From NCBI GenBank assembly GCA_900095095.1, contig FMBT01000158.1:1-64000 (forward strand): a stretch of 64,000 bases of DNA, given 5' to 3'. The translations under genes were made by a program, and so were the position numbers. The notes below the pieces were generated by a model that ran no database searches, was not told the origin of the DNA, and saw only the letters and a list, made by a program, of their open reading frames with translations. Source of the stretch: Fragilariopsis cylindrus CCMP1102. Taxonomy: Eukaryota; Bacillariophyta; Bacillariophyceae; Bacillariales; Bacillariaceae. This document shows positions 1 to 64,000 of this stretch, one piece after another (the stretch's first letter is position 1; the number at the start of each line of letters is the position of its first letter).

Positions 1-495
1 TAGTTGTGTTGTAGTCTTAAATCTACCCACCACTCCAAATCCCCTTCATAATGCATATATACAAATTGAGATGTATTTTGTGTTGCACACAAGAAAGAGG
101 ACTTTATGGTCATGATGAAACTCCAAAAAATCCTAGGTTTTTCAGCAGATATATTGTTGTTGCCAAACCATAGAAATATTGGGTGTATTGTCTATATAAT
201 GACAAATTCCTGTCACATTAGTCACAATGCCTTGCACCATCAGGACTGCTTTGCAGTTTCAACCAAGAAAAATGAATCAAATTGGATGTGTTGTATAATA
301 AGTAAGCACACAATTACATTACCATTGCAATGCCAAGACCCGTTCCTTATCTTAATACTAGACATTATATAAATAAGAAACTAATGAAGGAGAAATGAGC
401 AAAAGATTTGGAAAGACAAGCGTAATCTGCTACTGTCATAACTGAAATTGTTGGCACATAAATTACTGCATCACCATGGTAATGTAGACTAAACT

Positions 496-609
496 ATGTT
501 TTCATCCTGTATCTTATGTGGTGTACTAGTTATGGCTTCTTCTACTCAAAACAGTAGGAGACAAGTAATGGTGTCATGTCATATCCAGGGACATATAGGA
601 TGAAAACAT
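496..609. repeat. Small inverted repeat
   Basis: A 19-bp arm at 496-514 is matched in reverse complement at 591-609 with two mismatches; the loop is about 76 bp. The shape is that of a small hairpin or MITE remnant. No target-site duplication is clear. Confidence 0.45.
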
Positions 610-757
610 GGTGGTTGTATATAACTTATTCCTTCCTATTATGGAATACTGCTGTGTTGTTGATTGAACACATCATTACCTACTGTAAGTGCCCAGTGTG
701 GGTGCTGGGCTAAAATCTAAAATCCCCCAAATTGCTTTAAAAGAGGTGTTACCACTG

Positions 758-948
758 GACTATATTCACCCTAGCGTGTTTTGGCAAATTAAACTTAAGT
801 TAAACTGCATCTAATCGTGCTGTAAATGTGCCGGAAATGTGGGCACATTTAAGGCGCACATTTAAGGCAGACATTGCTACGGCACAAATTGAATAAATTG
901 ATTCTTTTTCATTTTAATTTGCCAAAACACGCTAGGGTGAACATGGTC
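758..948. mobile_element. MITE-like inverted-repeat element
   Basis: A 27-bp arm at 765-791 is perfectly repeated in reverse complement at 915-941. The similarity extends outward to 758 and 948 with two mismatches, giving roughly 34-bp terminal inverted repeats around about 120 bp of non-coding DNA. The interior has no reading frame of note. This is the structure of a non-autonomous DNA transposon (MITE). I could not identify a certain target-site duplication. Confidence 0.65.
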
Positions 949-2008
949 TTGTGAGATAGAATCTACTTTGCCCAATTCACGTGTGCCATCTTGGCTGGTC
1001 TGCACCTACAGTATGCATGGCATGTGCTGGAGGCACTATTTCTAGCTATGTGACCTACATATGGTCCTATGAATACTATGTATAGTGCATAGGAGCAATT
1101 GGCAGTTTAACTAAGCTGCTAGGAGATAGAGAGTGATTACTGGAGAGATTGCATTTCAGTATTCGGGTTTGGGGATCCTGAGATTGCGATTGTTGCAGGG
1201 AGCGCGATGCATAATGCAGTGCGTACATATATCACGGGACTCTAACACTAGTGATTCATTGCTAATCATCGCTAACGAATCAATGAACTGCATCCATTAC
1301 GAATGGATGCAGCTCTCTAGAATAGAACCGAATACTAATGCTTATAATATACATTATCTCACAATAGAAAGCCTCTTCCCTATATACTAGTCTAGGGCAT
1401 GGCACATGGTGTAGGTGGGTGGGAAAGAGAGAAAATCCCATGGTGAGGTCCTATTAGCTAGACTAGCTGATAGGATTGCAGTCCATGGAAACAGACATCA
1501 GAAGAAACAATGGAATGGAGTTGTCCTGATTTCCCTATCCATCTCTCTTGATCTGCTTTGCCTTGGATCGTCAATCTGTACCTTAAGGGTCTGTCTTACT
1601 CTACCTTACAATCTTATCTACGTATCCTACTAGTATCTTCGTTGGTACGGGCGAATCTTCAAGTGTGGTTCGGGTAAACGGACGGACTGTGATTGTCCTT
1701 CCGTTGCCTGTCGCCTGGAGTCTTGCACTGGAGTGAAATCCGGCCCAACGAGATCGCTTCAGTCAGATACGGTACAATATTAATATTTCTTTTTTTTCTT
1801 CCATCGATGATCATTCTAAATTCACGTCGACTTCCTGCTAATCGATCGCTTTATGATGATCGTTCCATACAATCTGCAAACAATAGAAAGAACAAACTTT
1901 TCACATTGTAATTGCTCAGCCTTAAAACCATAGGCTACCGACAACTAAAATAATGGCGACAACAACACACTTGAAACCAACAATGCCATCGGAGATCTTG
2001 CCAAGAAA

Positions 2009-2806
2009 ATGGAAAAGCTCGATGTAGCTCATCCACCGCCTCCACCTATTTCTTATTCTAACGAAGAACTTGAAGCTATGCGACAGGTTCGACAGAACTT
2101 AATAGAAGTACGCAAGATAGATCCAAGTAGAATTGGTCTGAAAACTCTAGCGTTGACGACTATTGTTGCGAAACTTAGAGTTGATGATGCAGCAAAGAAG
2201 TATGTTACATACTTAAAGGCTGTGGATAAATGCGGTGTTCCTAGTCTCCGTGACGACGAGGTCTTAAATATGAGCCATGCGGCCCTAGAAGAAAGGCTGA
2301 ATTCTTATGCCATATGCGGTCGTGACGGTGAGGGTAGAAGTATTATGTGGGTCAAAGGCCAGAAAGAGCCATACCCAGAAGAAATCGAAGCGCAAGTCGT
2401 GAAGGCTGCGATTATGTATCATACCGCCATACACGCCGATGCTATATCTCTCCGAAACGGCATAACATTCATTGTTGACACATCTAATAAGCCGGCCCGT
2501 AAAGCGAAAAACGATCAGAAATTACAGAAAACATGGCAGGCTATGCCTATGAGACCTCAAGCAATTTTGATTGCCGGTGCCAGTTTTCCGTTGAGAATTA
2601 TCATCAACACATTAATCGGGGTTGCGTCTCTATTCACAAAACAGAAGGTCCTCGATAGGATTAAATTTGTATCGGCTGCAGATGCATTCGATAGTATTCC
2701 GAAAGAAAGTGCTCCTACGTACTTAGGGGGCGAAGGAGGGAATATCAAGGACATAGTAAAGTGGACGAAAGATAGACTTGATGGATTCCCCGTCCCAATT
2801 CTTTAA
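2009..2806 (+). CDS. CRAL-TRIO (Sec14-like) lipid-binding protein
   Basis: The 265-residue product has a short acidic/proline N-terminus and an Arg/Lys-rich helical segment. A CRAL-TRIO-type lipid-binding fold follows from about residue 100. The family signature near the C-terminus is visible: a strand ending in VDTSNK, the hydrophobic INTLIGVASLF helix, and a Pro-x-x-x-Gly-Gly ending (PTYLGGEGG). Family members carry phosphoinositides or other lipids between membranes in the cytosol. The ligand here cannot be told. The start is uncertain. An ATG at 1953 opens a frame that stops at 2027, but adding one G after that ATG would run it straight into this frame and add about 19 plausible residues (MGDNNTLE...). 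The true start is therefore probably 1953, with a one-base deletion. Confidence 0.8.
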   Translation: MEKLDVAHPPPPPISYSNEELEAMRQVRQNLIEVRKIDPSRIGLKTLALTTIVAKLRVDDAAKKYVTYLKAVDKCGVPSLRDDEVLNMSHAALEERLNSYAICGRDGEGRSIMWVKGQKEPYPEEIEAQVVKAAIMYHTAIHADAISLRNGITFIVDTSNKPARKAKNDQKLQKTWQAMPMRPQAILIAGASFPLRIIINTLIGVASLFTKQKVLDRIKFVSAADAFDSIPKESAPTYLGGEGGNIKDIVKWTKDRLDGFPVPIL

Positions 2807-3178
2807 AGTAGAAAATAGTGGATTGTCTAATTAGTGTCGCATTTAATTCTGTATCAGCTTCGGGAGTGATTGTATCTATTGAATTTTTTTATCCAAAACC
2901 AACATTGGTTGCAATCAACTACGGCGAGGGGTAATAATATCACCTGTGTTCTAGAATAAAGAATAAAATTTACTATTTATGGGCATCATCTATCTTTTAG
3001 AGTTTGTTTATGCTTACTTAGTTCATTGTGTTGTGTCACTTGGATCATATGGGCAATAGTAGTAGTTAAGGAGTTCACACACTAAAGAGGAGCATAATGA
3101 CATTCATCCATTTAGAGTCAACACACGCGTTCATTAACACGCTCGCCACTTCTAAAATCGAAATTGATGAGTTATGCA
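2807..3178. other. Intergenic, convergent gene ends
   Basis: This is AT-rich sequence between the stop of the CRAL-TRIO gene (+) and the stop of the membrane esterase-like gene (-). It must hold both 3' ends. I see no other feature. Confidence 0.5.
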
Positions 3179-5116
3179 CTATGCATTCTGTATTTTTTTT
3201 GTATCGTACAAACTCTCGATTACGTCCCAGGCCACTAAATCAGTATGTCCCCCTCTTGCTCCAGCACATCGATGCATATCTGATGAATCTCGATGACGTT
3301 GTGTTGTTGAAGAGTTGGTTATGGTGGTTTGATTTCCTCGATCCTCTAATGACTCAATAGAAAGTGGTTCGTGACACGTGCCGATGGTTTTCTTATCATC
3401 GGTACCACATTCTATTCCCATTCAATTATATATCTTCGACTATCAATAAGGTACAAATTCTGGTTGATATTACCAACAGCAGGTCATCAGCCGGATCATA
3501 TCATTATCAATTATCATTATCATCAATACGACTACTAATAGCGGTAGTATTACTCAAATCTTCATCTTTATTCTCTGCCAATAACAAACATTGCTGTCGG
3601 TAGGTATCGTAACTTGATTGGGCATCTAGTGTATAACTTTTAGAAAACATACTTACCGAAATGATGGGCCCGTTATATATTCTAGCAATGTCCACTATAT
3701 CGGGTGGTAGGATAGATTCAAAGTTAATGATTGGTGTTGATGTCAACGCTGTTGTTTGACGAGTAACTGGATCCGCAACTTGAGGTGTCTTTGTAGTCGT
3801 TGTAGATGCATTATTGTTCGAATTCAGTATTCTTGTTCCTTTATTTCCTCTTTTTTTCCTTAGAAGAATTCGTTTCGAGTAATTCGATTCTTCTTGCTGC
3901 TGCTGCTGCTGAGTTGTATCATGTCGTTTTCGGAAATCGTTATATGCTTGTTCTTCATCATTCATTGTACGTTCAAAATTTGTACCCTTCGCCTGTTTGT
4001 AGGTTGTAAATTTGCCAAAAATAATTGCATCTATATCTTTTAACAACAAACCAGTACCACGTCCAGTAGATCGTTGCGAAGTGGTAGATGATGATGATGA
4101 TGATGATGATGGATATAATGAATTCAGATAGAATTCTTCCAGTAGTTCCATCCATTCTTTACTGTATAGTACCACTTGATTAGTAACAGATATCCATCGT
4201 GCGTTGTTTGAAAATTCTAAAAAGAAACTTTCGATATTATTATTATTATTATTATCACCATCATCCTCGGTAGTATTAGCAGTATTATTATCTCTTATTG
4301 ATGGAAGGTAATGAATACTTTTAATTGATGTGCATATTGACATGCGATCGTCTTCGAGATTTGTCGAAGATGCGAATTACCAATAGCTAAAATAGTCATA
4401 TTGTCATCAAGAGGGAATTCTCTCTTTCCCCACAACATATTACTATTATTATTATTATTATAAGATGGTACTACTAATGCCGAGCATTGGTCTCCTTCTT
4501 CTGTACGTTTACAGTAAACAGTATTCTTACTATAAGCCGATGACGAGTTGTTGTATTTGTAGTTTCCATCTTCGTCATGACCCTTCTTCTTTTTCTTTTC
4601 ATAGGAAGAAGAAGTTATGGATCGATTATACGCAAATGAATGGAGTATATCAGCAAATTGTTCGTAGGGTTCTCCCGAACATTGATAAAGAAGAGAAAGA
4701 GACATATTTTTATCAGTATCGAGTCTCATCATGTCATCGTCAGCATCAGTGTCATTGTCATTATCAGCAAAAGTATCTATTACTTGTACATGAGAATCTC
4801 TACAAAAGTGAAAGACGTCTGTTTTTCTTATTCTGGAAGCGACGTCGACGTCGACGTCGTCATCGTTGTCTTCATCTTGATCTTCGTCATTGATAGTGGC
4901 ATTGACGACATTTTCTTTCTCAATATAACTTGTATAGTTCGTACTCGCGCTGTTGTTCGTAATATTTGGGTAGTATTTCAACTCTGTCTCATGAATGATT
5001 TCATTCTGTTCGGATCGACTTATTATCTGATAACTAGAAAACAAGACTATTGGTACCACAACACAGATGATCACAAAATTCGTACGGTAGGGTGCCTTTT
5101 TAATTTGACGAGTCAT
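3179..5116 (-). CDS. Type II membrane protein, SGNH/PC-esterase-like
   Basis: I did not recognise a named family, but the layout is that of a Golgi type II enzyme. A short basic cytosolic tail is followed by one membrane helix at residues about 13-30 (VIICVVVPIVLFSSY). A long Asn/Asp-rich lumenal stem with many NxS/T sites comes next. Then there is a GNSH block (AIGNSHLRQ) and, near the C-terminus, a DMHRC...GGHTDLVAWD block. These resemble the Ser and Asp-x-x-His blocks of SGNH/TBL-type acyl esterases. Exon 1 is 5116-4319. A 53-nt intron (4318-4266, with a CTAAT branch-like box) restores the frame into exon 2 from 4265. A strong GTAAGT donor at 3656 (exon ending 3657) pairs with an AG at 3594 as a 63-nt in-frame intron. 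The last part, 3506-3179, is reached only by assuming single-base losses near 3500-3410. Confidence 0.5.
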
Positions 5117-6110
5117 TTATTTTCTACTCTCTCTGCATCAGTACAATTAATTCTTGTACAACATCATGTCCTCTTTCTTCCAAGGTCACAAATTAAAAAT
5201 AAGGTATTACAACAAAAAATAATGTACCGATAGTTTTAAATGTGACCACAATCGCCAAGCAAAATTCCTGTCGAAGAAGTCCTAAAATAAAGAAAAAAGA
5301 GTACTACGCGCGTGGAAAACTGGAATTTCCAGTTTAATTTTTTTCTAGCAAATACGCGATAAAATGTGAATTTATGAGGAAAAGTACTACTGTATGGAGT
5401 GTCTGATAAATCAAAGACAACATGCTCAAAAGTGTAATAGTAATGTAACAATCTATTCTATTACATATAAGGAAGAACATGGTGTAGTTAATTTGACTTA
5501 TTTTTGTTTCAGGAGGTACTGATATGATTTAGTACAATCTGAATTAACCATGATTTAACTAGTGAAAAACACTGGCAATTTTGGCCAAAAATACTACTTA
5601 CTCACCGGTAGATTTTTTCCGTTGACAGGGAAAATTTACTTTAAATACTTCATCTGTTCAAATTTTAAGAGCTATCTATCTATATCTGTAGTTTTTTAGA
5701 AACCTTATATTTTTGATTTATTAGCCATTGCCACTGGTACAAATTTTGAAAAATGAGATAAAATGGATCAGTAAACTAAATAAAATGGAACAGTAAACTG
5801 CGCGCATTTGCTAGTTCAAAAAAATAAATTCTCAGTTTTCAAAAAATAATTTCCAGATTTCCACAGTTTCCAGTTTTCCACGCGCGTAGAGTACTGTAAT
5901 AAAACCTTCTCTTCGAAAATGTCCATAAAGTTGTTTCCAGTCGTGCATTATATATCAATATCATATGTCCTAATCATACGAAGTAGGACCACTATGAAAC
6001 GTGTCAATTTTTAAAATAATTTGTTATCTACGAGAACGAAAGGATGCGAAACAATAATTTTAAATGGACACAAAAAAAAAATACAGCAACTGTAACAACA
6101 CTATCCAACA
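5117..6110. other. Intergenic region holding an inverted-repeat element
   Basis: This divergent intergenic region lies between the membrane esterase-like gene (-) and the SDF2-like gene (+). Most of it is the inverted-repeat element at 5304-5889. No gene is supported. Confidence 0.5.
5304..5889. mobile_element. Non-autonomous TIR element (586 bp)
   Basis: A 22-bp arm at 5304-5325, beginning CTACGCGCG, is perfectly repeated in reverse complement at 5868-5889. The tetranucleotide AGTA flanks both outer ends (5300-5303 and 5890-5893) and is a likely target-site duplication. The interior is AT-rich and non-coding. It is a MITE-type DNA transposon. Its ends begin like those of the large element at 34456-39566 (CTA followed by GCGCG), also with a 4-bp duplication. 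Confidence 0.75.
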
Positions 6111-7037
6111 ATGACCGTAACAACAACTCTACGCTTTCTTTCATTCCTTGTCTTACTGTCTTTGATTATCACGTTGGCGGTTGGTAATCAAGACGATACA
6201 GAAGATGCTATTACCTGTGGTTCTGCCATCAAATTGACACACGTAGAAAGTTCCAGTGCTTCTACAACGAATGAATCATTCTTATTAAATAGTGAAAATA
6301 AGAATTTAGGATCTGGATCGGGGCAACAAATTGTCACGGCAGTGGCAAATCAACCAACATCTCTGAATGCCTTATGGACGATTCGTGGTCCGAATGATAA
6401 CGAGCAACGGGTAGATGGTGCGGCTTGTAAAGAAGGAACGGCTACACCTATTAAATGTAATGATATTTTACGGTTAACACATTTAGAAACCCAAGTCAAT
6501 TTACATTCCCATAACGTAAGTAGTCATTCATTATTAATGGATGGGTATACTTGTATTGGAAAAACTGACTGCAGAACATCATTGTCATTGTGAATTTTTA
6601 CTATCCAAACAAACAAACAAAAAATAAATAAATGATCAAATTACATATTCTCACTTACCTGCCTTCTACTGCCATATAATATAATCTCGCCCATATTATT
6701 ATTACTATTATTATTACTATATTATAGGTTAAATCACCATTAAGTCGACAACAGGAGGTGAGCGGTTACGGAACAGGAGATGGAAAAGGTGATGACGGTG
6801 ATGATTGGAGAGTAGTGTGTGGTACCAATTCAGCCAAATATTGGAAACGTGATGCAAAGATATATTTTCAACATGTAGATTCTGGCAAATTTCTTGGTGC
6901 TCCAGTACTGTGAAATTTACACAGCAAAATTGTGGTCATCAATGTCCATTTTGAATCACTTAGAAGCATTTTCTCGATCCTCTCAAGATAAATATGGACA
7001 ATGGTTCGCAGATGCAGGTGTTTACATTCATCACTAA
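6111..7037 (+). CDS. SDF2: SDF2-like MIR-domain ER protein
   Basis: This is a secretory protein with an N-terminal signal peptide (residues about 1-25, ending LAVGNQ). MIR motifs typical of stromal-cell-derived factor 2 follow: CGSAIKLTHVES, GSGSGQQIVTAV, PIKCNDILRLTHLET and NLHSHN, continuing in exon 2 as SPLSRQQEVSGYG and DDWRVVCG. SDF2 proteins act in the ER lumen in folding and quality control and as partners of protein mannosylation. Exon 1 is 6111-6515, followed by a GTAAGT donor. The intron is 6516-6727 and exon 2 starts at 6728. In exon 2 two single-base losses, near 6904 and 6951, break the frame. Beyond them the typical third MIR unit and end are readable to the stop at 7035-7037. 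Confidence 0.82.
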
Positions 7038-7539
7038 AGAAACTTATGCGTATATATATATATATATATTACCAATCAATAATACGTACTATAGTTATTT
7101 AATGATTTGATGATACAATGATTCGATGAATAAATAACTCAAAGCAACTCTTACGAGGGGAATTTTAGTCGATATCGAATGCTTCGTAAATATTATCTTC
7201 ATAATTCACATTTTTCGGGTCGGATAGGGTGCATACGAACCTAGTTACGGTATTGGATCATTTGAGAAGTTCAATTTTTGGTTTATAGGTACTACCGGTA
7301 GGTATATACGATACCATTTTCGTAAAAATCTTTATGTCCACAGTATAATATCGAACATAACTTCTACTGAACGTGTACTACTACTACATTATTTATGTTT
7401 CTGTAAACCATTTTAAAAAAAAGTTACTAAGACACTAAATAGCATTTATGTTATGATCCTGCACTACTACTACGTATCCTCTTATGATAGGATATATGTA
7501 TATAACTGCTTAGTACTACATGTATGTATGTTCCTAGCT
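7038..7539. other. Intergenic, AT-rich
   Basis: AT-rich sequence with a short TA dinucleotide run near 7055. No reading frame or structure that I can support. Confidence 0.45.
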
Positions 7540-7544
7540 TTGTT

Positions 7545-8200
7545 CCAGTTCTCAGACGCAACTCCTGGCCTTGCTCCTAGTTCTGGTCCAAGCGCCGTCT
7601 ACTGATGGCGCGGAATACGATTCGAGTGCTAGTACAATTCACTCATTCTGAAACAAGCACTATTCCCAGTTCTGTTCCGTGTATTGATCAAGATTATGAT
7701 CTTGACAATAAGTAGATATGCCATCATCTTTGTGGTTGTTGCTTGCATACGCTGAATGACTGCATTCTTTGACACCAACGGTATGGCCTTATACTTTATT
7801 TGCTACAAATTGAAGCTCGGCAAGGCTTCTACTTATTCCTAGTCTTAAACCTAGCTTTGATTCGAGTACTGCATCGAGTTCTGTCCCTCAATCGCGAACA
7901 AGTTATATTCATTCCAAGTCTAAAACCTCAATTTTTTTCAGTTGTTATATCAAGTAAGTCCTATCTCCTAGTTCGAAATCACGAACCGAGTTCCACCTAA
8001 TTCTCTGCTACAAGTTTATGTTCCTTTTCTCGAACCTAAATTTGATCCGTTCATGCCTAGTCTTGATCCAAATGGCGCCCCAAGTTTTGGCTTCGTCCTT
8101 AATCGGATCCTCTTTCGAGTTCTATTCCAACTGGGGAACAGAACACACTCCAAATGTCGATCTTAGTATCTCTCATTCGAAATTGAATGCAAAAGCCCGA
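7545..8200 (+). pseudogene. Decayed Pro-Ser-x-x repeat gene
   Basis: Short pieces of a Pro-Ser-x-x repeat protein can be read in shifting + frames: LAPSSGPSA near 7572-7600, STIPSSVPC near 7656-7682, LIPSLKPSFDSST near 7828-7870, and MPSLDPNGAPS near 8053-8090. They are separated by stops and frame changes far more numerous than the scattered one-base errors elsewhere. The repeat is the one found intact in the gene at 23040-24751, so this looks like a dead relative or a degenerated duplicate. No signal peptide or membrane segment can be recovered. Confidence 0.5.
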
Positions 8201-8628
8201 ACTAGATATTGGCGAAAAGTTAGGCGTGTGAGTAGTTTCTCACCCTATCGTGCTTTCCCACGTTTCATCATTATTTTTATTGTTGGAACCATTTATTATA
8301 CTTTTCCTAAAAATAGTTACCTGCCCCCTTTCAACTAACCACCACAATCCACCTCTCCCCTGAATAAACATACCTCTTTGTAATTTCAAATTATTTTCAC
8401 ATCGTCGATGTTAAGTAATATTGTTGACAACCAATAAATTTTTTACGCCCCCGCCTGTCACCTTGGACTCCACAATGACATCAAATCACAAAGACATTGT
8501 GCAACACAACCGACCTAACTTAAAGAACCGTGACAACAATGCTTGATTCCTGGTCAATAATACTCGTACTGTAGAAGAACAAAGGAAGGAGTGAATAATC
8601 AACAAATCAGAAAAATATCTTTAGCAGT

Positions 8629-10056
8629 ATGTCAACGTCATCAACATCGCAGAACTCTTCGCACGGGTCGCTTTCGGACGTAGACGAAAAGTCGTGCAAG
8701 AAATTACTGAAGGAATGCGAAATGTTCCACCGGCTGTCGGCTGATCAGATAGAAACTTTGGCCAAAAATATGAACTATCGATCACTCCAACGCAATGAAG
8801 TTTTGGTGAATCAAGGAAATCCTGTCAGCGCTTTTTATCTGGTCAAAGATGGCGAAATGTACCGCGAGTTCCTCGATCCCGACACAGGCAAACGGCACTC
8901 AGTTGAATTTGAAATCAAGACCAATTCAATCAACACCATGCGTGTTCTGAGTGGAGATCCTGCACAATCGACCGTCAAATGTAAAACAAGTCCGTCTTCT
9001 TCTTCGACTAACGGTTGTGGTGTCTACGAAATGCCTCGTCAACGACTAATGGACATTCTTTTAAACGAAAGGCCTGACATGGGGGTGGGGATCGCCAACT
9101 CATTGGCGAGTCACGTAAGGGAGGTTTCTAAAAAATACAGAACTCCTCTACTTGAGCAACGCCAACAAATTATCGCGAATATGCCTGCCGTTATGATCGC
9201 TGCTGGGGTTGAATCGTATTACCGAAGCGCTTTAAATGCCCAGATCAACCGTGCCCTCACAGGAGTCAAATCTGAGTTGTTTCCTAACATGCATATTCAG
9301 GTGCCGATGCGAATCGCGTATATTGCAGGATTTAAAGGATTGAGAGCAATTATGGACCAATATGACGATGATGGAGAGGAGGAGGAGGATAATTCAAACG
9401 TCATCAAAGAAGGAAATGGACTCCAGCGTACAGATACTACCCGCCACCAAGAGGATATCAATCGCAACTTTTGGCGACGGCTAGGTATCACCATAGCACC
9501 CGGCGTCATAATGACACCATTATCAAGCATATTAGAAGCAAGTAATGCTGGGCATCTTAACAAGGAGTCTATGGCAACGCGCTGGACGCGGGGAATTGTG
9601 GCAAGATGCGGAAGAGAAATAATTTTTGGACTCGGTTTAAATCAATTGAGCGACTACTTCCAGGAACGATTTCAATTTGGAGATAGTCCAATGATAAACA
9701 ACATGATCGGGAGTATGATGGCAGGCGTGGTGAGTGGATACCTAAGTCACGTCCCACACAATATGTCAACATACAAGCTGATAGAACCTCACCGTTCCTA
9801 TCCCGATTTGTACAAAAATGTCTTCGTCGAACGGAGCGTCCCACCGTTTTTGGAACGATTCTTGACTCGACAGGCACAAAGTACCGCCAACGGTGCTGTT
9901 GTTCCCAATCATAGCGGTGCATATCAAGCGGTTCGATTTATAGCAGCTACCATCTTTCCTCGTGGATTGATGGTACGGACCGTACAAATCGTTGGGTCGT
10001 TCATGATTCTAAATGGGACAATTAATTATTTTACACTAATGCAGCAGCAGCGTTAA
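8629..10056 (+). CDS. Cyclic-nucleotide-binding/mitochondrial-carrier fusion protein
   Basis: This is a single uninterrupted 475-residue frame. Residues about 30-165 form a cyclic-nucleotide-binding-like domain: the KECEMFHRLSADQIETLA helix, then NEVLVNQGNPVSAFYLVKDG, the typical beta-roll edge. Residues about 190-470 have the spacing and small/hydrophobic composition of a mitochondrial (SLC25-type) carrier, with repeated helix pairs such as APGVIMTPLSSILEA and MIGSMMAGVVSGYLSHVPHNMSTYKLI. The classical Px[DE]xx[KR] motifs are degenerate (PLSSILEA, PHNMSTYK). By family knowledge it would sit in an organelle membrane and may be gated by a nucleotide; that gating is inference. The CNB part has an acidic/Ser insertion and lacks an obvious complete phosphate-binding cassette (Gly-Glu...Arg-x-Ala), so ligand binding is doubtful. 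Confidence 0.7.
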   Translation: MSTSSTSQNSSHGSLSDVDEKSCKKLLKECEMFHRLSADQIETLAKNMNYRSLQRNEVLVNQGNPVSAFYLVKDGEMYREFLDPDTGKRHSVEFEIKTNSINTMRVLSGDPAQSTVKCKTSPSSSSTNGCGVYEMPRQRLMDILLNERPDMGVGIANSLASHVREVSKKYRTPLLEQRQQIIANMPAVMIAAGVESYYRSALNAQINRALTGVKSELFPNMHIQVPMRIAYIAGFKGLRAIMDQYDDDGEEEEDNSNVIKEGNGLQRTDTTRHQEDINRNFWRRLGITIAPGVIMTPLSSILEASNAGHLNKESMATRWTRGIVARCGREIIFGLGLNQLSDYFQERFQFGDSPMINNMIGSMMAGVVSGYLSHVPHNMSTYKLIEPHRSYPDLYKNVFVERSVPPFLERFLTRQAQSTANGAVVPNHSGAYQAVRFIAATIFPRGLMVRTVQIVGSFMILNGTINYFTLMQQQR

Positions 10057-10703
10057 AGACCATATCAAGATGAAGTAATTTTTGTTTTTTCTTGTTTGTC
10101 CTCGTACTAATTGTCCGCTGACTGGAGGAAGTACTTACTATTTTCTATTCCAGTTTTTTTTCTTCAATTTGTCATGTATATTACTTTCAATAAAAGCATT
10201 TTCTATTCCTGCATTGTGTGACATTTTTTGTGATCTCGGGAGAATTTCAACATTTAATTTTCATTTTATTTGGATTGAGGTGCATCATAAATGATAAGAA
10301 CCTACATCTCACCACAACTAAACAAATCTTAAGAAAAGTCTCAATTTACGATAATGACATAATAGCTACTTCATTCTATCTGTTATCTACAACTAATTTT
10401 AACAACAATACCTATAAGTTATGAATTAATTTCACTACGTTTGCGTAGCAAGTCCTACTACTCTGCTGTCCGTCCCTAAAGAGTTTTGATATTGGTCATA
10501 CTCTCTATACAAATTAAATATTTGTATGTTATAATACACACCCTAGTCCTTTAGTTTATTCGACTTGACTCCAATTCGATTCAAGAACGAATCATCCCCA
10601 GCAGTTGCTACGAATAATCACGATGCTGCTCACAATACTAATATACAAATGTATCAACTACATGTGGTTCCTAATCTGCCTCTTGATCTTCTTGTCGTTG
10701 TTA
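10057..10703. other. Intergenic, convergent 3' ends
   Basis: AT-rich sequence between the carrier fusion gene (+) and the two-repeat plastid protein (-). Only short frames are present and no structure is evident. Confidence 0.45.
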
Positions 10704-12101
10704 TTAAGTCACAACAAAATGACCAGCATCAGCAGCATCGGCAGTAACATGATCAACTTCATCAAAGAAGTAAAAATTCTCATCGTCAAATTCATCGAAC
10801 TCCTTGTCCATTTCAAATGGTTTCACACGACATTCAATGGGAAATTCTAAAGGACCAGTGTTGACAACTCGTAACACATTCGTCAATACTTTATCCGGTA
10901 ATTCCAGTACACAAAAAAATGGTCGTGACTTACCATCTTCTGTTGTTAGTTCTATCACCTGTTTGACGTTATTGGGTCCCTCTAAGATTTCAATTCGTGC
11001 ATTAATTGGATTATTCTCACTAGTTATCAATATTTGTACTCGTCCAATAGACGCTTCAAACGGGACAACATATGTTGCACCATCACCCTGAACAGTCTTA
11101 GGTTTTGCTGTATCCCAAAGTCTTTGTAGTGTATGCTTTGCTAGATGATTTCCATAACCAGGACCGAAACTTCCAAGGTCGTTCGATCCAGAATTTTGTA
11201 TGTCAGCTTCCACGCATGCTCTAAGAGGGAATTCCATATTAGCCGAATTCTTTACAGCAATAGCAGTTGGACCAGCATACGGCGTTGCAACAAATGCACT
11301 GAATGGTCGTTTTTCGCCATCTTCTGTATACACCGAAATCTTTTGCGGGGAATTCTCCCCCTGCCACAATTCGATATCTGCTTTTAATGGACGTCCATTT
11401 GTTCTACATAAAACTTGTACAGCCTCGATCCTTTCAGAATTTAAGTTCCATGTTTTGAGACTACCACCTTGAACGAGTGCGGGAGCATCCGTTTCCCAAA
11501 TATCACGAACTTTGTGAGTAACGGCAGGTTGAAAAGTCTGAGAAGTTGCCATTGCGATAGCACTAGTTGTAGCCGGTCGTGGTACAGGAGCAACGACTGT
11601 GGGGACAAAAACTTCTGTAGTGTCATCCCATTCATAAGGATTGGCGATGACTGGTGGTTCTGGAAAGGCATTATAATTAACAGGAGGTGCTGGAAAATCA
11701 TAATCTACATCATCATCGAAATACAATTCAGTGGGATACTCTTCTACCTCTTGTTGTTGAATTGGCATTGGAAGTGGGGTAGCTGGAGATGGAATCGTCG
11801 AAGATGCAAATGGAAATGGTTGTTGTGGCGGTTCAAATGTTGTTGCTCTTGCATTCTCTTCTCCACCACCGGTGTTGTCTGCTAAGTATGAAAAAGAGTG
11901 AAGAATTAATACTTCTGATGAGCGTCTACGATCGATAATACTATTACTACTAATACCATTACAACCACCCCTCGAATTCTCCGGCGGCTTTAGAATAAAT
12001 GCAGTGGCAGTCCTATCGCCAAGAAATAAAATCCCATCAAGCGGTGTCGAAGAAAACAGAACCAACAAAAGAAGTGCAGAATTTCTAGTTGTGGTGTTCA
12101 T
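10704..12101 (-). CDS. Plastid-targeted two-repeat beta-domain protein, unknown function
   Basis: This is a 465-residue open frame. The N-terminus is a signal peptide (NSALLLLVLFSSTPL) followed by TATAF, the diatom plastid-import cleavage motif, with Phe as the first transit residue. A proline-rich linker comes next. The C-terminal half holds two copies of one roughly 110-residue beta-rich domain. Copy 1 is near residues 205-290 (WETDAPALVQGG ... TEDGEKRPFSAFV) and copy 2 near 335-425 (WDTAKPKTVQGD ... TEDGKSRPFFCVL). The shared core is WxT..P..VQG ... IE(L/I).(Q/E)G.N. ... TEDGxxRPF. I do not recognise a named family. An acidic tail ends the protein. Expected location: plastid stroma or its surrounding compartments. 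Confidence 0.7.
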   Translation of the reverse strand: MNTTTRNSALLLLVLFSSTPLDGILFLGDRTATAFILKPPENSRGGCNGISSNSIIDRRRSSEVLILHSFSYLADNTGGGEENARATTFEPPQQPFPFASSTIPSPATPLPMPIQQQEVEEYPTELYFDDDVDYDFPAPPVNYNAFPEPPVIANPYEWDDTTEVFVPTVVAPVPRPATTSAIAMATSQTFQPAVTHKVRDIWETDAPALVQGGSLKTWNLNSERIEAVQVLCRTNGRPLKADIELWQGENSPQKISVYTEDGEKRPFSAFVATPYAGPTAIAVKNSANMEFPLRACVEADIQNSGSNDLGSFGPGYGNHLAKHTLQRLWDTAKPKTVQGDGATYVVPFEASIGRVQILITSENNPINARIEILEGPNNVKQVIELTTEDGKSRPFFCVLELPDKVLTNVLRVVNTGPLEFPIECRVKPFEMDKEFDEFDDENFYFFDEVDHVTADAADAGHFVVT

Positions 12102-13634
12102 GATTGTCGCTGCCGTTTCCTTTTTCGGGGATCAAGAGGTTGTTGTGGCGGAATAGAGTTAAATACAAGAGGCAAGTACGGAAATTCTCTTGTTGTTTTA
12201 ATAGTACAAGCTTGTAGTTTGGCAGTAGTTGAAATGATAGATTACAAAAGAAGTATGTACAATAGTACTGGTAAGTTTTCAACGTGAATTAAGAATTAAG
12301 ATTGAAGGGTTTATTGACGAGATGTCACGGCACTCGCCGAACGAAAATATAGCGATCGAAGGCGCGGGTTTAAGTTTAATAATTCTTTTCTGCGAGGGTA
12401 GCTTGAAGAACCAATCATCGTACGTGGTTTCAATTTTTGTCATATTGACGTCATTAATGGACAGTCGACCAGAAGCTTAAAAACAAATATTGCTAATAAA
12501 GTACAAAAACTGTAGTAGTACTAGATTAGATTGTACAAGTGTGAGATGAATGGGAAGTTAGTTGAGTACTGTACATTCATGCATGTACTACTTCTTGGTT
12601 TGGAGAATTAAGTTCCTCCTATCTGAACTAGCCTGATGGTGCAGTGGGTAGTGCTCATTCTTATTCTTCCTAAATGTGCATTTTTATCATAGTAATAACA
12701 TTTCTATGCTACTACCTTTTTCATTTCATATCAGACAAAGTGAGTTTTTGTCTTTCCATCATGTTTTGCTGGCAGCGTTGTTGGGGCAACCTTTTAACTA
12801 CTCAGAATGTCTATATTTTCAAACAGAATAGTAAAAGTGGTATATAGCTAATACTAAAATATACAATAGTTTTCATTTTTCTCTGTAGAAGGGGGAATAA
12901 CAACAACATCAACAAAATCCGATGATAAACTTACTTATCATCATGCATAATGATGATGATGTTCTTCCTTTACATCCAGCTTCACAAAGCAATATTAACA
13001 TTAATTGTTTATCTGAAGACATTTCCCCACTCTGCATCTTCACATGTCATTCATCAAACACTGATGAAGAGGAAAGTAACTTCAGTATGCTAATATCAAT
13101 ACCATGATGAGTAAGAAGCAAAAGAAGAACATTGGAAACCATCTTTCTATATCATGGAATTCACATACATATATTATTTAATATATATACGCACATACAC
13201 ATTCATGATCAAAATAATTATCTTCATTTCCTTATCATAGGATAAATACATAGATAAACTCCTGCAGCGTTTGTTGTCGATGGTAACTTTTCAAAATGAT
13301 TTTATTCTACAATTAAATCAACGAATAGTAAATATGTAAAGTATAGCTGTCTAATGATATTATGTTTCCCGTTTTTTTTTGGCAGGAGTAGCTTCCCTGA
13401 TGCAAAATATGCTATTCTATTGTGTGTTCATCCCGCTAGAAGTTTGTCGTCAGAAATAGTGCTGTATAAATTTGTTGTAAATTCAAAGTAGATCAAGTGT
13501 GCGTGTGGACAGACGTAGTTAGTCTGGAAGATTGACACGGATATTTTCGTTCCCTCGTTTGCTAGTATTATTTTCTTATTATCTGTTTCCTGTCTCCCTT
13601 CCCCATCCTCCTGACTTAAAATATCGTTCGCCTT
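12102..13634. other. Intergenic region, no gene seen
   Basis: Only short frames (60-70 codons) are present. A GGTGCAGTGGGTAGTGC string near 12637-12653 resembles a tRNA A-box, but no B-box or cloverleaf follows. The rest is AT-rich. Confidence 0.45.
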
Positions 13635-15219
13635 TCAACAGATGTCCATATCGATTTCATCATCCCCTTTTTCTCGATATTGATGCAATTGCTGTTGCTG
13701 TGATTGTTCATAACAATTGGAAGCGATCAATTTATTATTAATATTATTATTATTAGAAGTAGTAGCAACAGCGAATGATGCTGGATTGTTGTTATACTTT
13801 TCGAATCCAGTTTCGTCAAATTTTCCGTATCCAACATCGAATCTGTTAGGCGAAAGGAATGATACAGCATTGTCATTGACATTGATATTGTTTGGTGTGG
13901 TATTACCATTCGTGTTGGTTTCGTCCAATATCATCGTCGTGTTGTTGCTGTTGCTATTATTATTTCTTCCTGAGGAAAAGAGCAAATCATCAGTACTGTT
14001 GTTGAGACGTCTTCCTTGAGAAAAAGATGATGCCGACGATTCGGAAGAATCACACGACGACGATGACCTAGTCACAGCAGCCATCGCTGTGGTCTTCTTC
14101 TTTGTTGTTGCCGATATTCTTTGTTGATCAACGGTAAAAACATTATTTCCAGCTAGGATACTAGTAGTACTAGTATCATTATTATTATCGATTGCATTTG
14201 CGGCTGCAACCTCCAGAATAAAGTCCAATAGCTCTCCCAATCCAATGATTGGTGACCATTCATCCCATACGATCGTTTTCATTCCAGAAAGATTTCCTCC
14301 TCCAACGAGTGGTGTTGGTGGTTGTGATTTATTCGTTAAATGATGATGTTGATCCTGCTGTGTCAAAGATGACGGCTCTGGCGTTGTTGTTGTTGCTGTT
14401 GTCGACGTTGTCGGTGATGACGACGAACGTAATAATATTGATTGTTTGTCCGGAGGCAACTCGTTGATAATGATACGGTCTACAGAAAGACCTTCGATTC
14501 TACTGACAACCGGTACCCGATGGGGATACATTCTAGGTATTTGAATCGTTATTCGCCATTGATAGTCACGATGATAGCTGTGATGATGATGATGTTGATT
14601 TTGATTCTGTGAATCAGTCGTTGCAGCCATTGTCGTCATCGCTATTGCCATCGCCGTAAATTGTTTTTTTGGAAGAGGAAAAAATAGGCAGATCCGTAAG
14701 GAATCTACTATCGTCAAACGAGCATTTGTAGATGAATGAATCCAGCTAGTAGCAGTAGTATGACTATAGTCATTGTCTTTCGCAGTAGCAGTGTTACAGG
14801 AGTACCAACCTTCATCGTTTACTGGTTGCCACTTTCTTGGATCGAGCGTTATTAGGTCTCTTTGAAGACGAAATTCTCCTGGACAACGAGACAAACGAAC
14901 TCGTTTCAGAGATGATTGGAGAATATTACAGTCGAGGAATTCTAATTCATCATTATCTGTTATGTTGTTTGATTCTTCACAGGAGCTATTATTAGAGAAC
15001 CTCGTCGCACCGTCGTACTTGTTGTTGTTGTACGATGAGCAAAGCAGAGAAGGCGAAGCTCGACGTTTTGTACCGGTGTTACTATTAGTAACAGTAGTTG
15101 TTGCTGAAGAAGTAAAAGCGGTTGAGGAGATATTGTCGATACTTGCCATAACAGAAGTACTCGCATTGGAATCGAATGAATTATTGTGGCTGCGACGGAG
15201 ACTATTTTCGGAAGGACGT

Positions 15220-15251
<32 letters not shown>

Positions 15252-15371
15252 TCGACTATTATTATTATTGTAATGAGCAAACATCGTCGTCATGTCATCT
15301 CGTTCGATTTCGATTTCGTGATTTGGATACAACAGTGTCGACGAAGGATCAAAATGATCACGCATGATCAA
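13635..15371 (-). CDS. Low-complexity protein with RWD/UBC-like (E2-fold) domain
   Basis: This is a 578-residue open frame dominated by Asn, Ser, Thr, Gln and His runs, including an 11-Gln run near residue 45. One ordered core is visible. ARLTIVDSLRICLFFP is followed, after a His-rich insertion, by WRITIQIPRMYPHRVPVV (about residues 270-290). After a second insertion comes TIVWDEWSPIIGLGELLDFILEV (about residues 370-390). This order (a strand ending in F/IP-x-x-YP-x-x-PP-like, then a W-S-P-x-x-x-L helix) is that of ubiquitin-conjugating/RWD folds. No catalytic Cys sits between the two blocks, so activity as an E2 is unlikely. An N-terminal strip (ECNIL...RLSRCPGEFRLQRDL) precedes it. It may be an inactive UEV or RWD adaptor. 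Confidence 0.6.
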
Positions 15372-15643
15372 TTAATTAACGACGACAACGACGACGATGA
15401 TGATGATGATACTGCTGCTACTATGTTGCTGTTTTAGTTTATTTTCCCCTCCTTTCTTTACAGATTCACTATCGATAAATGGGATCGGCTTAGGATAGTG
15501 TGGAATGCTCACCTCTCCGATAATTTACTAAGCACTTTTTCTTCGGTAGGTTAGCTAGTTTTCTTACGGTATTCCTAACATTACGTGGTATTTGTACTTA
15601 CCGCGTAGTTATGGTGTCGCCTATCATTGGTCCAACAATTATA

Positions 15644-15732
15644 GTTGACTTTGGGGAGGTGACTTTGGGGAGGGTACTGCTTGGTTGGCATACCCCCTTT
15701 AAATCAACCAAGCTACCCTCCCTAAAATCAAC
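15644..15732. repeat. Palindromic repeat with internal duplication
   Basis: GTTGACTTTGGGGAG at 15644 pairs imperfectly with CTCCCTAAAATCAAC at 15718-15732. A second copy of the left arm at 15659-15689 pairs better with 15701-15732. The structure is a hairpin of about 75-90 bp in the short divergent region between the RWD-like gene (-) and the bL33 gene (+). It could be a MITE remnant or a promoter-region hairpin. Confidence 0.4.
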
Positions 15733-16006
15733 AACTTACATACAGTACCTGCGTTAATTCTAGCGCAAAACAACAACAACAAACTCTAAAAAAGTATTGT
15801 AGCAGGTTTTGCGGTTTTGCATTAGTCAACACATCAAAAGATTGAAGAGATAGCAGACTACCGTAGTAGCTGGGACCAATCCGTATCATAACTGGTTGCT
15901 TGATTCTCACCTTTACAGAGACTTACACAACATAGGCTTTGAAGACGACGACAACGTTGACAAAACAAAACAAACAAAAAATCATCATGCATCTTCGACG
16001 ATATTA

Positions 16007-16183
16007 ATGATGGCACGTGGGAAAGGTAAAACGGTACCTATTAAATTATTGTCATCTGCGGGGACTGGATTTTTCTATACAACAAGAAAAAATGTTTCCA
16101 ATACACAACATAAGATGGCATTTGTGAAATACGATCCGATCGTTCAACGGCGTGTATTATTTAAAGAGCATAAAATTAAATAA
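16007..16183 (+). CDS. rpl33: Ribosomal protein bL33 (organellar or nuclear-encoded)
   Basis: The product is 58 residues and is bL33 over its full length: ARGKGKTVPIKLLSSAGTGF, FYTTRKN, then KYDPIVQRRVLFKEHKIK. bL33 is a small protein of the large subunit of bacterial-type ribosomes near the E site. In a diatom nucleus it most likely serves the mitochondrial ribosome. I chose the ATG pair at 16007/16010 because bL33 normally starts within three residues of this point. An in-frame ATG at 15896 would add 37 acidic/Asn residues that look neither like bL33 nor like a clear presequence. The four Cys of zinc-binding bL33 forms are absent, which is the common zinc-free type. Confidence 0.88.
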   Translation: MMARGKGKTVPIKLLSSAGTGFFYTTRKNVSNTQHKMAFVKYDPIVQRRVLFKEHKIK

Positions 16184-16714
16184 ATAAATAAATAAAAGCA
16201 ATTAATTTGTGATGATGAAAATTCGACGACGATGATGACGACGATTAGATTCAGTTAATTTATGAGAGAGAGAGAGAGAGTAAAATAGAGAATAAGATGA
16301 TGATTGAAATACGAGGTACAATTAAAAAACGAAAAGAAACGATGTCAAGTGAAACATGGAAGAAATGATGTTGCTGTGCGTTTGAAAAAAAGGGATAGTG
16401 TTTAGCAAGAGAAATTGAGATTTGGTATTGAACAACCCATTTCTATCTATCTTTCACTTTGGTCAAGCCGTGTGGGTATGAGTTTTCTTCTTCAACGTTG
16501 ATGGGAGTTGGGTACAAGTATGCATTATCTAGTATTTTTCTTCTGTAAAATTACAGATAACGATAGAATGTAATATCGTTAAATTGTTACTATTATTTTT
16601 ACTTGGAACGCTCTAAACTATAAAACACTGTTTCGCTAGCTAAATATTAACAATCCAATAGAAATACTATCAAATGCATACTTCTAAAGTACTGTGTACT
16701 ACGTACTTAGCTAG
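16184..16714. other. Intergenic, convergent 3' ends
   Basis: AT-rich sequence with a short GA dinucleotide run near 16264-16280. There is no gene. It holds the 3' ends of bL33 (+) and the PsbP-family gene (-). Confidence 0.45.
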
Positions 16715-17823
16715 CTAGCTGCTTGTTTGAAAAGATTCAATTGTTTTCTTAATATCCTTCTCTTGAGCGGGAAAATCATCTTCTTTACATTGTGCTGTTA
16801 AGACATAAAGTAATTGGCTCGGTGAAATGAAAATTTTGTTCGTATACACTTTTCTTCCTCGTTTTCCAACGGACAAATATTTCAACACATATGCATCGAC
16901 AACGCCATTGTTTATTTGATATGGATCTTCCAATAATGTTACATCAAAGACACCATCTCTGTTAACTTCCGCGGTAACTACACGGGCTGCTACTTCTTCG
17001 GGTGTGCCAAACTACATACATACAATTTTAGCCAATTCATTTATCAACGGAAAAATAAGATCAGATTTCCTGTCGCATTACATTACATCACATCACATCA
17101 TATTATTTACATCATACCATCAATAACTTTTTGTAAGCACAAATCAAACATTCATATCACATCATACACAAAAATCGTACAGTCATAACGCACCTCTTTA
17201 ATTGACGTGATCCTTACAGGATCTACTGTAATTCCATACTGATATCCCCTGGTAGATTCTGACATGAAATTTACTTCGTCCAAGTGTGTTTTTATTGGTT
17301 TTGATGATTCCTTCATGGATGATGGGATAGCAATTTGATACGTCAATTCTTTGTCACTCAGCACTTTTAGTTTTCTGATAAATAAAGAAGAATTGTCGTC
17401 ATCCATAGCAGCATAAACATTTTTTGGAGCCATCATCAACGATAAAGATAGGAAACTCCATGCTGATGCTGTAACCACAGTCGATAACACGGACCGGCGA
17501 CTCGTCGAAGTCGAAGAAGGAGACGACGGAAGGTGATTCGATACTTTTAATAGCGGCGGAGACGAATCATCCACAGAAGAAGGTGATAACGATGACGAGA
17601 TGAAAGAGGAATCCAATGATTTTGTTGTCCGGGACGGCAACGACCAACAGTTGACCGCTGGAAGCCAGTTACCAACAGAAATTCCCACCAGAAAGACGAC
17701 AACGACACTACCAAGACTGAGCACCAACGATGATCTTGTTCTCCTTCTTGCTTGATTCATGGTCTGAGCTTCTATGGTACTTTTATTTGTACTTGTTCCT
17801 CTTCGTATTGTCAGCTTGTTCAT
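16715..17823 (-). CDS. PsbP-family thylakoid lumen protein
   Basis: The gene has two exons: 17823-17194 and 17011-16715. They are joined across a 182-nt GT-AG intron in phase 0, giving 308 residues. Residues 1-60 are a signal-anchor-like segment (LVLSLGSVVVVFLVGISVG). A Ser-rich transit region follows. A second hydrophobic stretch after SRR (residues 109-110) ends in NVYAA, a lumen-type signal with a Tat-like twin Arg. The mature part is PsbP-like: LTYQIAIPSSMKES, GYQYGITVDPVRITSIKE, FGTPEEVAARVV, then LLEDPYQINNGVVDAYVLKY and GRKVYTNKIFISPSQLLYVLTAQ. PsbP proteins support photosystem II oxygen evolution or assembly on the lumen side. It is more probably a PsbP-like (PPL/PPD) paralogue than canonical PsbP, which diatoms are thought to lack. 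Confidence 0.8.
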
Positions 17824-18675
17824 AGTGTCGTGTGTCGTGTGTCGCCGATACAGTCAGTAGGAGATAATACTGTAGATGGGAGATTTAGCTGAGAGGAGTT
17901 AATCACGTAAAATAAGGCAATACCGTAAATTAGTATCCTTCCTCCGTGCAACGTATTTTTGCGCAGCGGGCTATAGTACGAAATTTTCAGACCATAAAAG
18001 GGTAGATAACCCTTAAAATCTACCCAATCGACAAGAAATTTAGATTTAAAAAAGAAATTTTGAAAGTTTTTGACTCATTCTGCACCCTTATAGCCTGAAA
18101 AAATCCCTTAATATATCCCAATACGCAAAATGCGTTGTACGGAGGAAGTACTCGTAGTATATTATTTTTTGATCTGTACGGTACGTTTTGGGGGTCATAT
18201 CTTTTTGCCTCCTTTTCGATAATATTATACAATACTAGTACCCCTAATACAGTACAGTAGAAAAAAAAAGAAAATAATAAAAATGGAAGCAGTACAAAAC
18301 TATAAAACACACCTGCTTAGTTTTATTCTTTCAGATGGAGTAAGGATCAAAGTGATCATGGTAGTCATAGCTTCTCTCTACCAGGTATTAGCTATCTCCC
18401 AAATTTTGTGCAAACATGATGAAATGAAAAACATAAGACAGCAAGCAAGCTGCAAGGTGTGTTGCAAAAAAGGGAACAACTCTCTCTATATGGTTTATTT
18501 TGAACAGATGATATTGAACAGTAGCCAGCCCACAACATGCACAATATTCTCTGCATCAAAAATTGCTACAGTTTAAAAAACCTAAAGAATTCTTCTAGAT
18601 TTAAGTTACAATATTATGTGCATTGGCAATAGAGGATATGATTAAATTTGACAATCAGCATTTCAACTTATTTTG
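17824..18675. other. Intergenic region with an inverted-repeat element
   Basis: Apart from the element at 17939-18147, only a 97-codon frame without recognisable content is seen (18283-18576). I do not support it as a gene. Confidence 0.4.
17939..18147. mobile_element. MITE-like inverted-repeat element (209 bp)
   Basis: Ends of about 24-25 bp are inverted copies. The left end 17939-17963 begins TTCCTCCGTGCAACG. The right end 18124-18147 is its complement apart from two substitutions and one T. The interior holds short internal inverted repeats (GGGTAGATAACCC-like) and no frame. This is the structure of a small non-autonomous DNA transposon. Confidence 0.55.
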
Positions 18676-20403
18676 TCATTGATCAAAAAATATCATTTCC
18701 ATAGTACAACGTTCCATTGGGTCTTGTTCAGTCTTAAGCTTGCTCGTTGGTTGGAGATACCACAATATATGATCTTCGGATGCAATAGATGACGACGATG
18801 GCAACTTCTGCGGTGATTTTGTCGTTTTTCTGATCAGAGATGGAGAAAGATACCATCTTTTTGACCATTGAGAAAACCGCATTCTTTGGAGACTTCTTTG
18901 TGTGCTCACGGGCCGATCTAAAGGAATTGTATCAGAAGACATGCTTGGATCTTCTCTCTTCTCCTCAATGATTTTTGCAATTTTTTTGGTAGGGGGTCTA
19001 ATCATTGACGATTTGTTTCCAGTTCCAGGATTCTGGGTTGTACCCTCTACTTTTGAAGCAATGCTTGTATTTGTACTACTTGAGTCATTCTGCAACGTAT
19101 GTCTTCCTTGTTTTAGACGTTGGTCTTTCTTCACAAACTTTCCTCTTGTAGTTGACACCCTACGCGAAGATGACTTTCTTTCGTATGACAAGATGCATGG
19201 TTCTATGATAATACTCCTAGAATCATTCTTACCAGGACATTGATAGGAGGATTCGACTTTGGCTGGTTTCAATTCTGTTCCTTGATTCGATCAGAAGATA
19301 GCGATTTCTTGCTTCGTCCAATCCTCGACGAAATAGTTAGAGAAAAATCAGAGGAAGTCGATCCATTCGGTCGACTTTTCTTAATAACGGTGAGGGGGGA
19401 TAATCGCTTACTTCCTTCTTCTCCCTCCTTCTCTTCTAGACTTTTTGGACGAAATGAGCTTCTCTTCTATATTTCCGACCAAAAGAAATCGATTCATTGT
19501 CTTTAGTCTTTTCTACTACTTGCTGTACAGTCAAATCGATCATTGAGTTTTCAGATAACAGTTCTGCAAGTTTGCTTGATTTCAAACTAGTATTGCCGTC
19601 TGCACTCTTGACGATTCCCATCTACTAGCTTCGGACCATCAAACTTCCAGTAGCCAGACTACTCGTAGTACGAGGATAAAAAATTCCATCAGAAGACGCA
19701 CGACCACCTTTTCGTTTCTTGACCTTTTCGACTGTACCTTTGCACGGTAGAGACGTTGGACTTTGTTTGTTTTGTGAAATGTAAAAGGTGTCTTCGTTGT
19801 TTCTTGCTGATCGTGTACATTGTTTACTCGAAGAGGAAAAGTTCGTTGCTCTTAGTTATCTTATCCTTTGTCGTCTTCCTTTCCTTCTTCTTCTTCTTTT
19901 TCTTGGTAGATGAATCATTATGCACAATCACAATCGATTCGCCACTGCAAGAAGGCTATCCTCCGGACCATCATTGTTCCTGTCGTCTTTTTTGGCGTAG
20001 TTTTTCTAACATTTCTCTTCCTGCGACACCACCCCCACCTCTTCGTCAATCGATTGTTGCTACTTTCCTTCTTTTTATCACGGTCCTTCTTTCTACTCTT
20101 TGTCCGTTTCTTGGTATCGGGTGTATCATTCAGCAACAAACAGGGCTCACAATTCTTATCCCTATCCTTCTTCTTCTTGCTGTCACGTCTTTGGCATCTC
20201 TTTCTTTTACTAGATACGGATTCTTCATTCTCCCGATCATTTTCCAATTTTCGTTTTGGAATAGGATTGTCTGTCAATTCACAGGAAGTTTGTTTTAAAC
20301 AACAATTACCTTGATGAATCTTATTCTCGTAATGATTCAGGACAATTTTATTGTTTGATTTTCTGCATTTTTTTCGCATGTGATTCTTGTTAACTTTTGT
20401 CAT
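18676..20403 (-). pseudogene. Lys/Arg/Ser-rich protein gene with several frame breaks
   Basis: Four - strand segments of similar composition follow each other in different frames: 20403-19918 (Lys/Arg-rich, KKKKDRDK-type), about 19970-19640 (continuing as KKKKKKERKTTKDK, then KKRKGGRASSDGIFYPRTTS), 19621-19436 (MGIVKSADGNTSLKSSKLAE...) and 19272-18676 (Ser/Lys-rich). Read together they suggest one gene for a basic, low-complexity, probably nuclear protein interrupted by at least three frame breaks. I recognise no domain. Because the neighbours carry single-base losses that look like sequence error, I cannot say whether this gene is truly dead. The start at 20403 is simply the first Met. Confidence 0.4.
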
Positions 20404-20972
20404 GATTATTTTGAAGATGATTGTTTCTAGTTCGGAGGCTTACAATTTTTGTGGCGGCTACAGCAGTAACATACCGTTTGTAAGCATCTAAGGGAAATGA
20501 ATAGTCGAAGATCGAAGATACCATTTTTTATTGTCCGTTCATTCGTGCTTAAAACGTGATCAAAAAAGCACGTGTTACCTATCACTCCCTTCAATAATAT
20601 TCCTAAATAACAATTTCAGTGTTACATGTTGTAATGTGAATGTTCATTTGTGGCACGCGTAAAGAATGCTTACTTAATAACAATCGAAAAAAAGAAGAAT
20701 CGAGTATTCATTGGCAGCCGTTCCGAGCTAGCCGCGATACATGAAGAAATTGAAATATAAATTATTGTGCATTTCAATTCATTCCATTTATCTGTCAGCT
20801 CAAATACCAAATCAATCGTGTCCACACAGAGAGCTCACTTTCTTTCAAATTACCAATCTAGTAAACGATTCTTATTAGCAAATACACTCTACAATATGCC
20901 ATAGTTTTCACCGAGAAACGAAGAGCGTTAGTTGCAATATCCAACAACAATAGCACATCATATTTGAAAAAT

Positions 20973-21140
20973 ATGAGCACAGATTCAGCTGACAAGATCA
21001 CCATAAGAAATAAAACTACTGACATTGATATTTCCATTAGTATAGATCGGGTGGATACGACAACAGAGGAATCAGCATCAGAGGATAAACAAAAATATTT
21101 AAATATATTTTGTGGTGTCTACGAACTTGGGTTAAATTGA
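20973..21140 (+). CDS. Small hypothetical protein (55 aa)
   Basis: This is an acidic, Thr/Asp-rich 55-residue frame in the intergenic gap. It begins MSTDSADKITIRNK and ends in a hydrophobic stretch LNIFCGVYELGLN. Its composition is more protein-like than other short frames nearby, but it has no recognisable motif. It lies tail to tail with the OTU protease gene. It could be a first exon or chance. Confidence 0.2.
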   Translation: MSTDSADKITIRNKTTDIDISISIDRVDTTTEESASEDKQKYLNIFCGVYELGLN

Positions 21141-21185
21141 CCTTTGATTGATAATTTAATTAAATTAAATTGAATATTGTGTTAA

Positions 21186-22205
21186 TTATTTATATATTCT
21201 TTGAGGTAACAAAACACAAGCATGTCTTTCTGTGGGTGAAACATCTAAAACCAATATATGGAGTCTCCAACTATATGCTCCCGGTTGAATATTTGAGATA
21301 ACTGCAGAATCGGGAATTGAAGTTAAGCAAGGATCATCAAACACACCCTCTCCAAAGCTTCCCTTACAAGTAATTGGAAAGCAAAACTCGTCAGATGGTG
21401 ATGATGATGATGATACTTCGTCGTTGCTGCTGCTGCTGCTGCTGCTGTCATTCTTGTAACATTCATCATTGTTAGATCGTTGTTGTTGTTGTTGCAGACT
21501 ATTCTCGTCTACCTCATAAATACTTATTGGCCGTCTTAGTACGTTAGACAGTACAGCTAGTTCTGGTCCTCCACCATATAAACCCCCATCACGTCCCTCC
21601 TTTCTTAATGCAATCAAATAGTCCTCGGTTGTATTTATTGTTGGTTCCTGTGAGACAGCCGATTGTAGTAGTTGGGATGCATCAACAATGTTGTTGATAT
21701 CTGGTCCAATAAATAATTTTCCTGATGGTGCTGATAAAACTTGTGCAACAATTTCTCGTGTTTCTCTAGATAAATTATTCAGCATTTTGTTACTCATACC
21801 TAATCCCGTACTAGTGGCGGCAGCTAGCGCTACCGCTAAAAACATGCAATCTCCATCACCGGGGACATTCCTCATGTAAAGTATTATCTAAAGTAGTTGT
21901 TGATTATCATTGCTCATACTATTACTACTAGGAGCAGCATTAGCAGCAGTGTGTTGCTATCGTTGTTGGGTTCCTCCGTAATTCGGTAACAAAGTATTTG
22001 GAGAAATACATACTCCGTTAGGTGCAAAACAAAAGTTAGAAAAGGGAACAACATTTGTCGTTGTTGGAATCGCTAATGTTGTTGTCGTCGTCGTCGTGAA
22101 AGCCGTTGCTGTTTGAATGATGTTCAATCGACAGCACGTTGTTGTATACAGTATTATCATTGTCATAATCATGATAATGTTGCAACTGCATCCACGCACT
22201 CGCAT
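21186..22205 (-). CDS. OTU-family cysteine protease with plastid-type leader
   Basis: There are two exons, 22205-22014 and 21887-21186. They are joined by a 126-nt intron with a consensus GTATGT donor (phase 0), giving 297 residues. Residues 1-25 are a hydrophobic signal peptide and ATAF at 33-36 is a diatom plastid-import motif. The OTU catalytic loop is GDGDCMF (Asp75, Cys78). GGGPELAVLSNVLRRPISIYE is the typical central helix-strand of the fold. His286 in ERHACVLL is the expected catalytic His. A Gln/Ser/Asp-rich insertion separates them. OTU enzymes cleave ubiquitin from substrates. With this leader, a role at the plastid's outer compartments, where diatoms keep a symbiont-derived ubiquitin-dependent import machinery (SELMA), is an attractive inference. 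Confidence is high for OTU and moderate for location. Confidence 0.82.
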
Positions 22206-23039
22206 TCTTCTTCTAATAATTAACGTTCTTGTTTGTGTTTGGGGTTTCTTCTTCCTTTTATCCCGTCTTCCATATATCTATCGTACACTTTGAGATTGAT
22301 TCTATTAGACTGTTCGTATTCAGCAGTATTCAATGCGAGCTTATTGTAGGATCCTAAGCAATGATTTCTTTTTTTATTGTGTCATCTCGCCAGAGTCAGA
22401 TACAGTACTCGCTCGATCTAAATACTACTGGTAATAGTAGATGTGAGATGTCTGATGTCAGATTTTCTTTATGCTTTGAATAATGTTTTTATTGTGGGAG
22501 AGTAATTTAATTTGATGATCTTTGGGGTAGGGTCAATTCGACTGGTTCGTTCGATTCGGGGGATGGAGAGAGGAAGGGGAATAATTTTCTCGTTCAGTAC
22601 ACTTAAAACCTGATCTCGTATCGCATCAGAAAGATAAAATGCTCTTGTTGGTTTTAATCCTTTTACGAAAATTGAAAGAACTAAAGCCACATGCACGTGT
22701 GTGTATTCGGATAAAACCAATTAAGGCAAGTCAACTCGTGATGTGGAGGTGGTGATGGTTTTTCGAGCTATATAATGTAACTCGAAACTTTTGCAAGCAC
22801 CGAAACCGAGTATATATTGATATAATCATCAAACGACAACCATTATGAGATGATGTGTTGGTTTCAACTATACGTATATACCAATGCATTCAATTGATTG
22901 AGGAGATAAAATCAAGAAGGAAATGCCATACCGCCGAATTTCGAAACAGAATAAATATCCTCATAAAAAATAAATTGAGTTTTTCCAAAACACTAACAGA
23001 GAAATATTACCAATAATTACATCCCAAGTCATCATCACC
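22206..23039. other. Divergent intergenic region
   Basis: Apart from the doubtful small frame at 22469-22720, nothing is seen. It contains the upstream regions of the OTU gene (-) and the silaffin-like gene (+). Confidence 0.4.
22469..22720 (-). CDS. Hypothetical small protein (83 aa)
   Basis: This is an 83-residue frame with a short hydrophobic start (VHVALVLSIFVKGL) and a Pro/Ile-rich second half ending IKTLFKA. There is no recognised motif and no clear introns. The composition is plausible for a real small protein and there is no competing gene, but nothing else supports it. Confidence 0.25.
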   Translation of the reverse strand: MVLSEYTHVHVALVLSIFVKGLKPTRAFYLSDAIRDQVLSVLNEKIIPLPLSIPRIERTSRIDPTPKIIKLNYSPTIKTLFKA

Positions 23040-24751
23040 ATGAAGATCATCCTCCCAAGTATCGTTATTTCTGTAGCTCTCACTGCTACCACCACTGCTG
23101 CTTATAGCACCTTCGGATCTACCTATGTTGTCACTGAAAGTAGTGGTGTTACTGCCACTACTATGCGTTATCTTAAGAGCGGAAAGGATTCCAGGAATGT
23201 ATCTAAGGACTCGAATATTTCCAAGCTTGGGAAATCCGACAAGCAATCCAGGAAGTTTATCATCGATCCTCAGGATGAAATTGACGACGACGACGACGAC
23301 GACGATGGCATCGACATTCTTCTGCCGCACTTTTACATGCCACCAATGTCACCCAGTTCGCATCCCGTGACTTTGGGAACTTCCTCGCCTACTACCTCCA
23401 TGACCGAACAGTTTCACGAAACTCTCGCACCCAAGTCTGTCAAGAGTAAATCGACAAGGAAAAAGGACGTTGGTAGTGAACCCAAGTCGATGAAGAGCAA
23501 ATCGAAATCAATGAAGAAGGAGACTTCCTCGCCAACTACCTCCGCGACCGAACACTTTCACAAAACTCTCGAACCCAAGTCTACCAGGAGTAAATCGACC
23601 AAGAAAAATGACGTTGACAGTAAACCCAAGTCGATGAAGAGCAAGTCGAAATCGGCGACAAAGGACGAGGACGAACCTAAGTCGTTGAAGAGCAAATCGA
23701 AATCGAAATTAACGAAGGACGATATTGAGCCCAGAAGTAAAAGCAAATCTGTCAAATCGAAGGATGAGAAGTCTGAAAATGGTTTAAGTAAAAAGAGCAA
23801 AAAGTCTAAAAAGAATTCGGAGGCACCTAGCGGCCAACCTAGTATGAAAGCTTCGAAAACTCCTTCGTCAGGACCTTCCGGTGTTCCCAGCGAAGGTCCA
23901 TCTGCCAATCCATCTACCAGTCCATCTGTCAGTCCATCTGCTAGTCCATCTGCCAGTCCGTCTGCCAGTCCGTCTACCAGTCCAAGTGGAGCTCCCAGTC
24001 TTGAACCAAGTGCTACTCCTAGCTCTCATCCGAGTCTTGGTCCGAGTGGTGCGCCTAGTTCCATCCCGAGTGCCGTTCCTAGTTTGGAACCGAGTACTAC
24101 ACCCAGTAATGTACCCAGTTCCATTCCAAGTCTCAAGCCAAGTCTTTCACCTAGCGCAGCGCCAAGTCTTCCACCGAGTGGTGCACCAAGTGATGTTCCC
24201 AGTTTCGATCCGAGTGGTACACCAAGTTCCATCCCGAGTTCTGCTCCTAGCTCGGAACCAAGCTCATTGCCAAGTATTGTACCTAGCTCTAGTCCATCCT
24301 CAGCCCCTTCAACGGCACCCAGTGAGGCTCCATCTACAATGCCGAGCGGAATTCCGTCCTCGGAACCGAGTACGTTGCCCAGTTCTGTACCTAGTTATTC
24401 TCCGTCATTGAGACCCTCCAGTGGACCATCGTCGATTCCTTCTGTTGAGCCTAGTACGATCCCATCTATTAGTCCAACCATTGTGATCAGTCAAAGTGGT
24501 GCTGCGGCAAGCGCAGGATTGATTGGAGCTGCCATGGCTGTATTAGCGCTACTCATTGGAGGGGTTTTATGTTCCAATTCGGGAGAAGAAATGACAGGGA
24601 GGAGTTCGATGACGATGATGATATCGATGTGGATACTGATTCCCTTCCTATTGATGGAGCAGATGACGACGGCGCTCCAGCGTTCGGTGTCCCTTGCTTC
24701 AATTGGGGAGGGCTTGATCGTGGTCACAGAATGAAGGGCGAAGTCATATAA
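23040..24751 (+). CDS. Silaffin-like secreted protein with Pro-Ser-x-x repeat and membrane anchor
   Basis: An N-terminal signal peptide (residues about 1-21, ending TTTAA) leads to an acidic patch. Two related blocks of PTTS(M/A)TE(Q/H)FH(E/K)TL(A/E)PKS followed by Lys/Ser clusters (KSKSMK, KSMKSKSKS) come next. A long proline-serine array (PSxxPS, roughly residues 270-480) leads to one membrane helix (GLIGAAMAVLALLIGGV). The Lys/Ser clusters resemble the silica-targeting lysine clusters of silaffins. Pro-Ser-x-x arrays are common in diatom wall or surface proteins. As written, the frame ends at 24734 with an odd Met-rich tail. One T added in the T-run near 24566 switches to an acidic tail (REEFDDDDDIDVDTD ... 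GEVI) ending at 24751, which is far more natural for a cytosolic tail. Confidence 0.75.
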
Positions 24752-25293
24752 AGTCGACGAATAATACAACCATTCAATATTGTGTAGAATGTAAGATCGA
24801 ATATCTGCATTACGAACTCCGAAAGGAGGTAGGATTTCGATCTAGTTGAAAGATTTTATAGAGTCAATAATTACGTTATAAAAGAAGATATTTTAAAGCT
24901 ATCGATACTTTCCTATTGTAGATTATTATTCTTTTTGTAGACTTACCTATAAATAATAAAATGCGAATATATACCTTGGTGGTATCTTCTTTTTTGAACC
25001 TTTACGTCTTCATATACTCTTCATCCTGTGGTTTTCACTGCACCTTATTGTTCTCCCTGCTAGTGATGACAGGAACAATCCTCCTTCTCAAAAAAGCATT
25101 CATACTATCCACGCAAATGGCCCAAGTCAGTCTACCCCTACTATGATATTTTTACAGCTTGCTTTCTGCAACTTATACAATAGTTATTCTAGCTTTACAA
25201 ATAATATAGCAACACAATCACTGTAACAGTTGTACATTATATTACTACTAGAGAAGATAATTGTATCCCATAAGTCAATAAAATTATCTACTT
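24752..25293. other. Intergenic, convergent 3' ends
   Basis: A 61-codon hydrophobic frame at 24961-25146 has no support. No other feature is seen. Confidence 0.4.
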
Positions 25294-27012
25294 CTATATA
25301 GATCCTACGTTGTTTGAATTATTGATTAAAACGACTTTCCCAGCTGTCTTTCCTCCTTTTAACTTTTCCATTGCATCTACGGCCTCGTTCCGAAAATCAA
25401 ATGTGTCTCCTATAAGAGGTGGAGATACTAAATCTAAAGTCATATCCTCATCGATGTTACTATTAATATCTTCAGTAACAGGAGCATTCACATTTCGACC
25501 ACTCAAGCAGGAAATACATTCATTTAATTCTTTCCGTAGTTGTATTGTTCGTTCGGTCAAGAAAATCAAATTGAATCCAGATAGTCGTATATTACGTGAT
25601 ACTAGATCGCCAGGATCAATCTTTGGTCTTGTAATATATCGATAAATCAAACGGATTATATTGAATCCACCCCGTCCAGGTGTTGAATATGACGACGAAC
25701 CAAATGTTACATTGTACCACCATCATTTAATGAATCAAAACTTGAACGGAAGTATTCTCCTCCAAGTGATTCCATTACAATATCAGCACCGTATCCACGT
25801 TTCGACATTTCTAGTAAATCTAAAGGAGCATCATCATCATCATCGCAGGCACGGAGAGGAGGAGGAGGATGTGTGACGTTAGCAGTTGTTGTTGCTGTTG
25901 TTGAAGAATGCATTTCTTTTAATTTTTGTGCTAATCTGTATCTAAAATCTCGTTCTTTTCCACGGATCATAACAGTAGAATCTGATGATATATGTTTGAT
26001 TCGATTGTAAAAGAACTGTTCCTTGTTTTTATCACCAATGATTCCAAGTACTATCGCCCCACGACGAGCTGCAATTTCACTAGCCCATAATCCTACTCCT
26101 CCAGCAGCACTATGTACAATAACTATAAATGGTCTATCATTAGTGTTATTGGTATTCTCCGTACTCGTAAGTAGTGGCATACGACCAATTTCAACAAGAC
26201 CATGCCATGCTGTTAGTGCTTGTACAATGAAGCCTGCACCCTGTGCATAGCTCCAATGATCAGGTAAAGGAAGTAAATATGTAGGTGGGACACTAACAAT
26301 GTCCGCATATGCACCAAATCTTGTGAAACCACATACACGATCATATCTTTGATACGTCCCCGTTGGATCAGTAATGATTGTACCTGAAAATTCCAAACCT
26401 GGAATAAAACTACTATCATTATGTTGCCTTTGTCGTTATTGTTGTTATCCCGTTTTTGTTTTGTTGTTTGTTGTCTTGCAATATTAGCAGCAGAGTAAAG
26501 TCCTAATACAGTGAATATATCTGCGAAATTCAACCCTATTGCTTTCGTTGCGATCTTTACATTGTCATCATCATTCTCATCATTATTATCACATCATTCT
26601 TTTGATTAACGTTAAAAGCTTTACGTGCAGTAGTTTGATGTTGCTTGAGAAGTTTCAATCGATCTAATCGTCCAAACTTGATCCCTTCCGGAATCATCCA
26701 AGCTTTTGGTGGTTCTGCTGCTGGTAGTAGTACGTCACAGTCTTGTTCGATATCAGTATCAATAATACCATTTGCTTTTGCTTTTGCTTTCGCTGTCGAC
26801 AGTCCTAATATTGATAAGTTGGATGGCGCGAATGCATCTGAGTATTCAAATATGGGTGGTATTAGAATGGAGTACGTGTATGTGTAGTAGCAACAAACTG
26901 TTGCTAGTATCCTGACTACTACACGTATGAACTTTGTGTGGTTTTGTCGTTCGTTTGCCATGGTCTTGTGTTGATTTAATTGTGCGATTGTGCTGCGTGT
27001 GGTACTGAACAC
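25294..27012 (-). CDS. Plastid-targeted MDR-family quinone oxidoreductase-like protein
   Basis: This is a zinc-free medium-chain dehydrogenase/reductase of the quinone-oxidoreductase type. The N-terminus is a signal peptide followed by SDAFAPS, a near-perfect plastid cleavage motif. Next come AWMIPEGIKFGRLDRLKLL, then KATKAIGLNFADIFTVLGLY-type catalytic-domain sequence and PGLEFSGTI. Then follow DRVCGFTRFGAYADIVSVP, the helix AQGAGFIVQALTAWHGL, and the NAD(P)-binding Rossmann loop SAAGGVGLWASEIA. The end is GGKTAGKVVLI. An Asp/Pro/Thr-rich insertion interrupts the nucleotide domain. The frame is broken by three single-base losses, near 26590, 26432 and 25710, each repaired by one inserted base. 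A second Met at 26961 may be the real start. Expected role: NADPH-dependent reduction of quinones or enals in the plastid. Confidence 0.78.
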
Positions 27013-27331
27013 TGTACGCTGTACACTGCATATATGCGTATTAATGTGGATTGATGGATGATGGATGTCAAGATCTTTCCATCGAATCTTTTTGTGTCAG
27101 TTCAATTCGAACCGATCTTAAAATGAAATAATTCGTCCGTCCGTCAACCAAAGTGTGATCGATGACTCAAGTGTTGAGAGGATTGAAGGATCGATTATTG
27201 TTGCTGATTCACAAAGCGCATCCGATATACGAATAATCATTTCAACTCATCATCAATAACGAACACTTACTGTCTACCACAATCTATTCCGACTTCTTCA
27301 CGTAGAGTATCATACATAGAGTACTTGTAGC

Positions 27332-28631
27332 ATGACTATTTACTTTCGCGATGTTCTGTCATTTTTACTCCTACTCACTGTTGTAACTCGACAAGGAGGA
27401 GCGCTACGATCCGGCGATCACAGAACGTCATCAATCGGCAGGAATGCGAAAGTTGTTACTCCCAAAAATCGTAGAGATTTTCTCCGTGATGTCACAGCAA
27501 CTACGGCTGCGGTAATAGCGACGACAACTGGTACTAGACCACCCGCTGCTGGAGCTGTTAGTCCAATAGCAGCTGATGCTGCTGTCGCCGCAATGAAATT
27601 CCGAACGTCCCTACCACCAATAGGATTAGGATGCTGGGCGTGGGGTGACGCCCTGTTTTGGGGGTACAATCCAAGTCAAGACAATGATCTAAACGAGGTT
27701 TTTGACTATGTGATTTCTCAGACATCATCAAAAGATGATTCTTCATCGTCGTTACCATCGTCAGTCTTGTTCGATACTGCTGAACTGTATGGCCTCGGAC
27801 GTTCGGAGAGTCTGATAGGTGATTTCGGAAAAAATCTTTCCAGTGAAACAAAGGATAAGATGGTTGTGGCGACCAAATTTGCTCCATTACCTTTTCGAAC
27901 CAAACCAGAAAATGTCGTCAAGGCATGTGAAGGTTCCCTAAAACGACTCGGTAACAATAGACCTATTGACTTGTATCAGATACATTTCCCTAATGTATAC
28001 GCAAACGAAGAATATTGGGACGGCTTAGCACAAGCATATGAAAAGGGTATTGTTAGGAATGTTGGAGTTTCAAATTACGGCGTGGATGCACTTCGAGCAT
28101 GTCATAGTGCATTGGCAAAACGTGGTATACCATTGGTTTCGAATCAAATACAATACAATTACTCTACCGCTTTCCGGAACAAAACGGACTATTACAAGCC
28201 TGCAAAGAATTGGACGTTCAAGTTCTTTCCTATAGTCCGATGGCGCTCGGTCTACTTGCTGGTAAGTACAGAACAGTTGATAGTTTACAGCAGATTGCTG
28301 GGCCCCGAAAGAAAATCTTTAAAGATACAGTTGAAGATCCAAAGTTTCAAAATTTGCTGAAATTATGGAGCAAATTTCTTCTAACCATGGAGAGAAATCA
28401 AATATTGCTCAGGTAGCTATCAACTGGTGTCGTGCTAAAGGAACAATCCCGATTCCTGGTGCTCGAAACTTACGTCAAGTAAAGTCTAACTATGCAGCAC
28501 TTAATTGGAAATTAAGCACTGAAGATATTGCTCTTTTGGATGAAGCAGCTTCATTTTCCTATATTTCACCAGACACTGCTCCATTCCCTCGTAAAGACAA
28601 GGATACAGGTTTGGTCATGTTTGACTCATAA
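27332..28631 (+). CDS. Aldo/keto reductase with Tat-like leader
   Basis: The leader (residues 1-25) is a signal peptide. A second segment starts with a twin Arg (NRRDFL, residues 46-51) and runs into an Ala/Thr-rich hydrophobic stretch, as in thylakoid-lumen or plastid substrates. The catalytic domain starts at about residue 90 (LPPIGLGCWAWGD). The AKR tetrad is present: Asp148 and Tyr153 (FDTAELYG), Lys182 (VVATKFAP) and His218 (LYQIHFP). Later family blocks are VGVSNYG, LVSNQIQYN, LSYSPMALGLLAGKY and the cofactor-binding GTIPIPGARN. Single-base losses near 28198 and 28362 break the frame. With one base each the reading continues to the stop at 28629-28631. It would use NADPH to reduce an aldehyde or ketone. 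The substrate is unknown. Confidence 0.82.
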
Positions 28632-30407
28632 TAATAATCAATAATTACTGTACAAAAGATATGATAGACTATAGTAACAATAATACCACAATACACTAAC
28701 CTCAACTTTTTCAACCTTATAGATGGCTAGATAGATAACAGGTAAATATATAACTAGTTAGCATAAAAATAAAGTCTACCGAAAAATTTCAACGCTTTGA
28801 TAGTAAGACTACTTTGTAAACTAGATTTGGCAGATGCCTACATATTTAGAGCAAAGTTATTTTTTCTAATATCACAAACAAAACTTGTATTCACTCCAGA
28901 AGGAGTGAGATGAAGCGAGAGTGATTAAAAATAGAAGAAAGACAAAGTTCCAAGTCAAAATTAGTGCTATTTTGAACAGATCCGTAAATATTTTACTGCG
29001 GCTGGTTCTAACCTGATATATTTTAAGCTATTGCACCAGGCACAGCAGCACGAGGAAATGCACCATCAGTGAGCTCAGAGGCTGCCAAACATTGGTTGAG
29101 GTGCCAATGTTGGAATAGTATAAGATATATATTTGGGATTCTCTTTTCCCAGTGTTGTCTGAAAGGTTCTGAACGCACCATTGTAATCACTATAAATGTA
29201 GTCTAATTTGCTTTTAACTTGTTCCTTATCTTAAAGTATGGTTAATATTAGTACACTGGTACAGATCTAGATCCTGGTTACTGTTCTGGGTTACTAATAG
29301 ACTGAAACTCAACGCTTCAGGCTTATTCAACAAACTCAATTAGCTCATTCAACTAACTCGATTAGTACTCACAAATACAACTCAAACAAGTGCCAGCTGG
29401 CTGGATCCCAAGACCAAAACAGGCCCACACTACTCCAACACTTGATGTTCAATTTTCAAAGTACAAGCACTGTCCCCACTGGTAAAAGCCCAGGTGTAGT
29501 TGTATATTAGGCAAACAACTTATCAACCAACCTCACAACTAGAATGTAATAGCAATCTACTCACCCAAAAGGGAAAGCAGCACAGATAGTGTAGCAACAG
29601 ATATAATCTAGATGGAGAGGAAAAGTGAGAAGATCAATCGATACATCCCTTAAGATGTTGGTCAATATCTAGCTAGAATCCCAGCCGTGTCTAGTCTATC
29701 CCCTAACATGAGGGAGATTGAATCCTGGATCACACAACAACATACATGTCATGTGTGTACAGTAGAACCATCTTTGTAGCAGAGGTGCCACGTGTGTTTA
29801 AGATTAAGGTTCAGGTTGTTTTGGATGGCCTCCACGCGCAAGCTGTAAACAACATAATGAGAAGAATGATGTCACAACGACACAAAAAAAATGAGTCACA
29901 ATCAATCGATACGTTGACCATTGTGTAGTAAGTAAGTATGTTACTGACCACATCTATATTGAATACTGCTCTAATTAATAAATACAACAACAGAAGTATT
30001 GGCATAAAATAGTGCTAAAAAAGAATAGAAAATGGGGGAACATTGTGGGGTTTTATTTGGTGACTGCTGTGTTCTTTTCTGTGTAGATACAACTGTAGAC
30101 AGACAGATTCTTAATTTTTACATATACCAGCAAGAGAGAAAAGAATTACATATACCAGAAAATAATTTTTTCATTATATTATCTTACTATTACATTAGTT
30201 GTTAGGCGGGTTGACTGTTGACTCTTCTGTCTTTCTAAGACATTGAGGAGCGGCGCGGCAGCTTTGAAATAACAAAAGTTATATACATTATTAGTTGTTA
30301 GTTGTTATTTGTAATCTGATGTAATGATGTAATGTAATGTAATAGTTTATCTTATTTCTGTTCGCAAATTTTTGTTAAGTAGGTACCACACCTCCAGTAA
30401 ATACACT

Positions 30408-30437
30408 GTAGTAGTAGTAGTAGTAGTAGTAGTAGTA
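30408..30437. repeat. Trinucleotide microsatellite (GTA)n
   Basis: About ten uninterrupted GTA units. Confidence 0.9.
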
Positions 30438-30642
30438 AAACAACATCCAAGATACATTATTGATGATTTGTCTTGTAGTACTGCAAGCAACATCACAATG
30501 AAGAGGTATAAAACCATTACACTTCCTAGTTACTAAAACAAACAGAAATTAATAAGATGAATCATAACTATGGCTAGGAAGAGTTGTGCAATGTAGTGTG
30601 ACATGTCTATACTTTTTCATGGTGATACTATTTGCAGGAGGA

Positions 30643-30655
30643 GGGGGGGGGGGGG
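30643..30655. repeat. Homopolymer G tract
   Basis: Thirteen consecutive G. Length is uncertain in any long-read assembly. Confidence 0.85.
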
Positions 30656-31207
30656 CATTTGTCTCCATGCTAACTTGTGCTTAATGTTTTTGAAATATCA
30701 ACTGGACTCTGCCGCTGATACGATCAGTATAGTTGTAACAGAGAAATGGTTATTGCCTTTTCTTCTATTATATGGAGTTGTTACCTTTCCTTCCATTATG
30801 GAGATTATGGTGGAATTAATTTGACTAATATTTTGAGTAGAGTTATGAGAATCATCTAATTTTCCATTCTACACGATTCCTTCGCATCGATTCGCATTCT
30901 TTCTCTCGTCCCATAATTAAAAGAGGTAAAGGATAGAAAAGGCGAAGAACTATATTATCAATTTAGATTTTTTTCCTAAACTTCGACCGCTTACATAATT
31001 CTACGATTGAAATTGCACAGCTTTTATAATATCAAATACAGTACATCAGTGGTACACAAAAAGTCCACACACAATAAACGACGACACAAGATTCTCACGA
31101 ATCAAATACTTTTCACTTCACAACTTTTGATCGATCACTATCATAATACATAAAAGCAGTTCAAAAAACTAAACAAGACCAGCACATAACAATCAGGAAG
31201 AACGAAA

Positions 31208-32629
31208 ATGACGGCTACAGGCGAAGTGAGTTCGAATTCTGTTCGAGTGATAATTTTTAGTTAACATCATCATGTCGTCGTCGATATCTGTACTTTATCA
31301 CGAAGATCACAATGGTCATCACTTTATATCGAGAATTTCACATCCACTCACGCTTACTGTACTATTTTTCCTTTGTATTCATATTATATTTCATATTATT
31401 ACCGAATGATTATATTGATAGACCAAGTATAATAAAGGGAAGGAAGCCTTCGATGCTGGTGAATGGGAAAAGTCCGTCGAATTCTTGTCGGAAGCACTAA
31501 ATGAGGGAGATATCTATACAATCTTAGCGACCCGTGCTCAAGCCAACATCAATCAAAATAAATGGAAGGACGCATTGAAGGATGCTCAAGCTATGACAGC
31601 AATCGAACCGAGTAAAAGTCGAGGTTATCTATTGCAAGCTAAGATATTACATACCCTTAACAAGTATATTTCCGAGATGGAAGCCTATCAAGATGGACTT
31701 CATTCAGTTGATGCTGAAAAGGACGACCATTATGATTTATTAGAACAAGGCCTACAGGATGCAAAAAAGATTGCAAAATCGATTCTAAATGATCCACGAA
31801 TGATGGAATTATTTGTTTTGTTCGATAAGAATAAACGTCGACTGTTGATTTTAAGGATGTTGCAATCGGACTGTACCAACTCACTGATAACATGCAGGAT
31901 GCTCAACGACAGGCTGCGGTATTGTTGTTGATGATGGACAAAGATGATAAGCGGACATTAATATATGAAAAATTTGCGAAACTAATAATGGCAATGACAG
32001 CAATTTCTGGGATGGGGTTTGATGTTATGTTCGAAGAACTAAAGACGCATTAAAGAGTGAAAAGCCTGTACCGGAAGAATTTTTAAATGAACTTAGTGAC
32101 ACAACAAGAATTAGACGCTGCACGGAACAGCATCGAAAAAAAGGAGGTAGAAAAGAAAACATTAGATGCATTATCGTACAATCGAACATCAAAACTTTTT
32201 GAACAATGGGATACAGATAAAAGTGGAACAATTGATTTTCAGGAATTGTTGATAGGATTACGAAAATATCAACGGGCCGTTACGACCAATTCGTATACAA
32301 ATTCTACCAACAATGACGTCGAAAAGAATGCATTGATGGTAATGGGTCACGATGCTGATTCGAATCAAGAGTTAGACAAGGAAGAGTTTGCATATGCGAT
32401 GTCACAGTATGCTGCTTTGATTCATGTTGACTTACATGAATTGATTGATTTTATGTGTGCGGTTGCATCACGATCCGAAGCCACAGAATACGAGGCTATG
32501 TATTCTGATGCAACGTCAACAAATTACAGTTCGTGGACGAAACATAAACATCATCCATCTATTTCTGGTTTGGGTACTATTGTGGACATGTGCGAAGAAG
32601 GAGAAGAAGAGGAGGAAGAAGAAGAGTAA
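31208..32629 (+). CDS. TPR and EF-hand protein
   Basis: Exon 1 is only 31208-31225 (MTATGE, then a GTGAGT donor). A 196-nt intron ends at 31421 and exon 2 continues in phase 0 from 31422. The first 130 residues are TPR-like helices (KGKEAFDAGEWEKSVEFLSEAL, LATRAQANINQNKWKDALKDA). EF-hand-type calcium loops follow: a degenerate FDKNK...VDFKDV, a canonical loop DTDKSGTIDFQE at about 32213-32248, and DADSNQELDKEEF. The C-terminus is a run of Glu. Single-base problems near 31835 (loss), 32045 (loss) and 32098 (gain of one or loss of two) interrupt the frame. It is likely a calcium-responsive adaptor in the cytosol. No close family name is recognised. Confidence 0.68.
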
Positions 32630-33274
32630 GATGAATATGATATAAAACACATATAGAAGACGTATCAAATGCAGGTGTAGATAAATAGATGGGTGGATTT
32701 TTGCGTTGCTTGGGTGATGCTGTCGAAAAGTATTTTGGGTTCGAAATGCCAATGGTGTGGTTTCTGAAAGATGAAAGGAATAGAACAATATTAAAAATTG
32801 AATGATATAATAAATAAGTGGACAAATATTTCGATGATTTTGGAAATCATGTCTTGTCTACATCTAGGATATCATAGTCTACTATGCTAGAGCAGGCGTT
32901 GACATTTATAGAATTGTATTGTGCAGGCGTTGATATTCTGTAGAATTGTATTGTGAGAGAAATTTTGTTTATCTTATATTGTTTTAAAATCAGTACTTTA
33001 GAACTTACATTAGTAATTATCGTGAGTAGTTGTGATAGACGCCCAAACGATATTGTACAACAACATATGGAAGATAAGTACATTCTTCCTAATTACAAAT
33101 TACGCATACTATTATCCAAACATCATGCACGAAATATCTGTATTGATTATGTATAGGATTAATCATCATGTGTCTGCTCAATACTAACATTTGATTTAAA
33201 TTTATAAAAAATAGAATTGAAGTATTCAATATTGTTATTATTTTTATTACTATAACTATATATCACTTTTACTA
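32630..33274. other. Intergenic, convergent 3' ends
   Basis: AT-rich sequence. It contains a short direct repeat (GCAGGCGTTGA around 32891 and 32926). No gene is seen. Confidence 0.4.
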
Positions 33275-34207
33275 TTATACAGCTTTACCAACGACAAAAA
33301 GGACTGCATAATCTAGTTTGCAGCATCCTTGAACAGATGGCATAATAGCACCTGGAGCGACCGGAAAATCCTTGGGATTGGCAGTTAAAGGAGAACCATC
33401 ATTATCCTTGTCATCTCCTGCTGCAGGTTGATATCGTGCCGATCGGCAGGGTAGATGTGTTACATCATATAAAGTACCTTCGTCTAGCTTCCAGTTACCC
33501 CCCTTATCAATCGTTAGTGTGGTTGTGACTAGCCGTCCGCCAGTTACCAGATATTTCCCTTCTACCAAAGGGAATTGAGGTGCTTCCATAATAAGTCCAT
33601 GTTCTTCTAGCCACCAGTTCTGAGGATCAAACTTCCATCCTGCCGGTGCACGATATTGTTCACTACTACTTTGAACGATATCTTTTTTGTAATCCCTTAA
33701 CCATACCCCACGTGGACCAGGATCTTCGACCCATAATCCCCACTTTCCCTCCTCCGTTTGAGTACCTTCAGAAGCGTCAGGATTTCCTAAAGCGGCAATA
33801 AACTGTGTTCGGGGTAATCTTTGGAAACCAGAAGGAGTGTATACATTAGTTTTAAAAAGGGAGTAAGCCGACACGCCTGAAGCTCCTATCAAACCGACAC
33901 CAATAGAATTGTAAATCAAATCTCGACGAGCAATATCGACAGAGCCTTCATCATCGTCGTTGTTGTTCTCGTCATTGTTTTCATCGTCGTAGATATCTGG
34001 TATTTTAGCCCAAAGTCCTAATGGTGCCTCGCTACTACTACTACTACTACTACTACTAGAGCCGACAAAATAACCACCAAGATGCACAGACCTACGAGCT
34101 ATCTCATTATGGACGAAAGAAGCCGTAAAGCCGAATGACAAACAGTAGGTAATAAGTGCCACCCACGACCGTCTCAGTAGTAATGATTGTTGATAGGTAT
34201 TATTCAT
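33275..34207 (-). CDS. Plastid-targeted protein of unknown function
   Basis: The 310-residue frame is intact. The N-terminus has a hydrophobic signal segment (WVALITYCLSFGF) ending in TASFVH, a plastid-type cleavage motif. A ten-Ser run and an acidic Asn/Asp linker come next, then a second hydrophobic segment after ARRD (LIYNSIGVGLIGASGVSAY) that could be a membrane anchor or lumen signal. The C-terminal domain is rich in Trp and Gly: GKWGLWVEDPGPRGVWLRDY, WKFDPQNWWLEEHGLIMEAP, FPLVEGKYLVTGGRLVTTTL. It ends in CCKLDYAVLFVVGKAV. I do not recognise a named family. It looks like a conserved algal plastid protein. Confidence 0.6.
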   Translation of the reverse strand: MNNTYQQSLLLRRSWVALITYCLSFGFTASFVHNEIARRSVHLGGYFVGSSSSSSSSSSEAPLGLWAKIPDIYDDENNDENNNDDDEGSVDIARRDLIYNSIGVGLIGASGVSAYSLFKTNVYTPSGFQRLPRTQFIAALGNPDASEGTQTEEGKWGLWVEDPGPRGVWLRDYKKDIVQSSSEQYRAPAGWKFDPQNWWLEEHGLIMEAPQFPLVEGKYLVTGGRLVTTTLTIDKGGNWKLDEGTLYDVTHLPCRSARYQPAAGDDKDNDGSPLTANPKDFPVAPGAIMPSVQGCCKLDYAVLFVVGKAV

Positions 34208-34455
34208 ATTCTTGTTCTTTTTTTGAACCTCGCCCTTCTTGTTTGTTAAAATGAACGAAGAGGTGCCTATTTTTATTTCGCACGCTTTACGTCTTCGGAT
34301 GAAAGATTTGTAAAATATAGGCTAGAAGTTATTTTAAAGAACAAGCTAGAAGTTATTATCTTCGATTTGTCTGCTCTTGCATGTCGCCAATGAATTTGTA
34401 ATAATGATAGGAGATAGATAACAGGATAACTTAATGCGTCAGCTTTGGTGTTAGG

Positions 34456-34478
34456 CTAGCGCGAGAAAAAACCTGTCC
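34456..34478 (+). repeat. Left terminal inverted repeat
   Basis: The left 23-bp terminus of the 5.1 kb element. It is identical in reverse complement to 39544-39566 and is followed directly by the palindromic GGACAGGTTGTCC. Confidence 0.85.
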
Positions 34479-34729
34479 GGACAGGTTGTCCGTACGTCAA
34501 CCGTTTTTAGGTGCAAATTACTAGTAAATGTACGCGAATAATAAAATAAGATAGTAATAACAAGCTCTTCTTATGCAAAAACATACAGAAAACACAGATA
34601 TACCATTATACTCCATATACATAGAAAGATAATACATACTTAAGACTACAACAGATTGACATCTAACTACTATTACTAATACTTCGATATATTATTTATT
34701 ATAACAATATGTATTAGACAACTACATGT

Positions 34730-35035
34730 AGGTGCACACATAATATAACCATTATATATATGTATACACATTGAAATATACATGGACATATACATGTGCA
34801 TATGCATGATACTTACATGTATACATATGCGAGATAGATAGTGTCTAGTAGCATGTAATAATATGTGTGATGAGCATAGTATCGGTAGTTAGCGTGGTAT
34901 GATGTGCATGCAACATGCCTCCACCCTACTAGTTATATATAGTACATAGTATATATTATAGTAGGACTATATATACATATACATATACATATATGTTATA
35001 CATATACATATACATATACATATGTTCAGTCAGCA
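34730..35035. repeat. AT-rich ATACAT-type microsatellite region
   Basis: There are many TATACA/ATACAT units, densest at 34970-35035. It lies inside the 5.1 kb element, upstream of its gene. Confidence 0.7.
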
Positions 35036-35442
35036 CATATATCAATGGACAGAATACGCACACGGACGCGTAGTATGCATGAGGTACGAACATCCCATTT
35101 TATGATGATAGGGGCACATAACATCATAGTACAGTAGTATATATACTATGGGATTTGAATGAGGAGGGAAGGGTGTGGTGGGCTTTTCCCTTTGAGGGAC
35201 TAATACCTGCCTACTTGAGAATCTCATTCAAAACTGAGAGGGAAGACAGGCGGCCTTGGATGTTAATCACACATTCTAGTTTTTAGTCTAACTAAAAAAT
35301 TCTATTTGGGTGGGAACTCTCAGCATTCTTTCTGACTCAGCAACTCTGAGGTAAAACAAAACAAATTGCCTCATTGTTCAATTGTTCATCAAACTTTCCT
35401 ACACACTTCTTCTCTCATAAATTCCATTACTGATACAACAAA

Positions 35443-38400
35443 ATGGCTACCATCAAAGAACCAACATCCAACAACCCTCTACATGCTGCCTTATCTCTTC
35501 TTGATGCTGCAGCATATTGTGATGATGCATCTGTTGCAGTAGAGGAGATAAAAGTGATTTTAAAGGATAACTTTGCTTCTACCCAGGCTATTAGAAAAAT
35601 TCATTCTATCTTGATTCTTCTTTCAAAGGCACTACCATTGATTTCTAACTCTGTGAAAGGACAAGTAGCTTCATGTGCTCCTCCAAACAGCAATCCATCT
35701 TATGCTAGGTCAAGACTACAAACTGACTCTAGCTCCACAGCTTCAGAATTAGTAGGTATACCAAAACTAGAATTGCTAGTCAAAGAATCTTCTGCTAATG
35801 TTAAGTCCTCACCAACACGATGTCAGCAAAAAAGAAAAAGGTCACCAGCAACCATCTCACCAGACAAGACAATTGTACCACCTGATTATCCAACACCAAA
35901 TAACCACAACTACTTTCTGATCAAAGAGGCTGTTGTTGCTTATAAAACTTATCCTCAGAAGAAACAGAGGATGAGTATGCTGAAACATTGGGAGAAGAAA
36001 GGTTGGGTACCAGAGTATAAAGGTGGTGAAAGGTCATGGAATAGAATGGCACACTCACTGTCCTTAGGAAATCAGCTCAGAGAGTGGAAGATAGACAAGG
36101 ACCAAAAAATATCAAAAACAACAGGTGGAAGAAGTCCTTTGGTCAGTGTTGTACAAGCACAAAGATATCTACAGGAGTCTCCACAAGGATCTACATTAGG
36201 TGCAGATGAAATCAATGATATGATACAGAAGGCAACCAGGCAACAGGATCTTCAAAATGGAATACATCACAATCCTGCTGCTAATTCACACTCCTATAGA
36301 ACAACAAAAAACTACAAGTCATTACTGGCTACCTTAAAGTCAACTACTATTACACAACGAGCCGTAGACAAAACAGAAGTAAGAGAGATAGCTGAGAAAT
36401 CTATTCGTTCAACAATCTCATTTATGATGATGACTGCTGTTACATTATTTCAGATAGGAGATATGCAAGCAGGTAGACCATCCTTAAATAAAGCAACAGC
36501 TGGTGCTAAAACATTCGAGCGACTTGTATCACAGGCAAATAATGACCTCCCAGTGCGACCATTGCAATCAAATAATATACATTCTACCGATGATAGTGGA
36601 GTTTATTTTGTATCTGGTGTTAATAATAAGAAAGAATGTGAATGGAGAATTGCCAAAGATGAAGGTGAAAATAATGATGTCAAATCAGTTTACAAGACAA
36701 CAAAACAATCAATGTTGTTTGGTCAAAGAGCAAGATTTACCTGGAGTACCAGCTTCAGAAGAAGATAGATCTGTTAGCTGTTCAGATGGTGGGGGGGCTC
36801 AGCTGACAACCCTGTTGGAGGAAGACTCTCTGGTGGCGGCTGATAATTTACTACTTACATTGTGCAAACATTCAGCAAGTAGAAGTGGTGCTGAACAATA
36901 CTTAGATCTAGCAAAAATCTTCAAGAATGTACATCGCATTGTAAAAACTTTAACCGCAAAGAGCAGACCATGTAAGGGATTCAAGAAAAAGATCTACGAT
37001 GCCATGATGGAACTCGATAAAAAGGGTGATATCAAATTCAGCCGAGACAAACTGCATTGCATCATTGATTTCATTGTATGTTTACCTGAACTTCTGTTTA
37101 GGAGTGTAACACCAAGTGGAGTGATTCAAGGATTTGTAGAAGGGGGTGCTGTTGATAGGGAAAGCGAAACATGGCCCGACTTTGACAAAATCATTGGAAC
37201 TTGCAGACGTCCAGTAGCAGTGACAGAAGTAGAACTTATCAAAACCCATTTCAATACCTTATATGATGCATTTGTAAGTCACGGAAAAATACCGGAGGAA
37301 CTTTTTGATGAGCTTGGCTTTTCTGAGGATGAGGATAGAAAAGGTAAAGTAAGACCAAGACGATCCTTGGCGATTGTACATGGGAGAGCAATGTGTTATT
37401 CTTCAGAACCAATCAGACTTGCACGCAATCTGAAACTACAACAACAAGGCGAGATAGCAAGGATAAAGAAAGTAGACAAAGATAACAAAGTCAAGACTTT
37501 ACTTACTGATAATGCATCATGTGAATCAAAACTTCCTGCTGATTTGTTGACTGCCACTTTTGATAATTTCTTTACCTGTAAAGCTCCAACACTAAAAGCT
37601 TTTGTACATTGCAGACTATTTACAACACCCTCCAGACCAGCTGATGCTGAATGGAATGGCATTAAGTTTAAGGACGTCAAAAAGGGCACAATAATTTCGG
37701 CTGAAGCTGGCGAAGACACCACCCTGGTACGTGCAATGAAAGTAAAACACATGCCTGTGATTCTGAGGTCTATAGAAGCCAATACAGAACAACAAGATCC
37801 GTTGACAGTTGTTGGTGTTCGTCCTACCGTACTGGGAACTATATGTACAGCAACTGTCCCTTATCATCAACCGTCAGTAAAATCCTTGTCAGAAAAGAAG
37901 AATGGATAGCAGCAGTCAGAAATGAAGTGTGTGGTGTAAGGTACGCTGCTGATATAACAATTGAACTGGTTCAACAGGCAGAAAGATTGGCAACCCATTT
38001 GGAAGTAAGAATGGACGTTCACCTAAAAAGAATCCCAGATCCTATGTACTGGGTTCATTGGTGTTTTAGATGGGCCAGAAAACAGTTTACGAAGGTCTCT
38101 CTTATTAGTTGCTTGGCATGCCATATCAAGAAAGATCTTTCTGCTGTTCGAGTGACAGAATCATTGCTATCAGTATCTATCCATGGATTTCATGTCATTG
38201 CACCAGATTCAATTTTGGAAGGCTGTTATTTGTTTTATGATAACCAGAGGGGTTGCTTTGTACGCAGTGGTAAAGCTTCACCCACCGTAATGCATGAAAG
38301 AATTAAATTTCATGAAAAGGAAGCAAAAAGAAGCAGCAAAGGGTCATATGGTAAATATCCTCATAAATCAAATCCAAATATTTCAGAAGGATCCCGTATT

Positions 38401-38679
38401 GGGTATTTTGACCATCTATCATCGTTTTGTGGCTTAGGTTTTGATAGATCAAATACAGAACGTCTGGTAGATACATCTGGTAATGGTATATTGGATTGGG
38501 ATGATATTACTTTGGATGCTATCAAAAAATGGAAAGTTACTGGAACAGAAAAAGACAAACGTCTTATGTTAGTTGCATATTTATTTGAGCTCGTATATGA
38601 TCTCATGTTGTCGTCACATGATTGTGTGTCATTGAATCCAGGATTTGAATCATGCCATGGGTTCTACGGACAAGATTAA
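35443..38679 (+). CDS. Large unrecognised protein of the 5.1 kb element
   Basis: Three long + frames follow each other: 35443-36768, about 36715-37909 and about 37860-38679. Together they make one protein of roughly 1,080 residues. A one-base loss in the AAAA run near 37883 explains the second switch. The first, near 36715, needs a gain of one or loss of two. An N-terminal region (residues about 150-215) looks like a helix-turn-helix DNA-binding segment: IKEAVVAYKTYPQKKQRMSM, HWEKKGWVPEYKGG. The middle is Lys-rich and helical. The C-terminal third contains conserved-looking blocks such as VHWCFRWARKQF, GFHVIAPDSILEGCYLFYD and GYFDHLSSFCGLGFDR. I see no convincing DDE, tyrosine-recombinase, reverse-transcriptase or helicase motif. 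By position it is the element's own transposase or an accessory protein. Confidence 0.6.
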
Positions 38680-38760
38680 CATTTAACAATACAAATAATA
38701 TATATATTTAATTCATTTTTATGACATACCTTTGGTTGATTGTTGAATTGTGATATGTTG

Positions 38761-39420
38761 ACGGACTTAGAACCAGAAAATGAGAGCTTCAGTAGTATTT
38801 GAGATTGTTGTTCGAATGAAAGTGGTTTCGATTGTATTCATTCATTGGAAGTGGTCTAAAATTGAGCCACCATGATCAATGACTAATCTGCTTCACCAAC
38901 AGTCCCTGCTTAGGAATAAATAATATTTTGGCTTCAAAAATAGGACTTTGAACCAGAAGAGGAGCGCAACTGTAGTAGTTGAGTTGCTTGTTCGAATGAA
39001 AGTGGTTTCGTTTATATTCATTCATTGGAAGTGGTCTAAAATTGAGCCACCATGGTCAATGAATGATCTGCTTCACCAGCAGTCCCTGCTTAGTGATAAA
39101 TAATATTTTGGCATCAAAAATAGGACTTTGAACCAGAAGAGGAGCGCAACTGTAGTGGTTGAGTTGCTTGTTCGAATGAAAGTGGTTTCGTTTATATTCA
39201 TTCATTGGAAGTGGTCTGAAATTGAGCCACCATGGTCAATGACTGATCTGCTTCACCAACAGTCCCTGCTTAGTAATAAATAATATTTTGGCTTCAAAAA
39301 GAGGACTTTGAACCAGAAAATGATAGCAACAGTAGTAGTTGAGTAGCTTGTTCGAACGAAAGTAGTTTTGTTTATATTCATTCATTGGAAGTAGTCTAAA
39401 ATTGATTCACCATGGTCAAA
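38761..39420. repeat. 180-bp tandem array, about 3.7 copies
   Basis: Copies start at 38761, 38941, 39121 and 39301, exactly 180 bp apart. Copies 2 and 3 are almost identical; copies 1 and 4 are more divergent, and copy 4 is cut at about 39420. Each holds the near-palindrome ATTGAGCCACCATGGTCAAT. The array lies between the gene and the right terminus of the 5.1 kb element. Confidence 0.92.
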
Positions 39421-39543
39421 TCCATTAGGAAGTAATGTAATAAAATATAATAAGATTTAGCAAAGCAAAAAAAAGGGTGGTTGGGTGATTGATAACTTTT
39501 TTGAGGTGCGCGATCGTCACTTTTTTGGGACAGGTTTTTCCGA

Positions 39544-39566
39544 GGACAGGTTTTTTCTCGCGCTAG
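39544..39566 (-). repeat. Right terminal inverted repeat
   Basis: The right 23-bp terminus of the 5.1 kb element, the reverse complement of 34456-34478. An additional GGACAGGTTTTTC copy lies just inside at 39528-39540. Confidence 0.85.
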
Positions 39567-39901
39567 TAGGCCTGAACTAATACTGCAGTACAATTGTACT
39601 GAACATTGTATTAGTCCTAGTCCTACGTCATACGTAGGACGTATTTTATGCTCTAGGACTATTGTACATAATATCACACATACATGATGTACGACTATTG
39701 GCTCTTTCAGGTCGCGCGCCACTACATTTTACGACTTGATTTGCGAATACGGTACTGTATGGTTGGAGTTAATCGAAAAGATATTTTTCCGCGAAGCATT
39801 TTTTTCTTTCTCAAAAAGTTTATGCTTTATTTATTTTATTACACAGCAGTATAATACATCATCATTCATCCAACATGTTGTACTGATGTAATAGTATAAA
39901 T

Positions 39902-41153
39902 ATGAAGCCAAGTTTAATAGAAAAGAAAGAAGCGACGACGAAGATGACTAATTGTTGTTTCAATTCGAGGATATGGACCATCTTTGTGTTTTCGCTTGTT
40001 TATAATAGTGTAGCAGTAACAGCAGTGTCGGCCGACGAAACAGAATACAAGTACGATAATTTTGCTATTGCTGGTTATCTTCCTGATTACCGAATCAATT
40101 ATTTTATGGATGAACAATTAGGCACCAATAGAAAGAAGGATAAAGTTACTGGAGATGACAACAAGCCACCTTCGTCATCGTCGATGACTGATTTGATCTT
40201 ATTTTCACTCCAACCACATTCAAAGGGATTTTTTGGTTGTTGCTTACAAGATGACCATTACGATCTAGTTGAGAAATTCGTCGCCAACAGCAACAACAAC
40301 TACACATCATCATCGTCGATTCGTCGTGTTTGGGTAACGGTAGGAGGTGGTGGAAGGAGTGGAGCATTTCCGGAGATATGTGCCAAGAAAGAACTTAGGA
40401 ATAGACTCATTCGATCCATCTTAAACCTAAGTGTCAAATATCCGTTCATAAAAGGAATCGATTTAGATTTTTTTAATCCTACTACCATTCAGGAACGTGA
40501 TAATTATATCCTCTTTCTTAATGAAGCCATACCCCAGTTGCACAAGGAAAGTATTAAAGTTAGTTTAACCTTACATCCTCATCAAGGTAGGTTAATTCCG
40601 CCAACGGTATATCAACTTCTTGATCGTATACATTTGATGGCATATGACATGATCGGTAGTAGTGATGGTAGCAGTAGCAGTAGCGTAGCAATTATCATGC
40701 CAGTCTTGATAAGGTTCGACAGACAATCGAAGAACTATTGCAACGGAACATTGGCCTTAAAAAGACCCCCCAAAAAATATTATTGGGAATTCCAGCATAT
40801 TGTAGACATAATCGTGATCCCTCACAAGTGAAGACATTTGGTGAAATTTACGATGCAATTCGAATCGATAATAATAATAATCCTAACGAAGAGAAGACTA
40901 AATTTCTGTTAGGTGATATGGATAGTTCTATGTATCTTGGAAAGGTTACGAATGGGATTCTCCAAGCAGAATTCAAGCTAAGATTGATCTAGCAAAAGAA
41001 AATAATTTGGGGGGCATATTCTTCTGGGAAATCGGACAAGATAAATTCACAGATGAGCATCCAAATGGTGTCTTGTTTAATACTGCAGCTACTGCTGTGT
41101 CATCATCGCATGCAGAGAAAGCCTACGATGATAAAATTATGTCAGAACTATAA
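39902..41153 (+). CDS. GH18 chitinase-like secreted protein lacking the catalytic Glu
   Basis: The signal segment is IWTIFVFSLVYNSVAVTAVSA (hydrophobic core about residues 24-45). The glycoside hydrolase 18 barrel follows: FAIAGYLPDYRI (strand 1), DLILFSLQP, RRVWVTVGGGGRSGAF (strand 3), GIDLDFFNP (strand 4), HLMAYDM (strand 6), KILLGIPAYCR (strand 7) and GGIFFWEIGQD (strand 8). In active GH18 enzymes strand 4 reads DxxDxDxE. Here the position of the proton-donor Glu is Phe (residue 191), so hydrolysis is unlikely and sugar binding more likely. Single-base losses near 40687 and 40967 break the frame; reading continues to the stop at 41151-41153. It sits just right of the 5.1 kb element. Confidence 0.8.
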
Positions 41154-41484
41154 TGAAAGCTATATAATAACTATTTCTGAAATTGACAATTTACCAATAA
41201 TCCTACTATTCAATACAACAATAAGTACTGCAGCAGCTTCTAATAAATAGTGGACGGATAATCCTTCCACATCGTGATCTTCTGCGATACTACTACTATT
41301 TCTACTATTGTTAGAGACACTGACTCTGAGAAAAATGATAGTCCGATAAGTCAGCTCTAAAACACTTTTTAAATATAGCTACTACTAGGTAACAAAGCTA
41401 AAGCTAAAGCTACAGTTTTAGTTGATGGCTGTTCGTTTGTCGTAGAATTGATACTATCGTAAGCTTATAAAAGTACTTTTAGGT
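41154..41484. other. Intergenic, convergent 3' ends
   Basis: A short AT-rich gap. It contains a small GCTAAA direct repeat near 41396-41416. No gene is present. Confidence 0.4.
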
Positions 41485-44400
41485 TTAAATTCTCTTGTAG
41501 ATTTGCTGTTGAAGGCTCGTACAGAAAGTTCCAAAATCTTTGTCGTGTGTTGTTGCATCCAATACCATCCATCTCAACAAAGCTTGATATTGCGCTACGT
41601 CGGTCTTCTGACGAACCATGACAATAGGAAGACTTGCTGTAGGACGTAAACATTTTGGTTCTCTTCCCACCTGTGACCATAATTGGAATTGTTGAATGGC
41701 GGTATGGATTTTAGATTGTAAATCTTCATTCAAAATCTGGTCGTCATCGACCCCTTGTTCAATCAAAACAAATATGACAAAACATGTATCTAGTAAGTAA
41801 ATCCCGTCTTCTGCTAGATTTGAAACTGTTACCGGTAATGGTGAAGGAAGATCAACGACTGGGCTATTTTTCAGGTCGGTCATAGGATCCAGTATCGATG
41901 AACCAGGTTCTCTTAACTTTTTCCATTGATATGTCGCAATTTCTCTTCCGCTTCTCCTAGCGGTCGTTCATCGTATAACCCAAGACTTTCGCCGACATCA
42001 AAGAGTAGAGGATTCACTAACAGCATGGATGAAGAAGGACACACCTTTCTCGCGTGGTAATGTAATATGCCCGCTCGTCTCCCCGAGGAGATGGTACCGC
42101 TGATTGTGTTCCTGTTCCTCGACGCGGTACACTAGGCCTCAAAAGTGGAGATTTGGCGGCACTCATGACAAATAAAGGCCACAACTGCAAGGACTCGGGT
42201 ATAGTAGTTGCCCCATAGGAGGTGCTTGGTATTTGGATATTAATTTACGATGCGCGACCAGGACTTGACGACACGCGGTAAACATGTCATGTCGAGCATC
42301 GGTGAGTATACTATCTCCTTTCTGGTCAGGTGAAGAAGCATCAAAAGTGGCCGCGATGCCATCCAAAGAAAATTTAGAAGAAGAGGAATAATTTGAGTGT
42401 GGGAAATTCATTCGAAGTTGAAGGGCCGCCAATGCACCAAAGTCTATAGCAGGGAGAACTTGTTTTGGTTCAGATGTTACTCGGATGGCTAACGTCGAAA
42501 TGCGAATTCTTCGATCACCCGTCCAAGGATTGGTATATAATAAAGCTGTCTGAACAAAAGCAAATTTATCATCCTTAGGCGTCGGTAAGCCTCCAATGCG
42601 ATGTTCAAGAGTTACACCCAAACAGGTTTCCGGCGTCACAACGGAGAGTTCCAATTCGTCGTCTTGGCCAATGGAAGAAGATGGCCGAAGACTCCCAACA
42701 GAAGAAACAATAGAGCGAATCTGCAAACCTTGAGAACATCGAGCCTTGAATATGACATCCCATCCACTCAAGTATAATGGACGCACGAGTTCTTCGTGTA
42801 TGGCTTTTTTCCAAACCTCTGTGGACTCATACGATACTTTATCAATCCAAATCAATCGTCCGCCTGAAATTTCACACAGTCTTCCCATCGTTGCGACATC
42901 CAGAAAGGATTGCGTTACGTCAGGGTTGGTGTGTAGAACAATATCGAGGGCAACCTTAGCTTTGATACATCTCTTTCCCAATTGGGTATAAAAATCAGCT
43001 GCCGCCTTAAGATTTGGGTCCTTTTGGACTTTCGGGTTCGTAATAGAATCTTGCAGGGGCATATAGAGCGAAGTCCCACCGATATTACTACTACTGTTAC
43101 GACTACTGTTGTTATTCCCTCCCGATACCCGTTCTCGGTCCACCAACGCTCCCAGACCGTAATTAGGACGTCTCCAGGTCCATAAAACTGCTCTTCCTCC
43201 AGATTCCTCAAGGGCATCAACTAAAAATTCGAGAGCGGCTCCACCCGCTGACATGGAATATCCTCCTTTTCTTTCTGCTTGACTTGTACTAGATGGATTC
43301 TTATGATAATTTTGGACCCGATTTCTTATCAATTGCGGCAAAAGTACTGGACGAATCCGTGAATTCCACAAACCCAAAAGATCTGCATATTCGTTGGGGA
43401 ATGACCAGGACCATTCCGAGAGCGGTAAAGGCGAAAACGCCTCATCGTGTGCAACGTCAGGCATAACTATGAATCCATCCTGAGATAGCGGTACCAGTTC
43501 ATCTTGCCTTATTTGGGTCTTTTGCGGAATATATATTCCTGTCGAACAAACAAAGGCCATTGCGACACGGGGCAATACAACTGGTCGACCGTGTTGATTC
43601 TGTGTTGTTTCGATGTGTGCCATCACAATATTCTGATAAAATGCCGGCCAGATTTCATCTAATATCAAGTCGATATAGTCGATAACTTTGGGACACGTCA
43701 AGTCGACACAAAATATCCAATTTGGTCGAACGGGTCCTGATGATGTTCGTGTGATGTATGGACCCTGAACGGGATAATCCACTGTACCTACTTTTTCACC
43801 ATATTGCGATTGAGTGCTACCACTACTACCTAGTCCAAAGCTATTGTTACTCCGACCACAAAAATTACATTTCGATATGGTCCAGTAGGGATTACATATG
43901 CATAACATCGGCTACATCGAGGAGGTGCATCTCGATTAGTAGTATAATCCACCGGAACACGACCCAATCCACCCGAATCAGGCAATACGGCTTCTTCAGT
44001 ATTATTTGATCCAAGAATGAAGTCAGAAGGAGGTGCGGGATGGTCCGCCGACGGAAAAGCCAACGGCGTACAAAGTAAGCCCATATAATCATGTGGTGGT
44101 TAGTATCTTCACTATCCCCCGTGGCACTTCTTAAAATATGACGATCCGACGGAAGTCGATACATGGTAGAACGAATAAAGTCTGGAGCAGCATTCCCATC
44201 GTCTAAGGAAATAAACGAGAATCAGCTGCCGGTGGTAGTTCGTTCTGATCTGGATTATCATTTGACCAACACCCCTTTGGATAATATATGGGTAGTGGAG
44301 CATCGATATTTATTTCACCATCCATTTGGGGCCGTGTGAAAAGAGGTGGGCAAGACGGTGGTTGCTGCTGCTGCTGCTGCGAATTATTTTGAGGATATTG

Positions 44401-44945
44401 GTGTGCTGACTGTTGCGAAGGATAAACGGGTTGTTGTTGTTGTTGTTGTTGTTGATTAGTATTAATATTATTATTGCCCTGGTGCTGCTGATGATAATGT
44501 TGTTGATTGTAACTGTTTTGATCATGTCCAGGAAAAGGGGGAGGATTCGATGATGGTGGTATGGGTAATAGATTGGGATACCTCGTTGAAGAAGACGGAA
44601 ATGAAGGAGCACTCATCGGCGACGGAGGAGGTGGGTGTCTCGACTGAAACGATTGCTGTTGCTGTTGCTGTCCATAATTCCCAGGATGAGAATTATGCGA
44701 TGGTTGATCATTATTACCGATAGATTGTTGAAGATGTGGAGGTTGCGGCGGTGGGGGAGGAAGGTATTGATTTTGGGGCTGCTGCTGTGCTGCTGCTGTT
44801 GTTTTGGAGGTGGTGGTGGTGGCGGCGGCGGTCTTCTTTGAAAATGTTGCTGATTATGATGTTGCTGAGGTTGTGGAGGTGGTGGCGGAGGGAATTGATT
44901 CCGGGACTTTTGTTGTTGTGGTGGTGGTGGTGGCGGGAAAGACAT
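41485..44945 (-). CDS. SEC24: COPII coat protein Sec24
   Basis: The N-terminal third is a Pro/Gln-rich disordered region, as in all Sec24 proteins. The zinc finger follows (PPRCSRCYAYV, then NPYWTISKCNFCGR). Then comes the vWA-like trunk (RPNWIFCVDLTCP, GALEFLVDALEESGGRAVLW-like strands, GGRLIWIDK), the beta-sandwich and the helical domain (ALYTNPWTGDRRIRISTLAI). The C-terminal gelsolin-like part ends FCTSLQQQI. Sec24 selects cargo in COPII vesicles leaving the ER. At least seven single-base losses break the frame: near 44788 (in a CAG run), 44216, 44091, 43893, 42196, 42050 and 41942. The protein is continuous once each is repaired. The longest intact stretch is 43908-42163. No intron is obvious. 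Confidence 0.88.
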
Positions 44946-45992
44946 GGTTTAATTGTTGAAAATATGTGGATACCGTTATCTGTATCCTATTTAACTTTAC
45001 AGTATGTCTATATCCTCACAAAGTCGTTTCAAATCTAGTCGTGTCAATCGAGCGGGTTTTATGCTTATCTTTCCAGCTTTATCGTTGTTGCCAGCAAGAT
45101 ATCTTATCGTCAAGGTTCCGCACTTACCATTGGCCATTGTGGTCATTGAAAGTTTAAAAGTTCGAAAGTAGTATAAAGAGTATTTTTTTTGGCGTTGAAA
45201 AAAAAGGTACGGTATATGAGATTCGGGGGGGGGGGTGAGGGAAATCGATTTAGGTGTCCGTTTTTATAAATCATAGAAAGATTTAACGAACATCTATCTA
45301 TTCTTTCTTATTACTACCTGATTGATGTGATTTGTGATTGCAGTATAATATAGTAGTACAGACAAAACAAGAAAAGAATAAAGCAAGCATACATTCCCTA
45401 TTTTATTTTCTGCTGCATCTATTATTTGTTGTGAGTTTTACCATGAAATTCAATCAGACATCGTTGTTGATGGTAGACGAAAATGAAGACTTTGTTGATG
45501 AAGCAATCATTGACTAAGGCAAGAATAGATAATCACCATCGATGCCATAGGTGATGATTACAATGGCAGCGATGACAACAATGATTGCAACAGTACAGTA
45601 CAAGTAGCAAAAATTACTGTCAATGTCCAGTGGTATGGCTTAGCATATTTAAATTTGAAGCTCTAGAATTTCAAGGATCTGAAGTGCAATATAGTTTGGA
45701 TGCAGATTTATGCTGATTCGAGTAGAACGTTATATCGAAGTAGCATGCATAAGTATACTGTCAAATAATACGCATTGTATGGTATCTAATGGTGACTACA
45801 CTACATAACTCTATAGTATAGTTATGGGAAGTCAGGTAGAGGAACTTCATTGTTACGTGTTACTACCATTGGTTTTAAGCTACTGCATTCTGATTCGTGC
45901 AGTATCTTAGTTCTTTCTTCGTTGCATAGTCACTATCAATTTACATTTAATTCCTTCTTTTTTGGTTATACTATACCATTTTTTTTCTTAAA
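44946..45992. other. Intergenic region with 72-bp repeat copy
   Basis: It holds the upstream region of Sec24 and the downstream region of the PsbQ-like gene, including repeat copy 1 at 45626-45697. There is a G-run near 45224-45235. No gene is seen. Confidence 0.45.
45626..45697 (-). repeat. 72-bp shared downstream element, copy 1
   Basis: This is the reverse complement of 49748-49819 with two mismatches in 72. It lies about 300 bp past the stop of the PsbQ-like gene, in the same sense relative to that gene as copy 2 has to the bestrophin gene. It has no open frame. Confidence 0.9.
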
Positions 45993-46787
45993 TCATGGTT
46001 GATAAATTGGATCTTTAATATCCCCAGGCAATTCAACATCGGAAAGATACTGTGAAAGTAATTACTTGTTGTTAAGAATGCTTTATTTGCTTTGGATATG
46101 TCATCAGCTTTACCGGCAGCTTCAATAGCATCAAATGTTTTTGATAGTTTCACAAATGATTTAACTGCTGGTGTATTATCTGGTGGTTTTCCGGGCTTTG
46201 TAAATGTATTTGCAGGAGTAGTCCGTCACCACCTTCGAATTCATTTGATTTTTTTGTTGGTACTCCTCTAGATCAACAAGAGCAGCATATGTCCGCCTGC
46301 CTCATCTGGTTCTCTTCGTTGGAGTGTAATAAAAAAGTTTGCCCATGCTGGACCTTTAGTTCACCCTTATCAATAGCCTGCCCTAACACAATAAAGTCTT
46401 TTACATCTGCAATGATCCGTTGTTGAAACTTTCTTTTCTTTTCTGATTTTGTAGCTGGAGCTAACCCAGAACTTACCGATGCTCCTGATCCGTCAAAAGC
46501 AAATGCAGAGAATGGTGTTGTTGCAGAAACGACAGCGGCAGCGGCGATAGTGGCGGTTGTCGCAGCGCGACTCAATAGATCTCTGCGACTTATGGTGCGT
46601 GTAGTATTAACATCGTCGTTATCATCATCACAATCATCACTACTTTGACCTCGAAAGAAAGTCGATGATACATGCTGTTGCTGTGCTGTTGCAATTTTGT
46701 GGTCGATGATAAGCACGAATTGTGAACGATATTAAATCCACTAGACGATTTCAAGGATGTCACGAAAATAATAGGACGAGACAGCAC
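45993..46787 (-). CDS. PsbQ-like thylakoid lumen protein (tentative)
   Basis: A presequence is followed by ISRRDLLSRAAT and an Ala-rich hydrophobic stretch ending FSAFAFDG. That is a twin-Arg lumen signal of plastid type. The mature part is helical and Lys-rich: KKRKFQQRIIADVKDFIVLG, PAWANFFITLQRREPDEAGG, YAALVDLE, GKPPDNTPAVKSFVKLSK, TFDAIEAAGKADDISKANK and YLSDVELPGDIKDP. The pattern fits the four-helix extrinsic PSII proteins (PsbQ/PsbQ'), but the match is from general shape only. At least five single-base losses (near 46690, 46350, 46290, 46220 and 46055) break the frame. The end at 45993 is that of the restored reading. Confidence 0.5.
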
Positions 46788-47423
46788 ACTAATAAAGGCG
46801 AGTTAAACATCATCATCATCATCGTATTATTATGTTGATGATAGAATAGAGTGTGTTTCTGGTTAGCACGTTGAGGTTCCAATAACAAACGCAAACAACG
46901 TCTAGTATGCAATTCTGAAGTCGAAACTGTCTACCTTTTATGATATAATTCGAATATATATGAATATAAAATATTGCGTGTAAAGTCAGATCTATTATCG
47001 AAAATCTTCAATCTCCTAGAAATTCAAATCCATGTAGCTGTTAAGTATTCCGTATTCATATGAATCATACCGTATAAGTATATCCTAGATACTACTGAGA
47101 GATCTTCGTGTCAGTAAGGGGCGTTTTTCTGTTAAGTAAACAAATTTTCTCAAAAATCTTCTTTCACATCCATTTTCAATTTCGAAGAATGTTATACTAG
47201 CAGAGTCAGAGATAAGAGATATATAATTAAAGGATCCAGTATATGTCAGACAAGAGATGTTGAGCTACCCTTCGCTCACACCCGTAAACGTCGATCGATA
47301 AGATACCAGTGATTTTGGCGACTTTCGGGCATTCTATTAATCTCTAAAAGTACGCACATACTAGTAGTAGAATTTTATAAAAGTGACAACAATATAATAC
47401 AAACAAAATACAAGTAGTATACA
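46788..47423. promoter_or_regulatory. Divergent promoter region
   Basis: About 640 bp separate the starts of the PsbQ-like gene (-) and the bestrophin gene (+). It must contain both promoters. No specific motif is identified. Confidence 0.4.
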
Positions 47424-49684
47424 ATGATCAAATATAAGAAAAAAGCATTTGGTCTTAATTTATTACTTCGTGTAAATGGAAGTGCTACTTATCGAGCAAT
47501 CATCCCAGCAATGATGGCTGTAGGGGTTCTTTTCATAATGAAATTAGTATGGAAAGCACCACCACAATCTGAAATGTTACATCCCTATGTTGCCGGCGTT
47601 CTGATTAGTAGTATAGCATTTTTAGTTGTCTTTCGAATGACTCAAGGATACGGAAGATACTGTAAGTTTAATACAAGTAATAGAAAAGGAACAACGAAAT
47701 ATATTGACTTTAAAATACTGTGGGATTTGAATGCGTCAACCGACAGCCCCACGTTCGTGGTCTTCCTTTTTTTCTCAACAATTCTTATTCTCGCACTATG
47801 TAGGGGAAGCTACTGGAGCAGTATATAGAATGCAAAGTAAATGGATGGATGCAGCTATTCACATAGCTACTTACCACTTACAGTTACCTCAGTATGATAA
47901 AATTAAACCTCCTAGTTATTCGAAATACCATCATCTGAATGAAAAATTCCTAACGAGAGATAGAGAGCGTGTAAGAGCTTCGCGCTTTGACATTGGTACT
48001 GCTGGAAAGATAAGTAGTGAACGAGCTTTACTAAGGTCTATTGAGAGAATCAGTACAACAAAAGCGCATAATGGAAATCAAATAGGAAGAAGATGACAGC
48101 TGAATCAGAAACACGCTCTTCGACCGACAATCTGGGAGTAGAAGAGGATGGTGCAATCACCGTGATTAGAACACTGTCCAAAAAGCTTCCCAATAGAATT
48201 TCCACTCGTCGTTTCGAACAGGCACCCGTTTCTGGTGAAGTTCGTAATGGTGATTCAATTGCCTCTAACGCTAATAGTATCAATGACGTAAGGGAAGAAG
48301 AACCAGCTGATGATAACGACGATGAAATACCCAGAAAAAAAGAAGAGCTCCTCAGTTTTTATGTGGTCGTCCACGAAAAGATGGAAATTGGGAACCATTA
48401 TTTGATGATGGAAGAAGTACATACATAGATCCGCAAAATCCATCAAACATTGAACGCTGTGGATTTGCTAGTATTCAGGGAGAACATACCCCGATTCTTT
48501 TTCTGCAAGAACTGGCACATCTATCCTCGCTTATGAATGCTGTTGCGTTGAGTACTTTACGTAATGATGTTGAGGGCGTCGCATCTCCATTAAGTTTGTA
48601 CCAGCCGGGAAGCCCGTGGCCTGAAGTCGACCCACAGCTAGACCAGAACCTGTACGACTCACGTCTAGAAAGATATTGGTTTGCATGGTTATACTTTCTA
48701 GGGCAAGGACGGAGTCCAGCAGAACGTACGAGATACAATGCTGCTCGACCTATGTCAGTTTTAGGAGGTGTTTCTGATGCAGAAATACAAATGTTACAAG
48801 TGGCGCGGGGTCCGCTGGCAAAGACACAACTGTGTTTTTTTTGGCTATCTGAATTTGCTGTACGAGAATACGATGAAGGAGCTCATGGTGCCCTTATTTC
48901 TCGTTGCATGCAATTCCTCAGTGATGGAATGACAGGTTACAACGACGCACGAAAAATCATGTTTAATCCCTTCCCCTTGTAAGTGAACGGTTACGATTCT
49001 TTTTGTTTTATTTGTCAAATTTTATTAGCTCTTTTTCCACCACTTATGGTGATCTCTTACAACCAATGAATTTTTCTTCTTCGTCTTTTTTCATCTAAAA
49101 AAAGTCCACATGCACAGTTAAGTTCGGTCTTTGTTAATTTAATGATTCTTGTTATGCCTCTATTGATGAGTCAATATATTAAAGATTCGTGGCTAGCTTC
49201 CCTCTTTACATTTTTTAGTGTGATGATCATAACAAGTATTGACGAAGTCGCACGAGAGCTAGAGAACCCATTCCGAAACATCCCCAATGAGTTACCATCA
49301 GTTACATACCAGGCTGAATTTAACGAGGCTCTCTTAACCATGTATTCAGGTTTTCATCCTGATTCTTTTTGGGATCCTCCATTAGAGGAGAATAGATCGG
49401 ATCCTACCTCTGATGTTGATAATTCCAGTTCTGTTACAAACATTTCTACCGCGATGCCCCCCATTACAGAAAATTCTGCAAGGTATGAATATGAAGACAC
49501 AATAGAAGAGGAAGTTGCCCATTTTGATCACAAATCTGGGGATCAAGAGATAATGAAAGCGCAATTGTGCTTAATAGTGGAACAACAAGGTCGAATGATG
49601 GAACATATGATGACTGAGCAGAAACGATTAAACAAAATGATGGAGGAAATGTTGAGTCAATTGACTTCTGCTCAGGGTAAATAA
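47424..49684 (+). CDS. Bestrophin-family anion channel
   Basis: Exons are 47424-47661, 47804-48978 and 49105-49684, with introns of 142 and 126 nt and GTAAGT donors. Family blocks are YRAIIPAMMAVGVLFIMKLVW (first membrane helix), GYGRY joined by splicing to WEATGAVYRMQSKW, RYWFAWLYFLG, FPHAQLSSVFVNLMILVMPLL, and FSVMIITSIDEVARELENPF with its acidic clasp. The last is the typical end of the channel core. A long acidic insertion lies between the first two helices and the rest. The tail is a coiled coil (MEHMMTEQKRLNKMMEEMLSQL). Algal bestrophins conduct chloride or bicarbonate, some in thylakoids as part of carbon concentration; location here is unproven, with no clear plastid leader. Losses near 48086 and 48358 break exon 2. 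Confidence 0.85.
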
Positions 49685-49747
49685 TGTACACAGAAGGATC
49701 TTTCCTTTGTAGAGGTAGGTAATATCAAAAACAGTTGTCAATGTGTA

Positions 49748-49819
49748 AAACTATATTGCACTTTAGATCCTTGAAATTCTAGAGCTTCAGATTTAAATAT
49801 GCTAAGCCATACCACTGGA
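49748..49819 (+). repeat. 72-bp shared downstream element, copy 2
   Basis: It starts 64 bp past the bestrophin stop codon, so it is probably within or just after its 3' UTR. It matches copy 1 (45626-45697, opposite strand) at 70 of 72 positions. Confidence 0.9.
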
Positions 49820-49980
49820 GAGATGTTTACATGTTTGCTATGACTTCAGAAGAGTTTTGTGATAATTATACAAACCTCCACAATCATTATACCCGGTATC
49901 GATTCAGTAGTATATTTGATAGTGGCGCATACAAGATTTCTCCAGAGACATTTTGTGGAATCAAATTCAAGTTCTTCAGC

Positions 49981-52336
49981 TTAAATCAAGCTTTGATCCT
50001 TCTTCCATACTTCTACAGCATCTTGCAATCGCTTGACTATTGTCGTCTCACTCAGCTCTTTGATGACAGCATCGCCCGCGTAATTAGTTCGTCGAGCACG
50101 TACCCGCAGTTGCGTCGTTCAAGTCCATCCTCGTTGTTGTTGTCTATACTGTTCACGATTTCTACCACGACGTCGACACCACCATCTTTGGATATCCTTC
50201 TTTGAGTCGCTGGAGAAGACGCCGAACCATTACCTCCTTCTCGTAGAACTTTTCTCGTCGGGCTTCTTCTCCGCGGCTCATGTAGTTTGTCCCAGTGTTA
50301 GTGGGCAAAAATAAGAGACGCACTCCTTCTTGATACAAAATATTACGGCAGGTAGCGGGTGTGATCATCGAAGATGGATCGAGTCCACCCTTATCATAAG
50401 CCCTAACGGGTGTCGTCAAGCCCTTCCCTGACAGCGCAAAGAGATTGCCCCATTCTTGTACATACTCTACGAGTCGATCGTAATAATTGGCTATATCAGT
50501 TCCTTCCGATGATGAATCCATTCCCGAATCATAAATTATCGTCCGCCACAGTTCGGGTCCGTCAAGGCACGTGAAGGTTTCTCTCCAAAACTCTTCTTGT
50601 TTTTGTGACTCCAATAACATGGTATCCTTTTCCAACAAGAATGAGGACCGCAAAGAACCTGATATACTTACCGTCGAATTCCGGGCCGGTGGTTGATATG
50701 CTATAGCTTGTACAATCACTTGCACGGCAGTTTCAACAGACGTCGCATCGTCTGTCACATCTCCTGGACGTAATGAAAAATCGGATTCGCTTTGACCACC
50801 ACCCTTTCCCTCTTCCACAGAAGGAACAAAGTCTCCTTCCTTTAGTTTGATTATTGTGTAATCTAAGGGCGGTTCCGTCACACGATCACGAACTGTATTT
50901 ATTAAAACTTCCTCGATACCTCTTCTCTTTTCCAATTTCCCACCCAAGAAATTTTGAACACTGTATGGAAAACTTTCGAATCGTTCTGTTCCAAGGGTAG
51001 AAATACCAACAAGTTGAGTCGGCGGCGTTCCTAACTTCCCTCCACCTGTCCCTAAAGTTTTTCGTAATAAACGATCGAGGATTTTTTTCAACGTATCCGG
51101 TGAAAAAAATCCGGTACAGAAAAAAATGACAACTGCCGCATCATTTCCACCTAACGGAATATTCGACGTCGGAGACACAACATCGACTGTTAGGTTGGGT
51201 ATATTATCTTCTTCGCGTTCAAATCCTTTTAGTAATGCAGGTATAAGTTGTTTCGCTAATTTATCTTGTTTCGTATCAGCGATTATCAGTATACGATTTT
51301 CCTGTACTACAGTCGACGAGACTGACTCTTCTTCTTCAACGACTGCGTCGTTACTTCTCGCTGCTTCTCGTATAGCATTTCCAAAACTTCCTAAAAGTCC
51401 ATTGCCTGAGCCTCTAGTAATGTCGTCATCAGCCACGACGGTCCGTCCATCTAATACCCCCCACGTTCCAACTTCTACTCCTTTTGCTTTATTTCCAGTC
51501 GCTGATGATCCCTCCATGGCACGACTTGCTGCGGCTGCCATTTTAGTAGAAGCTCGAAACTTTTCGGATGACTTGAGAAAGTCTCCTGTTAAGTTGTCGA
51601 TCTTCGACATCAGCATATCCGATTGACGTTTCGCTTCTAATTCGGATGCAAGATTTACAGCCCGTCGACTTGCTTCCAATTCACGTTTCATTTTTTTCTT
51701 GAGATCTTCAATGTCATTTACACCAGCATCGATAGCATCCTCAACGATTTTTCGTGCATCAGTTCGTAAACGATCCGCATCTTTTTCCGATAATGGTTCC
51801 AATGATAGATCGATTCCTAACAGCTCAGTGGTGTCATTCCCTAAGATGTCAGAATTTAGTAAATTTGGCAAGGCGTCCCAAGATGTTCCCGGATCTGGAA
51901 TACTATTGCTGGTGCTGCTGGTGCTATCGCCACCACCACCACCACCACCACCGTTAGAACCCGGCCATTCTTTGTCGTAATCAATATTGGCATCCCATTC
52001 TGATTTCTCGTTTTCATTTTCATTCTCATCATAATTTCTATCGTCGATATTATTATCATCATCTACACCTTCAGAAAGACATGTCAATGATCTCATTGTC
52101 CTTGTCTTTATTGGACCGAAGTTTTTGGTAAAAACAGGCATCACCCCTACTCTCCCACTTATTGTATTTTTCGTGTTTGTTGTCGTCGTAAAACCACAAA
52201 CGACGATAGGCGTGATTAGGATGGAAAGAGTTACTGATATCAACATGGCTAATAATAGCTGTAGAAACAAACGTATGTGTATCGCAAGCGAACGATGTAT
52301 TCTTCTTGTTCGTATCGATGTTTGTAGCGGGTTCAT
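49981..52336 (-). CDS. Plastid-targeted Rossmann-like (atypical SDR) protein
   Basis: A signal peptide (LLLAMLISVTLSILITPIVV) is followed by CGFTTTT, giving a plastid-type Phe. An acidic/Gly-rich linker leads to a charged coiled coil (residues about 190-270, DIEDLKKKMKRELEASRRAV). From about residue 345 comes a Rossmann-like domain: NRILIIADTKQDKLAKQLIPALL, AAVVIFFCTGFF, QLVGISTLGTERFESFPYSVQN, DYTIIKLKEGDF. This resembles NAD(P)-binding proteins that tolerate a missing glycine motif. The first 724 codons are open to 50162. Single-base losses near 50185 and 50112 hide a further stretch ending TNYAGDAVIKELSETTIVKR, with a stop at 49981. Substrate and cofactor are unknown. Confidence 0.68.
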
Positions 52337-52890
52337 TCTATTCTTATGAATCTTGATCCTTCGAAAAGAAAATCCCTAGATCCACTCGCCAGTATTATTT
52401 ATGTGAAGGAAAGATTTTAAATTATCTTACTGTTTGTTCTTTCACTAATAAACCTAAAAGCAATGAGTATCATGTGTCCAACATGCATGGTTAAGATTTC
52501 ATGTCGCTGATGATTGCTGATTGAAGATAGCTACTAAAGTTAGTAGTATTCAAAATAGTAGTACAGTACTTATTACATTGTACATTGTTACTACATACAG
52601 GGGTCATATTATGATTTAGGGGTAAACGAAATAAATGATAGTCAGTCCCCCGCCCCTCCGCTCCCATTTAAGATTTACTCGGTACTGTTCAAGTTAAATC
52701 TTCAAATTGACGGGTACAAGTTAAATCTTCAAATTGACGACGAAAGGAAATTAACTTTTCAACTCAAAACGAACTCAAAAAATAAATAAATCGTAAACTG
52801 GTATGGCATGCTATAATACCGTTCCTTCCATGAAAGAAGAAAGAAGATCAAAGTCTCTTCTTCCAGCTAGTAGTAACGTACACGTCAAAT
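52337..52890. other. Divergent intergenic region
   Basis: It contains a direct duplication of a 23-bp sequence at 52690-52712 and 52717-52739. A 65-codon Arg-rich frame at 52803-53000 overlaps the next gene's start and is probably not separate. Confidence 0.4.
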
Positions 52891-54062
52891 ATGGTAGCAA
52901 AGCATTGCCAGTACGACGACGACGACCACGACGACGGTTTGTCAGTTTGTACCATAAATTCTATTATAACAATAAAAACAACAAACGTACGATTTCCTAA
53001 TATGAATGAGTATATTAAACGATCATTATTAGTATATGATTACGTCAAAGAACTAGATATTAATTCATTCAAACGTTTGCGAAACGAGGCACATGCAAAT
53101 GCAAATGCAAATGCAAATGCAAATGCAAATGCAAATTTAGATATTAGATACCATACACGAGCTATTAAACATAATCATTCTATTTATTTTGATAAGGTAT
53201 CCGATGCGGACGTTTGTTCATACATATTCGAGGCCATTCGTGCCCAATCAATTAATGACGATGCGAGTCGTTCTTCATCTCTCTGGAACTTAGATAATGG
53301 GGAAGAGGGTAGTGATATTTCTATGAGCCTAAAATCTGGTCAGTTCGATGACAATTGTACTGCTACGTATTATGGTAGTATTGCTAGTATTAGTACGATC
53401 GAAACAGTATTGGTACATCGAAGACAGTATTGGTACGATCGAAGACAGTATTGGTACGATCGAATACAGTATTGATTCGAAAGACTGTGTTCGGAGCTTA
53501 GGTAAAGGAGCACAATGGCGGAACGTCAATTCTGGGCCAAATAATCCATTGATACCATCCAATATTGATCTGCAACAACGTCAGGTAAGTATTATAAGGG
53601 GTTGAGTTGTAAAGATATCAATTAGTTGTCTCTCAATCTGGTTTTTCTTTTCTTTCTTTCGGCCCTCGCAGCAGCAGCATTTACCTCTTCTGTTACCTTC
53701 TGCATCCATTAGACTAGTGCAACAAAATCCTGGCGGAGGAGGACTGTCTGATATGGGTAGAGGTGGTATTGTAAATGGAGGACTGGCACCACCACAGCAA
53801 AACCAGCTTCGGTAGTTGGCACCGGGAATCCTTCTTTAACCATGTCTAGTGTCGTCCAATCCTGGGATCCCAGGGACCGATAAGGGTAACACTGACACAA
53901 CAGGACGATTGTACCAGATGTCGTACAGCAACTTCAAGAAAATCAACAACGACAACAACAACTTCAGCAGCAGCAGCAGCAGCTACAGCTACAGCAGCTA
54001 CAGCTACAGCAACAACAGCAACAACCAACCAGTCGCAGCAATCGCACCGTAGCAGCAGGATA
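52891..54062 (+). CDS. Gln/Asn-rich low-complexity protein
   Basis: I recognise no domain. The N-terminal part (52891 to about 53400) reads MVAKHCQYDDDD, then MNEYIKRSLLVYDYVKEL, an Ala-Asn run from a GCAAAT repeat, and FDKVSDADVCSYIFEAIRAQ. A 21-bp array (DSIGTIE units) follows, then SKDCVRSLGKGAQWRNVNSG. After CAG a GTAAGT donor opens an 87-nt intron (53585-53671). The downstream part is Gly/Gln-rich and, after further frame breaks, ends in a long Gln/Leu run near 54062. Composition suggests a nuclear regulator or condensate-type protein. At least three single-base losses are needed to read through. Confidence 0.45.
53095..53136. repeat. GCAAAT hexamer repeat, 7 copies
   Basis: Seven perfect units coding alternating Ala-Asn in the Q/N-rich gene. 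Confidence 0.92.
53405..53474. repeat. 21-bp tandem repeat with a damaged first unit
   Basis: CAGTATTGG starts at 53405, 53425, 53446 and 53467. The period is 21 bp except for the first unit, which is 20 bp. Compared with units 2 and 3, unit 1 and its left edge lack two G bases (GAAACAG for GAAGACAG, TACATCG for TACGATCG). Confidence 0.9.
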
Positions 54063-55566
54063 ATTCATTTGTAGCATGTCTACGACGATGCCGTAGGTAA
54101 AGAAATCAATGTGCGTACGTCTACTAACCTTCTAAATTCATTTGGTTTCAATTCGTCGCATCCTCTTCTTTTGTGCCGGCACATTTTGCCATAGCTACAA
54201 TAAATTTTTATAGAGGGAACTATCAGACTTACAAACTCGCATTCAACATCGCCATCGCCATCACCATCACCATCACCATCAATACACCAATAGCAAGGAA
54301 TCGCTCCACTAACACCACATCAGCAAGAAGCAGTGACCACTTTCTTTCCTTTCGATTTGAAAGGTCCTAAAACCTTCCAAATAAGTCATGCAAGTCAGAA
54401 CAAGGCACAAAAACACATTAGAACATGGCGCTTCTCTACCCACTCACTCGGTCACTTTCCGGTATTAGTAGCATTAGTCATACGCGTCGACGCAAGCCTT
54501 AGGTTTATCCAATCAAATACTTATCTACTTTTTACCAAATATTTATCGTCATAATTCCCTTGCGTCAATATGTTCGCCTTAAGCATTTTCCTATTTATCT
54601 ATATACGTTGTAATATTTATGCATCCCTAGCAATTATATTGGACGTTAAGAGATATGTGTTACTATGTTTCGCCTAAATATAATTGACACACAGTGTTTC
54701 GTACTACTCAATCAAAAGTAATTCGTAGATGCTTTCTCAGTGGAAGTTTATGAAGGCTGTCATTTTTCTCCTTCCTTTACTTTGCGATGCATCTCGTTGC
54801 TACTATACTGCACATATGTTGCCACCAATGCAGTTGTTGCTACTGTGTCAGTTACTACTATTGTTGTTGCTGTTGTTGCTTTTGTTATGCAATCTAGTAT
54901 TTCATTTTATTTGAAATGAAACTATGATTTGAGTCGAAACGAAGAAATACAGCAATCCAGAAAGTATGGGAGTAATGATAGGAGTTGCTTAATGTGTTAC
55001 CATCCCTGTGCAATTATTGGTACTATATCTGTTGGCATGTCTAATGTCAATCAACTTCTGCTTAATCTTAGTAAAGAAAATGTCCCTACTAGGAGCTGTC
55101 GGAGTATACATCTGTTGGATTAGTAGCATCAATCCCAACAGAATTCAATGATTAATACGCATATCTACTAGGCAGACTCAAATCTTCTCCAGTAATTCCT
55201 ACATATCATTCTGATGTTTTTGAAGTGGTATAGTAGATCAATTAATTGGATGTTCTTATTATTGAAATTATGAACAAATAAGTAAACACTAACGAAGTAC
55301 TCGGATGAATTTCGCTCATCATTCGTACTGTATATAATATTATTCGAATTTTTTGTTGACACGGGAACACATAAAATATGTTACATTCACAGTATCTATA
55401 AGACACGAGACAGCCCAGTACAAGCTGGATGATCTACTTGGACCGGCACAAAAGAAGAAGAGTTTTTCATACCATCGAGCGTTTTTTTCATATCATCATC
55501 AAATACACTAGGACACACTAGAGACTGGTTAGCGAACGAAACCAAGAGAGCTTGCTAACGTGAACC
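54063..55566. other. Intergenic region, no gene seen
   Basis: It includes a CATCAC-type repeat near 54255-54282 and a Leu-rich chance frame at 54729-54914. Nothing else is supported. Confidence 0.45.
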
Positions 55567-57768
55567 ATGACTACTTCCGCGGACAATAACAATGACACTG
55601 CCTTGCCAGTGTCAGATCAACCTCCAGGCCTTTCTGAAATGTTTATCAATTCAACTGATACATTAAGACAAAGAGAAATAAATCAAAAAATACCCGAAAC
55701 ATGGAATGATCGTCCACCGCTCTTTTTGGTTGTCTCCAAAAGACAGTCAGGGTTTCTCTGGAGACAAAAGGAAGATACCGCTATTACGGAACAAGAAGAT
55801 CCCAATCTTTTGAAGGGGGTGAGTATATTATTTGTGTACGCGACATTAATACTATACACACTATCATTACCTTCTATATTCAATAAGATGATTCTGACCG
55901 TTATTGATCTTACCTTACCCTTGTATAAAATTGTTTCCTGTATTGATGATTTATAGATGATAAGAAAAGGAATTCCGCCATCACTTCGTTGCGCTGTTTG
56001 GTTGTCAAATATAATCCAATCATGCCGGTCTGACCAAGCTGTATCAGTTCCACACGAATATAGAACATTATCTAAGGTCCGAGTTGTAGACGGCCTTTAC
56101 GATTCATTGTGGGAGCATGACGACAAAAACAATAACGGCGTCCACGTAAGATCTACTCCTTCTGCTATAGCACAAATTTCCAAACGAGATGTGAAACGAA
56201 TAGTTTTTGGCAACGATGAAGTTTGGACGAAATTAGATGAAGAAAAATGTCCAGGCAACGATGCCGTAAAATTTGTTCTGTATGCCCTTCATCATTCAGT
56301 TCTTGGGGGGATAATAGACTATTGTCCGCTGTTGCCAACTTTGGTGGTTATCCTATTGGGATTCATGAGTGAATCCTATGTATTTTATGCCTGCCGAGAA
56401 ATGTACCATCATTCTGCCTGGTTCTTCGCAGGTAGTCGGTCAGAACACATAGCGACACAACGAGCATTTGCGGACGTATTGGGCCGACTTCATCCCCATA
56501 CACTTGATACTATGAAAGAACAAGACGTTATAACTCAATATACGAAAGAAATATTCCAGAATTTTTTTACGAACATATTACCAGAGGAAAAAGTTCTACG
56601 CTTGATGGATATTTATTCGTTGGAGGGAAACAAGGTTCTTTTCCGGTTTGGAGTGGCTTTGGCCGTTTTATACGGTAAAGAGTACAAAGAGCATTACATG
56701 TACGCAAGCACAGATCCAAACAAATGGTGGTTAGGATTATTTGATTATTGTCATGGTGGTGGGGATGGCCAAGGCCTTAATTTTGAAGTATTGGTAAAAA
56801 AAGCGTACGGCGTTCATGGAAGGGGGGTGCGAAAACGTTTCCGGTTTCCACGTCGACCTATTCTGGCTCGAATCATTGAAATAGAAGAAGAAAAATATCG
56901 CAAGGAAAAACTGCTACTAAGGGCTCAAAGTAACTACGACGAAAATGCTGCTGACGCTGATGGTGGAGCTGACGATGAAATCGATTTCTATTTGGATCAA
57001 ATAGAACCACTTGATCTTGTTATTCCTCTCCCACCTACCGATCCCAACCGCGAACGAGTCATTCCTCGATTGGCTGCATCCAACTTTGTTCGGACAAAAA
57101 TTGCTGAATGGCTTCCACTTAGTCTACGATTTACCAAGTTAGATCTTGTGTATAGTACCTCATATCACGGTCGGACACTTGAAAATCTCTACCGGTGTGT
57201 TGCTAAGTCAAGGCATACCATTTTGATTCTAGAACCCTTTGAAGATAGAGGTAAAAGGGATACAAGTAGATATTTGGTTGGAATGTACGCGTCGGAAATA
57301 TGGCATCCTTCGAGTCGGGTTTACGGAGATGGACGGTCTTTTCTGTTTCGTATCGATACTGATGACGAGAAGGGAGAATGCAATGATAATGACAATGCTG
57401 GAAAAGAAAATTCTAAGAGCTGGAAATGGCACCCCTCTGATATGCTTGATTTTGGAACATCTGCTTCGTCATTTGATAACGATGATAGTCAGTCCAATTC
57501 AATATTCGCTAGTTTGCAATTAGCTTCGTCGACAACTGCACTTTTGGAAACCTTTCAAGTTTCGCGTAACGAATTTTTGTCTCTCGGTGGGAACGAACAC
57601 GGTGGTGCTGGACTACGATTGAATGAAGATTTGACCAAGGGAGAATCCTCTTGTGCGGATGGTTTCGATAACGAACCTCTTTTACCGAAGGCTAGTGGCT
57701 TGTTCGAAATTGGCATCGTTGAAGTGTATCAATTGGTACGCCAAATGGATGGTGTACCTGTCCGTTAA
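55567..57768 (+). CDS. TBC-TLDc domain protein (TBC1D24-like)
   Basis: Two exons, 55567-55818 and 55957-57768, are joined by a 138-nt intron (phase 0) to give 687 residues. The splice joins LLKG to MIRKGIPPSLRCAVW, the first block of a TBC domain. The TBC region spans residues about 85-310. The TLDc domain covers the C-terminal third: LPLSLRFTKLDLVYSTSYHGRTL, HTILILEPFED, SRVYGDGRSFLFRI, GGAGLRLNEDLTKGES, DNEPLLPKASGLFEIGIVEVY. In active Rab-GAPs the TBC domain has an Arg finger (IxxDxxR) and a Gln finger (YxQ). I see neither; the equivalent of YCQG reads YCPL. It is therefore probably a pseudo-GAP scaffold in membrane traffic or oxidative-stress protection, as for the animal protein. Confidence 0.85.
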
Positions 57769-58200
57769 CTAGCTACATTTAGTAGCGATGAATTATTTAA
57801 GTATGACATAACTATTTTTCTATAAATCTTCAACACAAAGCAATCAAGGTACGGCACAACAACAACGACACCAATAGCTGTCCAACATAATACGCTAATC
57901 ATACTACTGACACAAGAAAACAATTCGATGTTAAATAAGAAATAAGGTAATCATTCATACAGCATGTAGTTTTATAATAATTTTTATGTAAGCTTTTTTT
58001 AAAATAAAAATATACACGCGGATGATTCGTCTCTATTAAAATTCAAGAGGAAAAGTACCATGAATATATATATATATATGTATATATATTTACCAATACA
58101 ATGAAAATAGTAGTTGAATTAAAAACACCACGCGAAAATGAATTGAAACGAAATCGATTGGATCTTATTAATTAATCAATCGTCTCTTCTATCACTTATC
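57769..58200. other. Intergenic, convergent 3' ends
   Basis: AT-rich, with a TA dinucleotide run near 58066-58090. No gene is present. Confidence 0.45.
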
Positions 58201-60449
58201 TCACTTATTCACGGTATAATCTTCTGTTACCGATGGGTAGGATAATAGGGAACAGCTCCAGCCGATTGATTTGTAGAAGTCGTCGTAGTAGTAGGGTTGA
58301 CGAAGAAGATCCTGTCGGTAGTGCAGGATATGTTGTTCTTGTTGTTGTCTTCTTTGCTGTTGATATTGCATTCTTGAATGTCCTCGAGCGGAGAAACAGA
58401 AGGACCACCACCTGTTACGTAGGACGTCGCTGCTGTTCCTGTTGGTTGTATAGGATAATACTGTGTGCCATAGTGTGTTGCTGTTGTTGTTGCTGTTGTT
58501 GATGATATTGATTATGATATTGGTTCTGCTGCTGCTGCTGCTGACCGTAATTGTAACCAATTCTGCCACCGTTATTGTTATTGTTGTTGTTGGGAATGTT
58601 GGGATAATATACACCTCCTATTAGTCCACCACCACCACCACCCCCCGCTACTACTACCACGACCACCACCATTTGCTTGCGAGTACCCTGCAGCCGTTAC
58701 TTGTGGATTGTAGGGTGTTGGTTGTGAAACCACCATCCCAGCTCCACGTCGAAAATCAGGATCGGTCTCTTCTTGTTGTCGATTCCGGTATGTGGCCTTA
58801 CTTCGAGCAGATTGTTGCTGTTGCTGCTGTGATTCTACTACGGCGTCACTACCTGTTCCCTTCATACTATTCGAGTTGATCGATGTTAACGACGATGTCG
58901 AATTATTTTTACTGTTGTTTTTTAACGATGACGACGACTGAACAGTTGTCGAGGATAAATTATGGCTGTTGTTGGTAGTGCTGTTGCTGTTATTATTGTA
59001 ATTGTTCGTGACTCGTTGTGTGCCTCTTTCTATATCATTACAACCCCCATTTTTTGCTGGTAAGGAAACACCCGTCGTTCCCGATCCGCTATCTGTTACG
59101 TTTGAAGCAATAGCATTATTGCTCGTACCTCCGTTATTGTTGCTGATGTTGTTGATGTTACTATTACTACCGGTATTACTATTATTATGCTGTGGTTCGT
59201 TACCACTTACTGCTTCCTCTTGTTGAAAGATCCGTGCCCGAGCTTCTGCGTACTTCTTTTCCTTATCGCTAAGAGAGTTACGAGTTTTGTTGTTGTTATT
59301 GCTGTTCTTGGACTTTCCATCCTTGTCGGAATTATTGGATACGTTGCTACTTGAGCGTTTCATAATCTTCATTTTACGAACCTTCGTACTTTTGGTATTT
59401 GTATTTGAGGAAATTCCATTAGTAGCAGCAGCAGCAGCAGCAGCGGCGGCGGCACCATTGTTAAGACTACTACTAATAACCACTGGAGTAGTAGTATCCC
59501 CAGAGGACGATACATCATTCAACGAAGAAGTAGAAGATAATCCCATTTGTTCGAGATTAGATGATAGTTGATAATTCGGATTAGTATTAGCATTCGCATT
59601 CACATTACCAACGCCGTTGTTATTGTTGTAATTATTGTTTGTAGAATAAGAAGACGTAGTAGTAGTAGTACTAGAAGAAGGGAGTTGTTGATATTCTGAC
59701 TCTTTCACGTTCATCAATCGTCGGGGTGGTAATTTCGTATCAGGTCCCTTCACTACACGAATAAGATAACAACCATACGGGTCAGTCGTATATGAATTTT
59801 CTCGTGTCATATGAAATCTATCACAAATACGATGTAATATACATCTTTGAAATGTTGTTTGTGGACGATTGGGATTATTATTAATATTGTTGTTACTGCT
59901 ACCGCCACTAATGTTGTTGTTAGGATTGTTGCTGCTGGGGATAGTGTTGCTGTTGTTGTTGTTGTTGTTGTTACCAATTCCATAATCCTGTGGTGATTGA
60001 CCGATGTAACCTAATGTGGGAGATATTACCATTGAATTGTACGGACCACCAATGTCTACGTACGAATCTTGAGGTTGTTTTTCAATAAAGTCCACCAAAT
60101 TTTGTTCCAATTTCAGTAATCCAAGACGTTCTCGAGGATCTCGAAGGGCTGACATCAATGCCGAGTCGATTGCATCATCAACTATTGCCGGACCGTCGTC
60201 ATTCGAAGATCCTACTAGTTTCGTGGAGGAGGAAGTAGGAGGAGGAGGAGGAGGAGAAACGACGACTGGAGGTGTTGTCTCCTGGTTGTTTTTGCTTTCC
60301 GTGGTTGTGGATGCAGACGCCAGGACTTTGTTTTCTTTCTGATCTATCTTGACTCCCTCCTTTTGTTCTTTTGTTTTTGTGTTGTCGGCTACTTCCTCTG
60401 CCATCATTACCTTTGTTGGATTATCCATTAATGTCTCATCGTTGTTCAT
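58201..60449 (-). CDS. R3H-SUZ RNA-binding protein
   Basis: The acidic/Lys N-terminus carries a Pro run. The R3H region starts with LGLLKLEQNLVDFIEKQ (about residue 110). After an Asn-rich insertion it ends in RCILHRICDRFHMTRENSY, which contains the defining Arg-x3-His. A SUZ motif follows near residue 395 (DKEKKYAEARARIFQQE). R3H-SUZ proteins bind single-stranded RNA and act in mRNA control (encore, R3HDM and ARPP21 types). The rest is Asn, Gln, Ser and Ala repeats. The long frame stops at 58578 after an implausible Trp run. One base restores a poly-Gly/Asn/Gln tail, and one or two more carry it to about 58201. The exact C-terminus is uncertain. Confidence 0.78.
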
Positions 60450-61695
60450 TTGCTCGATGGGTGCGGCCGGCGGCTGGAGTAGAAAGGACGGACGTCATTT
60501 AATTTAGTTTAATTTCTTCTGGCTTTTCCAAGAAAATATAAATATTAATTGTGAATTTAAATTTATTGTATACAGAACCAAAAAGCCCGAGGGAGGATTT
60601 TCTAATGGGGGGGGTTGTTGTAGGACGGTTTTAGTTCATAACCAGATCAGTTTAGATTTGATTCCTTTTGTAGTCTGCCTTAGCAATCTAATAATACGGT
60701 AAGATGATCGGTATTGGCTGTGTGTCTCTTAACAAGATAAATGCAAAGAACAGGTATGTTTAGCAATAAAAAAGTTGAATTTGAAAAAGAGAGAAAAAAA
60801 AAGCACGTCACATACCGCTGTGCACAACGTTGCTTTTTGTCGTCGGCTGAACTCTGTGCGAAAAGTAAGTAGTATGTTATAAGGCGTTGTAATTACTATT
60901 GTTCTATATGCCACAAATGCGACTGATGTTGGCCACCAGTTTGATGGGTTAAATGCGCGCAAAAAAACAACGCGCGGAAGCCTCTCACCTTTGAACTTGT
61001 ATTTGGAGGTGAGTTCAGCAGGGAAATTATTTGGTTACAGAAAAACGTAGCTACAATTCGTACTAAGCGCGTAGAAACCTACCATTGAACGTACTAGGAA
61101 TGATACTATATAGATATAACTACTCGCTGTTCAACAAATATATATATAGAAAATAGTAAAACTAATTAAGTATTCGTATCATCGTATATGTCCTAATAGA
61201 TATTGTTCGTGAGAAATGACTTGCTACGTACTTATTGTTTGTAAAAATTTCTTGATGCGCCGCCGCCACACCTTTTGATTTCTTTCGTGATCACTAGCTA
61301 CCTTTGGAATTAAAAGTGCTGTACAGCATTGATGAAGTAGTCAACATTCTTATTTTTTCTATAACTTGGATATTTTTTTAAAACACATTCAACATATATA
61401 TGTAATATACAAGGCCTACTTGTAGCATTTCACAATTATTTATCAGTATAGATTATTTTTACATACACAATTTTGAATACTTTTGTATTGTATTTGCCCA
61501 TCCACCTCCCCCCCCCCCCCCCAATGTACGGTGCAGCACCACAATAATTCAGTAATTCAATTCACGGATAATACATCAAAATATGTAAATTTACAATCTA
61601 CTAGTCCCTTCATCGTATTTAATTCGTGAAAGGTTGTATTTTAAATTTCAACAAAAGAAAAATTGTTTCTGTTTGTTTGGTTGGTTGTTTATTAT
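60450..61695. other. Intergenic region with C-tract
   Basis: No gene is supported. A run of 15 C lies at 61508-61522 and a G-run near 60607-60615. Confidence 0.45.
61508..61522. repeat. Homopolymer C tract
   Basis: Fifteen consecutive C. Confidence 0.85.
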
Positions 61696-62425
61696 TCAAT
61701 AATCCGGTTTTCTCATATGAAGATCCAGCTTTCGAAAAGTTTCAATTGTTTGTGGATTATGCCGTCCTAATTGTGCCACTTGAATGGTGAACGCTTTCCC
61801 ATATTGAATAAGAGCAGCAGTCGTGTCATTCTTTCCGGCGTAGGAGTCACCCATGTGATGGAGGGTCCGTGCAGTTGCTTCATGGTCCTTTCCCAAATTG
61901 TTTTCGAATATATCTAGAGCTTTTTTCAATTCCCGTATACCAAGATCATAATCTTCCTTAGCGTTCAAAACGATTCCTAGTTGGTAGTACGTACAGGCTG
62001 TATCTTCGTGCTGTTTGCCCCAAACAATCCGTCCCAATGTCAAAGCGCGTTTTAGTTCTGTCAAGGCTTGGTCGTAATTTTTGGCCTGTGTATGACATAT
62101 TCCAAGTTGGTAGTACGTTGAGGCAGTCTCAGGGTGATCTTTACCAAGAATTTTACGCCGAATTTCTAATGCCTTTGACATTTCTGTCACGGCTGCTGTA
62201 TAATCGCCTTTCAGTTTGAGTGCCTTACCGAGACTCATGTATTGTTCTGCTATTTGTAAATCTGGATTGAGCGCTGGCGATATCGACGTTGTACCACCAG
62301 CCACCTGAATGGCACCAGCACTAGCATTTGCATCGATATCCTGTGGAGTTCTTCGTCGACATGGGAGAAAGACCCGTGCTTGGCATTGTTGTTGTGTTTT
62401 TCTCTTTGTCTTTTTTTTTGCCCAT
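61696..62425 (-). CDS. Kinesin-light-chain-type TPR protein
   Basis: Four TPR units of the 42-residue type are readable: AEQYMSLGKALKLKGDYTAA, ETASTYYQLGICHTQAKNYD, DTACTYYQLGIVLNAKEDYD and ATARTLHHMGDSYAGKNDTT. Each has the LGxxHPxT-like turn (GKDHPET, GKQHEDT, GKDHEAT, GRHNPQT) typical of kinesin light chain and bacterial TPR_10/12 proteins. They form a protein-binding solenoid; the partner is unknown. The clean frame starts at 62304, but the coding-like sequence extends upstream (DIDANASAGAIQVAGG). An ATG at 62425 opens MGKKKDKEKNTTTMPSTGLS in another frame. A frame break near 62340 (one extra base or two lost) joins them, so I place the start at 62425. Confidence 0.72.
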
Positions 62426-63435
62426 TGTGTGTGTATGTGCTTATTTTGAATTCACACTGGAAACTCCCTTCCCGGAAAGCTTCCTAATCGCTATCGACAA
62501 CGAAACTAATAGGAATCACCGATAGTTATGCCGTTTACAACTAACTGATGTTTGTTAATTATGATGTGCTTCGGCAGTGCTTCGGCACAGAGTACAGTAG
62601 GATGGGTCCTGACAAGAGGTTGTGTTCAACGGGGATAATGGTGTTATGCGTCAACTGTAAAATAATTATAATGAGGGGAAAATGGAAAATGGGTGGCAAA
62701 GCAAAATTGGCAAAGCAATGCCCATCATTCGCCGAAAATTAAATATCTCTGAAGTACTGTACCGCGTATGATTTCATGATTTCGTTGAAGACTATTCTAG
62801 TCCAAGCTTGCTATAATTTTTAATTATATATTTATTATGATTACAAATAATGATATAATATGCATACAGATCTTCATCAAGAATGTCTCATCAAGCAATT
62901 TGGAATGGGTCCTCCTTTGCCGGTGATAAAGGCTGGTGGTGCTGGATACAACTAACTGTGTGCTGTGTTTTAACCAGTACACAAAACACTTTTATCATAC
63001 TAGTAGGGGATCTGATTGTACTGAACTAGTTAGGAAAGAAGTAGGTATAATAAGAGTGACTGAAAAGTCGTAGAGTGAAAAGTATGTACTACAAATTAAT
63101 CCACTCTTTACGCCTACTGACATCATTCTTCACCAAACAACAATGGTAATATCCTTATTCTTTGGTATAATCAGTCCACTCCTCAGCTCCTTTGGAATGT
63201 CATCTTGGTTTGGTTCATGGTCTTGGTTCAGATCTTAGTTCAATTCTTGGTCTTTCATTTGGCTCTCCTCCTGGTCCGATTCACCACTCGCGATCCCTCC
63301 TTTACTTCATATATCATTATTGTCACAGTTCATTAACAACACTAGTATCCATTCCTGAATTGTATAAAGCTTTAAAATAATAATAATAATCACACCAGTT
63401 AGAATCCAATATTTGTACCAGGAACGACGTCACAG
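62426..63435. other. Intergenic region
   Basis: No gene is supported. Near 63193-63290 the + strand reads GLGSDLSS, LGLSFGSPPGP, weakly like the degenerate Pro-Ser-x-x relic at 7545-8200 but too short to call. Confidence 0.4.
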
Positions 63436-64000
63436 TTAAGTGCATACATTGTCCGAACAGTTATTGTTAATACATTCAGCATTGGGATCGTTTTCGAACT
63501 TCAACGCGTCACATATTTGTCCGTTTAATTTTCTCGGTTCAAAGCCAGAGTCCGGAGCAGATGGTTGCAACCAGCGCAATGTTGCCCCACCAGAAAATAC
63601 GTCTGCCTTTAATTCTTGAACTTTTTCGTTGAATTTAGCAACGCTGTCCTTCTTAGATGCAGTTGCATAAATGCTATTGACGATTTCCAATCTTGGAATG
63701 GAACAAAGTCTTCCGTTACTGGCGTAGTTTCTGCATCGAAACCATAGCCCCATCCTTTGCCTAAATGGATGCCATACGCAGGGATTGGAGGGTTGCAACA
63801 AGTAGTTCCTGGGAGGGGGAATGATTTACCACACGGAACGATTTCCAAGTGCTGCATTACATTCCTTTACCACGTTATCACCATACGGCACAAGGGGGTT
63901 TGTAGGCATTGAACTCCATGCTCGCTGAAGCGATAGGAAAAACTTAGAATAATCTTCGTCGAATAAGTCTCTAATGTTAAGTAACTCTGTTATTTGTGAA
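63436..64000 (-). CDS. Partial Cys-rich protein, 5' end beyond the window
   Basis: The C-terminal part of a gene enters from the right edge. In order on the - strand it reads LLNIRDLFDEDYSKFFLSLQ, NPLVPYGDNVVKEC, CGKSFPLPGTTCCNPPIPAY, HLGKGWGYGFDAETTP, ATASKKDSVAKFNEKVQELK, GGATLRWLQPSAPDSG. It ends in a Cys-rich tail (CDAL...AECINNNCSDNVCT) with the stop at 63436. Single-base losses near 63850 and 63690 are needed to read through. The paired Cys and Gly/Trp-rich blocks suggest a secreted or lumenal protein. I do not recognise the family. Confidence 0.5.

Follow-up and report, generated by a model that had tools for sequence, protein, structure and literature searches.

A recently inserted cut-and-paste transposon in a diatom genome that also contains its empty allele and a distant, intact relative

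Transposons of the Sola superfamily, in the account given in PMC10741241, encode a DDD transposase, produce 4-bp target-site duplications (TSDs), are mostly 2–9 kb long and have variable termini. They are listed for the diatom Cyclotella cryptica (PMC7466962) and for Ectocarpus (PMC12477816), and the Sola2 cases treated in PMC3627910 had AT-rich TSDs. Ginger elements are ascribed duplications of 4–6 bp, terminal inverted repeats (TIRs) of 40–270 bp, TG...CA ends and a Gypsy-like integrase (PMC10741241). A DD39D plant family is among the described ones, and PlantMar is reported from plants and stramenopiles only, in the passages of PMC7325037 that deal with it.

We analysed a 64-kb stretch of Fragilariopsis cylindrus DNA (the window) with a transposon-like element at positions 34456–39566. 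In the same genome a near-identical partner contig, C253, has the site empty, with the tetranucleotide TAGG present once. In the window TAGG is read on both sides of the element, at 34452–34455 and 39567–39570 (no strand assigned), so that the 5,111 bp between them are inserted DNA and the target duplication measures 4 bp. The edges proposed in an earlier sequence-only reading, TAGG duplication included, were upheld by the empty allele and by other copies, and its suggestion of a recent insertion of a bounded mobile element was right. The window element is a real, recently inserted diatom cut-and-paste transposon.

The element ends in 23-bp TIRs that are, as that reading also held, perfect inverted matches, at 34456–34478 on the plus strand (CTAGCGCG...) and 39544–39566 on the minus strand. 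The same ends are common to five copies in which both ends are present. A search of the 67.9-Mb genome that allows up to three mismatches finds the 23-bp end 12 times and the same pattern read backwards not once; the end is therefore not a chance sequence. The second long copy, on contig C464, measures 3,840 bp and is internally deleted; it is identical to the window copy at 3,741 of 3,775 ungapped positions, and CTGTTG stands at each breakpoint of its 1,281-bp deletion. The three remaining copies are MITE-like and about 612 bp long. One of the short copies (C324) is absent from the contig C364, where the junction differs by 6 bp; considered as a possible excision footprint, this allele shows one CAGT and six extra bases, which do not look like two copies of the duplication.

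All five copies of the window family, two long and three short, are flanked by 4-bp duplications. When a distant relative on contig C206 is included, TIRs and 4-bp duplications are found in all six elements that have both ends: TAGG, TAGG, CACA, CAGT, TTCG and AAAT. The element may be a member of Sola1 or Sola2 that went unrecognised only because no model in the libraries searched reaches it, a reading under which the mechanism could be the same. In the features described for Sola (4-bp TSD, TIRs and termini, size, and hosts among stramenopiles, a diatom included) the window element fits, as it would with its candidate DDD transposase, the likeness being one of description. However, five of the six duplications (all except the AT-only AAAT) are half G+C, which differs from the AT-rich duplications of the described Sola2 cases. 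We hold membership of Sola to be a real possibility, short of an even one.

The coding region is not a single open frame of some 1,080 residues, as had been proposed. Positions 35443–38679 hold three overlapping ORFs (441, 468 and 278 aa) in two frames, all on the plus strand, with frame breaks near 36.72–36.77 kb and near 37.89 kb. ORF1 (35443–36768, 441 aa) forms the N-terminal part of the broken transposase; the relevant part of ORF2, in the shifted frame, spans 36740–37909 (the mechanical ORF, 36503–37909, has 468 aa); ORF3 (37843–38679, 278 aa) forms the C-terminal part. The C464 copy reads through the second break uninterrupted and lacks the region of the first. Searching the genome with ORF1 returned two matches at E 1 or better, all of the window family, and an intact copy of this family that could supply the enzyme was not found in this assembly.

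The relative on C206 is 4,901 bp long, carries an intact ORF of 1,191 aa and has an AAAT duplication. Its insertion lies inside a short TIR element, and unoccupied copies of that element show one AAAT in both of the two inspected. The proteins of the two families are 21% identical over 254 aa and 25% identical over 212 aa. The homology is clear for ORF2 (tblastn E 1e-12; score 147, with none of 200 shuffles above 60) and for ORF3 (tblastn E 8e-12; score 141, with none of 200 shuffles above 57). The best local alignment of ORF1 is collinear with C206 residues ~220–394 and is not significant, its score being reached by 18 of 200 shuffles. Comparison of C206 with contig C44 gives dN/dS values of 0.37 (354 codons) and 0.25 (662 codons): the protein of the intact relative is kept under purifying constraint.

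Beyond homology, the C206 and window elements have in common CTA-type ends, the layout of their subterminal sites and a tandem array of the ~190-bp class behind the gene. The left end of the window element contains an 18-bp palindrome at 34470–34487 (unstranded), made of two abutting inverted 9-bp sites, AACCTGTCC/GGACAGGTT; the C206 element has an equivalent palindrome, AACTGGGAA/TTCCCAGTT, at one end. At the right end two GGACAGG sites stand as a direct repeat 16 bp apart (39528–39550, minus strand), and in the C206 element one of the ends has a direct pair with 17-bp spacing. Relative to the gene, the two end types are oriented oppositely in the two families. Subterminal CCTGTCC repeats had been noted from the sequence, and four CCTGTCC/GGACAGG sites do lie inside the element ends, with two elsewhere in the window; the heptamer itself is not enriched there (6 CCTGTCC observed against 3.71 expected, with 11 of 100 shuffles reaching 6). 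It is only the placement of these sites that is telling, not their number in the window.

The array of the window element occupies 38763–39419 (unstranded), between the stop codon and the right end, with 3.7 copies of a 180-bp unit, and the C464 copy retains this region without a gap. Its description as private holds for the sequence, which is confined to the window family, and fails for the position, where the C206 family has an unrelated array of 193-bp units. Homology of the two arrays was rejected (best match 11 bp, E 0.22).

Profile searches left the protein without a recognised family, as the sequence-only reading had found by motif. In Pfam the window protein gave one row below its cut-off (Sld7_C, E 0.092) and the C206 protein none, and no DDE family model matched. 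In NCBIfam nothing reached E 1, PHROGs gave a single row at chance level for each protein (E 0.2–0.4), and the PDB sequences gave chance-level rows only (three rows, best E 1.1; one row, E 1.6; no rows). No relatives were confirmed in viral contigs, genome contigs or phages, the last searched by tblastn.

Both proteins contain two candidate catalytic aspartates 39 residues apart, and this shared spacing is suggestive, short of proof, of a DDD transposase of RNase H type. The candidates are D383, D545 and D585 in the C206 protein; in the window the candidate counterparts are codons 36589–36591 in ORF1, placed by the non-significant alignment of that ORF, and 36785–36787 and 36905–36907 in ORF2, the last two with 39 residues between them. 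The third aspartate of C206 stands in QPMD, an instance of the QPxD motif of this genome's DDE_1 proteins, and is replaced by asparagine (QPMN) in a broken copy on C163. The first and second candidates are separated by ~64 residues in the window copy against 161 in the relative, and some 100 residues of its catalytic part are apparently missing. With its coding region broken and apparently internally deleted, the window copy is non-autonomous; the element had been called complete, which applies to its ends and not to its gene. Structure prediction for ORF2 without an alignment gave a pLDDT of 34.6, too low for a usable model.

The aspartate spacing and the QPMD motif also raise the possibility of a pogo/Tc1-mariner-like (DDE_1) transposon, for which the described DD39D plant family and the restriction of PlantMar to plants and stramenopiles, as reported in the relevant passages of PMC7325037, would be congenial. 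We built profile HMMs from five DDE_1 matches of this genome (C297, C354, C307, C379, C690) and a relative of the C307 element on C769, with the matches C679, C363 and C531 left out, and cut the proteins at the QPxD motif. Similarity to C206 is weak and lies at the expected place: 17 of 2,000 shuffles of the C206 protein score higher with the first model and 18 of 5,000 with the second, which was re-cut after the first result had been seen, placing C206 near the top 0.4–0.9% of its own shuffles. ORF2 ranked 825th with the first model and was unlisted with the second; ORF1 was unlisted in both. Compared profile to profile with a small DDE_1 alignment, one sequence gave a non-significant E of 0.12 at the QPMD stretch, and two sequences gave E 0.31 elsewhere, within the range of 200 column shuffles. 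Against this reading, a TA duplication is found in none of the six elements, which have 4-bp duplications of varied sequence, and neither family matches Pfam DDE_1 or is among the genome's ten DDE_1 matches; the other Tc1/mariner models in Pfam are also without a match. Inverted-repeat ends were sought around four DDE_1 loci and formed a clear pair only at C307; there and in the 72%-identical C769 relative they are consistent with TA duplications. We judge such an affiliation improbable.

Less probable still is a passenger or accessory role for the protein, with an unrelated enzyme moving the element. Short copies lacking the gene have moved, and no catalytic family was recognised in the protein; but it is the only ORF of at least 250 aa in the C206 element, the other ORFs listed in the window element do not exceed 128 aa, and the protein has been constrained together with the layout of the ends in two families only 21–25% alike. 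Ginger shares a duplication range that covers 4 bp, in the published description, and differs in that the window and C206 ends begin with CTA, measure 23–24 bp and accompany a protein without an integrase family match. Kolobok and piggyBac duplicate TTAA, absent among the six duplications, and Crypton and Helitron, which are not known to have TIRs with a staggered-cut target duplication, do not fit the perfect TIRs and the 4-bp duplication.

The window element is thus probably a class II cut-and-paste TIR transposon whose intact form encodes a transposase of ~1,100–1,200 aa, probably with a DDD core of RNase H type. The transposase would bind four predicted subterminal sites, two of them inverted and abutting at one end, the other two in direct orientation and 16–17 bp apart at the opposite end, and cut at the CTA-type ends. 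Joining of the 3' ends to target strands at points 4 bp apart would leave 4-bp duplications of no fixed sequence. Because the window gene is broken, with an apparent internal deletion, the window, C464 and ~612-bp copies would depend, or have depended, on enzyme from another copy. Deletion may have come about by interrupted repair.

This anatomy, with the probable DDD core, is in keeping with ordinary cut-and-paste transposition, and the proposal of an undescribed system is not borne out; most likely the element represents a new family of a familiar sort and not a novel kind of biology, Sola having been compared by description only. That the window and C206 families are two members of an undescribed DDD cut-and-paste superfamily is a tentative suggestion, which we regard as doubtful. 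The marks of such a superfamily would be CTA-type GC-rich ends, 4-bp duplications and a transposase of ~1,200 aa, along with ends of two types, one with its two sites in a palindrome and one with a direct pair, and a 180–190-bp tandem array, specific to each family, behind the gene. A literature search with general terms, its scope outside Repbase, found no description of these elements, which does not by itself make them unpublished.

The locus provides a precisely bounded, recently active diatom transposon family with an empty allele and with deleted and miniature derivatives, and the intact C206 relative in the same genome is a testable candidate for a working transposase. Should the two families fall outside Sola and the other known superfamilies, they would add a branch to the eukaryotic DDD transposons, one in which two distant families have an unusual layout of end sites in common. 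An Rfam search of the window gave no matches. That the host is a diatom shows in another gene of the window, which has a Pfam match to the diatom pyrenoid shell protein (E 1.5e-75).

The transposon-like element at 34456-39566 is absent from a second contig of the same genome, C253, which is 95% identical and was retrieved with the right flank as query. There, the left flank (98.6% identical to the window) joins the right flank (95.0%) directly, with one TAGG and without the element. This empty site shows that the element is bounded at 34456-39566 and that the duplication is 4 bp long. It upholds the boundaries and TAGG duplication proposed by the sequence-only reading, whose perfect 23-bp inverted repeats, flanking TAGG, subterminal CCTGTCC sites and 180-bp array were all found at the claimed coordinates. 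The insertion is polymorphic between the two contigs, which look like haplotypes. In a whole-genome pattern search (67.9 Mb), the 23-bp end with up to 3 mismatches occurs 12 times and the same pattern read backwards 0 times: the end sequence is specific. The heptamer CCTGTCC by itself is not enriched (6 in the window vs 3.71 expected).

Five copies of the family have both ends: the window and C464 (3,840 bp) copies, both with TAGG duplications, and three short copies on C149 (611 bp, CACA), C324 (612 bp, CAGT) and C367 (613 bp, TTCG). Four more end fragments lie on C297, C566, C46 and C83. Of the 3,775 ungapped positions at which the C464 and window copies align, 3,741 are identical. Window 35531-36811 is missing from the C464 copy, and CTGTTG stands at each of the two breakpoints. 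The short copies are mutually 84-96% alike, and their similarity to the long ones is confined to ∼75 bp at the left end and 45-57 bp at the right end. Allele searches covered three of the five copies (window, C324 and C464). The C324 copy is missing from an allele on C364, the junction of which has six extra bases; for the C464 copy, a second allele was sought and none was found. The C364 allele reads one CAGT and then the palindromic ACCGGT, missing from the filled allele. The octamer TACCGGTA adjoins the C464 insertion, and is also present in the window at 7293, 41830 and 59168 (3 seen, 0.46 expected; 2 of 100 shuffles reach 3).

Instead of the single coding region of roughly 1,080 residues initially described, the window element contains three ORFs in two frames, with one break near 36.72-36.77 kb and another near 37.89 kb. 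The second break is uninterrupted in C464, and the region of the first is missing from it. Searches of the same genome with ORF1 recovered the window and C464 copies only; ORF2 additionally recovered C206 and C163, which are distant loci. These searches turned up no intact member of the window family. The view that the protein has no recognised family agrees with profile searches against Pfam and NCBIfam, in which no model matched.

The C206 element is 4,901 bp long and contains an intact ORF of 1,191 aa; its CTACGCGCG... ends are perfect and its duplications are AAAT. Its protein aligns with that of the window in two parts, with 21% identity over 254 aa (E 1e-12) and 25% over 212 aa (E 8e-12), and 0 of 200 shuffles reach the score of either. 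At L034:2442-7539, the element is inserted inside a short TIR element, unoccupied copies of which, with one AAAT, provide a second empty site on C299 and C311. The broken copies of the C206 element on C163 and C44 are mutually 97.9% identical over 4,461 bp, as if a single locus were represented by two contigs. C206 residues 357-512 are missing from both, and an exact end-motif search at the C44 locus found only one end. For C206 against C44, dN/dS is 0.37 over 354 codons and 0.25 over 662 codons, which shows that the C206 protein has been under constraint. The C44 gene (L036) is 97% identical to that of C206 (L034) in its 3' part but only 83% in its 5' part, and is a mosaic, perhaps produced by recombination or gene conversion. 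The short element around the C206 insertion has ∼24-bp inverted repeats (TACAGTA..CGCTCGATAAGAAAT). A C206 flank query comprising part of it gave 78 genome matches, 76 of them confined to the first ∼174 bases; C678 matches from base 159 onward only.

In both families, one end carries an abutting inverted pair of 9-bp sites (AACCTGTCC/GGACAGGTT in one, AACTGGGAA/TTCCCAGTT in the other), the opposite end carries two direct sites spaced by 16 or 17 bp, and a tandem array separates the stop codon from the nearer end. The arrays (180 bp x 3.7 in the window, 193 bp x 2.6 in the C206 family) have no sequence similarity. The type of end found upstream of the gene is not the same in the two families, which counts against a simple common plan.

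The aligned residues point to a likely candidate DDD catalytic core, formed in C206 by D383 (NYDF), D545 (HVDSD) and D585 (QPMD). The window protein has Asp aligned at the second and third places, with 39 residues between them as in C206; in the broken C163 copy, the third is Asn. The candidate first Asp of the window is placed by a collinear match only, which is non-significant (18 of 200 shuffles reach its score), and is separated from the second by 64 residues vs 161 in C206, with ∼97 missing relative to C206. DDE_1 HMMs were built from five Pfam matches and one relative in the same genome. Of the shuffled C206 sequences, 17 of 2,000 rank above C206 under the first model, and 18 of 5,000 under the second, which was re-cut after the first result had been seen. 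The best C206 stretch under these HMMs is QPMD. The window ORFs do not stand out under either model, and profile-profile comparison with DDE_1 gave nothing significant.

On balance, the window family appears to be a new family of ordinary kind. The superfamily Sola, described with 4-bp duplications and a DDD transposase in a passage of PMC10741241 and listed in a diatom in PMC7466962, has the 4-bp duplications in common with it, a likeness by description. That the window and C206 families constitute a new superfamily is a less likely reading. Tc1/mariner elements differ: their TA duplications are described as constant (in part of PMC10741241; see also PMC7325037), whereas none of the six elements of the window and C206 families has one. 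The ends of a DDE_1 element on C307, like those of its relative on C769, would fit TA duplications, so the contrast between TA and 4-bp duplications probably holds within one genome.

The C307 and C769 elements (L050, L053) are pogo-like, with open frames of 873 and 892 residues and ends TA-CAAGTTTAGG. A further DDE_1 match lies within a 1,339-residue open frame on C297 (L047), and a related copy on C354 (L049) is split among several frames; no clear inverted-repeat ends were found at these two loci. Elsewhere in the window, the ORF at 10704-12101 matches a diatom pyrenoid shell family (E 1.5e-75), which supports the diatom host named earlier. The 564-aa ORF at 23040-24734 matches the PT disordered repeat and has internal tandem repeat periods of 144, 12, 36 and 24 bp.
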